From NCBI GenBank assembly GCA_013289835.1, contig JABCZG010000013.1, positions 1 through 64,000 of the forward strand: a stretch of 64,000 nucleotides of DNA. The letters run 5' to 3'. A program made the translations under genes and the position numbers. This stretch comes from Acidobacteriota bacterium. GTDB taxonomy: Bacteria > Acidobacteriota > Terriglobia > Acidiferrales > UBA7541. Positions 1-64,000 of the stretch are shown here, in pieces (positions within the stretch are counted from its first letter, which is position 1; each line of letters opens with the position of its first letter). The notes beneath the pieces are model-generated. The model saw nothing but the letters and a program-made list of their open reading frames with translations. It did not search any database and was not told the origin of the DNA.

Positions 1-27
1 CGCCACAAAACGAACACGTTCATCCAT
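1..27 (-). CDS. Integrase-core transposase, N-terminal fragment
   Basis: Only nine codons lie in the window, reading MDERVRFVA. This matches the usual start of IS481-type transposases with an integrase core, which cut and join DNA at the element ends. A good ribosome site (AAGGAG, plus-strand 35-40) sits about 8 nt before the ATG, so this is a real gene start. The rest of the gene is left of the window. Whether the copy is intact cannot be judged. Confidence 0.6.
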
Positions 28-76
28 AACCGAACACTCCTTCCAAGGCATCACTCCCTCCCCTAAAGGGAAAAAG

Positions 77-119
77 TGTCACCCATGTGTCCGGTACAAA
101 CTGTCACCTATGTGTCGGG
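77..119. repeat. Two direct 18-bp terminal motifs of the insertion sequence
   Basis: TGTCACCCATGTGTCCGG at 77-94 and TGTCACCTATGTGTCGGG at 102-119 match at 16 of 18 positions and start 25 bp apart, in the same orientation. Such paired motifs near an element end are probably transposase-binding sites (inference). Confidence 0.7.
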
Positions 120-173
120 CCGCTCATGCTCGATTTTTGCTTGACCCCGCCAAGCTGATTCAGCTGATGAAGA

Positions 174-1022
174 TTAATTTGGATGCTTAAGCCGATAGCT
201 CTGCAGGCAGCGCTGCGCTGTTTCAAGTTCCGGGAAGCGGCTGCCTTCTTGCTCCATCAAATAGAATTCGACGCCTCCCACACTTTCTGCGGCTTCGAAA
301 ATATTTTTCCAATCCGCTCCGCCTTCACCGAATAGCACGGCGTAGCCCTTCCCTGGTTCTGGCGACCAATCTTTCAAATGCAGTGAGCGAATGCGCCCCG
401 GATTCGCGCGAATCCACGCCACCGGGTCCGAACCTGCTTCCACACAGGTGCCCACGTCCAACTGCAGCATGACGGACGGTTTCGTGTTCTTGGCGAGAAT
501 CTCGATGGGGCGCCGGTTCTCAACGGGCGTGAACTCGCGCTGATGATTGTGATAGCCAGCCTTCAATCCGGACGGCTCCAGCCGATCGGCGGCGAAGTTC
601 AGCGCATCGGCCACGTCCTTCCAGCCATCCAAACCGGGTTTCGGGTCGGAGGAAGCCATCACCACATACTTGCTGCCGAGAATCATGTTCAAATCGCGCG
701 CGCGATTGATATTCTCCACGCTCAAGTACGAACTGTTGTTGTGCGTCGAAGAACAATGAATGCCCAGATCTTCCAGGAGCTTCCGCATCTGCTTCGTCTG
801 GTTCTCGGACCACTCGAAATACGGCGCATAAAATTCGACGCACTGATATCCCATCCCGGCGACCGCGCGCACCGTGGCCTCCGGATCTTTCTTCAATTCG
901 CCGCGCACGGAGTACAGTTCAAGGCCAATGGGGATTTTGGCTGCGCCTCGAACCGAAACAGCCCACGGTAACATTGCTGAAAACGCAAGAAACGAGCGGC
1001 GAGAATACAGGTGTGGATTCAT
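174..1022 (-). CDS. Tat-exported sugar phosphate isomerase/epimerase-like TIM-barrel protein
   Basis: This 282-residue protein belongs to the xylose-isomerase-like TIM-barrel superfamily. The N-terminus carries a twin-arginine signal (SRRSFLAF, residues 8-15) and a hydrophobic stretch, so it is probably exported folded. Barrel signatures follow: a PIGLELYSVR strand near residue 31, GYQCVEFYAPYFE near 58, a YHNHQREF motif near 157, and LQLDVGTC near 187 followed by LHLKDW near 217. The family uses Glu, Asp and His to bind a divalent metal for sugar isomerisation or epimerisation. The substrate cannot be told. ATG start with AGGA upstream. It stands alone between the insertion sequence and the RND pump. 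Confidence 0.8.
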   Translation of the reverse strand: MNPHLYSRRSFLAFSAMLPWAVSVRGAAKIPIGLELYSVRGELKKDPEATVRAVAGMGYQCVEFYAPYFEWSENQTKQMRKLLEDLGIHCSSTHNNSSYLSVENINRARDLNMILGSKYVVMASSDPKPGLDGWKDVADALNFAADRLEPSGLKAGYHNHQREFTPVENRRPIEILAKNTKPSVMLQLDVGTCVEAGSDPVAWIRANPGRIRSLHLKDWSPEPGKGYAVLFGEGGADWKNIFEAAESVGGVEFYLMEQEGSRFPELETAQRCLQSYRLKHPN

Positions 1023-1112
1023 GGCTGAATCCTACTCAAGATTCAAACTAATTTCACGGTCTTTTGCGAAATGCTTGCGGCGGTTTCATGCAGCCCAGGA
1101 TCGCTGGGGAGC

Positions 1113-4100
1113 TTATTTAGATTCGGCTGGCACTGGCGTAACGTGTGAATCGCCGCCGGGAACGATGCTCCTGACGATCACATACAGCGCGGGGATGAAA
1201 AGCAAATTGAGGGTCGTCGCGGCGATCATCCCCCCAAAGACGGTGGTGCCCACGGAGATGCGTCCCGCGCGCCCGGCGCCTCGCGCCAGAACCAGCGGCA
1301 CAACACCGAGAATGAATGCCAGCGAAGTCATCAGGATGGGGCGCAGCCGGATGCGCGCCGCCTCGACAGCCGCGTCCACGACGGTCATGCCTTGACCGCG
1401 CAACTGTTCCGCAAACTCGACAATTAAAATTGCGTTCTTGCTGGCAAGACCGATCAGCATCACCAGCCCGATCTGGCAGTAAACGTCATTTTGCAAACCG
1501 CGCAGCGCCTGCGCACCGATGGCCCCAAGAATCGCCACAGGCACGGCCAGCAAAACAATGAACGGAAGAATGTAGCTCTCGTATTGTGCCGCGAGCGTCA
1601 GGTACACCACGACCAGGCCCAGCGCAAAAAGAATCAACGCTTTTCCGCCGGATTGAATTTCTTCCAGCGAAAGTCCGCTCCATTCAAATGTCATCCCATT
1701 CGGCAGCACCTTGTGCGCCAGCGCCTCCATCGCCGCGATCCCGTCGCCGCTACTCTTCCCGGGCGCCGCGTTGCCGTTGATTTCCGCGGAACGGAACAAA
1801 TTGTAGTGGCCGATTACTTGTGGATTCGCCGTTTGCTCGATGCTCACCAGATTGCCCAATGAAATCATCTTCCCGGTGTCCGAGCGCACGTAATACTCGC
1901 CGATGTCCTTCGCCTGCGAGCGGAACTTCGCGTCGGCTTGCACGTACACGCGATACGACCGGTTGTTGAAATCGAAATCATTTACGTATTCCGACCCCAT
2001 GTACGTTTGCAGCGTGTCGGTCACCTGCGTCAGCGGAACCTGCAAACTCTTGGCTTTCTCGCGGTCGATTCGTACGAGATATTGCGGATCGTTCGCCGTG
2101 AAGCTGGTGAACAGACCGGTGACGTCCTTGCTCCCATTCCCCGCAATCACCAATTGATTCGCTGTTTTCGCGATGGCTTCCAGCGAATTGCGCCCGAGGT
2201 CTTCCAATTCAAATTGAAATCCGCCGAACTGCCCCAGTCCTTGCACCGCCGGCGGGTTGAACGGCACCACTAGCGCGCCCGGGATGCTCATCAATGTGCC
2301 GCGCAAACGTTGAATGACCGCGGCTGCCGAGTGCTGCTCGCCCTTGCGTTGCTCGAACCCCTGCAAATTGGAGAAAATCATGCCGCGATTGGGAGCGTTG
2401 CCCGTAAAGCTGAAACCCGCCACACTGAAAGTCCCCGTAATTTCCGGCACATGCGATAGTGTCTCTTCCACCTTGGCGCAAACGTCGCGCGTGTACGTCA
2501 GCGAAGCGCCTTGCGGCGATTGCACGATGAACATGATGTAGCCCTGGTCGTCTTCCGGGATGAAAGCGCGCGGGACGCGCTGATAGAGCAGATAGGTGCA
2601 GCCGAGCAGAACAAGAAAAACAAGCGCAGTCACAAATTGCCAGCCGAGAACTTGATGAATCGTCCTTCTGTACAGATCTGTTCCTGCCTCGACGATTCGG
2701 TTAAACGCCTTGAAAAAGCGGCCTTGCGCGCGTTCCCGGTGATGGCCGAGAAGAATCGCGGAGAGCGCCGGCGTCAGCGTCAGCGCGTTGAAGGCGGAGA
2801 TTGAAACGGAAAACGCGATCGTCAGCGCGAACTGCCGGAACAAAATCCCCGTCGTGCCCGGAAAAAGCGCCACAGGCACGAACACCGCAACGAGCACAAG
2901 CGAAGTCGCAATCACTGCGCTGGCTACTTCCTTCATGGCCACCGACGCTGCGTTGTGCGGCTCCGTGATGCCTTCGACGATGTGCCGCTCGACGTTTTCA
3001 ATCACCACGATGGCATCGTCAACCACCAGGCCCGTGGCCAGCGTGATTCCAAACAGCGTCAGCGTGTTGATGGAGAAACCCAGCAGCTTCACGAAGACGA
3101 ATGTGCCAATCAGAGAAACCGGAATGGTAATCGCCGGAATAAACGTGCTTCGCCACTCCTGCAGAAAAAGATAAATGACGATGACAACCAGCGCGATCGC
3201 TTCAAACAACGTAATCAGCACGTCTTGAATCGATTCCCCGATCACCGTGGTGGTATCGAAAGCCACCGCATACTTCAGGCCGGGCGGAAAATTCTTCGAC
3301 AGCCGTATGAGTTCGGCCTTGGCAGCCTTATCGACGTCGAGCGCATTCGCGCCCGGAAGTTGCGTGATGGCCAGCCCAATGGCATCATGGCCATTGAATC
3401 GCAGAATCGAGCCGTAGTCCTCGGCTCCCAGTTCCGCGCGGCCGACATCCTTCAGCCGCACCAGCGTGCCATCCGTCCCTGTTTTCAAAATAATATTTTC
3501 AAATTCCGAGGCTTCGCTCAGCCGGCCGATCACCCGCACGCTGAACTGAAAGGCCTGGTCATTCGATGCTGGCTGCTGCCCAATCTGCCCGGCGGCAACC
3601 TGCACGTTTTGCTCTTGCAGCGCGTTCAACACCGTGGTCGCGGTCAGGCCGCGTTGCGCCATCCGCGCGGGATCAAGCCACAGCCGCATGGCGTATTTCC
3701 GTTCGCCAAAAATAATCGCGTCGCCCACGCCAGGCACGCGCTTGACCGCGTCCTTGACGTAGACATCAATAAAGTTGCTGAGAAAAAGGCTGTCGTACTG
3801 CCCACTTTCCGAATACACTCCTGCGGCAAAAATAAATCCGGTGGCCTGCTTGGTGATGATGACGCCGGTGTTTTTGACCTGGTTCGGGAGGCGTCCCAAC
3901 GTTTGATTCACGCGATTTTGCACGTCCACCGCGGCCAGATCGACGTCGCGAGTCACATCGAATGTCACGGTGATCGCACTTGTCCCGTCGTTCCCGCTCG
4001 TCGAGGTAATGTACTTCATTCCCTGCACCCCGTTGATCGCCTGCTCCAGCGGAATGGTGACCGCGGATTCCACGGTTTGCGCGTTTGCGCCGATGTACAC

Positions 4101-4244
4101 GCTCGTTACCACCACCTGCGGCGGCGCGAGGTCCGGAAACTGCGCGATCGGGAGAGAAGGAATGGAGATGGCGCCCGCGAGAATGATAAAGAGCGCGCAG
4201 ACGGTGGCAAAGACCGGGCGGCGAATGAAAAAATCAACGAACAA
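1113..4244 (-). CDS. RND multidrug efflux transporter, HAE1 (AcrB/MexB) family
   Basis: This is an inner-membrane proton/drug antiporter that forms a trimer and works with an adaptor and an outer-membrane channel. The 1043-residue length is normal for AcrB/MexB relatives. It begins MFVDFFIRRPVFATV, the classic first helix. The proton-relay pair is visible in GLVVDDAIVVIENVERH (TM4, near residue 405). The second half repeats the layout, with a long TM region ending before residue 1030. The start codon is TTG with no clear ribosome site, but no other start fits the family N-terminus. The adaptor gene lies 56 bp upstream on the same strand, so the two are probably co-transcribed. No outer-membrane factor is next to them. 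Substrate unknown. Confidence 0.93.
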   Translation of the reverse strand: MFVDFFIRRPVFATVCALFIILAGAISIPSLPIAQFPDLAPPQVVVTSVYIGANAQTVESAVTIPLEQAINGVQGMKYITSTSGNDGTSAITVTFDVTRDVDLAAVDVQNRVNQTLGRLPNQVKNTGVIITKQATGFIFAAGVYSESGQYDSLFLSNFIDVYVKDAVKRVPGVGDAIIFGERKYAMRLWLDPARMAQRGLTATTVLNALQEQNVQVAAGQIGQQPASNDQAFQFSVRVIGRLSEASEFENIILKTGTDGTLVRLKDVGRAELGAEDYGSILRFNGHDAIGLAITQLPGANALDVDKAAKAELIRLSKNFPPGLKYAVAFDTTTVIGESIQDVLITLFEAIALVVIVIYLFLQEWRSTFIPAITIPVSLIGTFVFVKLLGFSINTLTLFGITLATGLVVDDAIVVIENVERHIVEGITEPHNAASVAMKEVASAVIATSLVLVAVFVPVALFPGTTGILFRQFALTIAFSVSISAFNALTLTPALSAILLGHHRERAQGRFFKAFNRIVEAGTDLYRRTIHQVLGWQFVTALVFLVLLGCTYLLYQRVPRAFIPEDDQGYIMFIVQSPQGASLTYTRDVCAKVEETLSHVPEITGTFSVAGFSFTGNAPNRGMIFSNLQGFEQRKGEQHSAAAVIQRLRGTLMSIPGALVVPFNPPAVQGLGQFGGFQFELEDLGRNSLEAIAKTANQLVIAGNGSKDVTGLFTSFTANDPQYLVRIDREKAKSLQVPLTQVTDTLQTYMGSEYVNDFDFNNRSYRVYVQADAKFRSQAKDIGEYYVRSDTGKMISLGNLVSIEQTANPQVIGHYNLFRSAEINGNAAPGKSSGDGIAAMEALAHKVLPNGMTFEWSGLSLEEIQSGGKALILFALGLVVVYLTLAAQYESYILPFIVLLAVPVAILGAIGAQALRGLQNDVYCQIGLVMLIGLASKNAILIVEFAEQLRGQGMTVVDAAVEAARIRLRPILMTSLAFILGVVPLVLARGAGRAGRISVGTTVFGGMIAATTLNLLFIPALYVIVRSIVPGGDSHVTPVPAESK

Positions 4245-4300
4245 GGACGGGGCCCGCCTGGGATTGGGTTGGATTCGAACGCATCATGTTTTTGCGAGTG

Positions 4301-5464
4301 CTACCGCGCGACCGCACTCGCGCCGTCGTTCACGATTTGCTCGGCAACCGCCGCGCCGTCTTGCAAAAACTGCGTCCCGGAAACGATGATGTGGTCTCCA
4401 CGTTTCAGTCCGTCGAGCACCGCAAAATCATTCCCGATGGTATCGCCGAGTTTCAGGGGCTTCTGCCGCGCCACGGTTCCTTTGCCTTCGTTCACTGCGA
4501 CGAACGCGAAAAATTGCCCGTTGATTCGTTGCACCGCCAACACCGGAATCACCGGACCTGCGTGCGTTCCCCAGGTAATCTGCGCGCTGACTTGCTGCGC
4601 GATTCGCAGTTTGGCTTGCGGATTCGAAAAAGCCGCCTTTGCCAGCACCGTCTGCGTGTCAGTATCCACTTGCGGGGAAACAAACGAGATCTGCGTCGCG
4701 ATGTCCAGGTGATTCTCATTGTCCAGGAGCCGTACCGGAAGCCCAACCTTCAAATTTCTCGCGCGCTCCGCCGGCACATAAATGTACGCCTCTAGCCCGC
4801 CCGGTTCATTGATATTGGTCAGCAGCGTGGCCACCGTCACGCGGTCGCCCACATGCACGGGGATATCGCCTACGATCCCGTCCATCGGCGAGGGGACGCT
4901 GTAGTAGTGCAGCTCCACTCTTTGCTGCTTCACCTGTTCGTCAAGGGATTTCACCTGCGCAAGTGCTGCGTCGTAGTTCGACTGCGCATTGTCGAGCTCC
5001 TGTTTGCTGATCACCCCGGCGGCGGAAAGCTTTTGCGCGCGTTCCAGCGAAACCTTCGCATAGCGCAGATTTGCTTCCTGCGCGGCGCGTGATGCTTCCT
5101 GGCTGCTCACCGTCGCTTCTTGTTTCAGCGGATCAATCTGCAGGAGGATCGTTCCGGTGCTCACGCGGTCGCCGGACTTGACGAAAATGCGCGTAATTTG
5201 CCCTTCGACTTGCGGATTGATGGCCGCGGAGTGCCGCGATTTCACGATGGAGAGATACTCCGTCGTCTCGGGAATTTTCACCGTAGGCGCGATACGCACC
5301 TGCACCGGAATCGCCGGCGCGCCCGCCGCGGAGGCGTTGCTGGCCGCGCTTTTTTGGCAGCCGGATGCCAATGCACCGGCCACGAGTGCCAGCAGCAACG
5401 CGGCAACCCGGCGGCCGGGAACAGAGCCATCCCTTAGTGTTCGAATTGGAACAGTTCGGTGCAT
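4301..5464 (-). CDS. RND efflux periplasmic adaptor (membrane fusion protein), lipoprotein
   Basis: AcrA/MexA-type adaptor linking the RND pump encoded just downstream to an outer-membrane channel. The hydrophobic N-terminus ends in LASGC, a plausible lipid-attachment cysteine. A lipoyl-like barrel half (PQVEGQITRIFVKSGDRV) and its partner (PMDGIVGDIPVHVGDRV) flank a coiled hairpin rich in Ala, Gln and Lys (ATVSSQEASRAAQEANLRYA onward). Beta-barrel and membrane-proximal domains follow. The start is uncertain: in-frame TTG (5512), ATG (5500) and ATG (5464) all exist. I chose 5464 because it gives the shortest signal region and has GGAG, though almost touching the ATG. Confidence 0.88.
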   Translation of the reverse strand: MHRTVPIRTLRDGSVPGRRVAALLLALVAGALASGCQKSAASNASAAGAPAIPVQVRIAPTVKIPETTEYLSIVKSRHSAAINPQVEGQITRIFVKSGDRVSTGTILLQIDPLKQEATVSSQEASRAAQEANLRYAKVSLERAQKLSAAGVISKQELDNAQSNYDAALAQVKSLDEQVKQQRVELHYYSVPSPMDGIVGDIPVHVGDRVTVATLLTNINEPGGLEAYIYVPAERARNLKVGLPVRLLDNENHLDIATQISFVSPQVDTDTQTVLAKAAFSNPQAKLRIAQQVSAQITWGTHAGPVIPVLAVQRINGQFFAFVAVNEGKGTVARQKPLKLGDTIGNDFAVLDGLKRGDHIIVSGTQFLQDGAAVAEQIVNDGASAVAR

Positions 5465-5585
5465 CTCCGTCCGTATAGCACTAAATCTTACGACACTCAT
5501 CAGCAAGCGCAAAATAGAGAAGGGGTACAGCTATTGTTTGGACGCGGAGGAAAACTTTTGGTTACATTGGGTTAGCGCAGGAGCG

Positions 5586-6680
5586 TCAGTAGAAATCGCG
5601 GGAATCGATACGCTTGCTGGAGAGGCCCAGTTGCAGGACGTCCATCTGTTCCGGGCGGTCAAAAAACTTGCCAGGGAAGAAGGTCTTCGCCAAAACCCGG
5701 ACGCCGCCAAACGCCACTCCCAGCACCACGGCGACCACCATGAACACCATCGTGGCGATGATGATTTTAGCGACAGTCGACAGTAACGGCGGGTCCGTGA
5801 GCGTATGTGACGGCTCGTTCCAGGTGACTTGCGTTCCGTAATTTAACGCGCCGCGCAGCGACGCGCCGTACGCGGCCGACGATGGCCGCAACACCAGTGA
5901 CAGCAGGGAAGCCTTGCGCTCGATCGTCGTTCCCGCCTGTTTTGCCGAATCCGAAAGCTTTTGCTCCAGATGATGCAGGTGCTGTTCCGCCAGCTGCGGG
6001 GTGGGATACTCGATCAGCAGCAGCACCGCGCCGTCTTTGCCACGGTGATACTCACTGAGCATGACTTCTGCCCCTGAATTCCAGCCTGCCTCGTCAGCCA
6101 GGACGGAATATTCATCCTGACGCAGCGCTTGCAGCGCGGCCCGGAAGCCGTTCGGACCCAGCGCGTATTTTTGCGTTCCATCGGTGAAGCCTTGCGGCAA
6201 ATACGTCCGAATCGGCGGCAACGGCGTCTGATCGGAGTGCGCCGCCACCGTATTTACGAGTGTCACCAAATCATCCGTGGAGATGGCCGGCGTCGGGCTC
6301 ACCTGCAGAATAAAACTCCCCAGCAGGACATAGAGTTTTTCGCCGTCTACTGCGGAGGTTCTGTTCAGCGTGGAAGGCTGCATGTCTGGACGAAGCAGCG
6401 CGGTATAGATTTCGTAGGCGCTACTGGGATCGCGGTATCGATCCAAATTCACGTGGATTTTGCCGTCGCCGGAGAGGTAATCGCAGAGTTCTGTGGTGGT
6501 GAGCCCTGCTTCCTTCTTGAGGTTCGCGAAATTCGCAGGCTCCGCTACTCCCGCGTTGTCAGCACTGGGCCTGCAAGACCAGGTGTTGAAGCGAGAGGGA
6601 AGCGCACCCGGTTGAGCAGAAGAGTACGGAGCGGCGGCGAGCGCCAGCAGGCAGGCGGAAATAAGGCACAGTTTTCGCAT
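5586..6680 (-). CDS. Secreted or anchored protein of unknown function
   Basis: A 364-residue protein with a clear signal peptide (MRKLCLISACLLALAAAPYS, then SAQP). The middle contains a segment of the kind seen in acidobacterial secreted proteins that may match DUF6599 (recollection, unverified): phrases such as KYALGPNGFRAALQAL and AEVMLSEYHRGKDGAVLLLIE. A transmembrane helix (KIIIATMVFMVVAVVLGVAF) lies near residues 300-325, followed by a short basic tail ending SSKRIDSRDFY. Most of the chain would face the periplasm with the tail inside. It is upstream of the efflux adaptor on the same strand with a gap of about 120 bp, so a link to the pump is possible but not shown. Confidence 0.7.
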   Translation of the reverse strand: MRKLCLISACLLALAAAPYSSAQPGALPSRFNTWSCRPSADNAGVAEPANFANLKKEAGLTTTELCDYLSGDGKIHVNLDRYRDPSSAYEIYTALLRPDMQPSTLNRTSAVDGEKLYVLLGSFILQVSPTPAISTDDLVTLVNTVAAHSDQTPLPPIRTYLPQGFTDGTQKYALGPNGFRAALQALRQDEYSVLADEAGWNSGAEVMLSEYHRGKDGAVLLLIEYPTPQLAEQHLHHLEQKLSDSAKQAGTTIERKASLLSLVLRPSSAAYGASLRGALNYGTQVTWNEPSHTLTDPPLLSTVAKIIIATMVFMVVAVVLGVAFGGVRVLAKTFFPGKFFDRPEQMDVLQLGLSSKRIDSRDFY

Positions 6681-6706
6681 CCCGGCTTCTATTAGACACC
6701 AATACC

Positions 6707-8845
6707 CTAGTTTTGGTTGCGAGATTGTTCCACCGCAGGAGTGGCTGTGGGGCGCACAGCGCCGGGTTTACCCGGCATGTTGACGGTCACGCTGTTCATG
6801 CTCTGGAGGTAGCTGGCCACGCCCTGGTACAGCCCCTCGGCCACCCTTTGGCGCTGTTCGGGCTGCTTCAGAAGCTTTTCGTCGGCCGGATTGCTCAGGA
6901 ACGAAATTTCCGTGAGGATGGAGGGCATGTCCGCGCCGATCAGCACCACGAAGGGCGCTTTGCGCACACCGCGATCCTTCACCGTCTTGCTGGATTTCTG
7001 GACGCGCTTGGCGAGCGAGTCTTGAATATCTTCGGCTAATTCCTTCGATTCGTCGATCTTTTCTGTCTGCGCGATTTTCTTGACCAAGTCCTGCAGTTCA
7101 TGAATGCCCTGCTCTGCCGTCGCGTTCTCTCTCGCGGCCACTTCCATGGCTTCGGCCGAGCCCTTCATATTCAGGTAATACGTTTCGATGCCGCGCGCGG
7201 CATGGTCCCGGCTGGAATTCGCGTGGATGGAAATGAACAGGTCAGCTTTGGCTTGATTCGCAATGTTCGTGCGTTCTTCGAGCGGGATAAACGTGTCATC
7301 GGCTCGAGTGTAGACGACATCCGCGCCCGGCAAGCGCTGCTGGATGATTTTGCCCAGCCGAAGCGCCACATCGAGGCAAAGATCTTTTTCCATCAAGCCG
7401 GTGGGGCCGATCGTGCCGGTATCGTGGCCGCCGTGGCCCGGATCAATGACGATTCTTCCAATCTTCAAACCCAGCGCGCGCGTCAAAGTGGACTGGCCGT
7501 CGCGCGTCGGCTGCGGAGCGGACGCCGGTTGGATCAAGTCAGGTTTCGTTCCCGACGAAGACGCCCTCACGGATTTGGATCGGCCGTTCTTGGAGCCAGG
7601 AACCGAACTCGGCGTGGCAGACGCCGAATTGCTTCCTCCGACGGAGCCGCTGATGGCGCTGTTCGAGTTAGGCGCAGGTTGATCGGAAGAACGTGAAGCA
7701 GCTGAGGGATCCTCCGACGCGTCACTTCCTGCGGAAGGCTGCTGCCCGCGCTTTGCTTTGGCGGTCTTTACCGGTGCGGCGGGAGAAGGCGTGGCATAGA
7801 GATCGATAATAAGCTGCGCTGGATTATTCGTCAGCGAAGCGGTGTATTCCTTCACGCCGTTGACGTCCAGCACCACGCGCACGACGCCGGAGTGATTCTG
7901 CGCCACGCGCACCGCGGTTAAGAGCATTCCATCCACGTGGATGTTGCCGCGTGCCACTTCGGGCGTGAGACGCGCTGCATGCAAATCAAAAAAGATGCGA
8001 TCGGGATTGGCAATGCGCCCAGAGGTGTATTGCACGCTGTCTTCGAGGTCAATCGTCACGCGCGTGGCGTCGCCGTTTGTGGCCGCGCGAATGCGACGCA
8101 CGCGCGGAATTTCCGTCGATCCTGAATTGCTGACGGACTTTCCCCCGGAATGGACCGGCGTGCTCGGAGCGGTTTCCTCTTCCACAGGAATAGCAGCCGC
8201 TGGTTTCGGCGCGGCGTTATTCGCAACCGATGGTTCTTCACTGCTTTGCAGCAGCGCCAATTCCGCAAGCGCTTCCTGCGCTTCACGCTTGCGCGGCGAA
8301 CGCGGATAGCGCTTCAAAAAATCTTCGTAGGTTTTTTTTGCGAGCGCGGAATCACCAAGTTGGTCGCGCTGCAATTTTCCGATGCGCAGAATCGCGTCCT
8401 GGCAATAATGATTCGCGGGATATTCGCGCACCAGGAATTGGTAAGAATCCACCGCGGACTGGTAGTAGCTGCGCCCGAAGCGGTCGCCCATTTCCGTATA
8501 AAGCTCGGCGACGGCCAGAAGGGAATCGGGAACTTCGGAAGCGCGCGGCGTTATCATAGCGACGCGGCGGTAACTGGAAACCACTTGCTTGTAATCGGCG
8601 AGAGTGCGCTTCTCGCTGGGCTTGCTGTTTAATGCCGCGCGCTGCTCTTCCCCTTTTGCGAATTGCGCGGACGCGGCCCCACGCTTCAGTGCGGGGTTGG
8701 CATCGGCGGCTCCGGCCGCTGTTTTCGCGGGGGAAGCCACCGCAACAGCCAGGACAAAACCCAGCGAAGCGCTGGCGAAGGTCCTGTGGAAATTTTTTCG
8801 GCCCACTAACATCCTGCTACATCCCCCCAAATCACGCGGCGACAC
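6707..8845 (-). CDS. N-acetylmuramoyl-L-alanine amidase with TPR-like and AMIN domains
   Basis: A cell-wall hydrolase that cuts the bond between N-acetylmuramic acid and L-Ala during division or remodelling. Order: signal/anchor (FASASLGFVLAVAVASPAKT), a TPR-like region near 70-200 resembling YbgF/BamD repeats (YQFLVREYPANHYCQDAI), an AMIN domain near 250-350 (ATRVTIDLEDSVQYTSGRI) that targets AmiC-type enzymes to septal wall, a long Ser/Pro/Ala-rich linker, and an Amidase_3 catalytic domain. Zinc-ligand motifs are visible: IVIDPGHGGHDTG, MEKDLCLDVALRLG and SIHANSS, with the catalytic Glu probably in LTEISFLSN. At 712 residues it is longer than typical AmiC because of the TPR part and linker. 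GTG at 8845 is the longest start; ATG at 8812 is an alternative. Confidence 0.9.
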   Translation of the reverse strand: MSPRDLGGCSRMLVGRKNFHRTFASASLGFVLAVAVASPAKTAAGAADANPALKRGAASAQFAKGEEQRAALNSKPSEKRTLADYKQVVSSYRRVAMITPRASEVPDSLLAVAELYTEMGDRFGRSYYQSAVDSYQFLVREYPANHYCQDAILRIGKLQRDQLGDSALAKKTYEDFLKRYPRSPRKREAQEALAELALLQSSEEPSVANNAAPKPAAAIPVEEETAPSTPVHSGGKSVSNSGSTEIPRVRRIRAATNGDATRVTIDLEDSVQYTSGRIANPDRIFFDLHAARLTPEVARGNIHVDGMLLTAVRVAQNHSGVVRVVLDVNGVKEYTASLTNNPAQLIIDLYATPSPAAPVKTAKAKRGQQPSAGSDASEDPSAASRSSDQPAPNSNSAISGSVGGSNSASATPSSVPGSKNGRSKSVRASSSGTKPDLIQPASAPQPTRDGQSTLTRALGLKIGRIVIDPGHGGHDTGTIGPTGLMEKDLCLDVALRLGKIIQQRLPGADVVYTRADDTFIPLEERTNIANQAKADLFISIHANSSRDHAARGIETYYLNMKGSAEAMEVAARENATAEQGIHELQDLVKKIAQTEKIDESKELAEDIQDSLAKRVQKSSKTVKDRGVRKAPFVVLIGADMPSILTEISFLSNPADEKLLKQPEQRQRVAEGLYQGVASYLQSMNSVTVNMPGKPGAVRPTATPAVEQSRNQN

Positions 8846-8944
8846 GCCATGGCCTGATTATCCACCCAGGCAAAATACTTACATTTCCGAAGCTGCAAAT
8901 CCAGAGCATTCGGAAAGAAAAGGATCAAGTGCTTACTACTGCTG

Positions 8945-9664
8945 TTAGTCGTTGGTGAAGACGGTGCGGCCGCTCTCAGTGACGTCTCTGTGGATGGCGC
9001 GTGTATTGGTGAACGCGTCGGCAAGACGTCCCGAACCAGGCCGGAAGTAGGCATCTTGAACTCTTTGAACGTAGTTTCGCGTTTCGCGAAACGCTGGGAT
9101 CCCGTGAGCCCGATCCACGGCACCCTCTCCCGCATTGTACGCCGCCAAAGCCAAATCGAGGTTGCCGTTGTAGCGTTCCAGCAACGTCTTGAGGTATCTA
9201 ACCCCGGCGTCAATATTCTGTTGCGGGTTGAATACGTCATTAGCTCCAAATCGCTGTGCCGTCGTGGGAATCAGCTGCATTAAACCGCCGGCGCCTTTGT
9301 GCGAATACGCCCGGGGATTCCAGTTTGATTCCGTTTCGATCACCGCGCGGATCAGTGCAGGGTCCACGTGGTGCCGGTCCGCTGCTTCTTGAACGAGTTT
9401 TTCGGTGCCGTCACGCGTCATGCTCATGGCCGGACGGTCGTGCCCCGTAAAAGAAGATTCAGCTGGCAAGTAGATGGATGCGCGTGGCTTGATGCCCGAT
9501 AGTTTGGCCGACAAGGGCGGCTCAGCGTTCACAAAGAGCTGGCGTCCCGTGGTATCCACGACTTTGGCGATCTGGGCGCTGGCGCTAGGCGCGAAACAGC
9601 CCATGCAAAGAACCAGCGTCGCGAGAAGAAGCCCTGCCGTGTTTGCCGTGCGTCTATTCATCAT
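8945..9664 (-). CDS. Lytic transglycosylase, SLT domain
   Basis: A periplasmic muramidase-like enzyme that cleaves peptidoglycan glycan strands to 1,6-anhydro products. The N-terminal signal (TAGLLLATLVLCMGCFAPSAS) may be cleaved as a lipoprotein or ordinary signal. The SLT domain shows ALIRAVIETESNWNPRAYS with the catalytic Glu in ETESNWNP, then GAGGLMQLIPTTAQRFG and LALAAYNAGEGAVDR, all hallmark motifs. The frame is open further upstream to 9742, but ATG at 9664 (with a second ATG at 9661) puts the signal peptide at the N-terminus and has GAGG just before it. It lies about 100 bp upstream of the amidase on the same strand, making a small cell-wall group. Confidence 0.9.
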   Translation of the reverse strand: MMNRRTANTAGLLLATLVLCMGCFAPSASAQIAKVVDTTGRQLFVNAEPPLSAKLSGIKPRASIYLPAESSFTGHDRPAMSMTRDGTEKLVQEAADRHHVDPALIRAVIETESNWNPRAYSHKGAGGLMQLIPTTAQRFGANDVFNPQQNIDAGVRYLKTLLERYNGNLDLALAAYNAGEGAVDRAHGIPAFRETRNYVQRVQDAYFRPGSGRLADAFTNTRAIHRDVTESGRTVFTND

Positions 9665-9877
9665 GCCTCGGGGGAAGGCGTACAACAAGTTTGGATCCAA
9701 CTGCTTAGCGGCCAGTATTCGATATGGCCGTGTAGCGGTCAATGCGACTTCCGTACTATGGCCTTAACCGCCCGGTCAGGCCTATGCGGACTTGCCGAAC
9801 CCGGGCCCGTCTTGCAAACCCGCCCCTGCGGGCAAACTTTTGCCACCCGTAGGACACGGTTCCAGCGCTGCCCCGCA

Positions 9878-12715
9878 TTATAGCAAAGGCTCCAGTAGGG
9901 AGGGGATACTCAATAGGGCACTTTTTAGGGCGGCCGTGTCTTTGCCGCCAGCCTCGGCCAAATCGGGCCGGCCGCCTCCGGAACCGCCTATCTGCTTGGC
10001 GAGGGCTTGTATCAGCTTCCCAGCATGGACTTTAGCGGTGAGGTCCTTGGTGACCCCGGCGATGAGGGCCACTTTGCCGTCTTCAGGCATACCCAGGACG
10101 ACCACGCCGGAGCCTAGCTTCTGGCGTAGGGTGTCTACAAGCTGCCTAAGTCCTTCGCGGTCAACGTTTTGCACCTCGGCGGCGATAACCTTAACGCCTT
10201 TAATGACTTGCGCGCTTGCGGCCAGCTCATCCACTTGGCTGAGGGCCCCCTTGCGCTTTTGAGCTTCCAGCTCTTTTTCGAGCTGCTTGGCGGTATTGGT
10301 GAGCTTTTCGACCTGGGACAGGATGCCGTCTTCGCCGACCTTCAGCTCGGCGGCTAATTGGTGCAGGATTTGAGCCTGGTGCTGGTAGTGTTCGAGAGCT
10401 CCGACGCCGGTCATGGCCTCGATGCGACGGACTCCGGCGGCAACGGATTCTTCGCTGACGATTTTCAGGATGCCGATGTCGCCAACGCGTTGGACGTGCG
10501 TGCCGCCGCAGAGTTCTTTCGAGTAGAAACCACGGGCCGCGCGGGGATCGGGAATGGTCACCACGCGGACGTTGTGCTCGGGGTATTTGTCGCCGAAGAA
10601 GGCCAGCGCTCCGGAGGCTAAGGCCTCTTCGAGCGACGTGACGTTGGTTTCGATTTGTGAGTTGAGGCGAATCTCGTCGTTGACTTGCTGCTCGATGTCG
10701 CGCAGTTCCTCGGCGTCCACATGCGCGAAGTGCGAGAAGTCGAAGCGCAAGCGTTCCGGCGAATTGAGCGAGCCGGACTGCTTCACATGCGCGCCAAGAA
10801 TGTTGCGCAGCGCGGCGTTCACGAGATGCGTTCCCGAGTGGTTGCGGATGATTCGCGCGCGACGGTCGGCATCGGCAACGACGGCGACGTGGTCGCCGAC
10901 GCGTAGCGTCTCTTTCGCGACAACTCTGTGAGCCACGAGCCCCGCGACGGGATAGAACGCTCCGGTCACCTCCGCGAGGACTTGCGATTCGGAGTTGTCA
11001 TAGAACGCGCCGGTGTCCGCCATCTGGCCGCCGGATTCGGCGTAAATCGCCGTGCGGTCCAATACGACTTCGCCGCTTTCGCCCGGTTTCAGTTCGTCAA
11101 CGGCTCCAAGCTTCGTAATGATTGCTTCAATCCGAGAATCCTTCGCGCACGTACCGTGATAAAAGTCCGGCTCCGTCTTGAAGGTTTCCGCCAGCTTGGC
11201 ATACGCCGGATTCGCCGCTTCCTTCGCCCCACCCTTCCACGAGGCTCGCGCACGCGTCCGCTGTTCCTGCATTGCCTTTTCAAACTCAGCTTCATCGACC
11301 TCAGTGAAGGGGAGGCCCGCATCCCGTGCCACATCCCGTGTGAAGTCGAGTGGCAGTCCATACGTGTCAAGCAGTTTGAAAGCCTCCATGCCCAGCGGCG
11401 GTAGGGAAGTAGATGGAAGATGCGGCTGGTAATTGCCCTCGAAGCTTGCCTTGTATTTCGAAACGATGCTGTCCAGCTTACTCAGCCCCGCGTCGAGGGT
11501 GCGGGCGAACCGGAGCTCCTCTCCAAGAACCAGCTTCGACACCTGCTTCTCAGACTCGCGGAGTTCCGGGTATGCATCTCTCATCAGGGTGGCCACAGCA
11601 TGAACCATCTGGTGCAAGAATGGCTCCTTTGCGCCGAGCAATCTTCCATGGCGGATGGCACGCCGCATAATTTTGCGGAGGACGTAGCCGCGGCCTTCGT
11701 TGGAAGGCAGAACGCCATCGGTGATGAGAAATGTTGTTGCGCGAGCGTGATCGGCAATGACGCGAAGAGACGCAGCGCCACCCTTGCCCTCTTCGAGTTT
11801 TTCTTCGCGATTGAAATCGACGCTGCACAGTTCGGCGGCACGCTTCATCAGGGGGACGAAGAGATCAGTATCGTAATTGGAGATGACGCCTTGGAGAACG
11901 GCGGCCACTCGTTCTAGGCCCATGCCGGTATCAACTGAGGGTTTGGGCAGAGGTTCTACAAGCCACGATCCATCGCCCTCCTGTCTGTTGTATTGCATGA
12001 ACACGAGATTCCAGATTTCTACATACCGGCCACAATCACAGGGGAATTTGCAATCGGTATGGCCTTCTTCGGACGCGGCGGGGCCCATGTCGTAGAAAAT
12101 TTCGCTGCACGGGCCACAGGGGCCGGTGTCGCCCATCGCCCAAAAATTATCTTTCAATCCAGGAATGTAGAAGATGCGTTCAGCCGGAACCTCTTGCTCA
12201 AGCCAGAAATTGCGAGCTTCGGTGTCTTCACCTACTGGCATCTCTGGGAGAATCTCGGCACCTCCGAAAACAGTGGCGTAAAGTTTGGTGGAGTCAATGT
12301 TGTACCAGCGCGGCGATGTAACCAGTTCCCATGCGTAGGCTATGGCTTCCCGTTTGAAGTATGTGAATTGGTCGCCGACTACGCCGACCGGCCCAAAAGA
12401 AAAATTGCCCATCATCTCGAAGAAGGTGTGATGGCGCTTGGTGAAGCCGACATTTTCGAGGTCGTTGTGCTTGCCGCCAGCGCGCACGCATTTTTGGGCG
12501 GTGGTGGCACGGTTGTAGTCGCGCTTTTCGAGGCCGAGGAAGACGTCCTTGAACTGGTTCATCCCGGCGTTGGTGAAGAGCAGCGTGGGATCGCCATGCG
12601 GGACGAGCGAGGAGCTGGGCACGCGGCGGTGGCCTTTGCTTTCAAAGAAGCGCAGAAAGGTTTCGCGGATGTCGTTGCCGCTCCAGAATTTCTCGTGTTT
12701 GTCGTCGCCAGTCAC
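9878..12715 (-). CDS. alaS: Alanyl-tRNA synthetase
   Basis: Charges tRNA-Ala with alanine and edits mischarged Ser and Gly. The N-terminal class II catalytic domain begins EKFWSGNDIRETFLRFFESK and contains HTFFEMMGNFSFG. The editing domain has the zinc motif NHSGTHLVNAALRNIL (HxxxH) and the later CGGTH. The C-terminal DHHA1-like domain ends with IGGSGGGRPDLAEAGG, which is diagnostic. At 945 residues it is a little longer than the usual 870-880. The start codon is GTG with GAGG about 8 nt before it. No T-box was seen upstream, although a composite repeat lies there. Confidence 0.97.
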   Translation of the reverse strand: MTGDDKHEKFWSGNDIRETFLRFFESKGHRRVPSSSLVPHGDPTLLFTNAGMNQFKDVFLGLEKRDYNRATTAQKCVRAGGKHNDLENVGFTKRHHTFFEMMGNFSFGPVGVVGDQFTYFKREAIAYAWELVTSPRWYNIDSTKLYATVFGGAEILPEMPVGEDTEARNFWLEQEVPAERIFYIPGLKDNFWAMGDTGPCGPCSEIFYDMGPAASEEGHTDCKFPCDCGRYVEIWNLVFMQYNRQEGDGSWLVEPLPKPSVDTGMGLERVAAVLQGVISNYDTDLFVPLMKRAAELCSVDFNREEKLEEGKGGAASLRVIADHARATTFLITDGVLPSNEGRGYVLRKIMRRAIRHGRLLGAKEPFLHQMVHAVATLMRDAYPELRESEKQVSKLVLGEELRFARTLDAGLSKLDSIVSKYKASFEGNYQPHLPSTSLPPLGMEAFKLLDTYGLPLDFTRDVARDAGLPFTEVDEAEFEKAMQEQRTRARASWKGGAKEAANPAYAKLAETFKTEPDFYHGTCAKDSRIEAIITKLGAVDELKPGESGEVVLDRTAIYAESGGQMADTGAFYDNSESQVLAEVTGAFYPVAGLVAHRVVAKETLRVGDHVAVVADADRRARIIRNHSGTHLVNAALRNILGAHVKQSGSLNSPERLRFDFSHFAHVDAEELRDIEQQVNDEIRLNSQIETNVTSLEEALASGALAFFGDKYPEHNVRVVTIPDPRAARGFYSKELCGGTHVQRVGDIGILKIVSEESVAAGVRRIEAMTGVGALEHYQHQAQILHQLAAELKVGEDGILSQVEKLTNTAKQLEKELEAQKRKGALSQVDELAASAQVIKGVKVIAAEVQNVDREGLRQLVDTLRQKLGSGVVVLGMPEDGKVALIAGVTKDLTAKVHAGKLIQALAKQIGGSGGGRPDLAEAGGKDTAALKSALLSIPSLLEPLL

Positions 12716-12819
12716 GTCAACAGCCTCAGTTCTCGCAAGGAGTGGAGTCGAAACACGCCGCGTTGCGCGTGTGACACGGCATTATGGCAGAGCGGAAGAG
12801 GGCACGCCAACGCAGTGGG

Positions 12820-12945
12820 AGGGGGGCACCCCCTGTTTTTTGTATGTGTGGCAAACAAAGGAATTTAAGTCTAATGATTTTGGATGTGTGGCAAGGAAAG
12901 GAGTTAGAAGGAGATTTCGCGGATGTGTGGCAAATGCAGGGGTTA
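12820..12945. repeat. Composite intergenic repeat: hairpin plus three 39-40-bp imperfect tandem units
   Basis: A G/C-tract hairpin (AGGGGG-GCA-CCCCCT at 12820-12834, then a T-run at 12836-12841) is followed by three units starting at 12844, 12884 and 12923. Each opens with ATGTGTGGCAA, and a second box follows after a short gap: AAAGGAATTTA, AAAGGAGTTA and CAGGGGTTA. The element fills most of the roughly 400-bp gap upstream of alaS. I recall similar hairpin-plus-AAAGGAGTTA elements between genes in Acidobacteria, but have not checked this. The remainder of the gap (12716-12819, 12946-13055) shows no gene. Confidence 0.7.
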
Positions 12946-13055
12946 GCGGATTGAGGAGCGCGATTCACACAAAAGTATAGCATGGAAGGTGCACTAAGTC
13001 AAGAGCTACTTATGTGGTAAATAGGAGACAGTGCCGCTACGTGCTAGCTGCTCCG

Positions 13056-13088
13056 CGAAAAAGAAGGCGCCGGAATTCCGGCGCCTTC
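13056..13088 (-). terminator. Rho-independent terminator
   Basis: A perfect 26-bp palindrome (13063-13088, centre GGAATTCC) is followed on the minus strand by a T-rich tract. It lies about 25 bp after the stop of the minus-strand gene at 13115. Confidence 0.85.
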
Positions 13089-13114
13089 CCTCCGCAACTT
13101 GGTTTTGCAATGCG

Positions 13115-14524
13115 CTATTGTGGACAAGGGACGGCGGACTGTGTCAGCACGGTCGTGTTCGGGTAGCTAAAGGCGCCGCCGATGGCATCGGAAGTCGCGC
13201 CCATTTCAAACCACTGCAAGAGGGCTTCGGTCTGCGGGTGGTAAACAAAGACTTCCTTCCGCTCCCTAAGCTGAATGGCAACGGTGGAGTTAGGCAGTAC
13301 CTCGACGGGATCGCCGGTTTCCAGGTTCCCCTGGCAAACCGTAGAATTGGCGGGCTGGCCGGGGAACTGCCAAGTTGGCACCGCATTGCTGCCAAAGGGG
13401 TCGTTGAAGGATTCCGAGGTCTCGTGCGAGAGGGCAGTGACATCCTGGACTGCTGGGCCAAATAATCCCGGAGAGATCCAGCTGGCGAAGGCGAAAATCC
13501 AGGCCGGTGCAGGCGTCTGGCTGGGATCGAAAACATAGGTGTGGAAACCAAGCACGCAGCAGCTTGCGGGGTTCCCTTTCGCGTCAATCGAAAACAAATA
13601 GGTATTGGGCCACGCCTGGTAGTTGAGGGCATTGGTGGAGTAATTGTTGGCGTTAATGTCGTTCACGGCTTGGTTGAACCACAAGTTGTTGAACAGCAAG
13701 TCCAGCAGTTCGATGAATTCCGTCCCGTCCGGGGCATGGCCAACAAAGTAGGATTGCACGGTCACGATGCTGCCGTCCGGCAACTGCACTTGTACGTGCC
13801 GCGGAATGTCGATGGTGACGCGGTTAACGACCCTGGGGTCCAATACGGTGTGCCAGTCTTCTCCCTTGGTGTTGAAGAATTCCGCGCGCTGAACGGCGTC
13901 GGCGAACTGAATGTGGTGGCCCGAGGTGTAGTCTGTTTCCGCAAAATTCGGGGAATCCGTGAGGAGATCCTCGAAACTGAAGGGCACGCTGGCGGAAAAG
14001 CCGGCAGGTACATTCAGAAGATTCAGAGAAACCGTGGTGATTTTCGCCGGAATTTCCGTCCTCCCGCCGAGGACAGGATTATTTCCCATCATGACGTAAG
14101 GGAAGACGCCGCCGAGAAAAGGGCCACCTTGAGCGGCAAAGCCGGCTCCAAAAGTGGGTACGGTGACGAAACCAGAAATGCTGGTGCCTGTGCTGCGAGG
14201 ACCGTTTGCGGACTGGCTGCCGTTGCTTCCCGACGCGCCATTTGAAGCTGCGTTTGTGCTGGCGGCACCTTTGCGTGTCATGAAGACTTGCCTGGAAGTG
14301 GAGGCGTTCGACGGGAACACCAGGATCACTCCTGAAGCCGCTGAACTTGCCGCCGACGCGGAGCTCAGCGGGACGGGCACCGCTTTGGTGAAGCTTGGAG
14401 AGGCTTGCTGGGTAGAGAACGGAGACGGCTCACTCGTAGCGGTCTGGCCGGGCGTGCGTGAAGCGGTGCACGCCAACAGAACCGATCCAAAAAGCACGGC
14501 AGTAAATCGTAGCGAACTGGGCAT
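13115..14524 (-). CDS. Secreted protein of unknown function
   Basis: A 469-residue exported protein starting at ATG 14524 with AGGGG upstream and signal peptide MPSSLRFTAVLFGSVLLACT. A low-complexity Ala/Ser/Asn/Gly stretch precedes the main domain. The C-terminal half includes HTYVFDPSQTPAPAWIFAFA, then VTALSHETSESFNDPFG. SHETSESFNDP resembles the H-E-x-x-E surroundings seen in secreted metallopeptidase-like domains of soil bacteria (inference), but no HExxH is present. Two conserved-looking Cys pairs (PASCCVLGF; NSTVCQGN with the final PCPQ) may form disulfides. The strong terminator downstream suggests a single-gene unit. Confidence 0.7.
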   Translation of the reverse strand: MPSSLRFTAVLFGSVLLACTASRTPGQTATSEPSPFSTQQASPSFTKAVPVPLSSASAASSAASGVILVFPSNASTSRQVFMTRKGAASTNAASNGASGSNGSQSANGPRSTGTSISGFVTVPTFGAGFAAQGGPFLGGVFPYVMMGNNPVLGGRTEIPAKITTVSLNLLNVPAGFSASVPFSFEDLLTDSPNFAETDYTSGHHIQFADAVQRAEFFNTKGEDWHTVLDPRVVNRVTIDIPRHVQVQLPDGSIVTVQSYFVGHAPDGTEFIELLDLLFNNLWFNQAVNDINANNYSTNALNYQAWPNTYLFSIDAKGNPASCCVLGFHTYVFDPSQTPAPAWIFAFASWISPGLFGPAVQDVTALSHETSESFNDPFGSNAVPTWQFPGQPANSTVCQGNLETGDPVEVLPNSTVAIQLRERKEVFVYHPQTEALLQWFEMGATSDAIGGAFSYPNTTVLTQSAVPCPQ

Positions 14525-14991
14525 TGATTTTCCCCTGAATGCGATCGGAAGTGCAAAAACCACCGGACAATACACGCACAGTTATATGAATGCAAGAAGA
14601 TACGCATAAAAAAATTTAATAATCGCGGCTGTGAGAGTCTCCTCTGCCTTTTTGCAAAAAAGAGCCGCATGCTGGAGACGGAGAATATTGCTTTCCATAA
14701 TTACGACATCAACTTGGAGACCATTGGTTCCAAACATTTTACGTAGCTGGCAGAACAGTTTTCGTTGCGCAGCGATCAGTCGGTATGAAAATGCGGAGAG
14801 TAGATCGAGACCGCGAGTGCGGAAAGGTTACCAATATGTGGATCGAACCATTCGAGGAATGAAGCTGCAAAATGGCTTCCTACATCGGATACGCGGAGGC
14901 AGGGGAAAGGGAATAACGAGCTTTGGGCTTCGGTCATGAGAGTTTGGGGAGTTATAGTATTGGACGCGTAACAAAGGATTGGGAGGATTTT
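14525..14991. other. Intergenic region between divergent genes
   Basis: About 470 bp between the secreted protein (minus) and the dienelactone hydrolase (plus). It is AT-richer near 14605-14630, where the minus-strand promoter probably lies. Short open frames here lack ribosome sites and recognisable composition. I see no gene. Confidence 0.5.
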
Positions 14992-15663
14992 ATGGGTGAG
15001 ATGATTCAGTTCAAGCGGCCAGACGGAAAGACGTGTCCTGGGTATTTGGCGGCGCCCAAGGCGGGAACGGGCGCGCCGGGATTTGTTTGCATACAGGAAT
15101 GGTGGGGGATTAACGAGCAGATCAAGAAAACCGCAGACCGGCTCGCTGGGGAGGGTTATCGTGCGCTGGTGCCTGACCTTTATCGAGGGAAGCTCGCGAA
15201 GGCGGCCGATGAGGCGAGCCACTTGATGGGGAGCCTCAACTTTCCGGATGCTGCCGAGCAAGACATTCGGGGCGCGGTGCAGTATCTGAAGCAGAGCTCG
15301 AAGAAAGTCGTGGTGGGCGGATTTTGCCTGGGCGGGGCGCTGACGATTCTCGCGGCGGTGCGCGTGCCGGAGATGGATGCGGGGGCGTGTTTTTATGGGA
15401 TTCCGGATCTTTCCGCCAAGGAAATAAAGCAAATCAAAACTCCCCTCATTGGCCACTTCGCAAACAAGGACGGGTGGTGTACCCCGGCCAAAGTCAACGA
15501 CTTCGAGGCCGCGCTCAAGCAATCGAAAGCGGAGTTTGAGATTTATCGTTACGATGCGCAGCACGCGTTCATGAATGAGGCGCGGCCGGAGGTGTATGAC
15601 GCGGCGAGCGCGAAGTTGGCGTGGGAGCGCACGATGAAGTTTTTGAAGAAGGCGCTGGCGTAG
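14992..15663 (+). CDS. Dienelactone hydrolase family protein
   Basis: A cytoplasmic alpha/beta-hydrolase of 223 residues that resembles carboxymethylenebutenolidase, which opens dienelactone in chlorocatechol breakdown. In most bacteria such proteins act on unknown esters. The nucleophile is Cys in VVGGFCLGGALTILA (GxCxGG), as is usual for the family. The Asp lies in the GHFANKDGWCTP region and the His in YDAQHAFMNEARPE. The N-terminal FVCIQEWWGINEQIKKTADRL is also typical. ATG at 14992 is chosen because GGGAGG lies 5 nt before it; the frame is open 23 codons further upstream without a site. Confidence 0.92.
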   Translation: MGEMIQFKRPDGKTCPGYLAAPKAGTGAPGFVCIQEWWGINEQIKKTADRLAGEGYRALVPDLYRGKLAKAADEASHLMGSLNFPDAAEQDIRGAVQYLKQSSKKVVVGGFCLGGALTILAAVRVPEMDAGACFYGIPDLSAKEIKQIKTPLIGHFANKDGWCTPAKVNDFEAALKQSKAEFEIYRYDAQHAFMNEARPEVYDAASAKLAWERTMKFLKKALA

Positions 15664-15700
15664 GGGGCGCGGAGCCGAATCGAAAATCGAAGAAGGCGCA

Positions 15701-15716
15701 GTCCGCCGCGGCGGAC
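15701..15716. repeat. 16-bp perfect GC palindrome
   Basis: GTCCGCCGCGGCGGAC lies in the 70-bp gap between convergent genes (dienelactone hydrolase and recX). It could form a hairpin, but no T-run follows on either strand. It may be a remnant of a dispersed GC-rich intergenic repeat. Confidence 0.45.
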
Positions 15717-15733
15717 GCCCCTACAAAGGGACG

Positions 15734-16243
15734 TTATTCGGGGTCAATGTCGGGAACGTCTTCTTTTACCACGGCTTTCAGTTCGCGGCGGACGACGTCC
15801 GCAGAAAATCCTGCTCGCAACAAACTTCCATAAATTGAGGCCATTTTCTTTTCGTCGATTTCGCCGCGGTAGGAGCGGAGTTTGCGTTCGATGCGCTGGC
15901 GAACCATGGCGCTTTCGTCGGTGGACTTCGAGGTTTCTTCGAGAGCGGCTTCGATGTGCTTGTCTGGGACGCCGCGGGCGCGGAGGTCGCGGGCCACGCG
16001 GAATTTTCCTTGTTTGCGGGATTCGGTGCGCTGGCGGGCGAACTGCTTGGCGTAACGGGCGTCGTCAATCAGGCCATTTTCTTTCAGGCGCGCCATGACC
16101 ACTTGTACGAGGAGTTTGTTGTCGCTGCGGCGCTCGAGTTTTTTCTTCATTTCGTGGACGGAGTGGGCACGGCGCGTGAGGGCGCGCAAGGCGACGTCGT
16201 ACATTTCAGATTCGGTTTCGAGTTGGCGGGGCTTGCCGAACAT
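15734..16243 (-). CDS. recX: Regulatory protein RecX
   Basis: RecX binds RecA filaments and limits recombination. The 169-residue protein shows the helical repeats of the family: ALTRRAHSVHEMKKKLERR near the start, then NGLIDDARYAKQFARQRTE, GKFRVARDLRARGVPD and YRGEIDEKKMASIYGSLLRAGFSADVVR. The length is usual. recA is not in the window, so recX is not in the common recA-recX pair here. It converges with the dienelactone hydrolase gene. Confidence 0.9.
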   Translation of the reverse strand: MFGKPRQLETESEMYDVALRALTRRAHSVHEMKKKLERRSDNKLLVQVVMARLKENGLIDDARYAKQFARQRTESRKQGKFRVARDLRARGVPDKHIEAALEETSKSTDESAMVRQRIERKLRSYRGEIDEKKMASIYGSLLRAGFSADVVRRELKAVVKEDVPDIDPE

Positions 16244-16301
16244 GAGGGAAGCATAGAAGAGAATGATGCGAGTGGCTAGCGGCGAACGAAGAAAAGCCTT
16301 A

Positions 16302-16343
16302 ACACAGAGACCGCCGAGGTCGGAGCACAGAGGACACAGAGAA
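16302..16343. repeat. ACACAGAG-type short repeat
   Basis: Variants of ACACAGAG occur at 16302, 16326 and 16334 in the gap between recX and the amidohydrolase. Cacagag-rich runs like this are seen between genes in several soil bacterial phyla (recollection). No gene is seen in this gap. Confidence 0.4.
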
Positions 16344-16397
16344 TGCGAGTGCTCGGTCGGGAGTGGGCTGCGCGATTTTTGTTGGCGACTGGCTTTT

Positions 16398-18272
16398 TTA
16401 TTCTAGGCGGACGTCGTCGATGGCGAAGGTAAAGGCGCCGGGGCTGCCGCCGGCGCAGAAGAGGATGGCGGTGATGTCGTGGCCGTCGGTTTGGAAGGCG
16501 GAGAAGGGAATGGTGACTTCTTTCCACTCGGTGGTCACGGTGAGGCTTTGGATGGCGGGGTTGTAGCCGCCGGACTTGGTGAAGAACATCAGGCGGTAGG
16601 GGCGGCCGTCGCCGCGAATCCAGAAGCGAATGGCTTTCTTGGAAGAAAGATTGGACGATTCGAATAGATGGGAACCGGGAGAGAACATTGCGCCGGCCCA
16701 CGCGTAGGCGAAGGCGTCGGAAATGTTGCCGGAGATTTGCATGGCGCCTTTGCTGGCGTTCGCTCCAGGATTAATCCATTTCAGTTCGGCGGTGGACTTG
16801 CCGCCGGCCATGGTGTCGGTGGAGACGGCCCAGCCGGAGCCAAACTTTGACGTGGCGGCGTCCACTTCGAAATCGCTGATGAGGCCGGATTCGGAGCCGG
16901 CAGGCGCGGGCGTGGCAGCTGCGGCGGCCGCTTCTTGCTTTTCTTTTTCCACCATGGCGCGGGTGGAGGCGCGGTCGGCTTCGGCGCCGGTTTTCCAGAC
17001 GGAGACGATGTCGCGGGTGGCGAGGATGTCCTGGGTGGGGTCGCCCTTTACGAGGACGAGATCGGCGCGCAGGCCGGGCGCGATGCGTCCGCGATCTGTG
17101 AGGCCGAAGACGTTTGCGGGGACGGATGTGGCGGAGCGCAGTGCTTCGGTGGGCGTGAGGCCGGCTTGCACGAGCAACTCGAGTTCGCGATGAATGCTGA
17201 CGCCGTGGGCGGTGCCGGGATTGGGTGCGTCGGTGCCCGCGAGGAGAGGCACGTTGGCGGCACGGAGGGCGCGGACGGCGGCGAGGGCGTTGGCGAAGTC
17301 TGTCTTGCTACCTGGACGATGGGGAAACGACTTCTTCAGATTGCTGGCGGAGGCAGAGTCGATATAAGGCGAGAGGCGCGCGTCGCTGAGAAGGGATTCG
17401 CCACTGGCTTTGCCGGCGACGGATTCGTTGACGGTTAGAGTGGCGACGACGAAGGCGTGATGCTTCTTTACGAATGCGCCAAAATCCGGGGCGGGAGGCT
17501 GGTCTTCGAAAATGTGGGCGAGGCCGTCGGCGCCGGATTCGATAACGTCGCGCGCGCCGGCTTGCGAACCGATGTGAACGACGGCGAGTTTTTTGCCGTT
17601 GTGCGCCGCGGCCACCACGGCCGCGACTTCTTCCTTCGTGAGCGTAGGAAAGTGGATTCCGTAGGCGGCGCCGTCATCGTAGATGATCTTGATGTAGTCG
17701 CTGCCTTCGGCGATGCGGGCGTCGACGAAGGATTGCGCGTCGGCGGCGCTGGCGAGCGTGGGAATGACAAAGCCGTACTCGGTGCCGTGGCCTTTGGCGA
17801 CGGTGACGAGCGTGCCGGAGGAGCGAAGGTCGGCGGCGTTGAGATTCTGCCCGGCAGCTTCGCGCTGGCGGATTTCGGCGTCGAACTTCGGATCGGAGAA
17901 CATATCCAGCCCCGTGGTGACGCCGAAGATGAGCGACTGGTTGAGCGCTTGCGCCCAGGTGTGGGTGTGGGAGTCGATCAAGCCAGGGAGGAGCGTGTCG
18001 CCGGTGGCGTTGATTTCTTTCGTTCCGGCTGGGATTTTCAAATTTTTGCCAATGGCATGGATGAGGCCGTTTTCAATGGAGACGTCGGTGGCGGGGAGGA
18101 GCTTTTGGCCGTCGAAGACTCGGACGTCGCGGATGACGAAAGATCTCGAGGATGCGGCTGCCGCGGACGGAGGAGGTGTGTTCTGCGCGGAGAGCAGGCC
18201 GACAGCTGCGATAGTAAAGCAGATACCGAGGATGGGCAATCCGAGCAGACGTGACGGATTAGATTTCTTCAT
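16398..18272 (-). CDS. Secreted amidohydrolase fused to a CIA30-like domain
   Basis: The first about 450 residues form an imidazolonepropionase-like metal-dependent amidohydrolase: GLIDSHTHTWAQ (HxH metal motif), a central YIKIIYDDG Lys, AVVHIGSQ, and LLAGTDAPNPGTAHG with the catalytic Asp. The C-terminal 170 residues (from SGLISDFEVDAATSKFGSGW to the end) are a beta-sandwich of the complex-I-assembly CIA30 type, probably used for binding in secreted proteins. ATG at 18272 is chosen because signal peptide LPILGICFTIAAVGLLSAQ follows directly; the frame is open to 18353. The substrate is unknown; secreted relatives are often dipeptidase- or prolidase-like. Confidence 0.87.
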   Translation of the reverse strand: MKKSNPSRLLGLPILGICFTIAAVGLLSAQNTPPPSAAAASSRSFVIRDVRVFDGQKLLPATDVSIENGLIHAIGKNLKIPAGTKEINATGDTLLPGLIDSHTHTWAQALNQSLIFGVTTGLDMFSDPKFDAEIRQREAAGQNLNAADLRSSGTLVTVAKGHGTEYGFVIPTLASAADAQSFVDARIAEGSDYIKIIYDDGAAYGIHFPTLTKEEVAAVVAAAHNGKKLAVVHIGSQAGARDVIESGADGLAHIFEDQPPAPDFGAFVKKHHAFVVATLTVNESVAGKASGESLLSDARLSPYIDSASASNLKKSFPHRPGSKTDFANALAAVRALRAANVPLLAGTDAPNPGTAHGVSIHRELELLVQAGLTPTEALRSATSVPANVFGLTDRGRIAPGLRADLVLVKGDPTQDILATRDIVSVWKTGAEADRASTRAMVEKEKQEAAAAAATPAPAGSESGLISDFEVDAATSKFGSGWAVSTDTMAGGKSTAELKWINPGANASKGAMQISGNISDAFAYAWAGAMFSPGSHLFESSNLSSKKAIRFWIRGDGRPYRLMFFTKSGGYNPAIQSLTVTTEWKEVTIPFSAFQTDGHDITAILFCAGGSPGAFTFAIDDVRLE

Positions 18273-18387
18273 GGCAACCCCCGGAGATACACTCTGCCGG
18301 ATTGTACGCGCGGGCAAACAGAAAAATATCAGGGACGTAAAAGAGAGGCTCACGTCACAGGACTCACGCCAGAAGGGGCGACTACGG

Positions 18388-19533
18388 CTACTTGCGGGCG
18401 AAGCGCTCGAAGTCGGCCATTTGGGAGGCCATTTCCTCGCGGGCGGCGTCGGCGGCGGAGCGGATACCCTGGATGCGGAGCTTGAATTCGTCGGCGTTGG
18501 AGGCGCGCAGCAGAGCTTCGTCGAGGGTGATGAGCTGCTTGGTGTAGAGATCGAAGAGCGACTGGTCGAAAGTCTGCATGCCGTATTGGCTGGTGCCGGC
18601 GGCGATGGCGTCGTGAATCAAGCGGGTTTTGTCCGCGTTGATGATGCAGTCGCGTATGTAGCCGGTGGCGATCATAATTTCGCAGGCGGGTACGCGGCCC
18701 TTGTCATCGGCGCGGCGGACCAGGCGCTGGGAGACGACGGCCTTCAGAGTGGCGGCAAGCTGCAAGCGAATCTGTTTTTGTTCCGGCGGGGGGAAGACCG
18801 CGATAATACGCTGAATGGTTTCCGTGGCGTCCAAGGTGTGCAGGGTGGAGAGCACCATGTGGCCGGTTTCCGCGGCGAGCAGCGCAGTGGAGATGGTTTC
18901 GAGGTCGCGCATTTCGCCGACCAGAATGACGTCGGGGTCCTGACGCAAGGCAGCGCGCAAGGCGGTGGAAAAGTTCGCGGTGTCCACTTCCACTTCGCGC
19001 TGATTGATGAAGCTTTTCTTGTCGCGATGCAGAAACTCGATGGGGTCTTCGATGGTGATCAAGTGATCGGCGCGGTTAGCGTTGATGCGGTCAATCATGG
19101 CCGCCAGCGTGGTGGACTTACCGGAACCGGTCGTTCCCGTGACCAGCACCAGCCCGCGCTGCTCTTCGCAAATTTTGGTAATGACCGCGGGCAGGTTCAA
19201 TTCTTCCGTGGTGCGAATTTTTGTGGGAATGACGCGCAGGACCATGCCAACGTTGCCGCGCTGTTGAAATACGTTGACGCGGAAACGGCCGAGGCCGGCG
19301 ACGCCATAGGCCATGTCCAACTCCGCCGTTTCCTTGAACTTTTGCTTCTGGCGGTTGGTCATCATGCTGAAAGCCATCGAGAGCATCTCTTCCGGCGTGA
19401 TGCGCGGCACATCGGTGAGCGGGGCGAGCAAGCCGTCCACGCGCAGATACGGGTGATTGCCGACTTTCAAGTGCAAGTCGGAGGCTTTGTTTTCAACTGC
19501 GCGACGCAGCAGATCGTCAATGCTTACAGACAT
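18388..19533 (-). CDS. pilT: Type IV pilus retraction ATPase PilT-like
   Basis: A hexameric cytoplasmic ATPase that depolymerises type IV pili for twitching. Its 381 residues show an N-terminal PAS-like half (MSVSIDDLLRRAVENKASDL), Walker A GTTGSGKST, the Asp box (LITIEDPIEFLHRD), Walker B VILVGEMRDLET, the His box (GHMVLSTLHTLDA), and the PilT-specific AIRM-like region represented by VPACEIMIATGYIRDCI. The C-terminal part is slightly longer than E. coli-type homologues. No other pilus genes are adjacent, though a PilZ protein lies at the right edge of the window. Confidence 0.93.
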   Translation of the reverse strand: MSVSIDDLLRRAVENKASDLHLKVGNHPYLRVDGLLAPLTDVPRITPEEMLSMAFSMMTNRQKQKFKETAELDMAYGVAGLGRFRVNVFQQRGNVGMVLRVIPTKIRTTEELNLPAVITKICEEQRGLVLVTGTTGSGKSTTLAAMIDRINANRADHLITIEDPIEFLHRDKKSFINQREVEVDTANFSTALRAALRQDPDVILVGEMRDLETISTALLAAETGHMVLSTLHTLDATETIQRIIAVFPPPEQKQIRLQLAATLKAVVSQRLVRRADDKGRVPACEIMIATGYIRDCIINADKTRLIHDAIAAGTSQYGMQTFDQSLFDLYTKQLITLDEALLRASNADEFKLRIQGIRSAADAAREEMASQMADFERFARK

Positions 19534-19672
19534 ATCGTATGAACCCCGCAGAAATGCAGCTAATACGCGACACTAGCACCGGCCCGGAGGGGGAACAAGG
19601 CGGCTGAAGGAGCGGGTTGCGCGGTAGTTACCTGAGCCTAGGGACAGGTTTTTTCAACAAAAAAGTTGGGGC

Positions 19673-20359
19673 TCAGGCCTTCTTCAAATAGAGGGTGTCG
19701 TAAAGCAGGCCGGCGACAAATCCTCCGGCGAGCGGGCCAACCCAGTAGACGCCGTGATTGGCCCAGTGGGTGGCCGCCAGGGCGGGGCCGAATGCGCGCG
19801 CGGGATTCAACGCCGCTCCCGTGAGAGGCCACGCAACCAGAATGCCGAGTGTATAAGAGAGGCCGATGGCAAAGCCGGCGGTCGAATGGAATGTTCCCTT
19901 TTCATCCACGGCGGTGGCGAACACCGTCAACACGAGGAAGAACGTCGTTACTGCTTCCAGCGCGATACCAGCCCAGCGGGGGAAATCTCTCGCGAGTTCC
20001 GGGACGCCGATAGCCACCGCGCGCCAGGTATCTTCAGGGACGACCGTCTTCAACAAAAACGCGGCGGCGGTCGCTCCGGCCAGTTGCGTCGCCCAGTAGA
20101 GGATCGTGTCTATGGTGTTCAGGCGCTTGGTGACCCAGAAGCCGATGGTGATCGCGGGATTGAAGTGGCCGCCGGAGATGTGTCCCAACGCGGAAACCAT
20201 TATGGCGATGGCCAAGCCATGCGCGAGAGCGATGCCGAGAATGCCTAGTCCTCCTGTGGTATGCAAATATTGGTCCGTGCAGATCGCGCCAGCGCCGAAA
20301 AAAATCAGCGCGAATGTTCCAATAAATTCGGCGACCAGTTTTTGCGCCGTGTTGTACAT
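19673..20359 (-). CDS. aqpZ: Aquaporin / MIP-family channel
   Basis: An inner-membrane water or small-solute channel. The 228 residues hold six TM helices and both NPA boxes: GGHFNPAITIGFWV and LTGAALNPARAFGPAL. The ALNPAR box and overall length favour an AqpZ-like water channel rather than GlpF. The selectivity-filter residues were not aligned, so the symbol is tentative. ATG start with GGGAGACC upstream. It stands alone between pilT and the Ser/Thr kinase. Confidence 0.9.
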   Translation of the reverse strand: MYNTAQKLVAEFIGTFALIFFGAGAICTDQYLHTTGGLGILGIALAHGLAIAIMVSALGHISGGHFNPAITIGFWVTKRLNTIDTILYWATQLAGATAAAFLLKTVVPEDTWRAVAIGVPELARDFPRWAGIALEAVTTFFLVLTVFATAVDEKGTFHSTAGFAIGLSYTLGILVAWPLTGAALNPARAFGPALAATHWANHGVYWVGPLAGGFVAGLLYDTLYLKKA

Positions 20360-20482
20360 TCAAAGGTCTCCCCGCACCGAGTGGAATATGCGCCCGATTC
20401 GAACGGGTGCATTCTAGCTGGAATGCGGCGCACAGCGCCAGCCTTCTTGGAGGAGATTAGCGTCTTGGGTAGGATGGAGAAA

Positions 20483-20531
20483 GTTGTCAGTGGTCCGTTT
20501 TCAGTTTTCAGTAAGAAACAAGAGAAGTTAC
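20483..20531 (+). repeat. Direct repeat copy A (kinase-flanking)
   Basis: About 49 bp beginning GTTGTCAGTGGTCCG. It matches copy B at 23050-23096 at roughly 38 of 48 aligned positions by eye. It lies just after the stop end of the Ser/Thr kinase gene. Confidence 0.6.
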
Positions 20532-20554
20532 TGGGCGGCAGAAATCTGGCTCCT

Positions 20555-22984
20555 TCAATTCAAAGGTGGCAACCCCACTTTTTTTAGGAGCTCCGCGAAA
20601 CGCGGATCGTCGCTTCGAATGGCTCCGACGGCGGCTCGTGCACGAATGCTATTCATGCGAGGGTCGCCCTGCTGATAGGCGAGCTCTAGCGCGGTAAAGT
20701 AGTGGTCCTTTTCGCCCAGGCCTGAGTAAATGTCCGCAATGCCAAGCCACGAGATGTATTTCGTTTTGGCCTCCTCGGTCATCGCACCCAAGATCTTTCG
20801 GGCCTCTTCGGTTTTGCCGGCTCTCGCCAGGGCGTATCCAAGAAAGCCCCGGTAGTAGGACGATTCCGGTACGGAACGAACCGCCATTTCAACTTCATTC
20901 ACGGCTTCATCAAACTTTTGTTGAAGACATAAGACTTCGGCGAGGCCGTAGTGAGCCAGAGCGAAGTTAGGATCCATATCAAGAATCTTACGGAGCTCGG
21001 CTTCGGACTCTGAAAAGTGCTTGGCGAACAGTAAAGAGAAGGCCAGGGCGTAGCGAAGGATCGGCGTGAAAGGTTCAAGAGCGACGGCTTTACGGCTTTC
21101 CTGAATGCTTTCCTCATACTGGCCCACGCTCCAAAGATACTCGGCGAACGATTGGTGGGCGAAGGGATAGCTTGGATTGAGTTCGATGGCTTGCCGGAAC
21201 TGCCGCTCGGCATTTGCAAAATCCAGTTCGAACACCAGGAGTACAAGTCCCAAAGATGCATGGGCTTCGGCCAGAGTTGGATCCAACTCCAGGGCCTTTC
21301 CCGCGGCTTGGCGAGCTTTTGCGCCGGCCTCTTTCGGCGAGAGCGCGGCGGTAGTGCGGGATAAGGTGAAATACGAGTCGGCAATCCCGGAATAGGCCAG
21401 TGCGAGATTGGGATCTTTCGCAAGAGCCTGCTGAAAATAATCAATTGCTTTGTTCGCGCCGTCAGCGGTGCGCCTGTTCCAGTAATATCTGCCCTGCAGA
21501 TAGAGTTGATAGGCCTCTGTGTTCTGGGTGGAGTGCTGCGCCATAAGGCTTCGTTGGGCATTGCTGAGTTTCAATTTCAGGTTTTCAGTTATGTCTCGAA
21601 TGATTTCCGTCTGCAAGGCGCTGACGTCGGCCCGTTTGCCCTGATACTGCTTTCCCCAAAGTTCGCTGTCGTTCTCGGCGTCGATTAGTTCGGCGCTGAT
21701 GGAAATCGTGTCGGCTTGCTGGGTCATCCTGCCGGTTAAAATCGTGTGGACCTGAAGCTCACGGGCGACGGCTGGCGGATCGATGTTTTTCCCTTTGTAT
21801 CGATAGGCGGAAATGAGCGAGACCACCTTTAGGTTGGGCAACTGCGAGAGCGTGTTGATGAGATCCTGGGTAATTCCTTCGCTGAGGTATTCGGCACTGG
21901 GATCGCCGGTGGCGTTTACAAAGGGCAGAACGGCTAAGGACTCGATGGAAGACACACCGGCGGGCGCGTTCGCCGAGTTCTGGTGGAGACGATGAAATGT
22001 GTACCAGCTACCGACAGCAAGCGCGGCGAGGATCGCAAGCGCGAAGTATAGGCGCGCTGTTCTGGGACGCGGAGCGCTCGGTGCGGCGGCGGGCACAGAG
22101 GCAGTCACGCGCGTGGAGTCCGTGTCGCGTTTGAGGCGCTTCAGGTCGGCTTCGATTTCGGCGGCGCTTTGGTAGCGCAGGGCGCGATCTTTTTCGAGAG
22201 CTTTCGAGACGATTTCGTCGAAGCGTGCGGGAAGCTTGGAATTCAGGCTGCTGGGGTTCGGCGGCGTGCGCTCGAGGATGGCGTGGAAAATAACGGCGGA
22301 AGTGGAACCGGAAAAAGGAACGCGCCCGGTGGCCATCTCGTAGAGGACCGCGCCAAAACTGAAAAGATCGGTCCGCGCGTCGAGCTCTTCGCCGCGTGCT
22401 TGTTCGGGAGACATATACGCAACGGTGCCCATCGCTACTCCGGGGCTGGTTAACACGTCGTCGGCGGTAACGCCTTCGGGTGATCCGAGCGTGCTTCCCG
22501 CTAAACTGGCGTCCGGCCCGAGCTTGGCCAGGCCAAAATCCATGAGCTTGGCTTGTCCGCGCGCGGTCATGAAAATGTTCGCGGGCTTGATGTCGCGGTG
22601 GACGATGCCTTTCTTGTGCGCGGCATCGAGGGCGTCGGCGATTTGGACGCCAATTTCCAGGAGTGTGTCGAGGGGAAGTGGGCGGCCAGCGATGCGATCC
22701 TTCAACGTTTCGCCTTCGAGCAGCTCCATCACCAGGAAATATTTTCCTTCGTGCTCTTCGAGGTCGTGAATCGTGCAGATGTTGGGGTGGTTCAGAGCGG
22801 AGGCGGCACGCGCTTCACGGCGGAAGCGCTCCATCGCTTGCGGATTCTTGCTGAATTCTTCGGGAAGAAATTTAAGAGCGACGCGCCGGCCGAGCTTGAG
22901 GTCTTCCGCGGCATAAACCACGCCCATGCCGCCGACTCCGAGTTTCTCCTTGACCTTATAGTGAGAGATGGTTTCTTCGGTCAT
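20555..22984 (-). CDS. Ser/Thr protein kinase with TolB-like domain and TPR repeats
   Basis: A membrane-anchored signalling kinase of 809 residues. The cytoplasmic kinase domain (about 8-270) has a Gly loop LGVGGMGVV, catalytic Lys in VALKFL (residue 38), HRDIKPAN (129-134) and DFGLAK (149-154), so it should be active. One TM helix ([19 protein letters not shown]) lies near 310-330. A TolB/FlgO-like domain follows ([20 protein letters not shown] onward), then about eight TPR units to the end, probably outside the membrane for partner binding. This architecture is frequent in Acidobacteria. ATG at 22984 is preferred over the in-frame TTG at 23035. The gene is flanked by direct repeats. Confidence 0.92.
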
Positions 22985-23049
22985 TGCGGGGATTGCCGCT
23001 GGCGAAATGATAGGGGTTGCAGCGAAGTGAGTCAACGCGCGCTGCGCGA

Positions 23050-23096
23050 GTTGTCAGTCGACAGTTAACAGTTGTCCGTAAGAAAAGACAAAGTTC
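23050..23096 (+). repeat. Direct repeat copy B (kinase-flanking)
   Basis: Begins GTTGTCAGTCGACAG and shares GTTGTCAGT, CAGTT and GTAAGAAA blocks with copy A in the same order and orientation. It lies about 65 bp upstream of the kinase start. The two copies bracket a unit of about 2.6 kb. Confidence 0.6.
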
Positions 23097-23195
23097 CCTG
23101 AAATTTTGGCGTCAGGCGGTCGACAGCAAGACCAGACCACACCAGACCAGAGTAAAAAAACGCTTGGGTGTTCTCTTAGTTCGAACGCGAACTGG

Positions 23196-24143
23196 CTAGC
23201 GTGAGACGGCGTCTACCGGGGCATTGACCGGAGTGAGCCAGCCGTGACGATCGGGTTTGCTGCCGCTCGTGATGGCAAAGAATTCGTCTTGCAGTTTGCG
23301 CGTGATTGGCCCACAGGCGCCTTTGCCGACCTGGATGTGGTCCACGGAACGAATCGGCGTCACTTCCACGGCGGTGCCTACAAAGAACACTTCGTCCACG
23401 ATGTACAGCATTTCGCGCGGGATCACCGATTCTTTCACCGGGATGCCGAGGTCTTCGGCAATCTTCACGATGGCGTCGCGCGTGATGCCGGGAAGAATAC
23501 TGGTGGCCAGAGGCGGCGTGTAGAGTGTTCCGTTGTTGACGAGGAACACGTTCATGCCGGAGCCTTCGCTGACGTGGCCGGCCGAATCCAGCGCGATGCC
23601 TTCTGCGTAGCCGTTGAACGAGGCTTCCATTCGAATGAGCTGCGAGTTCATGTAATTCGCGGCGGCCTTGGACATGGCGGGCAGCGTATTGGGAGAAATG
23701 CGCGTCCAGGAGCTGACGCCGACATCAACGCCTTTGGCGAGCGCTTCCGGACCGAGATACGCGCCCCAACTCCAACAGGCCATGTAGAGGTCAATCGGCG
23801 AGCTCAGCGGGTTCACGCCTACTTCACCGTACCCGCGCAATACGATGGGCTTCACATAGCAGGAATTCAATTTGTTGAGGCGAACCAACTCGCAGGCAAC
23901 GTTGGCAAATTCATCGACGGTGTGCGGCAACTCCATCCGGTAAATCTTGGCGGAGTTGATGAGGCGCTGCATGTGCTCGCGCAGGCGGAAAATGGCAGGC
24001 CCCTGCTTGGTCTCGTAGCAACGAATGCCTTCGAACACCGCGGAGCCGTAGCTCACTACGTGAGAAAGCACGTGCAGCTTGGCGTCGTCCCAGTTGATCC
24101 ACTTTCCGTTGTGCCAGATTTTCTCGGTTTTCTGAATCGGCAT
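23196..24143 (-). CDS. ilvE: Branched-chain amino acid aminotransferase
   Basis: A PLP enzyme (fold type IV) that transfers the amino group between Glu and the keto acids of Val, Leu and Ile. Family motifs: SYGSAVFEGIRCYETKQG near 31, YVKPIVLRGYGEVGV near 96, catalytic Lys159 in PAMSKAAANYMNSQL, the Glu-containing EGIALDSAGHVSEGSGMNVF, and VFFVGTAVEVTPIRSVD. The length of 315 is normal. ATG at 24143 has AGGGAG about 7 nt before it. It stands alone; no other ilv or leu genes are nearby. Confidence 0.95.
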   Translation of the reverse strand: MPIQKTEKIWHNGKWINWDDAKLHVLSHVVSYGSAVFEGIRCYETKQGPAIFRLREHMQRLINSAKIYRMELPHTVDEFANVACELVRLNKLNSCYVKPIVLRGYGEVGVNPLSSPIDLYMACWSWGAYLGPEALAKGVDVGVSSWTRISPNTLPAMSKAAANYMNSQLIRMEASFNGYAEGIALDSAGHVSEGSGMNVFLVNNGTLYTPPLATSILPGITRDAIVKIAEDLGIPVKESVIPREMLYIVDEVFFVGTAVEVTPIRSVDHIQVGKGACGPITRKLQDEFFAITSGSKPDRHGWLTPVNAPVDAVSR

Positions 24144-24323
24144 AATTGCTCCCTATTCGATAGTGCCACTCGCCGTGGTCGAAATCGCAGAATACGGCAC
24201 GCGGGAGGAAGCGTCAATCAGCCGGGTGTAGTGGAAGCGGCGGGCCCGGAACCAATTTGGCGCGTGGGGCGAAGCGTCCACGGCTTAAACGCTTCGCGAA
24301 GCGAGAGAAAAATGAGTCCGGGC

Positions 24324-25229
24324 TCAGTGCGTTTGATCGGGCGGAGGGCCGGGCTTCGCAGGCGCGTTGAGCGAGTTATACATGGCCTGCGCCGTCTTCA
24401 TCGTCCGATTGGTATTGTTCTCCCAGATTCCAAGAAGGAGAAAAGGGATAGCCGTGGCCGCGGCGAGGAGTTTCGCTTTACGCGGAATCTTGGACTCAGG
24501 CTCCCAGCGAAAGAGCTGGGCGGATAAAAAGAATGTCAGGAGGGCCCACACGGCGAGCGAGCAGAGTGCGAGCAAAACGTCCACGCTCCAGGGGGCGAAA
24601 GCCCAGTAGATTGCGGCTTGCAGCCCCGTAACGAGATAGGTGGCGGGAAGGAAAAGACCGGCGTGCTTGGCGACTTGCGGAAGATCGGCAAGCGGTACCG
24701 TGGCTCCAGACAGGAAGATCAGCGGGAACCAAATGAGTTGGTTGATGACCTGCGTTTCCTGCATGGTGTTGGTGACGCTGGCGACGACGAGGCCCATGGA
24801 GGCGAACGAAACGGTCCCAAGGGTGATCAGCAGAAACACCGAGACGAGGCTGCCGAAATTTGGCACGTGAAAGATGAACCGCGCGAAGAGGAATTCGACA
24901 ATAACCGTGGGCATGGTGAGCGCGTAATTGGCGACGATGCTGGAGGCCAGCATGTCGCTCGGGGTCACCGGCGTTACATGGAAGCGGCGCAGAATGCCTT
25001 GTTCGCGGAACATGACTAGCGCGGCGCTAAGTCCCCAGAAGCTTCCCATCACGGTAAGTGCCAGAACCGGGCCCAGCAGATAACGAATACCCCACGGGTT
25101 TCCCTTGGCGAAAACCCCGGCGTAGAGGAAGAAAAATCCGAAGGGCATGATCACGCTAAAGAATAAAAACATTTTGTTGCGCAGCGTGAGCTGAATGCGC
25201 ATTCGCGTGAGTGCGGCGAAGTTTTTCAA
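24324..25229 (-). CDS. ABC-2 type transporter permease
   Basis: Membrane subunit of the exporter whose ATPase is encoded directly upstream. The 301 residues hold about six TM segments, including MFLFFSVIMPFGFFFLYAGV and INQLIWFPLIFLSGATVPL. The FPLIFLSGATVPL motif just before a re-entrant loop is typical of ABC-2 permeases such as those for drugs or polysaccharides. The start is TTG at 25229, which overlaps the ATPase stop as TTGA. A strong ribosome site sits 8 nt upstream, so the TTG is preferred over the ATG at 25202. Substrate unknown. Confidence 0.9.
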   Translation of the reverse strand: MKNFAALTRMRIQLTLRNKMFLFFSVIMPFGFFFLYAGVFAKGNPWGIRYLLGPVLALTVMGSFWGLSAALVMFREQGILRRFHVTPVTPSDMLASSIVANYALTMPTVIVEFLFARFIFHVPNFGSLVSVFLLITLGTVSFASMGLVVASVTNTMQETQVINQLIWFPLIFLSGATVPLADLPQVAKHAGLFLPATYLVTGLQAAIYWAFAPWSVDVLLALCSLAVWALLTFFLSAQLFRWEPESKIPRKAKLLAAATAIPFLLLGIWENNTNRTMKTAQAMYNSLNAPAKPGPPPDQTH

Positions 25230-26146
25230 TCTCGCAACCTCCTTCCGGTCATCTCGATAAAAACATCTTCAAGAGAGGGCGAAGCAATCTCCAGGCTGAT
25301 CAATTCGTTGCCCTGCGTTTCGAGATATTTCACCAGCGAAACGATGGCCTGCGGCGGGCGCTTCGAATGAATGACGTACGTGCCGTCAACCACGCGAGCC
25401 TCGGCCACGCCGTCCAGTTTCTTCAGGGCCCCATCCGTCTCCGGTTTCGAAAGGCGGACTTCGATGCGCGTAGCTCCGCCGGAATGGGCCTTCAACTCAC
25501 GCGGTGTGCCCAGCGCGATCACTTTGCCATGATCCACAATGGCCACGCGATCGCAGAGTTTTTCGGCTTCCTCGATATAGTGCGTCGTCATCAGGATCGT
25601 TTTCTTCTCGCGCTTCAATTCCTCAATGATGTCGTAGATTTCGCGCCGCACCTGGGGATCGAGACCGGCCGTGGGTTCGTCAAAAAACAAAACTTTCGGA
25701 TCGTTGACCAATGCCATAGCCAGAGCCAGGCGCTGCTTTTGCCCGCCGGAGAGCTCGCGGTAAAAGGCGTTGCGTTTTTCTTCCAGGCCAAAACGCTTGA
25801 GCAATTCTTCGGGGTTACGGCCGCCCTTGTAGAAGCTGGCGAAAAGCCGCAGGGCTTCCATCACGCGCAGTTTGTCTGGAAGGGAAGTGGATTGCAGCGC
25901 AGCGCCAATCACATGCTTCAACGCCACCGCGTCACGCTGCGGATCGAGCCCGCAGACAGATACGCGCCCGCCATCCGCCATGCGCAGGCCTTCGAGAACT
26001 TCGACGGTGCTGGTTTTCCCGGCGCCGTTGGGCCCGAGCAGGCCGAAAACCTCGCCCTCGTCCACGCTGAAACTGACGCCGCGGACGGCTTCGACGTCGT
26101 CGTAGCGTTTGACAAGATTCTCCACTTGCAGAATGGGACCAACCAT
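25226..26146 (-). CDS. ABC transporter ATP-binding protein (NatA/CcmA type)
   Basis: Nucleotide-binding subunit of an ABC-2 exporter. Walker A GPNGAGKTS, the signature LSGGQKQRLALAMAL, and Walker B VLFFDEPTAGLDP are all present, followed by the H-loop in ILMTTHYIEEAEKL. The C-terminal 80 residues form the accessory domain found in DRI-type and antibiotic exporters (LVKYLETQGNELISLEIASP, DVFIEMTGRRLRD). 306 residues. Its stop overlaps the permease start by 4 nt, so they form one operon. Confidence 0.94.
   Translation of the reverse strand: MVGPILQVENLVKRYDDVEAVRGVSFSVDEGEVFGLLGPNGAGKTSTVEVLEGLRMADGGRVSVCGLDPQRDAVALKHVIGAALQSTSLPDKLRVMEALRLFASFYKGGRNPEELLKRFGLEEKRNAFYRELSGGQKQRLALAMALVNDPKVLFFDEPTAGLDPQVRREIYDIIEELKREKKTILMTTHYIEEAEKLCDRVAIVDHGKVIALGTPRELKAHSGGATRIEVRLSKPETDGALKKLDGVAEARVVDGTYVIHSKRPPQAIVSLVKYLETQGNELISLEIASPSLEDVFIEMTGRRLRD
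25238..25244 (-). promoter_or_regulatory. Ribosome site that selects a TTG start
   Basis: AAGGAGG on the minus strand lies inside the 3' end of the ABC ATPase gene, 8 nt before the overlapping TTG start of the permease. This supports translational coupling of the two subunits. Confidence 0.75.
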
Positions 26147-26256
26147 ATACGTTTAGCCCACCAGTCAGGGCGCACTTCATGGCGCATTCAAAAAGAGCTA
26201 TAGCATAGCGCAGGTAGGGGCTTGCCTCGTAACGCCGGCACTCGCCAGCGCAGCGT

Positions 26257-26601
26257 TCACTTACGAATACGTTTGCGGGAAGCTGTTTGTTTCGGCTTGG
26301 ATTTTATGGCAGGTTTCCAGAGGTGGCGCTTCAGGTCCACGCGCGACTCGACCACGGTCACGCCTTCGCTTTCGAGAAGTTTTCTTTGGAGAGAAGCGTA
26401 CGGTTCGCGAATCAGGATTTTGCCGCGTTCGCCAAGAACGCGGTGCCAGGGAATGCCTTTCCCCGAAGGAGTCGCCGCCATCGCGCGGCCGGCGCTTCTC
26501 GCTCCGCCCGGCAGGCGCAGGGCTTTAGCGAGCTCCCCATACGTTAGAACCCTTCCGCGAGGAATTCGTTGCACGAGTTTGTAAACGGGATCCCAGGACA
26601 T
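26257..26601 (-). CDS. Alkyltransferase-like protein (ATL), MGMT-like without the acceptor cysteine
   Basis: A small DNA-binding protein of 114 residues related to O6-methylguanine-DNA methyltransferase. The helix-turn-helix and active-site region are clear (IPRGRVLTYGELAKALRLPG, then ARSAGRAMAATPSGKGI), but the usual PCHR motif reads PWHRVLG, with Trp in place of the methyl-accepting Cys. Known ATL proteins bind alkylated guanine and flag it for nucleotide-excision repair. ATG at 26601 is chosen because GGAG lies 9 nt before it and the fold begins right after; the frame is open to 26757. Basic C-terminal tail. Confidence 0.88.
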   Translation of the reverse strand: MSWDPVYKLVQRIPRGRVLTYGELAKALRLPGGARSAGRAMAATPSGKGIPWHRVLGERGKILIREPYASLQRKLLESEGVTVVESRVDLKRHLWKPAIKSKPKQTASRKRIRK

Positions 26602-26988
26602 GAATCGATCTCCAAGCGCTCTCAGCAGAGTGCGAAGCAAACCCGCGCGACATCGTAGAGTTCCTTCACCGCAAGAACAAGAGAATAATCCCGCGGCCGG
26701 GTTTAATGGAGTAGCTATGCTTCGCGGACGGATTTGGCATCCGCGATGGAATAGCAAACATCAAATGTTGGTAGTGATGTATGAAGAGGCAAACGTGGCG
26801 AGCCAGCGAGCATACGAAGAACTGATGGAACGCAGAAAAATTTGTGATGCGCAATTGCCCGCGAATTCCACTACGTTGGTTTCGTTACTGATAGGAAGCG
26901 AGATTTGCAAAGAGTCCAGATATTTCATTGACGGCTGTAGTGGAAAGAAAATACACTACGGCGAAAGGCGCAGACTCGGAGTGACGCC
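26602..26988. other. Intergenic region before the AAA+ companion gene
   Basis: About 390 bp between the divergent ATL gene and the companion gene at 26989. It presumably holds promoters for both. An open plus-strand frame runs through it into the companion gene, but its second half is just the companion gene in another frame, and it has no ribosome site. I see no gene and no clear sigma-54 site here. Confidence 0.5.
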
Positions 26989-27429
26989 ATGGCTTTTGTC
27001 CGCCGCAAAGGAAAGTCGTTCTACCTGGTGCACAACGTGCGCCGTGGCGGAAAAGTGCAGCAACTGCATCTCGCACGGCTTGGGGACCGTGCAAGGATCA
27101 CCGATGAAGTCGTTCGCGAAGTCTCGAAGAAGCATCCCTTCGTGGAGCTCAACTGGCGCTTGTTGCGCGAGCAGCTCAACCATCGGTTGGATCTCGCGGA
27201 TCCCCGCTCGCCCACAGTACAAAAGCTCGTTTCCAGCCTGCGAGCCCTCAATCTCGATCTGGCGGACCTCTTCCCGCCCTTGCTCCGGCTTTCTGACACG
27301 CCCGACGTGGCGCGGGAGTTGCTCGTACAACTCCGGCTCCTGCAATCCACGCTTCAGGTTAAGCTCGACCAGTTTGACCGCGGACGCGGACGGTTTGGCA
27401 ATGCGTCGCAATCCCGGTTGCGGCGTTAG
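26989..27429 (+). CDS. Small protein of unknown function, coupled to the AAA+ ATPase
   Basis: A 146-residue basic protein I do not recognise. The start (MAFVRRKGKSFYLVHNVRRG) predicts two beta strands, similar in feel to the first strands of some transposase or DNA-binding N-terminal domains. The rest looks helical and rich in Leu, Arg and Asp (LRALNLDLADLFPPLLRL; ELLVQLRLLQSTLQVKLDQF), with possible amphipathic helices. Its stop codon TAG (27427-27429) overlaps the AGGAGG ribosome site of the AAA+ gene starting 10 bp later, so the two are tightly coupled. A role as substrate adaptor or partner of the ATPase is inference. GGAG about 8 nt before the ATG. Confidence 0.75.
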   Translation: MAFVRRKGKSFYLVHNVRRGGKVQQLHLARLGDRARITDEVVREVSKKHPFVELNWRLLREQLNHRLDLADPRSPTVQKLVSSLRALNLDLADLFPPLLRLSDTPDVARELLVQLRLLQSTLQVKLDQFDRGRGRFGNASQSRLRR

Positions 27430-27438
27430 GAGGCCGTT

Positions 27439-28650
27439 ATGAGCGACTACATTCTTCCACTTGATCCGAGCAAGCGCAGCACGGACACGATCGATTTTCA
27501 GACAGCGTTGCGGTCCCGAATTGTCGGCCAGGAAGAAGGCGTCCAGGCGCTGGTGGATTTGTATCAGGTGTTTCGCGCCGGCCTGAACTCGCCCGGCCGG
27601 CCAGTAGGGAACCTGTTGTTTCTTGGCCCGACCGGTTCGGGAAAGACCCGGCTCGTGGAAGCCGGCGCTGAAATCCTCTTTGGGGATGCTCGGTCCATCA
27701 TCAAAGTGGATTGCGCTGAGTTCCAGCATTCCCATGAGATCGCCAAGCTGATCGGCTCGCCTCCGGGGTATCTGGGGCATCGGGAAACCCATCCGCTGAT
27801 CACCCAGGATGAGCTATCGAAGAGCCATACCGACAAACTGAAGCTCAGCTTCCTCTTATTCGACGAGATTGAAAAGGCCAGCGACGCGCTTTGGCAGCTG
27901 CTTCTGGGCATGCTGGATAAGGCCACCTTAACTTTGGGTGACAACCGCAAGGTCGATTTGTCTCAAACTGTCATTTTTCTGACCTCCAACTTGGGCGGCG
28001 GTGAGATTGCTGAACTAATGGAAGGCGGGATGGGCTTCATCCAGCCCAAGGACAAGCCAGAATCCGGCCTCGACCTGAAGGTTGAACGCACGGCCGTAGA
28101 AGCCGCACGGCGCAAGTTCTCGCCTGAATTCATGAACCGCCTCGACAAAGTGGTAGTCTTCCACCCGTTGAAGCGCGAACAGCTCCAGGAAGTGCTGGAT
28201 ATCGAACTTGGTCAGGTGCAACAGCGCGTTCTGGACACCGCCAAGGGCCAATTCTTGTTCCGCGTAACCCCTGCCGGCCGCGACTTCCTCCTCCAGGAAG
28301 GCACCGACCAGCGCTACGGTGCCCGGCACCTAAAGCGCGCCATCGAACGCCACGTCGTTTATCCCCTGGCCAATCTGCTTGCCACGGATCAGGTCAACTT
28401 GGGCGACTTGGTCTGCATTGACTGGGACCAAAGCCATAACCAACTTACCTTCATCCGTGAAGGCGAAGGGGCACTCGTCCAAGGTCCGTTGCCATTGGTC
28501 GCCGGAGCCGCTGCCTCGATCGAAGCGAAAGACGGCAAATCGGTGAACGAGCCGACCGAGGCGGTCAAAGAAGAGAGAAAATCCCGCGCGGCGCAGCCCT
28601 CGGGAGCTCCCAGCGCGACGCCGCAAGCCCGCAAGAAACAAGATCGCTAA
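27439..28650 (+). CDS. AAA+ ATPase, ClpA/ClpB-D2-like, copy 1
   Basis: A single-ring AAA+ unfoldase-type ATPase of 403 residues. Walker A GPTGSGKT (63-70), aromatic pore loop GYLG (110-113), Walker B LLFDE (139-143), sensor 1 in LTSN (181-184), arginine finger region PEFMNRLD (229-236) and sensor 2 YGARHLKR (293-300) are all intact. The D2-small domain follows to about 340, then a Ser/Ala/Lys-rich tail that looks disordered. It lacks the N-domain, first ring and coiled middle domain of ClpA/ClpB, and no ClpP-docking loop is visible. The start has AGGAGG 5 nt upstream. A near-copy lies 300 bp downstream. Confidence 0.9.
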   Translation: MSDYILPLDPSKRSTDTIDFQTALRSRIVGQEEGVQALVDLYQVFRAGLNSPGRPVGNLLFLGPTGSGKTRLVEAGAEILFGDARSIIKVDCAEFQHSHEIAKLIGSPPGYLGHRETHPLITQDELSKSHTDKLKLSFLLFDEIEKASDALWQLLLGMLDKATLTLGDNRKVDLSQTVIFLTSNLGGGEIAELMEGGMGFIQPKDKPESGLDLKVERTAVEAARRKFSPEFMNRLDKVVVFHPLKREQLQEVLDIELGQVQQRVLDTAKGQFLFRVTPAGRDFLLQEGTDQRYGARHLKRAIERHVVYPLANLLATDQVNLGDLVCIDWDQSHNQLTFIREGEGALVQGPLPLVAGAAASIEAKDGKSVNEPTEAVKEERKSRAAQPSGAPSATPQARKKQDR

Positions 28651-28679
28651 AGACTTAAAGTACAACTTTAACTATCCCC

Positions 28680-28708
28680 GGGGCGCGTCGAAAGGTGCGC
28701 CCCTTTTT
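28680..28708 (+). terminator. Rho-independent terminator after AAA+ copy 1
   Basis: GGGGCGC (28680-28686) pairs perfectly with GCGCCCC (28697-28703), followed by five T. It separates transcription of the two AAA+ genes. Confidence 0.85.
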
Positions 28709-28768
28709 GTCGTCCCGGCCATGACATAAACTGTTCCGGCTCTCTCACTTTGCGCCCCCGTGAAACAC

Positions 28769-28787
28769 TGTCTCACGCGATGAGACA
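28769..28787. promoter_or_regulatory. Palindrome, candidate enhancer-binding site
   Basis: TGTCTCA and TGAGACA flank a 5-bp spacer, a perfect 7-bp inverted repeat. It sits about 75-90 bp upstream of a sigma-54-like promoter, where NtrC-family activators usually bind. Confidence 0.55.
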
Positions 28788-28859
28788 CTTTCCAGAATTC
28801 CATACCCTGTATCTTGTTGAGCCCGCGTCGTTTTCCTAAGAGTTAACCTGTGGAAAAGA

Positions 28860-28876
28860 TTGGCATCCCCCATGCA
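28860..28876 (+). promoter_or_regulatory. Candidate sigma-54 promoter for AAA+ copy 2
   Basis: TTGGCATCCCCCATGCA matches the -24/-12 pattern (TGGCA...TGCA) with exact GG-N10-GC spacing (GG 28862-28863, GC 28874-28875). It would start transcription near 28887, about 60 nt before the gene. Two consensus positions next to TGGCA and one before TGC do not match. Confidence 0.55.
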
Positions 28877-28949
28877 GTATCATCTTGGTGCGCAAGGATG
28901 AGACGCGCAAGGTGTTCGGCCTAGCCGGGCGCCAAGAAGGGTGGACGAA

Positions 28950-30113
28950 ATGAAAGCCGCCGTCCGTCACCAACTGGATCCGAGCATCCGTAGCAGTGAC
29001 ACGCATGATTTCCAAGCCTCTCTGAAGGCCAAAATCGTGGGCCAGGAAGAGGGCGTGCAGTCCCTGGTGGATATGTTCCAGGTCTTCCGCGCGGAATTGA
29101 ACTCTCCCGGCCGCCCAGTGGGTAACCTCTTATTCCTCGGACCAACCGGCTCCGGAAAGACGCGCATTGTGGAAGCGGCTGCTGAGATCCTCTTTGGGGA
29201 CGCCCGCGCGGTTATTAAGGTGGATTGCGCGGAGTTCCAGCACTCTCACGAAATCGCCAAGCTGATTGGCTCACCCCCAGGCTATCTCGGCCACCGCGAG
29301 ACCCATCCTCTAATCACCCAGGAAGCGCTGTCCGCCAGCCATACCGAAAAGCTGAAGCTCAGCTTCCTGCTCTTCGACGAAATTGAGAAGGCCAGCGACG
29401 CCCTCTGGCAACTATTGCTGGGCATGCTGGACAAGGCCACGCTGACCCTCGGCGACAATCGCCGCGTGGACCTCTCCCAGACGGTCATTTTCCTGACCTC
29501 CAACCTCGGAGGGGGCGAGATCACCGAGCTGATGCAAGGTGGCATGGGCTTCGTTCAGCCGAAGGACAAACCGGCTGACGGCCTCGATGAAAAGGTCGAG
29601 CGCACGGCTGTGGAAGCGGCCCGCCGCAAGTTTTCTCCGGAATTCATGAACCGCCTCGACAAAGTGGTGGTGTTCCATCCGCTGCGCCGAGAGCAGCTCG
29701 AAAAGGTTCTAGACATCGAACTCGGCCAGGTGCAGCATCGCGTGCTGGAAACTGCCAAGGGGCAGTTCCTGTTCCGCGTGACACCTGACGGTCGCGAGTT
29801 TCTCCTCCAGGAAGGTACTGACCAGCGCTACGGCGCGCGTCACCTGAAGCGCTCTATCGAACGCCACGTGGTCTATCCGCTGGCCAACCTGCTGGCGACG
29901 GAACAAATTCACCTCGGCGACCTGATTTGCATCGATTGGAACAAGGAGCAGGACAGCCTGATCTTTGTCCGTGAAGGCGAAAACCTGGCTCTCCCGGCGC
30001 GCAAGCCGGAACCCGTCGTTTCCGCACGTGCGAACTCCGCGCGCAGCGGAAAGACCGCCGATGCCCCCAGCGTGACGCTCTCTCCCGAGCCCATGCCACG
30101 CATGGCCCGCTAA
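28950..30113 (+). CDS. AAA+ ATPase, ClpA/ClpB-D2-like, copy 2
   Basis: A paralogue of the gene at 27439, identical by eye at well over 80% of positions across the ATPase and D2-small domains. All functional motifs are kept: GPTGSGKT, PPGYLGHRE, LLFDEIEK, LTSNLGG, FMNRLD and YGARHLKR. The N-terminal 10 residues and the C-terminal tail differ between copies. The tail here is Ala/Arg/Ser-rich and ends LSPEPMPRMAR. ATG at 28950 is chosen because AAGAAGG lies about 9 nt before it; the GTG at 28941 directly abuts that site. This copy has its own candidate sigma-54 promoter and terminator and no companion gene. Confidence 0.9.
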   Translation: MKAAVRHQLDPSIRSSDTHDFQASLKAKIVGQEEGVQSLVDMFQVFRAELNSPGRPVGNLLFLGPTGSGKTRIVEAAAEILFGDARAVIKVDCAEFQHSHEIAKLIGSPPGYLGHRETHPLITQEALSASHTEKLKLSFLLFDEIEKASDALWQLLLGMLDKATLTLGDNRRVDLSQTVIFLTSNLGGGEITELMQGGMGFVQPKDKPADGLDEKVERTAVEAARRKFSPEFMNRLDKVVVFHPLRREQLEKVLDIELGQVQHRVLETAKGQFLFRVTPDGREFLLQEGTDQRYGARHLKRSIERHVVYPLANLLATEQIHLGDLICIDWNKEQDSLIFVREGENLALPARKPEPVVSARANSARSGKTADAPSVTLSPEPMPRMAR

Positions 30114-30140
30114 CGCAACTTTCTTCTCGCTCCAGTTCCG

Positions 30141-30168
30141 CCCGGGTGGCCCTCCACCCGGGTTTTTT
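30141..30168 (+). terminator. Rho-independent terminator after AAA+ copy 2
   Basis: CCCGGGTGG (30141-30149) pairs perfectly with CCACCCGGG (30154-30162) around a 4-nt loop, followed by six T. Confidence 0.92.
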
Positions 30169-30198
30169 GTTTTCGGCTTCCGTTCGTTTCAAGTAACC

Positions 30199-31686
30199 TT
30201 GAAAGCGGGTTGCCATCCTATTTTGCGTGGGTGTTCGGAGGCCATTTTGGGCGTCGCTGCGCGGAGTCGGCTGTCAGAAACTGGGGTGGTCCTTCGGGGT
30301 CTCCAGGCTTTTCGATCCGATCTTGTAACAGCGGTCGGCTTGGTGTTAGGCCTTTCCTTCCTATTCGTTCCCACCCTACGCGCGCAACGCACACAGCTCA
30401 AGCCGGGATTGAACATTTTCAACCCGCAGCAAGATATTGAAATAGGGAAAAGGGTAGCGGCCGACGCTGAGAAACAGTTGGCTCTGTGCAACGCGCCAAA
30501 GGTAGACGCCTATCTGACACAACTGGGAAGCCGACTGGCGCAAAAACTGCCCACGGGCAGCGTGCAATATCCGTTTGAATTCCACTGCGTAAACGATAAG
30601 GCGATCAATGCATTCGCACTGCCCGGCGGATTCGTGTTTGTGAACCGAGGTGCAATCGAGGTCGCTGGCGATGAAGCGCAGCTTGCTGCGGTCATGTCTC
30701 ACGAGCTTTCTCACGTAGCGCTTCGCCACGGCACTACCCAAGCCACAAAGGCGCAGCTTGCTCAGGGTGTTCTGGGTATTGCCAGCGGCATCCTTGGGGA
30801 TACCACAGGTGGGACGCTCTTGACGGAGCTCGGTGTGTTCGCAGCCGGTGGCGTGCTACTGCGTTACTCCCGAGCGGCGGAATCGCAGGCCGACATCATG
30901 GGAACGCAGGTTCTCTATGATTCAGGATACGATCCGCGCGCGATGGCGCAGTTCTTCGAAAAACTCGAAGCGGAGACCAAAGGGAAAAATCCTCCGGAGT
31001 TTTTTTCCGATCACCCGAGTCCGGAGCACCGTGTAGAGCGCGTCGACGAGGAGATCGACAAGCTTGGCGGCGTCCCAAGCAATGCCAAACGGGATTCGGC
31101 AGACTTTGAAGCCATCAAACGTGAGGTCCTGGCGCTGCCGATCGTGAAAAAGCCAGTTCCCGGTGAGCCGAGCGTGGCCGCTGCTCCCGCGTCCCCATCC
31201 GGCAGCTTCGCTGCCTATCAGGCAGGCGCTTACTCGCTAAAATATCCGGACAATTGGAAGAAGTATCCGGATAGCGATGGAGGCGGCGTTTCTTTCGCTC
31301 CCGAACGTGGAGTCCTCGATGACGGCAGTGGCCACAGTGCTCTCGCGTACGGATTGATTGTGAGCGTGACGAAAACGAAAGTGGATCCGGCTGATGCGAA
31401 CGCTCTGCAAGACGCCACGCGGAAAGTGATTGAAGAGCTTCAGCAAGCGAATCCCAATATGAAGGTCACGCACGCATCCGAGCGCGTGCGACTAAACGGC
31501 CAGCCCGGCCTTTCAACCTACTTGAGTAATGATTCTCCCGCCGGTGGCCAGGAAACGGACTGGATCATCACCACGTTGCGCCCCGAGGGCGTGGTCTCTT
31601 TCGTGTGCGTGGCTCCGCTGTCTGCTTACGGCAATTACGACAAGACGTTTTCCACAATCCTGGACAGCGTCCGATTCGCCCACTAG
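30199..31686 (+). CDS. Secreted M48-family zinc metalloprotease
   Basis: A periplasmic BepA/Oma1-like protease for envelope quality control. The zinc site HELSH is at 168-172 within QLAAVMSHELSHVALRHGT, and the third ligand is the Glu in SRAAESQADIMG. FALPGGFVFVNRGAIEV is also typical. A signal helix (LVTAVGLVLGLSFLFVPTLRA, about 42-62) precedes the domain. The C-terminal part (about 330-495) is a separate beta-rich domain with AGAYSLKYPDNWKKYPDSD, similar to PsbP/DUF1795-type domains (inference). The start is uncertain: TTG at 30199 is the longest, and GTG at 30286 would give a shorter N-region. It follows the AAA+ gene but a terminator separates them. Confidence 0.88.
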   Translation: MKAGCHPILRGCSEAILGVAARSRLSETGVVLRGLQAFRSDLVTAVGLVLGLSFLFVPTLRAQRTQLKPGLNIFNPQQDIEIGKRVAADAEKQLALCNAPKVDAYLTQLGSRLAQKLPTGSVQYPFEFHCVNDKAINAFALPGGFVFVNRGAIEVAGDEAQLAAVMSHELSHVALRHGTTQATKAQLAQGVLGIASGILGDTTGGTLLTELGVFAAGGVLLRYSRAAESQADIMGTQVLYDSGYDPRAMAQFFEKLEAETKGKNPPEFFSDHPSPEHRVERVDEEIDKLGGVPSNAKRDSADFEAIKREVLALPIVKKPVPGEPSVAAAPASPSGSFAAYQAGAYSLKYPDNWKKYPDSDGGGVSFAPERGVLDDGSGHSALAYGLIVSVTKTKVDPADANALQDATRKVIEELQQANPNMKVTHASERVRLNGQPGLSTYLSNDSPAGGQETDWIITTLRPEGVVSFVCVAPLSAYGNYDKTFSTILDSVRFAH

Positions 31687-31765
31687 AAAGAATGGGCGGA
31701 ATCGGACGAACCTGGCCCGCGAACGTTCACGTCTCTGTCTGGCCTGCGGGCGCGATTTGGCCGGC

Positions 31766-31800
31766 AAAAAAAAGAGCGGGCGCTCCACCAGTGCCCGCTC
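31766..31800 (-). terminator. Rho-independent terminator
   Basis: GAGCGGGC/GCCCGCTC stem (31774-31781 with 31793-31800) followed on the minus strand by eight T (31766-31773). It ends the minus-strand phosphodiesterase-family gene at 31847. Confidence 0.88.
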
Positions 31801-31846
31801 CGTATAACCGATTCAGTTCTACTCTGCTATTTCCCGGCTCCCGTGC

Positions 31847-33625
31847 CTATCGGTCCGTGTCTAGGCCCGGCAGAACCGGCGTGCCTTCCGAGCGCACGGC
31901 ATCCAGTGCATCCGGATCGAGTCCCAGCAGTTGCAGGATCGTGGGAGCCACTTGCGCGGTTTCCACAAAGCTGTGAAGGGTCTTGGGGCGAACGTGCGGG
32001 TTAGAGACAAGCAGCATCACGTTGGTGTCATCCCATGCGTAGCCGCCATGTTCGGACTGCTTTGCGTCGCCACCGGTATAGACCACGCCGACGTTTGGAA
32101 TTACTACGATATCGGGAGTACGCGGGTCGCCCCCTTCGCGAAGCTTGCAGCAGGGACCGGGAACGTTGGGAAGGCCGGGTGGGTTAAAGAGCGCGTTCAG
32201 TGAGGCGCCATAGTAGATCTGGCCCAGTCCGATCGTTGTCGCGTTATTCTCCAGAGCCGTTACTGCGGCCGCAGTGGTGCTTGGATCCGCCAACCAGATT
32301 TGGGAAATGTCGTCCTCAGCCAGTCCGAGGCCATTCGTTGGGTCGCTATAAACTGCAGGGAGAAGGTTAGGATTAGGGGGTAGCAGGGTTGCGGAGGGCG
32401 GCTCACCATTGTTGGTCTTCCCAGGAATCGGGAAGAAGCGATTCGGGTCGATCGGCGACTGCCCGTGTTTTGCAGTGATGATTATGGTGGTCGAATCCAA
32501 AAGGCCTTCATTTTTGAGCGCGGAGACCATCTGTCCGATCGCTGCATCCACGAATACGATTTCCTTCATCATCAGGGGTCTGGGCGTACCCTGGGCGTCC
32601 TCATAACCACCTGAGTTGCTGTCGGTTCGGGCTGGGGGCAAGGCTGCGGGACTAATAAGCTTCTCGCCGACGCTGACCGCCTGGAAGTTCATGCCGAGGA
32701 CCACAGGGACCGGAGCCTTGCGCGTCCCGAGGTGGTTTTTGCCGTTGATCCAATTTACCACCGCGTTGACCTTCAACTGGTCGTAGCATTTGATGGAATC
32801 GAAATCGGTCGTCCAGTCATTCCCGTTCATTACGACGTTGGCGCAATTGTAGTTGGTTCCCGCTGTGGTCAGGCCAGGGAGTGGAATCTTATTGGAGTTG
32901 ACTTCCGGGGAATAGTAATCATCCACGTTGCTGGGCTGATTGGTTCCCGTGGGGCCCGAAACAAGAGCGTAAACAGCGTGCTTGTCGGACCAGGCTGTGT
33001 AGCCGCCTGCGGCGTGGATCACGCCATAAATGGTGTTCGTGCGAATGAAATTCCAAGGATATACGGGCTGGCAGTTGTTGAACGGATCGCGTACCAGCCT
33101 GGCGGGATTGATTGATGTGACGTTGCCGTCGATGAGATCTAATGCGCTCTTCGCAGGAGCGGGGCGGCCGTTGAGCTGCGTCTGGTCGAATTCATCGCCC
33201 TCTTCATATTCGGTCTGCGTCCCGTTAATGTGTCCTACATTGCAGTTTCCGCTCGGCAGACCGTTGCCTGTAGCCACCGCAGGCGGCGCTAGCACGCGGT
33301 CATACGCCACATCGTAGAACCCGCCGACCGTTCGGGGACTCCCGCCCGTCACCAGTGCCAGCAGGCCGGGAAAGGAATCGGAGGGCCGGGAAGTAGTCGT
33401 ACGGGTATAGTTCACACCCGTCTTGCCCAAGGCGGCCAAGGTCGGGCAGGTGTTGGATGCCACGCAGTTTTCGTAATCAACCGCGTGCATCCCATCAATG
33501 CTGATGAGGAGAACGTGCCTGATTTTGTGTCCGTCGCCAAATTCATCGTTGGCGCGGGCTGGTGCTGGAAGAGTGGTGCCAATCAATCCTATAGACAGTG
33601 CTACAGCTAACAATCTTTGTTTCAA
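31847..33625 (-). CDS. Secreted alkaline phosphatase/phosphodiesterase superfamily protein
   Basis: A 592-residue exported protein of the type I phosphodiesterase/nucleotide pyrophosphatase family. The signal peptide is RLLAVALSIGLIGTTLPAPA. The first metal site appears as LISIDGMHAVDYENC, and the nucleophile region as YTRTTTSRPSDSFPGLLALV, with Thr or Ser as nucleophile. Later metal ligands are in TTIIITAKHGQSPIDP and SEHGGYAWDDTNVMLLVSNP. The enzyme hydrolyses phosphate mono- or diesters; the substrate is unknown. The start is TTG with a strong AAAGGAGA site 7 nt upstream, which decides it. Confidence 0.88.
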   Translation of the reverse strand: MKQRLLAVALSIGLIGTTLPAPARANDEFGDGHKIRHVLLISIDGMHAVDYENCVASNTCPTLAALGKTGVNYTRTTTSRPSDSFPGLLALVTGGSPRTVGGFYDVAYDRVLAPPAVATGNGLPSGNCNVGHINGTQTEYEEGDEFDQTQLNGRPAPAKSALDLIDGNVTSINPARLVRDPFNNCQPVYPWNFIRTNTIYGVIHAAGGYTAWSDKHAVYALVSGPTGTNQPSNVDDYYSPEVNSNKIPLPGLTTAGTNYNCANVVMNGNDWTTDFDSIKCYDQLKVNAVVNWINGKNHLGTRKAPVPVVLGMNFQAVSVGEKLISPAALPPARTDSNSGGYEDAQGTPRPLMMKEIVFVDAAIGQMVSALKNEGLLDSTTIIITAKHGQSPIDPNRFFPIPGKTNNGEPPSATLLPPNPNLLPAVYSDPTNGLGLAEDDISQIWLADPSTTAAAVTALENNATTIGLGQIYYGASLNALFNPPGLPNVPGPCCKLREGGDPRTPDIVVIPNVGVVYTGGDAKQSEHGGYAWDDTNVMLLVSNPHVRPKTLHSFVETAQVAPTILQLLGLDPDALDAVRSEGTPVLPGLDTDR

Positions 33626-33854
33626 GTGAATCTCCTTTGAATGACAAGCGGATGGGAACGAATGTCCCGGACAAGAAGGTAGGCGTTGAGTGTTACAGGA
33701 TAGCGAACGCCCCGTGTTGCTTTGGTGAATCAGGGCGCAAAACGCCTGAATCTGAAAGAAATTTCAGGCAAGGAGGTAAGGTACTGGCAATTCTAGCCAG
33801 CGATGAATCGGGAATCGTTAGCAATTCTTCCGCAAGGCGCCACATGTATTTCGC

Positions 33855-35366
33855 CTAGTCCGCGGCTTCGCTGCGTGTGGGAGCGGGTTTCCAGCGCAGA
33901 ACGGGCTTCCGCGCCGCGCCGACTTCGTCGAGGCGCCGTACGCGCGTGGTGTGCGGCGCGGTCTTCACAATCTCTGGAGTCTTGGCGGCTTCTTCGGCGA
34001 TGGATTTCATCGCATCAATAAAAAGATCGCATTCTTCTTTGGATTCGGATTCGGTCGGCTCGATCATCAGCGCGCCGGGAACGATCAGCGGGAACGCCGT
34101 CGTGTACGGATGAAAGCCGTAGTCAATCAGCCGTTTGGCGATGTCCATGGTGTTCACGCCATTTTTCTTTTGGATGGCGTCGCTAAAAACCACTTCGTGC
34201 ATCGAGGGCAGGGAATAGGGCAAATCGAATGTGCCTTCGAGATTCTTTCGAATGTAATTCGCGTTGAGCACCGCATCTTCCGTGGCTTGGCGCACGCCAG
34301 GGCCATACGCCAGGATGTACGCTAGCGCGCGAACTAGCACGCCGAAATTTCCCGCGAAGGCTTTCACTCTGCCGATGGAATCCGGCCGCACCGGTTCCAG
34401 CGCCAGCCGGCCGCCCTCTTTTTCCACCAAAATCGGCACGGGCCGGAACGGCTCAAGAATTTTCTTCATCGCCACGGGGCCTGCGCCGGGGCCGCCGCCG
34501 CCGTGCGGCGTCGAAAATGTCTTGTGCAGGTTTAAATGCATCACATCCACGCCAAGGTCTCCGGGGCGCGTCACGCCCGTGAGCGCGTTCATGTTCGCGC
34601 CGTCCATATACAGCAGCGCGCCTTTGGCGTGCAGAATCTCCGCTATTTCCGGAATGCGCTGCTCGAAGATCCCGAGCGTCGAAGGATTGGTGATCATCAG
34701 CGCCGCGACGTCGGGAGTCACCAGGTCGCGCAGCTTCTCCACATCAATCTGGCCGTGCGATTCGGACTTGATGTTCTCCACGTCATACCCGGCAATCACT
34801 GCCGTCGCCGGATTCGTTCCGTGCGCGGAGTCCGGGATCAGCACTTTCTTGCGCGGATTCCCCTGCTTCTCCAGGTACGCGCGAATCAACAGCAGGCCGG
34901 TCATTTCGCCCTGCGCACCCGCTGCAGGCTGCAGCGTGATGGCGTCCATGCCGGTGATTTCCAGCAGGCACTTCTCAAGCAGGCGCAAAATCTTCAGGCA
35001 GCCCTGAGAGAGTTCTTGCGGCTGGTAGGGATGTTCCGTGGCGATCCCATCGAGCCGCGCGACGAATTCGTTTACGCGCGGGTTGTACTTCATCGTGCAG
35101 GAGCCCAGCGGATACATTCCCAGATCAATCGCGTAATTCCAGGTGGAAAGCCGCGTGAAGTGCCGAATCACTTCGATCTCGCTCACTTCGGGAAAGCCTT
35201 CGATGCCTTCTCTACGATGATTCGCGCCAAGCGCCTTCGCCGGATCCGCCGCCGGAACATCCAGAGGCGGCAATTCGAACGCCCGCTTCCCGGGGGAGGA
35301 CTTCTCGAAGATCAGCCCTTCGTTCTGATTCGTGTGCCGCGTTGCTTTTTTTATCTTTTCGTTCAT
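33855..35366 (-). CDS. gcvPB: Glycine dehydrogenase (decarboxylating) subunit 2
   Basis: One half of the split P-protein of the glycine cleavage system, which decarboxylates glycine and passes aminomethyl to the H-protein. The PLP Lys282 lies in MHLNLHKTFSTPHGGGGPG. Other marks are YPLGSCTMKYNPRVNE, QPAAGAQGEMTGLLLIRAYL and the C-terminal EPTESESKEECDLFIDAM. 503 residues, typical for subunit 2. It is last in the operon gcvT-gcvH-gcvPA-gcvPB, 59 bp after gcvPA, a gap that holds a small inverted repeat. Confidence 0.96.
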   Translation of the reverse strand: MNEKIKKATRHTNQNEGLIFEKSSPGKRAFELPPLDVPAADPAKALGANHRREGIEGFPEVSEIEVIRHFTRLSTWNYAIDLGMYPLGSCTMKYNPRVNEFVARLDGIATEHPYQPQELSQGCLKILRLLEKCLLEITGMDAITLQPAAGAQGEMTGLLLIRAYLEKQGNPRKKVLIPDSAHGTNPATAVIAGYDVENIKSESHGQIDVEKLRDLVTPDVAALMITNPSTLGIFEQRIPEIAEILHAKGALLYMDGANMNALTGVTRPGDLGVDVMHLNLHKTFSTPHGGGGPGAGPVAMKKILEPFRPVPILVEKEGGRLALEPVRPDSIGRVKAFAGNFGVLVRALAYILAYGPGVRQATEDAVLNANYIRKNLEGTFDLPYSLPSMHEVVFSDAIQKKNGVNTMDIAKRLIDYGFHPYTTAFPLIVPGALMIEPTESESKEECDLFIDAMKSIAEEAAKTPEIVKTAPHTTRVRRLDEVGAARKPVLRWKPAPTRSEAAD

Positions 35367-35381
35367 GTGTTCCGTTCACAC

Positions 35382-35411
35382 CGTAGAGGCACGGCATATC
35401 CTGCCCCTACG
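35382..35411. repeat. Imperfect GTAGGGGC-type inverted repeat
   Basis: CGTAGAGGC at 35382 pairs imperfectly with TGCCCCTACG at 35402-35411, around CGGCATATC. It resembles the dispersed GTAGGGGC...GCCCCTAC palindromes seen between bacterial genes. It lies between gcvPA and gcvPB and could form a hairpin in the operon mRNA. Confidence 0.5.
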
Positions 35412-35425
35412 ATGAATGCGTCCTA

Positions 35426-36772
35426 TCAAACTGGCTGTTCGAGCGCCTGCTTCAGCGCCTTCGCGAATCGCTCAATCTCCGCGCGCGACGTGGTCTCCGT
35501 GACGCAAACCAGCGCGCGCTTCGTCAGTTCGGGATACGCCGTGCCCAGCGCGTACGGCCCGACGATTTTCTCGCGCAAGAGATGGTTGTTGACCAACTTT
35601 ACCGAGCGCGGCAGCTCCACCACAAATTCATTGAAAAACGGCCCGTCGAACATCCGCTTCACTCCAGGAATTTTCAATAATTCTGCCAGCGCAAACTGCG
35701 CCTTCGACAAATTCTGCTCCGCCATCTCTCGCAAGCCTTCCTTGCCTAAGAGCGTCAAATGCACAGTAGCGGCCAGCGCGCAGAGCGCCTGGTTGGTGCA
35801 AATATTCGAAGTGGCTTTCTCGCGCCGGATATGCTGCTCGCGCGTCGCCAGCGTGAGCACGAACCCGCGCTTGCCTTCTGAATCCGTCGTTTGTCCTGTC
35901 AGCCGCCCCGGCATCTGCCGCACGAATTTATCGCGCGAAGCAATCACACCCGCAAACGGTCCGCCGTAACTCGGCGGCAAGCCGAAGCTTTGTCCTTCCA
36001 TCGCGACAATGTCCGCCTCAGCGGGCGGCCGGACCAGCCCGAGCGAAACGCCTTCCGCCACGGCGACAACGTACATTGCGCCCGCAGCATGTGTGGCCCC
36101 CGCCAGCGCAGCATGCGACTCGATCACGCCAAAAAAATTCGGCGATTGCACCACCACTGCCGCGACGTCATCCTTCATCGCGACCTGCAAAGCTTTTGCA
36201 TCCACCGTGCCGCTCGCCGTAAACGCAATCTCTTCCACGTGCAATCCGGAATTCTTCGCGTAGGTCTTTAATACCTCGCGGTATTCCGGATGCACCGACC
36301 GCGCCACCAGCACGCGCTGGCGCCCCGTGAGCCGCTCCGCCATCAGCACCGCTTCCGTCGTGGCCGTCGAGCCGTCGTACATCGAGGCGTTCGCGACTTC
36401 CTGCCCGGTGAGCTGGCACATCAGCGTCTGAAACTCAAAGATGGCCTGAAGCGTGCCCTGCGTGATTTCCGCCTGATACGGCGTATACGACGTGAGGAAT
36501 TCGCCGCGCTGGATGATCGCGTCCGTAACCACCGAGCGCAGGTGGTTGTAAACACCCGCTCCCAGGAAACTCGTGTAGCCGTTCGAATTCTCTGCCGCGC
36601 GCTCTTTGAAATACTGAATGACTTCGGTTTCGGAAAATGGGCCGGGAATGTTCAGGGCTTCGCGCAGGCGATAGCGTTCCGGAATGCTGGAAAACAATTC
36701 GTCAATGGATTTTGCGCCGATGGCGGCGAGCATTTCCTGCCGTTCCGCAGGGCTCTTCGGGAGATAGCGCAT
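35426..36772 (-). CDS. gcvPA: Glycine dehydrogenase (decarboxylating) subunit 1
   Basis: The other half of the split P-protein; pairs with gcvPB to form the PLP enzyme. It begins [20 protein letters not shown] and shows [34 protein letters not shown] and [20 protein letters not shown], as in known subunit 1 proteins. It lacks the PLP lysine, as expected. 448 residues. Its ATG overlaps the gcvH stop by one base (TAATG), showing translational coupling. Confidence 0.96.
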
Positions 36773-37173
36773 TAGGCCGAGGTTTCCTTGGACTTTTCCG
36801 CGACGTAGGCTTCGTAGGCCGCCGCGTCCATCAATTTGGCGAGATCGGCAGGATTCGCAAGCCGCACTTTAATCAGCCACGCGGCTCCGTGCGGATCGGT
36901 ATTGATTTTCTCCGGTGTATCGTGAAGAGCTGGGTTGGCCTCGAGCACTTCGCCTGCGGCCGGCGCATAAATTTCGCTCACAGCCTTCACCGATTCGACG
37001 GTTCCAAACGATTTTCCTGCCTCAATCTTTGCTCCATGCTTCGGCAGTTCCACAAAGACCACGTCGCCCAACTCATGCTGCGCGTAGTCGGTAATCCCAA
37101 TCGTCGCGAGATCGCCCTTCGCATCAACCCACTCATGCTCCTTCGTGTAGCGGAATTGCTTCGGATACGCCAT
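36772..37173 (-). CDS. gcvH: Glycine cleavage system H protein
   Basis: A lipoyl carrier of 133 residues that shuttles the aminomethyl group among P, T and L proteins. The lipoylated Lys63 lies in [20 protein letters not shown]. It begins [15 protein letters not shown] and carries [19 protein letters not shown], both typical. ATG at 37173 fits the family length; the frame runs open to 37428 within gcvT DNA and has no homologous start there. It lies 32 bp after gcvT. Confidence 0.96.
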
Positions 37174-37205
37174 CGGACTGCTCCTTCGAATCGTCTTGTT
37201 CGAAA

Positions 37206-38384
37206 TCAGGCTACGCTTGGTACCGCTGCTTTTTTCGGCCGTTTGTAAAACGGCGTGGGAACCACTTGCGCTTTGCACTTCTGACCGCGAATTTCCACGT
37301 TCACAATCGTGCCGATCGCCGAATACGCGGGCGGCACATATGCAAGCGCAATATTTTTCCCCAGCGTCGGTGAAGGAGAGCCGCTGGTCACCACGCCAAT
37401 CGCTTCGCCTGCTTCGTTGCAGCAGCAATACTCATCGCGCGCAATTCCGCGGTCAATCATTTCCAATCCCACGAGGGTCCGCGTCAATCCGGCCGCCTTC
37501 GCGCGCTCGAGTGCCGCGCGTCCCACGAAATCGCCCTTCTCCATCTTGCAATAGCGATCCAGCCCTGCTTCCCACACATTAATCTTGTCGCTGATCTCGT
37601 GCCCGTACAGCGCCATCTTCGATTCCAACCGCAGCGTATTTCGCGCTCCCAGGCCACACGGAATGATTCCGAATTCGCGCCCCGCTTCCATCACTTGGTT
37701 CCACACCTTTTCGCTCGTCGCCACATCCGAGGGCACATAAATCTCAAATCCATCTTCGCCCGTGTAGCCCGTACGCGCGATGAGCGTATTTTTCAGTCCG
37801 CAAACTGTTCCGTGCGTGAACCAATAATTCTTGATCCCATTCAAATCCACGTCGGTGAGCTTTCGCATAACGTCCACGGCGCGCGGTCCCTGAATCGCCA
37901 GCTGTGTATACGCGTCGCTCAGCTCTTCCACGACGCAGTCGAAGCCCTTTGTATTCGCGCGCACCCAGTCAATGTCCTTTTCGCGCGTGCCCGCATTGAT
38001 CACCAGCAGATAATCATCTTCGCCCAGCCGGTGCACGATCACGTCATCCACAAACGTGCCTTCCGGATACAACATCGCCGAGTAATGCGCCTGCCCGATG
38101 GCCAGCTTCGACGCATCGTTCATACTGATGTGCTGCACCGCCGCCAGCGCGCCTCCGGGCTTGCTGCTGCTGCGAATGCGAATGTCTCCCATGTGGCTGA
38201 CATCAAAAACGCCAACGCTGCCGCGCACCGCCTTGTGTTCCGCAATCAATCCGCCGCTCGACGGATATTCGACCGGCATATCCCAGCCGCCAAAATTCAC
38301 CATTTTGGCGCCCAGCCGCCGGTGCAACGCGTTCAGTGGCGTCTTGCGAAGCGCGCTAATGGGAGGAGTTGAGACGGATTCCAT
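37206..38384 (-). CDS. gcvT: Glycine cleavage system T protein (aminomethyltransferase)
   Basis: Transfers the methylene unit from aminomethyl-H protein to tetrahydrofolate and releases ammonia. Marks are LGAKMVNFGGWDMPVEYPS, GVFDVSHMGDIRI, TGYTGEDGFEIYVPSD (folate-binding region), LGARNTLRLESKMALYGHE and SPTLGKNIALAYVP. 392 residues. It is the first gene of the operon. No glycine riboswitch was seen upstream. The L protein (dihydrolipoyl dehydrogenase) is not in the window. Confidence 0.96.
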   Translation of the reverse strand: MESVSTPPISALRKTPLNALHRRLGAKMVNFGGWDMPVEYPSSGGLIAEHKAVRGSVGVFDVSHMGDIRIRSSSKPGGALAAVQHISMNDASKLAIGQAHYSAMLYPEGTFVDDVIVHRLGEDDYLLVINAGTREKDIDWVRANTKGFDCVVEELSDAYTQLAIQGPRAVDVMRKLTDVDLNGIKNYWFTHGTVCGLKNTLIARTGYTGEDGFEIYVPSDVATSEKVWNQVMEAGREFGIIPCGLGARNTLRLESKMALYGHEISDKINVWEAGLDRYCKMEKGDFVGRAALERAKAAGLTRTLVGLEMIDRGIARDEYCCCNEAGEAIGVVTSGSPSPTLGKNIALAYVPPAYSAIGTIVNVEIRGQKCKAQVVPTPFYKRPKKAAVPSVA

Positions 38385-38735
38385 TCTCTGTGCTCAGAAG
38401 AAATTCATACTAACATGCGCTCACACACCGGTCAAAGAAGCTCGTTCAAAGGTAGCGGTTCAGTCCTCGATTGCCGCGTTCAACAGACGTTCGGCAGCGG
38501 AATTCCAGCGTATGCCTGCTGACCGATCGAAAGCCTCTTGTGCATGTATGTGAAATAAAGTGGTCGCGCATCTATGGAACATTAAAAAGTTCTAACGATT
38601 GTTAAAGAAATCTTCATGTTCTTTTCCGGACAGCTTTGGTGCGCAGTTTTATGTGACGCTGATGATCCCCTTCGTGGATTTATAATGCCTGCCCGACCCT
38701 TCACAGGCGCAGTGCCAAACCGGAAATGAGGCTCT
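38385..38735. other. Intergenic region between divergent gcvT and the malectin gene
   Basis: About 350 bp holding promoters for both directions. A perfect TATAAT at 38681-38686 is a candidate -10 box for the malectin gene, but no good -35 sits at 17 bp. AT-rich stretches near 38575-38640 are otherwise unexplained. No riboswitch-like core was recognised. Confidence 0.5.
38681..38686 (+). promoter_or_regulatory. Candidate -10 box (TATAAT)
   Basis: A perfect TATAAT lies 50 bp before the malectin-protein start. The -35 partner is weak (TGATGA, spacer 15), so this is only a suggestion. Confidence 0.4.
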
Positions 38736-39671
38736 ATGAAGACTCTGATACTTCTCATCTGTTTGATTTTTGTGAGCGTGACGCACGCGCAGGCTCCTGT
38801 CGCCGTTCGAATTGTGAGCGGAACGACGAAGGCCTATACCGATTCGCACGGCAGCGTATGGGCAGCCGACGTAGATTTCAATGCTGGCGCGGTCGCTGAC
38901 GTCACATCCAGCATTAAAAGCACGACTGACCCGGTGCTCTACCAGGGCGAACGCTACACCCAGAACGACACGCCCGCCCTCACGTACAAGATTCCTGCGG
39001 TCGCGGGTAACTATTCTCTGAATCTTTATTTTGCGGAGACCTACTTCACTTCCAAGGGGCAGCGCGAGTTCAACGTTAAGGTCAACGGCGCCACCGTGCT
39101 CACCAACTTTGACATTGTAGCGGCGGCGGGCGCTCCCCTCACGGCGAACATCCAAACGTTTCCTGTCACATCGACAGGAACAGTCACCATCGAATTTGAC
39201 CACGGCGCGGCGAACAACCCGAAGATCGACGCGATTGAACTGGTTCCGATCGTGCCGTCCCTGCCGAATGTTCAGCTGTTGATCAACAGCCTATCCCCAA
39301 ATGCGAGCAGCGTTCTTTTCGATGATCAAAGCATCGTCTATGTCGGCCCGATCAATGTCCAACAATGGGGCGCGGCGGGAAACGTGATCGCCGGTGCCGT
39401 TTCGGTCGACACGAGCGGACACTTGTCCGGCTCGTTGGCCGTAAATCCGAACGCCAATTATCTGGACGCGAACGGCAATATGACGTTCCTCTTCAGCATG
39501 CCGAGTATTCCCGGCACGATCAGTCAGACACTATCGGCGGCGGAGTTTCAGCAAGGCGCTCTAGGAATCACGTTGAACATCGTTGTCTATAAGGCACCTT
39601 TGTTCGCGCCTAAACTTGGCGCACCTCCTCAATTGATACTGAAATCGTTCGGCGTCGGCCTCACGCCATGA
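38736..39671 (+). CDS. Secreted malectin-domain protein
   Basis: A 311-residue exported protein with signal peptide MKTLILLICLIFVSVTHAQA. The malectin domain (about 25-170) is clear: ADVDFNAGAVADVTSSI, LYQGERYTQNDTPALTYKIP, YSLNLYFAETYFTSKGQREF and the closing FDHGAANNPKIDAIELVP. Malectin domains bind carbohydrate, often di- or oligo-glucose. The C-terminal half (LPNVQLLINSLSPNASSVLF on) is an unrecognised beta-rich domain, possibly for surface adhesion. ATG start with weak upstream GAGG. Confidence 0.85.
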   Translation: MKTLILLICLIFVSVTHAQAPVAVRIVSGTTKAYTDSHGSVWAADVDFNAGAVADVTSSIKSTTDPVLYQGERYTQNDTPALTYKIPAVAGNYSLNLYFAETYFTSKGQREFNVKVNGATVLTNFDIVAAAGAPLTANIQTFPVTSTGTVTIEFDHGAANNPKIDAIELVPIVPSLPNVQLLINSLSPNASSVLFDDQSIVYVGPINVQQWGAAGNVIAGAVSVDTSGHLSGSLAVNPNANYLDANGNMTFLFSMPSIPGTISQTLSAAEFQQGALGITLNIVVYKAPLFAPKLGAPPQLILKSFGVGLTP

Positions 39672-39868
39672 ACATGCCGCGAGCAACGCCATCGTATTTA
39701 GCGATTTATTTCTGACTCCCCGATTAGCCCCGATAGTCGGAAACGTACTGGTCTCTAACAAGCGGGAATCGGAAGCGCGTCGAATGGAGGTAAACGACAC
39801 GGCGTACGCTCCCGACCTTCATCTTGCCGCACCGTGAGCGCTCAGGTACAGTTTTCTGGGAGGCCCCT

Positions 39869-40048
39869 ATGCCAGGTCCCACCGTCTGTGCCCAGTGTGA
39901 TTTGCCGGAAGAACGCTGCACGTGTGAACGCTACTGCACCATTTGCAAAGGGCAGCATAACGTGCGCCTTTGCATGGACGGTCTTTACTATTGCCCCGAT
40001 TGCCGGGAAGCCTGCGAAGTCTCTGTCGCCAGCAGCCGTGGCCACTGA
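39869..40048 (+). CDS. Small Cys-rich putative zinc protein
   Basis: A 59-residue protein with ten cysteines arranged as CAQC, C-T-C, CTIC, C and CPDC-x3-C. Pairs spaced CxxC suggest one or two zinc ribbons, possibly of an anti-sigma or adaptor type (inference). ATG at 39869 has GGGAGG 5 nt before it. Its last 11 bases overlap the GTG start of the next gene, which encodes a degenerate RsbW-like protein, so they are probably co-translated. Confidence 0.72.
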   Translation: MPGPTVCAQCDLPEERCTCERYCTICKGQHNVRLCMDGLYYCPDCREACEVSVASSRGH

Positions 40049-40466
40049 ACCCAGAAGCTTTGACGTGCAACTCGACGCGGATGTTCGGCTGGCCGCCGCG
40101 GTAGGCGGAGCCGCCCGCTACCTAGCCGATTCCGCCGGAATGGAAACTGACGCGATCTCGCACCTGCAGTCTTCGGTCGTGGCCGCCTGCCGGGAAGCAT
40201 TCGAAGACTTGACGGAAAATGCTCCCCATTTGCACGTCACCCTGACGCGCTACGCCGATCGCATTGAAGTTGCGCTGTGCCATCGCGGCGATGCTCTGCC
40301 CGCCGTGGGCCTTGATAGGATTGCCGGATTTGCTGGACGGGTCGCCGGCGGCGGTGCCACGCCAGGCATTTTTGAGGGCGTTGATCGCGTCCAGTACGAA
40401 ACGCACGGCGGAGAAGCCGTCACTCGCTTGACGAAATACATCGGCGAAGTCACTCCTCGCATTTAA
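40038..40466 (+). CDS. Degenerate RsbW/GHKL-fold protein (putative anti-sigma partner)
   Basis: A protein of about 142 residues starting at GTG 40038. The segment FDVQLDADVRLAAAVGGAAR to RYADRIEVALCHRGD resembles the histidine-kinase-like ATPase fold of RsbW-type anti-sigma factors, and GEAVTRLTKYIGE fits the last strand and helix. The usual N-box asparagine and the DxGxG box are missing, so ATP binding and kinase activity are doubtful. The start is set by overlap with the Cys-rich gene and by the lack of an ATG. Fold assignment is inference from pattern. Confidence 0.55.
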   Translation: MATEPRSFDVQLDADVRLAAAVGGAARYLADSAGMETDAISHLQSSVVAACREAFEDLTENAPHLHVTLTRYADRIEVALCHRGDALPAVGLDRIAGFAGRVAGGGATPGIFEGVDRVQYETHGGEAVTRLTKYIGEVTPRI

Positions 40467-40483
40467 CTGCCAGCAAAAAGGAA

Positions 40484-40514
40484 AAGAGCCAAACCGTCTG
40501 CAGATTTGGCTCTT
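40484..40514. terminator. Bidirectional terminator between convergent genes
   Basis: AAGAGCCAAA (40484-40493) pairs with TTTGGCTCTT (40505-40514). Purine- and T-rich flanks occur on both sides. It serves the RsbW-like gene and the convergent gene at 40546. Confidence 0.85.
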
Positions 40515-40545
40515 CGTTTAGTATGGCAATGAATTTCGCGCCGCA

Positions 40546-41616
40546 CTACATCTTCAGCGCAAACGTATTCTTGCGAATCAGCGCCGTAATCTGATCATCG
40601 CTCAAAGACATGCTCAGCATTACGCGATCCCCCGTCGGCGTAACCCGCGCTGCATCGAGCAATTGAGCCAAGTCGGGATTATCCTTCTGCGCCTGATATT
40701 TCTTGTAGAGAAAACCCGCCTGCAGCAATTGCCCAAGCGTGTTCGCATCTTCCGTCGATCCGCACACCGCCTGGAACTTTCCATCCAAGCCGCTGCTGGC
40801 ATCCACGTTGATGATCATATTCTGCATCCGCGCGACGAGCTTCGCCGCTTCCGGGAACTGCTCCACTTCCGGGGCGAGTTGCTGCATGGCCAGCCGCGTA
40901 TAAGCAGGATTCAGCACTGCCCAGACTGTGCCGCTTCCATTCGCCTCATTGATCAGGGGGAAGAATTTGTCGTTGCTCATCAATCCTTCTTCAGTTCCAA
41001 ACCGCACCTCAATCATTTTTTCGAGCAACGACCGATGGCCAAATGCCGCGGTGTTCGAATCAATGAACAAGAAGAAGAGATCGTTCGGCCCCGAGCCAGT
41101 CCCGAACGCATACATGGTGTAGCCGCGCGCCTTGAAGGTCGGCAGCTTTTGCTGCTTGAAGTACCCTTCCGTCGAGCCGGGGTTGAAATTTCCCAGCGCA
41201 ACGCCAACAACCTGCTCCCCCGTGGGCACAGACGAAGAGGCCGCCGCAGCAGCAGCATCATCCGTCTTCGCGCTCATTCCGTCCGCAACCAGCGCCCACG
41301 CGAGCTCATCCACCTGCGAATTCGGATCCACTCCCGCGGTGGCCAGGAATTTTTCGAACTGCCGGAAGCGTTCCGGCAACAATTGTTCCTGCAGCTGCGG
41401 AAACCACTTCAGCGTCCGCGCTTTTTTCAAATCCGCGTAAGCAAACTCGCCGATGTCCTTTGGGAATAGCGCGATCACGTCCGGGCCCAGCCGCCCGGCG
41501 CGCGCCGGTTTCGGTGTCGCAAGCGCCATTGCCACCAGGATGCCAACGGCCACGAGTCTGTGGAGAGCTACTCTCGGTCGTGCCGCGCCCAAACCTGAAT
41601 TCGTGCTCAATCTCAT
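40546..41616 (-). CDS. Secreted protein of unknown function
   Basis: A 356-residue exported protein with signal region VALHRLVAVGILVAMALATP. It contains GPDVIALFPKDIGEFAYADL, then repeated alpha/beta segments (EQVVGVALGNFNPGSTEGYF; GPNDLFFLFIDSNTAAFGHR). The layout recalls DUF3352-like acidobacterial secreted proteins (recollection), of unknown role. ATG at 41616 has AAAAGGAG 6 nt upstream; the in-frame TTG three bases earlier is less likely. It lies 39 bp after ftcD on the same strand and may be read with the histidine-degradation genes. Confidence 0.7.
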   Translation of the reverse strand: MRLSTNSGLGAARPRVALHRLVAVGILVAMALATPKPARAGRLGPDVIALFPKDIGEFAYADLKKARTLKWFPQLQEQLLPERFRQFEKFLATAGVDPNSQVDELAWALVADGMSAKTDDAAAAAASSSVPTGEQVVGVALGNFNPGSTEGYFKQQKLPTFKARGYTMYAFGTGSGPNDLFFLFIDSNTAAFGHRSLLEKMIEVRFGTEEGLMSNDKFFPLINEANGSGTVWAVLNPAYTRLAMQQLAPEVEQFPEAAKLVARMQNMIINVDASSGLDGKFQAVCGSTEDANTLGQLLQAGFLYKKYQAQKDNPDLAQLLDAARVTPTGDRVMLSMSLSDDQITALIRKNTFALKM

Positions 41617-41655
41617 CAAATGCTCCTTTTCGGAAAGGCCGTGGGAACTTCTATT

Positions 41656-43194
41656 CTACGCGCTTGTTGCGCGCGGCGCATCGCCCAGGCGTTCCCGTAG
41701 TGCCGCCATCTTCGTTCGAAGGGACGCGACGTACGCCGCATCCGCAATCCCATCCAAATTGATTTCCACGTTCGCCAATGCTCCTCGAGCGCCCGCGCCG
41801 GCCATGAACCGCGCCACTTGCAAGTCTGATCGCATGGATGCCGCCGCGATCGCTTCCAGTTGTCCGAGGCGTTCGAAAACGGCAACGCTCTTCTCCGCCA
41901 CTTGCAGCGGCACCTCGGCCGCACCCTTCGTAGCTGTCTGTATGGCTTCCTCGCGCTGCTGTGTTTCTTGCGCGTCTCCTTGCGGCAATTTGAACGCCGT
42001 CATCACCGCGTCAAACGCAGCCGCATCGCGGTCGATCGCTTGCGTCAATTCATCCGCCGTGCGCCGCAACTCGTCGAGCGCAGCGGAAAGCTCATCGACA
42101 AAACTCGCCTGCGACTTCTTCTTCCGCGAAAGCCCCGCAACCATCTGCCCAAGCGAAGCCGCCAGCGCTCCCGCGAACGCGGCAACACTCCCACCGCCCG
42201 GCGTCGCCGTAGGAGCTGCAACCGCATCCAGAAACGGCCGCGCGAGTCCCGCAAGCTTTCCGTCCTTTGCGGTCTCCAGCGGCGCCCCAGTCAGCGCAGA
42301 TTCCAGCTTATTTTCAAACACTTGCGCGGGCGAGAAGTTCTCCAGCTGCAGGAAAAAGTCCGCCGCCATCTCAATGGCTTTTTTCGGAATCAGCCCGACA
42401 ATTTCGCTTCCCACGGGCATTGCGCCGTAGCGCTCCGCCTCTCGCTTCACCATTTCATACACACGGTGCATTGGCGTCTGTTCAAAATCGGTCAGGTTGA
42501 TGGAAACCTGCGCCAGGTCACGCGCCTTCAACTCCACTCCCATGGACTTCACATACCGCAATCCGCCCGACGAGTATCGGATGGCCTTGGCGATTTTGTT
42601 CGCGACACTGATATCGGCGGTATTGAGGTTGACGTTGTACGCGATCAGGAATTTCCGTGCCCCCACCACGGTCACGCCCGCCGTCGGATGCACCTTCGGT
42701 TCGCCGACGTCCGGCTGACGGTCGAGATTCGTCCTCATCTCTTCGCGCAGCCCTTCGAATTGACCTCGCCGGATATTTTCCAGGTTTGTGCGTTCCGGCC
42801 TCGTCGCTGCCGCTTCGTAGAAGAACACCGGAATCCGGTAGCGCTTCCAAATCTCATGCCCCACACGCCGCGCCAGCGCCACGCAATCTTCAATCGTCAC
42901 GCCCTCGATGGGAATGAACGGCACCACATCCGTCGCGCCCACCCGCGGATGCGCGCCGCTGTGCTTCGTAAGGTCGATCAGTTCCATCGCCTTGCCCGCG
43001 CCCAGCAGAGCGGCCTCGGCCACGGCATTGGGCTCGCCCGCAAGCGTCACCACGCACCGGTTATGATCCGCGTCCATCTCCCGGTCCAGCACGTACACTC
43101 CCGGCACGCTGCTCATGGCACCGATGATGGCATCTACTTTTATGGGATCGCGCCCTTCGGAAAAATTTGGCACGCATTCAATCAGGCGTTTCAT
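41656..43194 (-). CDS. ftcD: Glutamate formimidoyltransferase / formimidotetrahydrofolate cyclodeaminase fusion
   Basis: A bifunctional folate enzyme. The first domain (about 1-300) moves the formimino group of N-formimino-L-Glu from histidine breakdown onto THF: RLIECVPNFSEGRDPIKVDA, DLTKHSGAHPRVGATDVVPF with the catalytic His, and EVIRHF-free typical linker. The second (about 310-512) releases ammonia to give methenyl-THF: FLDAVAAPTATPGGGSVAAF is the cyclodeaminase mark. At 512 residues it is a full bacterial FTCD. It overlaps the upstream small membrane gene by 4 nt. Confidence 0.95.
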   Translation of the reverse strand: MKRLIECVPNFSEGRDPIKVDAIIGAMSSVPGVYVLDREMDADHNRCVVTLAGEPNAVAEAALLGAGKAMELIDLTKHSGAHPRVGATDVVPFIPIEGVTIEDCVALARRVGHEIWKRYRIPVFFYEAAATRPERTNLENIRRGQFEGLREEMRTNLDRQPDVGEPKVHPTAGVTVVGARKFLIAYNVNLNTADISVANKIAKAIRYSSGGLRYVKSMGVELKARDLAQVSINLTDFEQTPMHRVYEMVKREAERYGAMPVGSEIVGLIPKKAIEMAADFFLQLENFSPAQVFENKLESALTGAPLETAKDGKLAGLARPFLDAVAAPTATPGGGSVAAFAGALAASLGQMVAGLSRKKKSQASFVDELSAALDELRRTADELTQAIDRDAAAFDAVMTAFKLPQGDAQETQQREEAIQTATKGAAEVPLQVAEKSVAVFERLGQLEAIAAASMRSDLQVARFMAGAGARGALANVEINLDGIADAAYVASLRTKMAALRERLGDAPRATSA

Positions 43195-43712
43195 TGTTTT
43201 GGTTTTTTATCCTGTCGTCCGGGCCAATTCGCCGGCAGCCTCGGCTTGCGATCGGGCAGTGTAGGTCTTTGATAGACAAATACTGGCTTATTCCCAGGCG
43301 GCGCAGGCTTCCCGCCACCCTGCGCTGGCCCCTTATCCGCTTTCAGCGGCCATTGCGGACCGATCATCGGCTTCAAGTTCGGGGAGAGAGGCACTTTCGT
43401 CGCCGCCAATGCCGCCTTGGCCTGCTGTGCCTGCTGCTTTGCGGCTGCAGGACTCGATTTCTCATTGAAATAGCGTCGCAATTGCTCTGCGAACCATGTG
43501 AAGACCGCGAACCACAGCCCCGCGACGACCGCGTTGTACCCTTCCATCCCCCCCGCGATTCCCAGCACCGCCACAACCACGAAAATGATCACCAGAAACG
43601 CGTAAAAATACTCTTCGAAGAGGCTCTTCCTCTTTGGCCTCCCTATTTTCGGCAGGCGCAACTTCTTTGTTGTTCCCGGCGAATACCGGGATTTAGGCTT
43701 ATTTGTTGCCAT
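43191..43712 (-). CDS. Small membrane protein of unknown function in the hut operon
   Basis: A 173-residue protein with a basic N-terminus (KKLRLPKIGRPKRKS), two adjacent TM helices (AFLVIIFVVVAVLGIAGGM and YNAVVAGLWFAVFTWFAEQL, about 38-78), and a basic Pro/Gln/Lys-rich tail (PGNKPVFVYQRPTLPDRKPR). I do not recognise it. It overlaps hutI by 14 nt and ftcD by 4 nt, so it is translated within the histidine operon. A transporter role is unlikely for two helices; it may help anchor or regulate. Confidence 0.75.
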   Translation of the reverse strand: MATNKPKSRYSPGTTKKLRLPKIGRPKRKSLFEEYFYAFLVIIFVVVAVLGIAGGMEGYNAVVAGLWFAVFTWFAEQLRRYFNEKSSPAAAKQQAQQAKAALAATKVPLSPNLKPMIGPQWPLKADKGPAQGGGKPAPPGNKPVFVYQRPTLPDRKPRLPANWPGRQDKKPKQ

Positions 43713-44964
43713 GGATCACGCGACCACGCTTCACGGTCATCCAGCAATGGCTTACACCAAAATAATAAGGAATTTCCCGGTAGTCGGCCACTTCGAATAC
43801 CCCGATATCAGCTAGTTTGCCAACTTCCAGCGACCCGATTTGTGCTTCTCGCCGCAGCGCATAAGCTGCATTTATAGTGGCCGCAACGATGGCTTCGGCC
43901 GCCGTCATCCGGAGCTGTGTGCACGCCAGCGACAAGATCATCGGCATGCTCAAGGTTGGACTCGTTCCCGGATTGTAGTCCGTCGCCAGCGCCACTATCG
44001 CACCGGCCTCAATCAACTCTCGCGCCGGCGCATATTTCTTCAGTCCGAGATGAAAATCGCATCCCGGCAGCAAGGTTGCCACCGTCTCCGATTTTCCAAG
44101 CGCGCGAATATCGCTCTTGTTCACCTGTTCGAGGTGATCGCAACTCGCTGCACCCATCTCCACCGCGAGTTGCGCCGCCCCGGTCCTCGTTAGCTGTTCC
44201 GCATGGAGCCGCGGCGCCAGCCCATATTGCTTTCCAGCCTCCAGAATGCGTTTCGATTGCCCCCGCGTGAACGCCCCGCGATCGCAAAATACGTCGCAAA
44301 ATTCCGCGAGCTTTTTCTCCGCCACCTCGGGCATCATTTTGTCGATCAGCAGCGCGATGTATTTCTCCGCGCCGTCTGCTTTCTTGCGAAATTCCGCGGG
44401 AACCACATGCGCGCCCAAAAACGTGGACACGACCTCCAACGGCTGTTCCGCCGCCAATTCTTTATGTAACCCCAGAATCTTCATCTCGCTCGCAATACTC
44501 AGCCCGTACCCGCTCTTGGCCTCCACCGTCGTCGTGCCATACGCAGCGAAAAGCTTTAGCGCCGCCATCGCCCGCTTTTTCAAAACCTCGGCCGTCGCCG
44601 CCCTCAGCTTCTTCACCGAGTTCAGAATCCCGCCGCCCTTGCGCGCAATCTCCTCATAGCTCGCGCCTTCAATTTTCAGTTCGTACTCTTCCGCGCGGCT
44701 CGCCGCGTGAATCAGGTGCGTATGTGAATCCACGAATCCCGGCAGCGCCACGCGCCCCCCTAAATCCAGTTTCTCCGCCGCTCGCGCCTCTGGCAACGCC
44801 TCGACTTGCGTTTGCGCTCCCACCGCCACAATCACGCCATCGCGCACCAGTACCGCGCCATCTTTGATCAGCCCCAGGTTGGAAAGGGAATTGCCCCGCC
44901 GCGGACCGCGCCCGCGCAACGTCAGCAACTGCGATGCTCCGGTGATAAGAAGGGGACTCGGCAA
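43699..44964 (-). CDS. hutI: Imidazolonepropionase
   Basis: Hydrolyses 4-imidazolone-5-propanoate to N-formimino-L-glutamate, third step of histidine breakdown. An amidohydrolase barrel: ALPGFVDSHTHLIHAASRAE gives the HxH metal site, and EYELKIEGASYEEIARKGGG is specific for the family. Later metal sites are PRLHAEQLTRTGAAQLAVEM and ALATDYNPGTSP. 421 residues. The start is TTG at 44964 without a clear ribosome site. Confidence 0.95.
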   Translation of the reverse strand: MPSPLLITGASQLLTLRGRGPRRGNSLSNLGLIKDGAVLVRDGVIVAVGAQTQVEALPEARAAEKLDLGGRVALPGFVDSHTHLIHAASRAEEYELKIEGASYEEIARKGGGILNSVKKLRAATAEVLKKRAMAALKLFAAYGTTTVEAKSGYGLSIASEMKILGLHKELAAEQPLEVVSTFLGAHVVPAEFRKKADGAEKYIALLIDKMMPEVAEKKLAEFCDVFCDRGAFTRGQSKRILEAGKQYGLAPRLHAEQLTRTGAAQLAVEMGAASCDHLEQVNKSDIRALGKSETVATLLPGCDFHLGLKKYAPARELIEAGAIVALATDYNPGTSPTLSMPMILSLACTQLRMTAAEAIVAATINAAYALRREAQIGSLEVGKLADIGVFEVADYREIPYYFGVSHCWMTVKRGRVIHGNK

Positions 44965-45077
44965 GGTTACTTCATTATGCCGAAAAGCACGCCACTAGCA
45001 CAGTCGCAGCTTTTCTTCAGAAAACTAAACTGATTCGTGGATTCGGTGCAATCGCCACCGCTCCAAAGATCGTTCGA

Positions 45078-45983
45078 CTACGCGCTTGCGGTCTTCGCGT
45101 CGCGGAACGCTGGCAGAAACTCCTCTTGCACAAACGTTTCGAACGAAGTCGGCGTAGTATTCGCGTCTGTTCTGGCTTCGAGCGGTTTCATGTAACCGCT
45201 ATTCAGCGCATCGGACATCTCGCAGAGCAGGCCGGCCACGTTCTTCGACATTCCCATCTGCGCCATCGCCATAATCACCTGTTCGGCAGGAAGCTGAATG
45301 TAGGCCAGCGCGGGCCGTCCAATCGCCGCGCCAACGATGCGCGCAATCTCGTTGTAGGAGATGTCCCGCTGTCCCAGCAACTCGCGCGTCTGCTGCCCCG
45401 TAAAATTCAGGCGTAGGAGCGCATCCGCCGCCGCCGCGCCAATGTCGCGCGTCGCAATCATAGGAACGTGCAGGTCCCCGTTCACCGGCCCTGCCATCAT
45501 CCCGAATTGCTGGATGATCCCCGTCTGGGGAAGCGTGTTCTCCATGAAATATCCCGCCCGCAAGTGCAACGCATTCAGCCCGGAGATTTTCGCGAATCTC
45601 GTTTCCATATAGTGCAGGCCGAGGACTGGCCCGGTCTTGTCCGGCTTGTCCGCCCCGAAACTGCTCAGCGTCACCGCATACTTCACGCCGGTGGCTTCCA
45701 ACGCGCCCGCCACAGAGTCTGTCACCTGATCCTGGTACACGCGGTAGCTATTACTCGCCAGGTTCGGCGGCGTCAACGTATAGGCCGCTTCTACTCCCTC
45801 AAACGCGCGGCAAAGCGCTTCCTTGTCAAGTACGTCCGCAGCGAACGCTTGCGCGCCGCGGCTCACAAACGGCGCGAGTTTCTTGGCGTCGCGACCTACG
45901 ACGCGCACCTTTTTCCCCATATCCAGCAACACGTTGGCGATGACGGACCCGGTGTTCCCGGTGGCTCCTAGAATGACGTACAT
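45078..45983 (-). CDS. NmrA-like NAD(P)-binding oxidoreductase or sensor
   Basis: A 301-residue Rossmann protein of the NmrA/atypical SDR family. It begins MYVILGATGNTGSVIANVLL with the GxxGxxG nucleotide site and has KKVRVVGRDAKKLAPF. The catalytic Tyr-x3-Lys of classic SDRs is absent, as in NmrA sensors. ATG at 45983 is set by a strong AAGGAGG 5 nt upstream. It lies between hutU and hutI; a redox or regulatory link with histidine breakdown is possible but unproven. Confidence 0.85.
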   Translation of the reverse strand: MYVILGATGNTGSVIANVLLDMGKKVRVVGRDAKKLAPFVSRGAQAFAADVLDKEALCRAFEGVEAAYTLTPPNLASNSYRVYQDQVTDSVAGALEATGVKYAVTLSSFGADKPDKTGPVLGLHYMETRFAKISGLNALHLRAGYFMENTLPQTGIIQQFGMMAGPVNGDLHVPMIATRDIGAAAADALLRLNFTGQQTRELLGQRDISYNEIARIVGAAIGRPALAYIQLPAEQVIMAMAQMGMSKNVAGLLCEMSDALNSGYMKPLEARTDANTTPTSFETFVQEEFLPAFRDAKTASA

Positions 45984-46074
45984 TGGCCCTCCTTGCAGGC
46001 GTGAACTCAGATGCAGGGCTGAGAGGAAGCTACTGCCTGAAACTACTTCATGGGACTGGGGGAGCTTGATGGTA

Positions 46075-47757
46075 CTACAGCATCGGAACCTTGACGCCCG
46101 TTTTCTTCGCAAACGCGATCGCCTCGGGATATCCTGCATCCACGTGCCGCACCACGCCCATTCCCGGATCATTCGTTAGCACGCGCTCGATGCGCTTGGC
46201 CATCTCTTTGGTGCCGTCCGCCACCGTCACTTGCCCCGCGTGCTGTGAGTAACCGATTCCCACGCCGCCCCCATTGTGTATCGAAACCCATGACGCCCCA
46301 CTCGCCGTGCTGATCAGCGCATTCAGAAGCGGCCAATCCGCGATCGCATCCGACCCATCTTTCATCGATTCCGTTTCGCGGTAAGGCGACGCCACCGACC
46401 CGCAATCCAGGTGATCTCGGCCCATCACAACCGGCGCCTTAATTTCGCCCTTGGCCACCAGTTTGTTCAACGCCAGCCCGAACTTGTCGCGCTCGCCATA
46501 GCCCAGCCAGCAAATCCGCGACGGCAGCCCTTGAAACTTCACGCGCTTCTGCGCCAGTTTGATCCAGCGGTTCAAATGCTCGTCGTGCGGAAACATTTCC
46601 AAAACCAGCTGATCTGTCCGCGCGATGTCCGAAGCCTCGCCCGATAGCGCCGCCCACCGGAACGGCCCCTTGCCTTCGCAAAACAGCGGGCGGATGTACG
46701 CCGGCACAAACCCCGGAAAGTCGTACGCGTTTTTTACGCCCTGTTCGAACGCAAACGTTCGAATATTATTTCCATAGTCGAACGTCACCGCTCCCAGCTT
46801 CTGCAAATCCAGCATCCCCTGGACGTGTTGCGCCATCGCCGCCATCGAATGCTTCTTGTACTCATCAGGATTTTTCCCGCGCAGCTCCAGCGCCGCTTCC
46901 AGCGTCATTCCATTCGCCACGTACCCGCCGATCGGATCGTGCGCGCTCGTCTGATCCGTCAACAAATCCGGCACCACGCCGCGCTTCGCCAATTCTGGAA
47001 TCAAGTCCGCGCAATTGCCCACCAATCCAACCGACGTCGCCTCGCCCTTGCGCACCGCATTCTTCAATATCCGCAGCGCCTCATCCAGAAAAGTCACCAT
47101 CACATCGCAATACCCGGTCTTCACGCGCCGTTTGATCCGCTCTGGATCAACATCAATCCCCAGAAACGCCGCCCCATTCATCGTTGCCGCCAGCGGCTGG
47201 GCTCCACCCATTCCGCCCATGCCGCCGGTCACCACCAGCTTGCCCGCCAAACTCCCGCCAAAGTGTTTCTTCGCCGCTGCCGCAAACGTCTCATACGTAC
47301 CCTGCAAAATCCCCTGCGTCCCGATGTAAATCCAGCTCCCCGCCGTCATCTGTCCGTACATCATCAATCCCGCGCGGTCCAATTCGTGAAACCGGTCCCA
47401 GTTATTCCAATGCCCCACCAGATTCGAATTGCACAGCAGCACGCGCGGCGCATACTCATGCGTTCGAAATACGGCCACCGGTTTCCCCGATTGCACCAGC
47501 AGCGTCTCATCCGCCTCCAACGCCTTCAGCGACCGCACAATCGCATGAAAACACTCCCAATTCCGCGCGGCTCTGCCCGTCCCGCCATAAACAACCAAAT
47601 CTTCCGGCTTCTCCGCCACTTCCGGATCCAGGTTATTCAGCAGCATCCGCAGCGCCGCCTCCTGCTGCCACCCCTTGCACGAAATCTCCATCCCCCGCGG
47701 CGCCCGATACGGCCCCCTGGACAATCCCGCCTCCACCGCCGTGTTTAGCACACTCAT
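46075..47757 (-). CDS. hutU: Urocanate hydratase
   Basis: Converts urocanate to imidazolonepropionate with a tightly bound NAD+. The 560-residue length is normal. Family marks are [38 protein letters not shown] (NAD site), [38 protein letters not shown] and [20 protein letters not shown]. Its ATG overlaps the VapC stop as ATGA (47754-47757), so it is coupled to the toxin-antitoxin pair. Confidence 0.97.
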
Positions 47758-48155
47758 CTGCTCTCAATCTCCAGTCCAGCGATACCCTCAAAATGCTTCC
47801 GGTTGTTGGTTAAGAGTTTCAAGCTGTGGCGCAATGCGGTAGCCGCAATGAGAAGATCGAAATCTCCAATTGTCTGCCCACGCTTGCGCATGGACCCACG
47901 AAGGTGTCCGAACTGTTTGCAAATCTCCTCGTCAAGACCGAGAAGCTCCACGCCCGAGAGAAACCCCTGGAGCGTTTCTTGACTGCGTTTTGGGTCTCGT
48001 GAATAGAGCACGCCTTCCCACAGCTCGGCAGCGGAAACGACGCTTAGGCCCAGCCCATTCAACTGCAGCTCCTTGAGCCGCCGAGTGACATGCGTGACGC
48101 CGTTGAAATGATCGATTACCCAATCCGTATCGATGAGGAAAGCAAGCGACTTCAT
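47754..48155 (-). CDS. vapC: VapC-family PIN-domain toxin
   Basis: A 133-residue PIN ribonuclease that would cleave RNA when not bound by its antitoxin. Acidic site residues are visible: [14 protein letters not shown] (first Asp pair), SAAELWEGV (Glu), and [20 protein letters not shown] (two Asp). Length is normal. It overlaps the upstream antitoxin by 4 nt and the downstream hutU by 4 nt, so the three genes form one translated chain. Confidence 0.9.
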
Positions 48156-48388
48156 AGCCGCGGTTCGGTTCGCGTCGCGATCAAACGGCTGTCATAGATG
48201 GTTCGTCTGAGTTCCTCGGCGTCAACTAAACCCGCCCACCCGCCAGCAGTGCGGTCCAGCCAATCTTCCCCAGACCCGGGACGTGAAGAGACAATTGTGA
48301 TGGTAACTTCGTCGCCCTCTCTGAGTTCGACCGCTTCCAAGGGTTTCAAAGTGCCATGGGAATACCGCGCTCTTATAGTTGACCCCAT
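48152..48388 (-). CDS. DUF104/AF2212-type antitoxin
   Basis: A 78-residue antitoxin with the DUF104 pattern STIRARYSHGTLKPLEAVEL then LREGDEVTITIV, a SpoVT-like or related small beta fold. The C-terminal part (AEELRRTIYDSRLIATR) would wrap the toxin. ATG at 48388 has AAGGA upstream; the frame is open 17 codons further. It overlaps vapC by ATGA. Confidence 0.82.
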   Translation of the reverse strand: MGSTIRARYSHGTLKPLEAVELREGDEVTITIVSSRPGSGEDWLDRTAGGWAGLVDAEELRRTIYDSRLIATRTEPRL

Positions 48389-48606
48389 ATCTTCCTTATC
48401 CTTCGCAGCATACCCTGCTCGTTTCGGATTCCCTTCCAAACTTGATTGTACCAGTCGTATGCTGTTTTTCTAGCCTGCCTCCGCCAATGTCCCTAGCGCC
48501 GTTCCTGGTATGGTCACACTCATCAAATTCCCTCTCCGCCGCCCATACTAACCCACGCCACTCCCTTTTGCACTCGCAGCAGGCATTTGTCGTAGTATTG
48601 TCAGTG

Positions 48607-49176
48607 ATGCATAAATCTATAAGCTTGCAAACTCGACGGCCGACGACGTCAGTAAGAGTTTTGTTCTTCTTGGTCGATGTTTTTCGACCGATTCTCTTAC
48701 TGATCGGATTCGTTCTGCGATTGATTTACCAAGTGCTTCTTTCTTGGTGGTTGAATCCGGCGTTTGACCGTTGGATTCGGAATCGTTTTGCGCAGGAGAT
48801 CAAGGAGGCAATTCCGACCTTGTTCGACCTGCATGGAGGAAGGGTCATCTCGGACCCGAAGTCCCAGACAAATGACAGCAATATGGATTACCTATGCTTG
48901 GCTTCAGGGTCTCTAATTTTCAAATTTTGCCGGTGGCGCCGCGAGAACTATGAAGTCCAAGTGGCCGCGACATTTGCACCCACTGAGTTTTTCAACCTGC
49001 TCGACGTCGTGCATCTTGTGGATCCCACGGCAAACACAAAACTCGCCATGCTGGATGGTAGCTGGCGTATTTGGGGACAGTTGCTAGAACCTCGGTTTCA
49101 TCTACTCGAGCAGGCATTCAATGCGGACCACTTCCTCGAGACTAAGGCTAGGCTCGCGTCTCATCCCTCGGTGTAA
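48607..49176 (+). CDS. Putative membrane protein of unknown function
   Basis: A 189-residue protein starting at ATG 48607 (no clear ribosome site). The N-terminus holds a long hydrophobic region (VLFFLVDVFRPILLLIGFVL then IYQVLLSWWL), followed by a soluble part with FAQEIKEAIPTLFDLHGGRV and a Trp/Phe-rich C-terminus. I do not recognise it. Its last 29 bp overlap the convergent ASCH-like gene. Upstream frame to 48379 lacks coding features. Confidence 0.45.
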   Translation: MHKSISLQTRRPTTSVRVLFFLVDVFRPILLLIGFVLRLIYQVLLSWWLNPAFDRWIRNRFAQEIKEAIPTLFDLHGGRVISDPKSQTNDSNMDYLCLASGSLIFKFCRWRRENYEVQVAATFAPTEFFNLLDVVHLVDPTANTKLAMLDGSWRIWGQLLEPRFHLLEQAFNADHFLETKARLASHPSV

Positions 49177-49507
49177 ACAGAACTCTGTGGCGGGAGGCCG
49201 CCTTCTTCCGCTTGCCGGCGGGCTTGCCCCGCGGCCGAACGTAGTGGAACCGCACCAAATAAATCTTCTCGCTCCTCCCGTGCTTCGCCACCTTCAGGAG
49301 ATCGAGCACTCCCAGAAATCCCGATTCGCGCGCCAGCTCCGGAGTGATATCCGGAAATCCGATCGGCTCAATCGAATCGATCTCGACCTCGCCATCTCCC
49401 ATCGGGTATCGCGCGCCGAGTCGCACGTGTGGATGCAGCCAGAACCGCACGCTGCAGGTGATTTCGCCTCGTTTTACGCCCTCGCGCAGCCGCTTCGTAA
49501 ATACCAT
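49148..49507 (-). CDS. ASCH-domain-like protein
   Basis: A 119-residue protein with the small beta-barrel pattern of ASCH/PUA-like RNA-binding domains: MVFTKRLREGVKRGEITCSV, VEIDSIEPIGFPDITPELAR, and a closing EKIYLVRFHYV, then a very basic tail (GKPAGKRKKAASRHR). ASCH proteins are thought to act on RNA or as regulators. It converges with and overlaps the membrane protein by 29 bp. Confidence 0.7.
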   Translation of the reverse strand: MVFTKRLREGVKRGEITCSVRFWLHPHVRLGARYPMGDGEVEIDSIEPIGFPDITPELARESGFLGVLDLLKVAKHGRSEKIYLVRFHYVRPRGKPAGKRKKAASRHRVLFTPRDETRA

Positions 49508-49583
49508 GGCCCGAGTTTACTCTGTCAGGTCCCCTGAATCCGCAGGCAATGGTCTATAATCCGCACCGCCTAAAGGAGCTCAC

Positions 49584-50114
49584 ATGGACATCCGCTGTAT
49601 CGTCACCGGCCAAAATGCTTCCGGCAAGTCCGTTTTCGTCCGCGATACGCCCGTAAAGCCTGTGACCCTTGCCTTGTTTTCCGGCTACGAATTCCATCGC
49701 CTCTGGGGAAGCGATGCCGCCCCCGAGCTCCCCGCGGACGGCACCCTGCCGGTGCCACCTCGCTATTTCCCCTCCATTCAAGGTTTCCGCTTCGGCTTCT
49801 TCACCATACCCCCGGACACCACGACGCGCATCGAGCGCCTTAACACCGCTTCTGCCATCGAAGAAATTCACCAAAAGTTGCCCGGCATGCTTGACGTCTT
49901 GGAACGCGATCATCCCGGCATGCACACCACAGACACCGTGGATTTCGACGTGGTGGTCTCCGGCGAAGTAGTTCTCGAATTGGACGGCGGCGCCGAAGTT
50001 CTCCTCAAAGCAGGGGATTGCGTGATCCAGAACGGCACCCGCCACGCCTGGCACAACCGTTCCTCCGCCAACTGCCTCATCGCCGTCACGCTTCTGGGCG
50101 CGCAGCGCAAATAG
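49584..50114 (+). CDS. Cupin-domain protein
   Basis: A 176-residue single cupin. Motif 1 is near HTTDTVDFDVVVSGEVVLEL, and motif 2 near AGDCVIQNGTRHAWHNRSSA, where GTRHAWHN supplies His for a metal. The N-terminal 90 residues are an extra strand region with KPVTLALFSGYEFHRLWGSD. Function unknown; relatives are often annotated as oxygenase or binding proteins. ATG with AAAGGAGC about 6 nt before it. Confidence 0.82.
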   Translation: MDIRCIVTGQNASGKSVFVRDTPVKPVTLALFSGYEFHRLWGSDAAPELPADGTLPVPPRYFPSIQGFRFGFFTIPPDTTTRIERLNTASAIEEIHQKLPGMLDVLERDHPGMHTTDTVDFDVVVSGEVVLELDGGAEVLLKAGDCVIQNGTRHAWHNRSSANCLIAVTLLGAQRK

Positions 50115-50323
50115 AGCCAGAGTCCGGCTTCCAAAGAGGGTGGCCCTATTTTTTCTGGACGATTCCTTCGCTTTGGCGTATTCTGCTCCTGGAAATAACT
50201 GCATTTGGAGTGCGGCAGCCCTGCTGCCGCTTTTTCGTTTTCAGCCTCTGGATCTTCCGAAATAATAGAGGCCCCCACCTCCCCACGCATGGGCAGATTG
50301 ATCGTCTAAATTATGTTAACCAA

Positions 50324-50417
50324 TAAGTGCTTTAAAATGAACACTTGCAGGAGAGCTCGTAAGTGTTGATTTTAAATGGCTTACGGAGTGGGTAAGTCGT
50401 TTAGAATCCGCACTTAC
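50324..50417. repeat. Array of three palindromes built from a GTAAGTG heptamer
   Basis: Three 25-26-bp inverted repeats start at 50324, 50359 and 50392, about 34 bp apart. Each has a GTAAGTG-like arm, a T/A-rich centre such as TTTAAAAT, and a CACTTAC-like arm. That gives six heptamer copies in alternating orientation. The array is AT-richer than its surroundings and lies in the 365-bp gap between convergent genes (cupin and DUF2950 protein). I see no gene in that gap. Function unknown; binding-site array or degenerate mobile element are both possible. Confidence 0.75.
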
Positions 50418-50479
50418 AAAAATAGGGGGGAGGGCCCACTCCTCGCACCCAGGCATTCCTCAACCTCTGACCAAGGACC

Positions 50480-51463
50480 TTAGTTAGCTTTCGCCCCGCC
50501 AGCAGCTTCTTCCATCGGCTCTTCCACCTTATGCCAGCCGGAATTGGGGTTGTAATCCTTCATGGCTTTGGCGAGAGCCTCGGTCTTGGCGCCAAGATCC
50601 TTTTCATAGACCACTCCATCTTGGCCCACCACGAAGGTCATTACGCCAGAGGACCTATACTCCGCCGGATACGCCACGAACGCGAACCCCGCGGTCATCT
50701 TGCCGTTCACGACGTAGCTTTTCGCTCCGCCCGAGGCATTTTTACCCTGACCGGTCAGGATGTGGAAATAGTAGCCGCGATAAGGTGTCGGGGGTCCGTC
50801 CTGGCCCTTGACGTAGCCCTGCGCGACGGCAGCCGCCACAAGGGGCCCGATGGGGCTCTGCGGCTCGCCATCTGCTGCTTTCCAATACAGGCCGTTGTGC
50901 TGTCCCTCATCGCTGAAGATTTTTGCAGCATACCCGCTGTTCTGTGCAGAGTAGTATTCCTTCTCTGCGGCCACCAGCCCTCGGCATATGTGAATGCTCG
51001 ACATCTCATTACGCCCAATTCGTCGGTACAGGATCTCCTTTTTTCCGGCCTCGGTATCGAAATACCAGGCGCTGCCCTTGTGCACCAGCGGGATCGGCGT
51101 GGGCCAATTATGCGCCCCGATATACAGGGTCACCGTTCCGTCCGGTTCTTTCACCAGACGGTGCAGTTCTTCGTATCGCTTCACGAAATTGGCGCGGCTG
51201 TTGGAGTCCTCGGTCTCGTCGCCGGAGTATACAACTTGCTTTCCAGCGGGTCCGAGAATCTCCATCAATGTCTTTTCGTCGTTATTCTGCGCCGCCGTAA
51301 CGAATGCTTTGCTAGCCTCTTCCGGCGACGAAAATGTTTTTTGACCAGGTTGTTGTGCCCGTGCGCCGCCAGCAACACTTCCCGTCAAGAGCAGGGCGAC
51401 CGCGACTAATTTACAAAGGCCAGCCCATTGCGATTTGTCGAAGTTCAGCTTCGTTCGCCGCAT
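50480..51463 (-). CDS. DUF2950 family secreted protein
   Basis: A 327-residue exported protein with signal peptide LCKLVAVALLLTGSVAGGAR. Family marks include FSSPEEASKAFVTAAQNNDE, LMEILGPAGKQVVYSGDETE, and the later YFHILTGQGKNASGGAKSYV. The family has no assigned biochemical role and is often found beside DUF3300, as here. ATG at 51463; the frame is open 18 codons further. Confidence 0.88.
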   Translation of the reverse strand: MRRTKLNFDKSQWAGLCKLVAVALLLTGSVAGGARAQQPGQKTFSSPEEASKAFVTAAQNNDEKTLMEILGPAGKQVVYSGDETEDSNSRANFVKRYEELHRLVKEPDGTVTLYIGAHNWPTPIPLVHKGSAWYFDTEAGKKEILYRRIGRNEMSSIHICRGLVAAEKEYYSAQNSGYAAKIFSDEGQHNGLYWKAADGEPQSPIGPLVAAAVAQGYVKGQDGPPTPYRGYYFHILTGQGKNASGGAKSYVVNGKMTAGFAFVAYPAEYRSSGVMTFVVGQDGVVYEKDLGAKTEALAKAMKDYNPNSGWHKVEEPMEEAAGGAKAN

Positions 51464-51520
51464 AGTGCATCTCTCCAGTTCTAAATTTTGCAAATGGCTC
51501 GGAACACTACGAATCATCGA

Positions 51521-52651
51521 CTACCGGTGCCTGCCCCCCCCACCGCCACCGCGAGCTCCCCCGCCATGAAAACCACCTCCACCAAAGCTGGATTGGCCCC
51601 GGGACGAATAACTCCGGGCCTCACCGCCATGGTCGTAGCCACTAAACGCCCCCGAGCGAGTACCGCTCTCGCCGCGAGGCGCCGCGTATCCGCGCGCCGC
51701 ACGGTTATTTCCCTCGAACGGTCTGGCTCCTACTCCCGGGTGATTGAACGCTCCCCCACGCGGGCCACCGCCGCGGTAGAAATTGCCGCGGTTATAAAAC
51801 GTCCTGCTCCGGGAGTAGTACCTGTCATGGTTATAAAGGGCGTAGTGGTTGTGCCAATCGAATCCCCAATGGCCCCAGCCCCACCCATACCCGCCGAAGA
51901 AGCCGATTCCAAACCCAAGTCCGAACGAGAGGAACGGGCCGTCATACCAAATTCCGGGATACGGATACCATCCCGGCCACGGCCCTATCGGACCTCCGTA
52001 AACCACCCACGGATCATAGGCCGGGACGTAAACTACATCTGGCTGCGCAGGCTCAATGACCACCGTCGACCCTTGCGTGGTCACGGTTTGCTGCGGCGTG
52101 CTCTTCAGATTGCCAGCTTGTTCCGCTCGCTGGCGCATCACCTGCACCGCATCCATAACATCCTGTTCTTGGTTGTAATAGGCGTCGCCCAGAGAAGACG
52201 TCCAGGACAGATTCTTGTCCATATTCCCCAGCACGGATGGAAAAGCAGCCAACGCCTTGACACTGGGATCCCATGGTTGTTGATCCACGGCTTGCGCCAG
52301 AGCGTCGCCCTTCAAATCCGGGTGCGTTTGCGCAAATCGGTCTGCCTCGACGACTTGCTCGGGAAAAGTCGAAGCCGCCAGAATCTGCGCCACCAGCGAA
52401 TCCGGATACAGCGCAATCGGCGCCACCATCTGCTGCAACTGTTCGGGAGTGTGTTGCTGATAAGCCGGAGCCTGCGCCCCCTCCGCCGCTGGCGGCGCGT
52501 CTTGATATGCCGACACATTCTCTGGCAAGGTCGCGAACAATAGACCGCACGACAATAAGCCAGCCCAAATCTGTTTGCCCAGTCGGGGCATCGAGAACCC
52601 TATGTCAGATCCGAAGGCTATCACGTTCATAAAATTCCTATGTACCTTCAT
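51521..52651 (-). CDS. DUF3300 family secreted protein with Gly/Arg/Ser-rich tail
   Basis: A 376-residue exported protein. The DUF3300 region (about 65-220) shows LQQMVAPIALYPDSLVAQIL, AASTFPEQVVEADRFAQTHP and AQPDVVYVPAYDPWVVYGG. A stretch rich in Gly, Trp and Tyr follows (GFGIGFFGGYGWGWGHWGFD), then a long low-complexity tail of Gly, Arg, Ser and Tyr ending in GGGGGGRHR. It lies 57 bp upstream of DUF2950 on the same strand. ATG at 52651 has GGAGG, but ATG at 52591 would place the signal peptide (WAGLLSCGLLFATLPENVSA) closer to the N-terminus. Confidence 0.88.
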   Translation of the reverse strand: MKVHRNFMNVIAFGSDIGFSMPRLGKQIWAGLLSCGLLFATLPENVSAYQDAPPAAEGAQAPAYQQHTPEQLQQMVAPIALYPDSLVAQILAASTFPEQVVEADRFAQTHPDLKGDALAQAVDQQPWDPSVKALAAFPSVLGNMDKNLSWTSSLGDAYYNQEQDVMDAVQVMRQRAEQAGNLKSTPQQTVTTQGSTVVIEPAQPDVVYVPAYDPWVVYGGPIGPWPGWYPYPGIWYDGPFLSFGLGFGIGFFGGYGWGWGHWGFDWHNHYALYNHDRYYSRSRTFYNRGNFYRGGGPRGGAFNHPGVGARPFEGNNRAARGYAAPRGESGTRSGAFSGYDHGGEARSYSSRGQSSFGGGGFHGGGARGGGGGGRHR

Positions 52652-52883
52652 CGCCGGAGCCCTCCATCACACTCAGATGTTCCAAACGCCATTTGAGTTT
52701 CAACCTTTGTTATCGCCAAATGGCCCATTCCACTGCCTACCCCTGCCAGGACGCCCCAAGTTGCGATAACCGAAATACACCTACATAAGACTAAACACAA
52801 GGAACGGGAAAAAGTTCGCTGCTCGCTTTTTCTTGCGTCACATTGCACCACAAAATCCGTTAGAGTAAAGTGAAATTTGGACC

Positions 52884-54695
52884 ATGAACTACGGCACGCT
52901 TCCCTCTCGTTTCCTGAATGCGGTAGACAAACTGCCGAGCCCGCGCGCGCAAATGTTTCGCCGCGACGGCCGCTGGGAGTCTATTTCCTCTCAACAATTT
53001 CTTCTCCGCGTCGCGGGTCTTTCCTCTGCGTTTGTCGAACTTGGCGTGAAGCCTGGGGACCGAGTTGGCCTTTTCTCCGCCAACCGGCCCGAGTGGCACA
53101 CCGCGGACTTCGCCATTACCGGCGCGGGCGGCGTCACCGTCCCCGTCTACTTTAATGAATCGCCCGAGCGCATGACGTACATCCTGAAACATTGCGGCGC
53201 CAAGGTCGTCTTCGCGGCCGGCGCACCTCAGTTGCGGAAACTCCTCGCGGTTCGCGCGAATCTGCCCGAGCTCGAGCAAATCATCGCCGCCGATGTGGGG
53301 CCCGAGCTTCCCGGCGACTGTCTTCGCTACGAAACCCTCATTGCCGGCGCAAGCGCAACGGATATTTCCTCGTATCGCTTGCGCGCTTCCGATGTGCTCC
53401 CGGGGCAACTCGCTTCTCTGATCTACACTTCCGGCACCACCGGCGAGCCCAAGGGCGTCATGCTTACGCACAACAATTTTTGCTCCAACGTCAACGGCGT
53501 CGGCCAGGATTTTCAGATCAACCCGGCCGAGGACATCGCGCTTTCGTTTCTGCCTCTCGCGCACGTATACGGCCGCACCGTGGATTACATTTATATTTTT
53601 CAAGGCGCACCGCTCGCCTACGTGGAATCCGTGGATGCCGTCGCTCAGGCCCTTCTGGAAGTACGCCCTACTGTTACCGCTGCGGTCCCGCGCGTCTTTG
53701 AAAAAATCTACGTGCGACTCGTCGAACAAGGTTCGAAAAATACCGGCGTCAAACGCAAGATTTTTGACTGGGCGATTAAAATAGCCGAAGAAGCCACGCC
53801 CTGGCGCAGCATCGGAGCAGCCGCAAGCCCTGTCCTAAAGCTCCAGTGGAAACTGGCGGATATTCTCGTTTACAAGAAAATTCGTCTCGGCATGGGCGGC
53901 CGGCTGCGCCTGATATGCTCAGGCGGCGCGCCCCTCTCAAAAGCTCTTGCCGAATTTTTCTGGACCGTCGGCATTCCTATCTATCAGGGCTACGGGTTGA
54001 CGGAAACGTCTCCAATTGTTTCCAACAACTTTCCCGATAATCGCCTGGGCAGTTCGGGCAAGCCGATCACCGATGTGCAAGTCCGCATTGCGGAAGATGG
54101 CGAGATACTTGTGAAGGGCCCTTGCGTCATGCAGGGCTATTACAAAGATCCGGAAGCCACGCGCGAAGTGCTCACGGAAGACGGTTGGTTCAGCACCGGC
54201 GATATCGGTTACCTGGATAAAGACAACTATCTCTACATCACCGATCGCAAGAAAGATTTAATCAAAACAGCGGCTGGAAAATTCGTTGCGCCGCAGCCCA
54301 TCGAAAACGCCCTGAAAACCAGCTCCTACATTTTGAACGCCGTGGTGATCGGCGATAAACGCAAGTTCATCGTCGCGCTGATCGTTCCGAATCCCGCGAC
54401 GGTGTCCGCAAAAATGGCGGAGCAGGGAATTCGCTTCAGCTCGAACGCAGAAATGATTTTGCACCCTGCGGTCCGCGCCCTGATTGACGCGGAAGTGAAA
54501 CGCCTCACCGTCAATCTGGCGCAATACGAAAGCATAAAACGCTTCGCCTTGCTCCCCGAAGATTTCACGTTCGACAACGGCAGCCTTACCTTCACGCTCA
54601 AGCTCAAGCGCCGCGTCGTCGAGGAGCAATTTCGCGACGTCATCGAATCTTTATATGCCGATGTCGCCGAGTCTCGCCCCATTCTCCAGGATTAG
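52884..54695 (+). CDS. Long-chain fatty acid-CoA ligase (AMP-forming)
   Basis: Activates long-chain fatty acids to acyl-CoA. The 603 residues show the AMP-binding signature LIYTSGTTGEPKGVMLTHNN, a later YQGYGLTETSPIVSNNFPDN, and the adenylate core DGWFSTGDIGYLDKDNYLYI with TDRKKDLIKTAAGKFVAPQP. Length fits FACL/FadD15-like enzymes. ATG at 52884 without a strong ribosome site. It stands alone; no lipid operon is adjacent. Confidence 0.93.
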   Translation: MNYGTLPSRFLNAVDKLPSPRAQMFRRDGRWESISSQQFLLRVAGLSSAFVELGVKPGDRVGLFSANRPEWHTADFAITGAGGVTVPVYFNESPERMTYILKHCGAKVVFAAGAPQLRKLLAVRANLPELEQIIAADVGPELPGDCLRYETLIAGASATDISSYRLRASDVLPGQLASLIYTSGTTGEPKGVMLTHNNFCSNVNGVGQDFQINPAEDIALSFLPLAHVYGRTVDYIYIFQGAPLAYVESVDAVAQALLEVRPTVTAAVPRVFEKIYVRLVEQGSKNTGVKRKIFDWAIKIAEEATPWRSIGAAASPVLKLQWKLADILVYKKIRLGMGGRLRLICSGGAPLSKALAEFFWTVGIPIYQGYGLTETSPIVSNNFPDNRLGSSGKPITDVQVRIAEDGEILVKGPCVMQGYYKDPEATREVLTEDGWFSTGDIGYLDKDNYLYITDRKKDLIKTAAGKFVAPQPIENALKTSSYILNAVVIGDKRKFIVALIVPNPATVSAKMAEQGIRFSSNAEMILHPAVRALIDAEVKRLTVNLAQYESIKRFALLPEDFTFDNGSLTFTLKLKRRVVEEQFRDVIESLYADVAESRPILQD

Positions 54696-54832
54696 CGCGG
54701 CTTTGCTGGTCCACTTTTGGCTTTTTTCATGAATCAATCCCGTTGCGAAAAGCATCTACATTGGTGGACATGGATTTCTGCACAGGCTGGTTTCTCGTTA
54801 AATGATTTGGTGGAAAAAGGAGAATGCACGTC

Positions 54833-55336
54833 ATGGCGGCAACAGGAACTTCTGCGGCTCGCACTTATAAAAGCAATGTCGGTGTACCGGAACAAAATCG
54901 CCAGGCTTTGATCGCGCTTCTCAACTCGCGCCTGGCCGACAGTATTAACCTTCGCAGCCAGATCAAGTGGGCACACTGGAACGTGAAGGGCATGCACTTC
55001 ATTCAGCTCCATGAACTCTTTGATTCCGTTTCATCGCACGTCGACGACCAGAGCGACACCATCGCGGAGCGCATCGTGGCTCTTGGCGGCGTGGCCAATG
55101 GCACCGCGCGCGAAGTTGCCGCGAGAAGCGGCTTGAAGGAAGCCGATCTCAGTGCCTCCGATGGCGCGGCGCAGTTGAAGTGGTTGGTGCACAATGTCGC
55201 CCATCACGCCAATGCGATGCGCACCGCGGTGCAAGAGGCCGGCGATCTCAGTGACGACATCACCGTGGATCTCTTCACGACACTGACGCGCGATTTGGAC
55301 AAGGATCTCTGGTTTCTCGAAGCGCATTTGCAGTAG
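54833..55336 (+). CDS. dps: Dps-like ferritin protein
   Basis: A 167-residue DNA-protection/iron-storage protein that forms a dodecamer and oxidises Fe(II). The ferroxidase motif is clear: IKWAHWNVKGMHFIQLHELF then HVDDQSDTIAERIVALGG. Longer than many Dps by a short N-terminal extension that could bind DNA. ATG at 54833 is preferred over 54824 because the AAAGGAG site would almost touch the latter. Confidence 0.9.
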   Translation: MAATGTSAARTYKSNVGVPEQNRQALIALLNSRLADSINLRSQIKWAHWNVKGMHFIQLHELFDSVSSHVDDQSDTIAERIVALGGVANGTAREVAARSGLKEADLSASDGAAQLKWLVHNVAHHANAMRTAVQEAGDLSDDITVDLFTTLTRDLDKDLWFLEAHLQ

Positions 55337-55367
55337 GCCGCAGCGCGACGAGCAAGCCAAAAAGAGA

Positions 55368-55405
55368 ATAGGCGGAGCTTCGTTGCGAAGCGCCGCCTAT
55401 TTCTT
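55368..55405. terminator. Bidirectional terminator between dps and the M16 protease
   Basis: ATAGGCGG and GCTTCG arms pair with CGAAGC and CCGCCTAT around a TTG loop, with one mismatch. T-rich flanks occur in both directions, serving these convergent genes. Confidence 0.87.
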
Positions 55406-55436
55406 TCAGTACTGATTCTGTTTCAAGTGTACCGGA

Positions 55437-58166
55437 TTACATTGGCTTTCCGTCCGGGCCAAGGAACTTCAGTTCTCCCAAGTTCAGCTCTTTGACTCCT
55501 GCTTCGATCTTCGCGCGGTCGCCGACCACTACCCAGATCAAATTGTCTGGATGCACGATGGTCTTTGCGGCGCTCGCCAAATCGGAGGTCTTAAGCGCAC
55601 GAATTTTGCCCGCCATCGTTTCGTAGTAATCGTCCGGCAAGCCGAATTGCACGAGGTCGATGATGGAAACCCCAACTTCATCCTGAGTTTCCCGCGAGCC
55701 GGGCAAGCTGAGCGTTTCGCTATCCTGGATCGCAGTCAACTCCGTTTGCGTCAACGGGTGGTCACCTACGATGCCGCGGAACTCCTTGTTCAGTTCCACC
55801 AGCGACTCTTTCGTTTTGTCGGTCTGCACTGGTGCAATCGTTATCCATGGCCGCTGCGCACGCGCGCCCCACAGCAAAGTCCTTGTGCCATAGGACCAGT
55901 GTTTGTCTTCGCGCAAATTGGAATTGATGCGCGAAAAGAACGTTCCACCCAAGCCGTCATTCATCGCTTCAATCGCAATTTCACTCGGATTAGCGGTCGG
56001 TGGCGCGATGCTCCCCACAATAATGATGGACTGCAGGGCACCGGGTTTGTCGAGCATATAAACGACGGACTTCGGCGGCATCGGCACGTTCTTTACGTTT
56101 TTCTCCGGCGTCTGCCCCGGCTTCCAGTTAGCGAAAAGTTTTTCGAGCTTCGGCGTCACTTCGCTGAGAGTAGTGTCACCGGTGATAACCAGAGTTGCGT
56201 GATTCGGCTTGAACCACGTCTCGTGGAATTTCACCAGATCCTCGCGCGTCATTTTGTCGACACTGGCCGGAGTTCCGGATCCTGTCAGCGGATTCCCATA
56301 GGCATGTCCGGGACCGTACAGCAGGCCGGGGAACACGCGGAGTCCCATCTGCACCGGCGTGACTTGCTCGCGCTGAATCGCTGCAAACTGCTGATTCTTT
56401 TGCCGCTTGAAGTCCGATTCCGGAAACACGGGATTTAGAATGATGTCAGCAAAGAGATCCAGCGAAGGGTCTAGCTTGGACTTGAGCGCGGAAAGCTGCA
56501 CGATCGACAAATCCAGGTTGGAAGAGGCGCTGAGCTGCGCGCCCAGCAACGCCTGTTCATCGCTGATCTGCAGCGCTGTCCGCGTCTTCGTTCCTCCGTT
56601 CAAGAGCGCCGCGGTCATGCTGGCCGTTCCCGGTGAGGCGAATTGGTCCGCGGCGTATCCGGCGTCAACATCAAGCCAGAAGCTAACGAGCGGAACTTCG
56701 TGGCGCTCCGCCAGAATTACCTTGAGTCCATTCTTCAGCGTCGCGCGCTGCAGCTTGGGCAGCTTCAACTCCGGCGGCGTGCCAGTGTCCGGAGCTTTCG
56801 AACGATCTGCTCCCGTAGCTGCCGTCTTGTAGTTCGGGAACGGTTGCACTTCCAAGATGAAGACACCGTCGGAAAGCCAGCGATTCGCCGCTGCTTTCAA
56901 ATCCTCAGCGGTTGCTTCCTGTACGCGCTTCAGTGAAATCTTGTAGGCGTCCGGACTGCCGCGGAACACCTGGCTCTGCGCCAGCCTGTCGGATTTTCCG
57001 CCGAACCCGCCGATGCGCTCGATGCCACGAATGAAGTTGGCCTCGTATTGCGCCTTCACGCGCGCAAGTTCCTCCGCAGTGGGACCTTCTTTCAGGAATC
57101 GCGCGAGCTCCTCATCCAATTCTTTTTCTACTTGCGCCAGGTCGCCGTTGGGCTTAGCGGTCGCCTGCACGTAAAACTGTCCGGCGATCTCATTCAAGGG
57201 CACGAACGCGTTTGCATTGGTGGCGATTTGATCGTCGTAGACGAGGCGCTTGTAGAAGCGCGAAGTTTTTCCAACGCTCAGAACATCGCTTACCAGGTCG
57301 AGGTAGTCGGCGTCGGCGCTGCCGTATTCCGGAATGTTCCAGACCTTGTAGATGCGCGCCTGGGGAACGCGATCCTGCACGATTTCCCGGTGCGATCCCG
57401 TCATCTTGGCCACCCAAACTTCTTGATGCGCCACCGGCGGCCCCGCGGGAATATTTCCAAAATACTTTTCGACCTTTTCCCTGGCCGTTTTTACGTCGAT
57501 GTCTCCCGCAAGAACGATGGTCACATTCGAAGGCCCGTAATACGTCTTGAACCATTCCTTCACGTCGTCCATGGACGCAGCGTTGAGATCGCCCATATCT
57601 CCAATAACCGTCCACGAATAGGGATGGCCCGCCGGATAAGTGTTTTGCGTGATGAGCTGTCGCGAAACGGCGTAGGGCTGGTTTTCGCCTTGCCGTTTTT
57701 CGTTTTGCACTACGCCGCGCTGAAGGTCGAGCGTTTTTTGATCCAGCGACCCGAGCAAAAATCCCATGCGGTCCGATTCCATCCACAGCGTGTAGTCCAC
57801 CGCAGACGTCGGGACGTTTTCAAAATAATTCGTGCGGTCGTTGTTGGTCGTGCCGTTTAGGTCGGTCGCGCCAATTTTCTCCATCGCGTCAATGTAGCGC
57901 CCCGGCGAGTGTTCGCTACCTCCGAACATCAAATGTTCGAACAGATGCGCGAATCCGGTTTTGCCCAGCTTCTCGTTCTTCGACCCCACGTGATACCACG
58001 TGTTGATCGCCACAATCGGCGCCTTGTGATCTTCGTGCACGATTACCGTCAGTCCGTTGTCCAGTACAAATTTCTGGTAAGGAATATCCACGTTCGCGCT
58101 TTGCGCGAACGCCCTGCCACCTAGCATCGCGAAAACAAAAAGTATTAGCGCCACTCGCATCTTCAT
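55437..58166 (-). CDS. M16-family zinc peptidase (pitrilysin-like), two-domain form
   Basis: A 909-residue exported peptidase with signal VALILFVFAMLGGRAFAQS. The first half has the inverted zinc motif HLFEH in GFAHLFEHLMFGGSEHSPGR, with a distant Glu later. The second half repeats the fold without a zinc motif, as is usual for two-domain forms. It likely cleaves small peptides in the periplasm. ATG with GGAGG about 11 nt upstream. It is divergent from thiG. Confidence 0.92.
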   Translation of the reverse strand: MKMRVALILFVFAMLGGRAFAQSANVDIPYQKFVLDNGLTVIVHEDHKAPIVAINTWYHVGSKNEKLGKTGFAHLFEHLMFGGSEHSPGRYIDAMEKIGATDLNGTTNNDRTNYFENVPTSAVDYTLWMESDRMGFLLGSLDQKTLDLQRGVVQNEKRQGENQPYAVSRQLITQNTYPAGHPYSWTVIGDMGDLNAASMDDVKEWFKTYYGPSNVTIVLAGDIDVKTAREKVEKYFGNIPAGPPVAHQEVWVAKMTGSHREIVQDRVPQARIYKVWNIPEYGSADADYLDLVSDVLSVGKTSRFYKRLVYDDQIATNANAFVPLNEIAGQFYVQATAKPNGDLAQVEKELDEELARFLKEGPTAEELARVKAQYEANFIRGIERIGGFGGKSDRLAQSQVFRGSPDAYKISLKRVQEATAEDLKAAANRWLSDGVFILEVQPFPNYKTAATGADRSKAPDTGTPPELKLPKLQRATLKNGLKVILAERHEVPLVSFWLDVDAGYAADQFASPGTASMTAALLNGGTKTRTALQISDEQALLGAQLSASSNLDLSIVQLSALKSKLDPSLDLFADIILNPVFPESDFKRQKNQQFAAIQREQVTPVQMGLRVFPGLLYGPGHAYGNPLTGSGTPASVDKMTREDLVKFHETWFKPNHATLVITGDTTLSEVTPKLEKLFANWKPGQTPEKNVKNVPMPPKSVVYMLDKPGALQSIIIVGSIAPPTANPSEIAIEAMNDGLGGTFFSRINSNLREDKHWSYGTRTLLWGARAQRPWITIAPVQTDKTKESLVELNKEFRGIVGDHPLTQTELTAIQDSETLSLPGSRETQDEVGVSIIDLVQFGLPDDYYETMAGKIRALKTSDLASAAKTIVHPDNLIWVVVGDRAKIEAGVKELNLGELKFLGPDGKPM

Positions 58167-58459
58167 TTGAAAAAATCCTCCGCTAAGATTTCGACCTCAA
58201 TCTCGACACACACGCAATTCCGATGAGCGCACCGCCAACTCCGCCATCGACGGCCGCAGCTCAAGGAAACTTACTTGTACGTGGAATTTTTGCCGGTCAA
58301 CGAGCTCTGCCTATCCCCTGGTCTCTCGGTTGGAAGTCTACACCGCATCCCCAGCGTCAGAAAGTCATTTTCCCGACTCTCTCTGCGCTTCCGGGTTAGG
58401 TTCTCTTGGTCCCATTTGTCCCCGCGGGCGTGAAGGTCTAAAATCTCATCGAGGTCATC

Positions 58460-59236
58460 ATGCCGGACAATCTGGTCATTGCGGGCCGCGCGTTCAACTC
58501 CCGCCTCATCGTCGGAACAGGAAAGTACCGCAGTTTTCAGGAAATGGCTCGCGCGCATGCCGCATCCGGCGCGGACATGGTTACTGTCGCCGTCCGCCGC
58601 GTCAATCTGACCGATCGCACCAAGGAATCCCTGCTCGATTACATTGACCGCGAGAAAATTTTTATTTTGCCGAATACGGCTGCCTGCTACACCGCGGACG
58701 AAGCCATTCGAACCGCGCGCCTCGCCCGAGAAGTCGGCCTTTCGAATTGGGTCAAGCTCGAAGTCATCGGCGACCAGCAGACTCTTTTTCCGGACACCGA
58801 GCAGCTCATCGAAGCCACGCGCGTATTGGTGAAAGAAGGTTTCGTCGTTCTGCCCTACACGAACGACGACCTCATCGCCGCTCGCAAACTGATTGACGCC
58901 GGCGCCGCTGCCGTCATGCCCCTTGCTGCGCCTATCGGCTCCGGTCTCGGCGTGCAAAATCCTGCCAATCTCCGCATCCTCCGTGAACGCATCACCGAAG
59001 TTCCCATGATTGTGGACGCCGGCGTCGGGACTGCCTCCGATGCTGCCGTGGCCATGGAGCTCGGCGCCGACGGCGTGCTCATGAACACTGCGATCGCCGA
59101 GGCCGCCGACTCTGTTCTCATGGCCGAAGCCATGCGCGACGCGGTCATCGCCGGGCGCAAATCCTACCTCGCTGGCCGCATGCCCAAGCGCCTCTACGCT
59201 TCTGCGTCCTCGCCACTCTCCGGCGTCGTTCGTTGA
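58460..59236 (+). CDS. thiG: Thiazole synthase
   Basis: Makes the thiazole phosphate of thiamin from DXP, ThiS-thiocarboxylate and dehydroglycine. The 258 residues form a TIM barrel: [20 protein letters not shown] at the start, the Schiff-base Lys in [19 protein letters not shown], and [20 protein letters not shown] for the phosphate site. Length is normal. No thiS, thiE or thiC is adjacent and no TPP riboswitch was seen upstream. ATG with GAGG 5 nt before it. Confidence 0.95.
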
Positions 59237-59282
59237 ATGCGCGCTTGAACCGCCAGCGTCGCGCACATCTTTGAAAAAGAAA

Positions 59283-59313
59283 AGGCCGCTCGGACTGCCC
59301 GAGCGGCCTTTTT
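59283..59313. terminator. Bidirectional terminator after thiG
   Basis: GGCCGCTCGG pairs perfectly with CCGAGCGGCC around ACTGC, followed by six T on the plus strand. The opposite flank is T-rich on the minus strand, serving the convergent small lipoprotein gene. Confidence 0.9.
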
Positions 59314-59336
59314 TCCATGCACAGTTTTGTCTGCAA

Positions 59337-59600
59337 TTAGTATCGTCCAGGATGGCCGTGGCGCCAATTCCAATAATCGCGCTGTTCCTCGCGATTCAGC
59401 CGGTTGTACTCCCGCCACTCGTAGTGCCGTTCTCCCAACCACACGTGGTACGCGCGAACTTCGCCGTCATCCCAGCGATGGTAATCGGCGTGATATTCGT
59501 CGTAATAACGTACGCGCGCTGCGCAACCACTTCCAGCCAGCGGCGCAAGCATGGCAGCAGCAAGCAGCAAGGGCCCGAAAAAGCGGTTCATGCGAAGCAT
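59337..59600 (-). CDS. Small secreted, Tyr/Arg/His-rich protein
   Basis: An 87-residue protein beginning MLRMNRFFGPLLLAAAMLAP with a possible lipid-attachment cysteine (SGC) near residue 25. The mature part is rich in Tyr, Arg, Trp and His (YYDEYHADYHRW; RHYEWREYNRLNREEQRDYW). Unknown function; small proteins of this look are common in Acidobacteria and Proteobacteria envelopes (recollection). ATG at 59600 has AGGAGG 8 nt upstream. Confidence 0.65.
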   Translation of the reverse strand: MLRMNRFFGPLLLAAAMLAPLAGSGCAARVRYYDEYHADYHRWDDGEVRAYHVWLGERHYEWREYNRLNREEQRDYWNWRHGHPGRY

Positions 59601-59781
59601 CTCTCGATCCTCCTGAAGTTCAGCCGATAAGATGTGCCCGGTTCGAACGATGCAAGCGTCCCTGCAAATTGACGCACGCACCGCCGGGCTCTTCGGCCAT
59701 GCACTTCATACAACACCAGGAGGCATGGCAGAGTTGCGCTCTCGGCGGCTCTTGTTAGCCGCATGGCACCAATTGAATCTG

Positions 59782-60333
59782 TCAGTTCGGCGAGGCTTGT
59801 GGTTTCGCTTCCGGCTTGGCTCCGGAATCTTTGAGCATTTCCGCGACTTGTTGTTGCGCTAGCTCCGTCACCCTTGCCATTTGCTTTTGGAGGAGCGGCA
59901 TCATCACTTCCATCTCTTCGCTCATCATTGCAGGCATTTCCTTGAGGAGCTTCTGACCGGTCGGCGCAGAATAAAATGCCACAACCGCATTGACGTCGCC
60001 CTTTGTCAAATGCTTTTGAAACACCGGCACCAGCGATTGCAACAGGTCATCCCAGGGGAATCCCTTTAACATATCATCCGTCAGTTTATTCATGCGGGCT
60101 TCGAAGTCAGCGGGCAGCTTGTCTTTATCTTTCAGGTATTGTTCGTGGATCATCTGATGCATCGGTTTGGCCATCGCGTCCATCATTCGATCAATCATTT
60201 CCCGCGAATGCATCACCTCCATATATCTTTGAATGTCTTCTTTGGTTGCCGGAGCGTCAGCAGGAGCCTGCTGCGCCGCGCCGCCTGATGCGAATGCCAA
60301 GCCCAGTATTACTGCCAGTAGAAATCGCTTCAT
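59782..60333 (-). CDS. DUF2059 family secreted protein
   Basis: A 183-residue exported protein with signal peptide RFLLAVILGLAFASGGAAQQ. The DUF2059 domain shows MDAMAKPMHQMIHEQYLKD then VFQKHLTKGDVNAVVAFYSA and the typical PTGQKLLKEMPAMMSEEM. Helical; role unknown. ATG at 60333 has GGAGG about 6 nt upstream. Confidence 0.85.
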   Translation of the reverse strand: MKRFLLAVILGLAFASGGAAQQAPADAPATKEDIQRYMEVMHSREMIDRMMDAMAKPMHQMIHEQYLKDKDKLPADFEARMNKLTDDMLKGFPWDDLLQSLVPVFQKHLTKGDVNAVVAFYSAPTGQKLLKEMPAMMSEEMEVMMPLLQKQMARVTELAQQQVAEMLKDSGAKPEAKPQASPN

Positions 60334-60434
60334 GGTTTGCCTCCGGTAAACGTCAGGGAGAGTAAAGCGTAACACACGGGCAGTGACCGCCGCGTTTACT
60401 TGTCGCCAAAGAATCCTCTGTGATTGGGGCTCGC

Positions 60435-60968
60435 TTACGCTTTAGCTGCCGTTTTGGCTAGCGCGCTGTCGTAGCTCTCGCCGTAGATGGCCGGCACTTT
60501 GCTGCCCATCGGCCGCAAGTACGTGGACAACTGCCCGCGATGATGAATCGTGTGGTTCAGCCCGAACTGCAAGAACATTACGGCGGGCCGCTGTAACATT
60601 CCGCGGAAATCCACCATCTTAATCAGTTGTTCGCCGCTCATTTTGCTGAGAGCTTCGCAATTCTTCTCGAACTGCTGGGAATACCACGCCGCAAATTCAG
60701 ACGGAGTTTTCGCGCCCTCGGGAAACGCCGCGGGCGCCGTATTGAACACGCCATTGATCGTGGTTTCCAAGAAACGATTCTCCGCCGCCGCAATGTGCCG
60801 GACCAACTCCATCGCCGACTTCGCGTTGGGATCCGGCCGGTAGTCCGCTCTCTCCGCCGGCACCGCTTCGAGCACCGCTTTCGTTGCACGCTGTTCGGTC
60901 TTGAGCACGGGCAGCATAATGCCCTGCAAAAGGAAGACTGCCTGCTCCGCTGTCATTGGGTTCGCCAT
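60435..60968 (-). CDS. DinB-family protein
   Basis: A 177-residue four-helix DinB/YfiT-like protein. Metal-site His residues are likely in LVRHIAAAENRF and LNHTIHHRGQLSTYL. Some members transfer thiols such as bacillithiol; most are uncharacterised. ATG at 60968 has AAGGAG 8 nt upstream; the frame is open 8 codons further. Confidence 0.88.
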   Translation of the reverse strand: MANPMTAEQAVFLLQGIMLPVLKTEQRATKAVLEAVPAERADYRPDPNAKSAMELVRHIAAAENRFLETTINGVFNTAPAAFPEGAKTPSEFAAWYSQQFEKNCEALSKMSGEQLIKMVDFRGMLQRPAVMFLQFGLNHTIHHRGQLSTYLRPMGSKVPAIYGESYDSALAKTAAKA

Positions 60969-61059
60969 TTCATTCTCCTTCACACCGGGCACAAGTATAA
61001 CCCCATCCCGGGTGCGAGACTCCAGGGTGGATCAAGCGTCGCACCGAATCCGATCTTCG

Positions 61060-63519
61060 TTATTCGTACCGGAGCGTCTGCATGGGATCAACGCGCGTAG
61101 CTCGCCGCGCAGGAATGTAGCAAGCCGCCAGCGCCACGACAAACAGTACAACCGTTACGCTTGCAAACGTGGGAAGGTCCGTCGCGGTCACGTCAAACAA
61201 CAAGCTGGTCATCAATCGCGTAAAAATAAAGGCCAGTACCAGGCCCGCCGCCACTCCGCTCAAAATCATTCCCGCACCCTGCTTCATCACCAAACCGAGC
61301 ACATCGCCGCTCTGCGCGCCGAGCACCATTCGCAATCCAAATTCCTTGGTCCGCCGCGCCACCGAGTAGGACACCACGCCATAAATTCCGACCGTCGCAA
61401 TCGCCAGCGCCACGCCGGAGAAAAGCGAAAGCAGCAGCGTAAGAAACCGCGGCCGCGCCTGCGCGCGAGAGAGCACGTCTTCCATCAAGCGCACGTCCGC
61501 CAATGGCAGCGACGGATCGATCTCGCTCAATTTTTCGCGCACCACGCCGGCCAACAATCGCGGATCACCTGCCTGCGCCCGCATGACCACGTACATGTCC
61601 GTACTGCTTCCGCCCGCCGGTTGCCGGTACGGCAAATACAGTTCGGTACCGGCTGGCCGGTCGAGGCCGGCATTTTTCACGTCGTCCACGACCCCGATCA
61701 CCGTGTTCCAGTCTTTGGCTCCGCCCGGACGAATGCGCCGGCCAATGGGATTCTGCTTCGGCCAAAACGTCATCGCCATCGTCTTATTGATGATGACCAC
61801 TTCGGGCGCTCCTTGGGCGTCGCGCTCGTCGAACAATCGTCCGTCCACCAAGCGAATGCCCATCGTCGAGAAATAGTCTTTGCTAACCGCTTGATAAAAA
61901 TCCACGTTTTGAATCGGGCCGCCTTCTGTTTGCACGAATCCTTCGATGTCCGTGTCGTTCATATTGGGCGGGCGCATCGGTGCCAAACCGGAAACCAGCG
62001 CCGCTGATTGCACGCCGGGAAGATTGGTCAGGCTGGCATCGAGCCGCGTCCAGAGATCCGTAATCTTTGTATTATCCGTGTAGGTCCCGGTGGGCAGCGA
62101 GACGTGCATGGTGATCACGTTGTCCGCATGAAGACCGGTATGGACTTCCTGCAGCTTCCAGAACGCTCGCAGCATCAGCCCGCAGCCAATCAACAAAACA
62201 AGAGCCATCGCCAGTTCACCGGCCACCAGGACGCGCCTAAAAATTTGCGCTCCGGCGGCGGCCGTCGTGCTCCCCGCCGTATCCTTCAGCGATTCGGAAA
62301 TCCCGCTGATCAGCAGCGGCGCAAGCGGCGCGAGCCCAAACAGCACGCCGGTGATCAAGCTCGTTACCAGCGTGAAGAGCAGCACGCGCCAGTCCATGGT
62401 GATTTCATCCGCGCGAGGAATGCCGCCTGCATTCGTGAGCTGCACCAGCCGCACGCCTGCAAACGAAAGTGCCACGCCCAGGATGGCCCCGCAAAATGCC
62501 AGCAAAACGCCTTCGGTTACGAACTGCCGCGCCAATCGCCCCAAGCCTGCCCCCAACGCTCCGCGAATCGCAATCTCGCGCCGGCGGGCCTCCGCGCGCG
62601 CCAGCAGCAAGTTCGCTACGTTGATGCTGGCGATGAGTAAAACAAAGGCCACAGCGCCGAGCAGCATCAGGAGAGCAGGTCGAACGCTGGAAACGACTTC
62701 CGCTTGTAGCGGGAAACTGACGATGGTGTGATTTTTCGGGTCGAAGCTATGGACCTTCGGCACTTTTTTTTCGCCGTAGCTTTGCACCAGCGACGCCAGC
62801 TCACCCTGCGCTTGCCCGCCGCTGACGCCCGGTTTCAGCCGGCCCAGGAGGTAGTAATTGTGGCTGCCCCGTTCTCCCGGCTTGGCCGGGTCCAACTGCA
62901 ACGCCGCCCAGACTTGCGCGGGATCTTGTTCACCGAGAGGAAATTGAAAGGTCTTGGGCATAACTCCGATGATCGTGCACTTGAGTCCGTCCAATCTTGT
63001 CTCGCGGCCCAGAATGTTGGGGTCGCCGCCAAATGTGCTCTGCCAGATGCCATAGGAAATATCGGCCACCATTGGCACACCGGGAACATCATCGGCTGGC
63101 GAAATCAATCGCCCCTTGATTGGTGTCACGGCCAGTGACTCCAGAAGACCGCCGCTCACGTACGCCGCCGTGACGCGCACCGGCTGCGTCGTGCCCGCCA
63201 AGTTCACTCCGCCGCTCACCCACGCGTCCAGCGAAGCCCAGGAGTGCGCATCACGACGCAGATCCAGAAATTCCGGCCCGGACGTCCAGAAGCGGTGCAG
63301 GCCGCCGTTCGGAAATGTCGGAAACTCGGTGTAAACGCGCACGAGCTGTTCGGGATGCGCGTAGGGCAGCGGCTGAAGAAGCACTGCGTTCACCACCGTG
63401 AAAATCCCGGTGGTGGCCCCGATCCCCAGCATCAGGCACAGCACCGCCGCGATCGTGAAGCCCAGATTCTTGCGCATCATGCGAAGCGCGAACTGGATGT
63501 CTTGCAACAGGGTTTGCAC
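61060..63519 (-). CDS. MacB-like ABC permease, orphan (ADOP-type)
   Basis: An 819-residue membrane protein with two MacB-periplasmic-core and two FtsX-like permease parts. The N-terminus FALRMMRKNLGFTIAAVLCL and the repeated permease regions near 280-430 and 700-800 (IATVGIYGVVSYSVARRTKE, LRMVLGAQSGDVLGLVMKQG) fit the acidobacterial duplicated orphan permease class, which lacks an adjacent ATPase. None is next to this gene. The GTG start has GGAGGTG about 6 nt upstream. Substrate unknown. Confidence 0.9.
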   Translation of the reverse strand: MQTLLQDIQFALRMMRKNLGFTIAAVLCLMLGIGATTGIFTVVNAVLLQPLPYAHPEQLVRVYTEFPTFPNGGLHRFWTSGPEFLDLRRDAHSWASLDAWVSGGVNLAGTTQPVRVTAAYVSGGLLESLAVTPIKGRLISPADDVPGVPMVADISYGIWQSTFGGDPNILGRETRLDGLKCTIIGVMPKTFQFPLGEQDPAQVWAALQLDPAKPGERGSHNYYLLGRLKPGVSGGQAQGELASLVQSYGEKKVPKVHSFDPKNHTIVSFPLQAEVVSSVRPALLMLLGAVAFVLLIASINVANLLLARAEARRREIAIRGALGAGLGRLARQFVTEGVLLAFCGAILGVALSFAGVRLVQLTNAGGIPRADEITMDWRVLLFTLVTSLITGVLFGLAPLAPLLISGISESLKDTAGSTTAAAGAQIFRRVLVAGELAMALVLLIGCGLMLRAFWKLQEVHTGLHADNVITMHVSLPTGTYTDNTKITDLWTRLDASLTNLPGVQSAALVSGLAPMRPPNMNDTDIEGFVQTEGGPIQNVDFYQAVSKDYFSTMGIRLVDGRLFDERDAQGAPEVVIINKTMAMTFWPKQNPIGRRIRPGGAKDWNTVIGVVDDVKNAGLDRPAGTELYLPYRQPAGGSSTDMYVVMRAQAGDPRLLAGVVREKLSEIDPSLPLADVRLMEDVLSRAQARPRFLTLLLSLFSGVALAIATVGIYGVVSYSVARRTKEFGLRMVLGAQSGDVLGLVMKQGAGMILSGVAAGLVLAFIFTRLMTSLLFDVTATDLPTFASVTVVLFVVALAACYIPARRATRVDPMQTLRYE

Positions 63520-63667
63520 GCCACACCTCCGCTCGCAAAAGGTACGCTTAAAAGGGCCGGTATGTTCCTGATATCTTGGAATGCTAGACGTTCGAAACCA
63601 GCTTTTGTTTGGTCGCTGGCCGCGCTCTTCTCGCCGTCCGCGCCTTTGAAGAGTTGCGCGATTCTAC

Positions 63668-64000
63668 CTAGGCTTCAGGGGAAGGATTCTTTGAGGGGCC
63701 CTCTTCACGAGAAAGCTGCTCCTGAGACGTTAGCCACGCCTCCAGTTGTTCGCGGCCCTTGCCATGAAATGTCTGGAGAACAACTCCTGCCATTCCCTCC
63801 GTGTTTGTCCACGCGACCTGGCCTTTTCCGCTGATGCTCGCGCCCAGCGTCAATTCGAACGCGAAGTCCACCACGGAAGAATGCTTCAGCGGTTTTGTCG
63901 TGCGTATCGCCATTCCGCCTTCGCTCAAATTGGTCATCCGGGCATGGTGCTCGATTTCGCCGTCTTTCAAAACCACCGGCAGGTGCGTCGCGTGGCGGAA
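63668..64000 (-). CDS. PilZ-domain protein, partial (N-terminus cut by the right edge)
   Basis: At least 110 residues of a PilZ domain, a cyclic-di-GMP binding fold. The NxSxxG-type site appears in MTNLSEGGMAIRTTK, and the frame continues upstream past a GTG at 63976 with RHATHLPVVL, so the true start is outside the window. The usual RxxxR motif would also be outside. Such proteins often regulate motility, in line with pilT elsewhere in the window. Confidence 0.82.
   Translation of the reverse strand, partial: FRHATHLPVVLKDGEIEHHARMTNLSEGGMAIRTTKPLKHSSVVDFAFELTLGASISGKGQVAWTNTEGMAGVVLQTFHGKGREQLEAWLTSQEQLSREEGPSKNPSPEA

Follow-up and report, generated by a model that had tools for sequence, protein, structure and literature searches.

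Features of the locus

The window, which is the whole 64-kb stretch of DNA that was analysed, contains a convergent gap between a cupin-type ORF (ending at 50114, plus strand) and a DUF2950-like ORF (ending at 50480, minus strand), so that the original prediction was right to place the palindromes between the 3' ends of two genes. All six of the predicted GTAAGTG-like heptamers are present in alternating directions, and they form three palindromes of 26 bp each: unit 1 (R; 50323–50348, plus strand; ATAAGTGCTTTAAAATGAACACTTGC, ATAAGTG...CACTTGC), unit 2 (F; 50359–50384, minus strand; GTAAGTGTTGATTTTAAATGGCTTAC as read on the plus strand, GTAAGTG...GGCTTAC) and unit 3 (R; 50392–50417, plus strand; GTAAGTCGTTTAGAATCCGCACTTAC, GTAAGTC...CACTTAC), the last being the most conserved unit of the family described below. 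The units are not equivalent internally, as units 1 and 3 run in the same direction and unit 2 in the opposite one. The even spacing of about 34 bp that had been claimed was resolved into distances of 36 and 33 bp between unit starts, which are the commonest in the family. When up to three mismatches were allowed, GTAAGTG-N12-CACTTAC was matched only three times in the 64-kb window, each time inside the same 95 bp, and 0.78 matches were expected by chance in the entire window.

The feature is larger than first noted and extends over approximately 50156–50434, the left boundary being approximate. It starts with a −35-like hexamer, TGGACG (50156–50161, plus strand), which is weak here and homologous to the TTGACA/TGGACA of sibling copies, and a −10-like hexamer, TATTCT, placed 17 bp after it by alignment to the sibling copies (50179–50184, plus strand). 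At 50212–50235 (plus strand) there is a hairpin followed by a T-run, GCGGCAGC-CCT-GCTGCCGC. It is a REP-type repeat, independent copies of which were found in the genome when the corresponding stretch of a sibling copy was used as the query. The conserved array module (50311–50434, plus strand; matched by sequence model R1 at 50313–50434, E = 5.7e-26) begins with the left-edge motif TTATGTTAACC (50311–50321, plus strand; TTATGTAAACC in siblings), which could be aligned in a subset of the copies of the same genome. Unit 3 is followed by an A-run (50418–50422, plus strand) and by the G-run GGGGGGAGGG (50425–50434, plus strand; GGGGGAGGGG in the family), which is the right end of the conserved element.

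Copies, hosts and distribution

The palindromes are one copy of a previously undescribed dispersed element. A 131-bp region of the window matched many places in its own genome (itself at 100% and 59 weaker places); the sequence model gave 74 raw matches there, among which opposite-strand duplicates are possible, and at least 30 distinct places at E < 1.3e-21 among the matches listed. With the model, the element was found in 32 of the 36 genomes of the genus, 85 matches being counted in one of them (G006), and not once in a sample of 246 further genomes of the phylum, to which stricter filters were applied than to the genus. In a pattern scan of named genomes the carriers were almost all uncultured Acidobacteria, mostly of subgroup 2, together with a single bin that bears the label Betaproteobacteria, perhaps wrongly. 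The outcome that the original prediction named as refuting it, with arms and spacing unconserved in relatives and at chance frequency genome-wide, was looked for and did not arise.

The whole element measures about 280–330 bp and consists of a sigma70-like promoter, a conserved AGGTAA near the predicted start of transcription, a variable leader, three 26-bp units in the order R-F-R, an A-run and GGGGGAGGGG. The aligned array reads TAAGTCCTTTAGAATCAACACTTAC, about 10 bp, GTAAGTGTTGATTCTAAAGGACTTAC, about 8 bp, TAAGTCCTTTAGAATCAACACTTAC, AAAAAA and GGGGGAGGGG; of 67 copies, 52 have the 36-bp and 58 the 33-bp distance between unit starts, and unit 3 is the least variable of the three. Some copies are truncated or rearranged. 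According to a home-made gene caller, only two of 77 copies overlap a gene, both at the isc site, and the remainder are intergenic; a gene usually follows closely on the right, the one on the left being farther away. The convergent setting of the window copy is atypical for the family, as the right-hand gene is about as often on one strand as on the other.

Single CAACACTTAC-like sites outside the elements occur at background level (61, against 27–168 for shuffled motifs), and an isolated operator beside a regulator gene was rejected on this ground. A phage origin was rejected as well, the end motif having no exact match in viral contigs. Searching Rfam with the window region and 14 carrier loci gave nothing above the gathering score on the element.

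Several local variants were recorded. A palindromic TTATGGTTAACCA, or a near version of it, lies just to the right of the G-run at L043, L053, L059, L073, L075, L080 and L086; there is only one exact copy of TTATGGTTAACCA in the genome of the window, though it stands beside copies in several other genomes. At L063, L066, L072, L076 and L079 the left edge is a TTGCACAATTTTGTGCAA-like palindrome instead of TTATGTAAACC. Four loci of the G022 subfamily (L060, L135, L085 and L044) have a second, diverged unit ending in CTTACAAAAAACATGGGGGAGGGGG about 130 bp to the right of the array, as if two elements had been joined. At the duplicated own-genome loci L133:74-925 and L027, the element covers the end of a proline-rich predicted frame on its 3' side and would supply its C-terminus. 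A fluoride riboswitch (RF01734; L072:2776-2848, minus strand) adjoins one copy, and in the orthologous copy at L006 the gene on the right looks like crcB; an Acido-Lenti-1 RNA (RF01687; L087:2916-2961, minus strand) lies about 3 kb from another copy.

Promoter, leader and array

A consensus-based promoter scan with a threshold score of 7 gave 32 of 72 left flanks with a promoter directed toward the array, compared with 4, 2 and 0 in the three control combinations of strand and side. The promoter is enriched family-wide; about 40 of the 72 copies have a weak match only, including the window copy, whose promoter is degenerate. In many copies AGGTAA or a similar sequence follows soon after the −10 hexamer, with a GC hairpin and its T-run coming next. 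The leader varies in sequence and in length, the promoter lying 49–277 bp from the array; in the own-genome subfamily the leader hairpin is a REP that is also found alone in the genome.

Selection for RNA hairpins should have made variable stem positions covary. No pairing covariation was detected among the own-genome copies (z −0.27 and −0.44 for the two hairpins), and most copies have no base pair at several of the stem positions; RNA hairpins formed by U1:U2 or U2:U3 are thus not supported in this genome. When copies from all genomes were taken together, the U1:U2 pairing score rose above that of shuffles (z 4.3), the value for U2:U3 being z 1.9. The U1:U2 signal follows subfamilies, which combine TGCAAC with GTTGCA or ATCAAC with GTTGAT, and it was attributed to them, but could be real covariation. 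Because the own-genome copies lack pairing covariation, it is probably the DNA that is read rather than RNA hairpins. The small RNA region suggested in the original prediction is supported in part by the conserved promoter directed at the array.

Strand polarity and GC skew

The direction of the element is tied to the GC skew around it, on whichever strand the neighbouring genes lie. With 18-kb flanks (own genome, G022 and the window), 38 of 41 copies lie on the locally C-rich strand; in an overlapping set with short flanks it is 64 of 74 copies (p = 9e-11), which come from 22 genome labels, with one organism partly shared between two of the labels. Along the direction of the element the skew is negative at all distances checked, up to 2.5 kb on both sides, and also in flanking genes of either strand; at the window copy it is −0.12 to −0.14 over 1–10 kb. 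No such rule was found for the direction of the right-hand gene (27 of 71 negative), for GTAG-type REPs (19/15) or for free G-runs, GGGGAGGGG, outside the elements (8/10).

In both genomes checked, the ribosomal L2 genes were found on the G-rich strand, and since the element lies on the C-rich strand, it probably points against fork movement, if skew is read as replication direction from these two ribosomal operons. The surroundings of dnaA show no clear skew switch and were uninformative as an origin marker. In contigs C1 and C2 of G022 (L334-L373 and L314-L319) the sign of the skew switches every 20–60 kb independently of gene strand; adjacent genes have the same sign even when their strands differ, and the pattern is not that of two replichores. 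The likeliest cause would be a history of inversions that carried element and skew together.

Orthologous sites

Presence of the element is patchy between relatives at two sites. In the iscU-iscA gap a full or nearly full copy occurs in five genomes of the genus (G000, G012, G006, G048 and G024) and only a remnant in three (G017, G018 and G046). In all eight carrier species unit 3 has AATGAA instead of AATCAA, which creates an ATG; it opens the iscA frame in most of them, the alignment of G048 leaving the start open. Where the element is missing at isc, the start is mostly an ordinary one, for example ATGGCAACAGAA. Since this ATG within unit 3 reads as an apparent start codon, domestication seems to be visible at iscA; among 67 full copies the AATGAA change occurs in two, both at isc. 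In the dnaG-rpoD gap, array and promoter are present in six genomes; most of both is gone from G011, and further genomes have neither or just traces. Filled and empty versions of the two sites are too diverged for exact junctions to be drawn. For the window copy no direct empty site was found, the DUF2950 orthologues having another neighbour.

Constraint was assessed in seven orthologous sets with core positions defined on 51 other copies. The sets were picked after the family had been discovered, and as the choice of family, sets and thresholds was made along the way, the p-values are descriptive; the comparison assumes that the copies descended in place. In the seven sets the core differs by 5–13% and the non-core by 21–49% (core/non-core: dnaG-rpoD 0.075/0.389; isc 0.130/0.425; the other five 0.048/0.462, 0.089/0.400, 0.054/0.493, 0.089/0.214 and 0.071/0.447). 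Between paralogues the non-core differs by 55% and the core by 9%. The core is thus as constrained between orthologues as between paralogues, and the non-core is closer in orthologues, as expected from common descent. Among the dnaG-rpoD orthologues the differences amount to 0.000 at the −35 hexamer, 0.056 at the −10 hexamer, 0.076 in the AGGTAAA region and 0.296 in the spacer, and the first bases after the −10 hexamer differ by 41%.

Judged from these alignments, core and promoter hexamers have stayed constant at orthologous sites while their neighbours changed, which shows selection in place. A dead insert, which should decay evenly, would not be expected to keep them so, and wholesale gene conversion is an unlikely account, as it would homogenise the interleaved variable positions too.

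Y1 transposases and REPs

Ten Y1-transposase matches were found in the genome of the window, and an element lies within 3 kb of two of these roughly ten regions. The Y1 gene nearest to an element (RAYT-type; L133:1000-1720) has its own, unrelated REPs on both sides, ACAGGCACTCTTGCCTGTGC palindromes, and forms a REPtron of a subgroup 2 acidobacterium. One other Y1 gene is flanked by GCGGCAG REPs. The GCGGCAGC..GCTGCCGC family of REPs surrounds the Y1 gene on contig C11 of G000, where several of its independent copies lie. The GT[AG]G foot (GTAG/GTGG) is absent at the units of the element, which begin with GTAAG/nTAA and have variable spacers after them.

Interpretation

Genus-wide dispersion, fixed direction, key letters unchanged across species and a gene start at one site together speak for a site of protein binding and transcription that is probably maintained, as opposed to chance or dead DNA. 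The reading that we prefer, and to which we give about an even chance, is a once-mobile and now partly domesticated, strand-oriented binding array with a promoter, kept by selection. The palindromes would be the right-hand module of a dispersed intergenic element of about 280–330 bp; the array would be bound as double-stranded DNA by a sequence-specific protein, each unit taking one protein complex. The element may have spread by a non-autonomous mobile process, would now mainly be inherited in place, and may be retained because the bound array, a short transcript or both are useful in one direction relative to replication. Two options of the original prediction, a protein-binding array and remains of a mobile element, are both backed by the evidence, which is fixed spacing, DNA-level conservation in place, dispersion and patchy presence. 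Nothing in the analysis speaks for the centromere-like or silencing site that had also been proposed; strand polarity is a property that such sites can have. It counts against the preferred reading that the analysis turned up neither a binding protein nor a transposase nor a target duplication.

A purely selfish, non-autonomous MITE- or ERIC-like element with strand-specific, replication-coupled insertion, now decaying, whose units are recombinase sites without host function, is the rival that we consider unlikely but take seriously. The copies are dispersed, non-coding, mostly intergenic, patchy at orthologous sites and in part truncated or rearranged, and their strand bias is like that of elements using the lagging-strand template (PMC6006769). 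Dispersion and polarity are covered by this account; selection in place is not, because orthologous copies decay unevenly, with core and promoter hexamers fixed. Nor was a target-site duplication (TSD), an autonomous partner or a clear terminal inverted repeat (TIR) recognised: comparison of the left and right edges by eye, the edges being inexact, gave only a weak C-run/T-run resemblance. A good deal less probable is a family of small-RNA genes, the short RNA starting near AGGTAA and ending at the hairpin and T-run or within the array and G-run. The enriched promoter, its conservation in place together with AGGTAAA, and the GC hairpins with T-runs soon after the start in many copies are what such genes would predict; the variable sequence and length of the leader, an own-genome array without covariation, the lack of an Rfam match and a subfamily hairpin that is a REP occurring alone are not, and DNA-level conservation of the array is left without an account. 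Slightly less credit still is given to a bolder form of the host-function reading, in which each genome would carry dozens of selectively maintained, replication-polar sites, the promoter firing against the fork into the array and GGGGGAGGGG, and the bound array, an RNA:DNA hybrid or a G-quadruplex acting on forks in one direction only.

The remaining explanations fare worse. We hold it to be very improbable that the element is a REP/BIME mobilised by a REP-associated tyrosine transposase (RAYT): the genome does have ten Y1 matches, a few of them within 3 kb of an element, but the Y1 genes examined bear other REPs, the units have no GTAG/GTGG foot, and in G006 there are 85 matches to the element but none to Y1, so that this origin was rejected. 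A bidirectional terminator of a convergent gene pair, suggested by the gap in the window and by the hairpin and T-run at 50212–50235, deserves equally little belief, as the family is not limited to convergent gaps, its direction follows skew and not genes, and the T-run on the other strand of the array precedes the pairing units rather than following them. Chance palindromes can practically be dismissed, given the copy number of the dispersed family, three window matches where 0.78 were expected, the fixed spacing and the conservation of the core in place.

Small dispersed repeats of bacteria are usually taken as decaying selfish DNA. Here, in contrast, different species retain a short, promoter-bearing set of motifs at fixed sites; it has a strict direction relative to strand composition and has provided the apparent start codon of a housekeeping gene. 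If a binding protein were found, the element would offer a tractable case of a mobile repeat turning into a chromosome-wide system of sites in uncultured soil bacteria.

Comparison with known systems

Promoter-bearing and ERIC-like elements are covered by reviews of small bacterial repeats (PMC2229807, PMC10969869), and GTAG/CGTC tags, RAYT classes and acidobacterial transposases flanked by other inverted repeats by surveys of REPs (PMC3733652, PMC6006769). In the literature searched there was no description of this element or of anything of its kind in this soil group. By description, it resembles ERIC/IRU sequences, which are palindromic, intergenic, about 125 bp long, clade-limited, present in tens to hundreds of copies and without a known dedicated transposase; ERIC has short TIRs and a TA-type TSD (PMC2229807), whereas the present element has an alternating three-unit array, a G-run end, a promoter and strand polarity. 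The Correia elements of Neisseria (NEMIS/CREE) are likewise small and dispersed with sigma70-like promoters (PMC10969869), and here such a promoter is present and directed inward toward the array; the 24-bp TIRs, TA target duplication and IHF site of Correia were not recognised.

IS200/IS605-type single-strand transposons and their MITEs share an apparent orientation relative to replication and palindromic end structures (PMC6006769), but the element has no linked Y1 gene, shows evidence of being conserved as DNA sequence rather than as hairpins and is under apparent selection in place. REP/BIME systems with RAYTs are similar in their dispersed intergenic palindromes and inverted pairs, and RAYTs and REPs occur in the same genomes; the element differs in its lack of a GTAG foot, the RAYTs of these genomes have other REPs at their sides, and the REPs show no polarity. 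As in Rickettsia palindromic elements and intragenic MITEs, repeat-derived sequence enters a reading frame, at the iscA start; here, however, this concerns only a start codon and N-terminus at one site, and almost all copies are intergenic.

KOPS and Tus-Ter are polar chromosomal sites with a direction fixed relative to replication-associated skew, and the KOPS consensus of E. coli, GGGNAGGG, lies on the G-rich (leading) strand. The GGGGAGGG of the element fits GGGNAGGG, but its G-run lies on the C-rich strand in 38 of 41 copies, which is the opposite orientation, so that identity with KOPS was rejected; the element is, moreover, composite, about 300 bp long and promoter-bearing.
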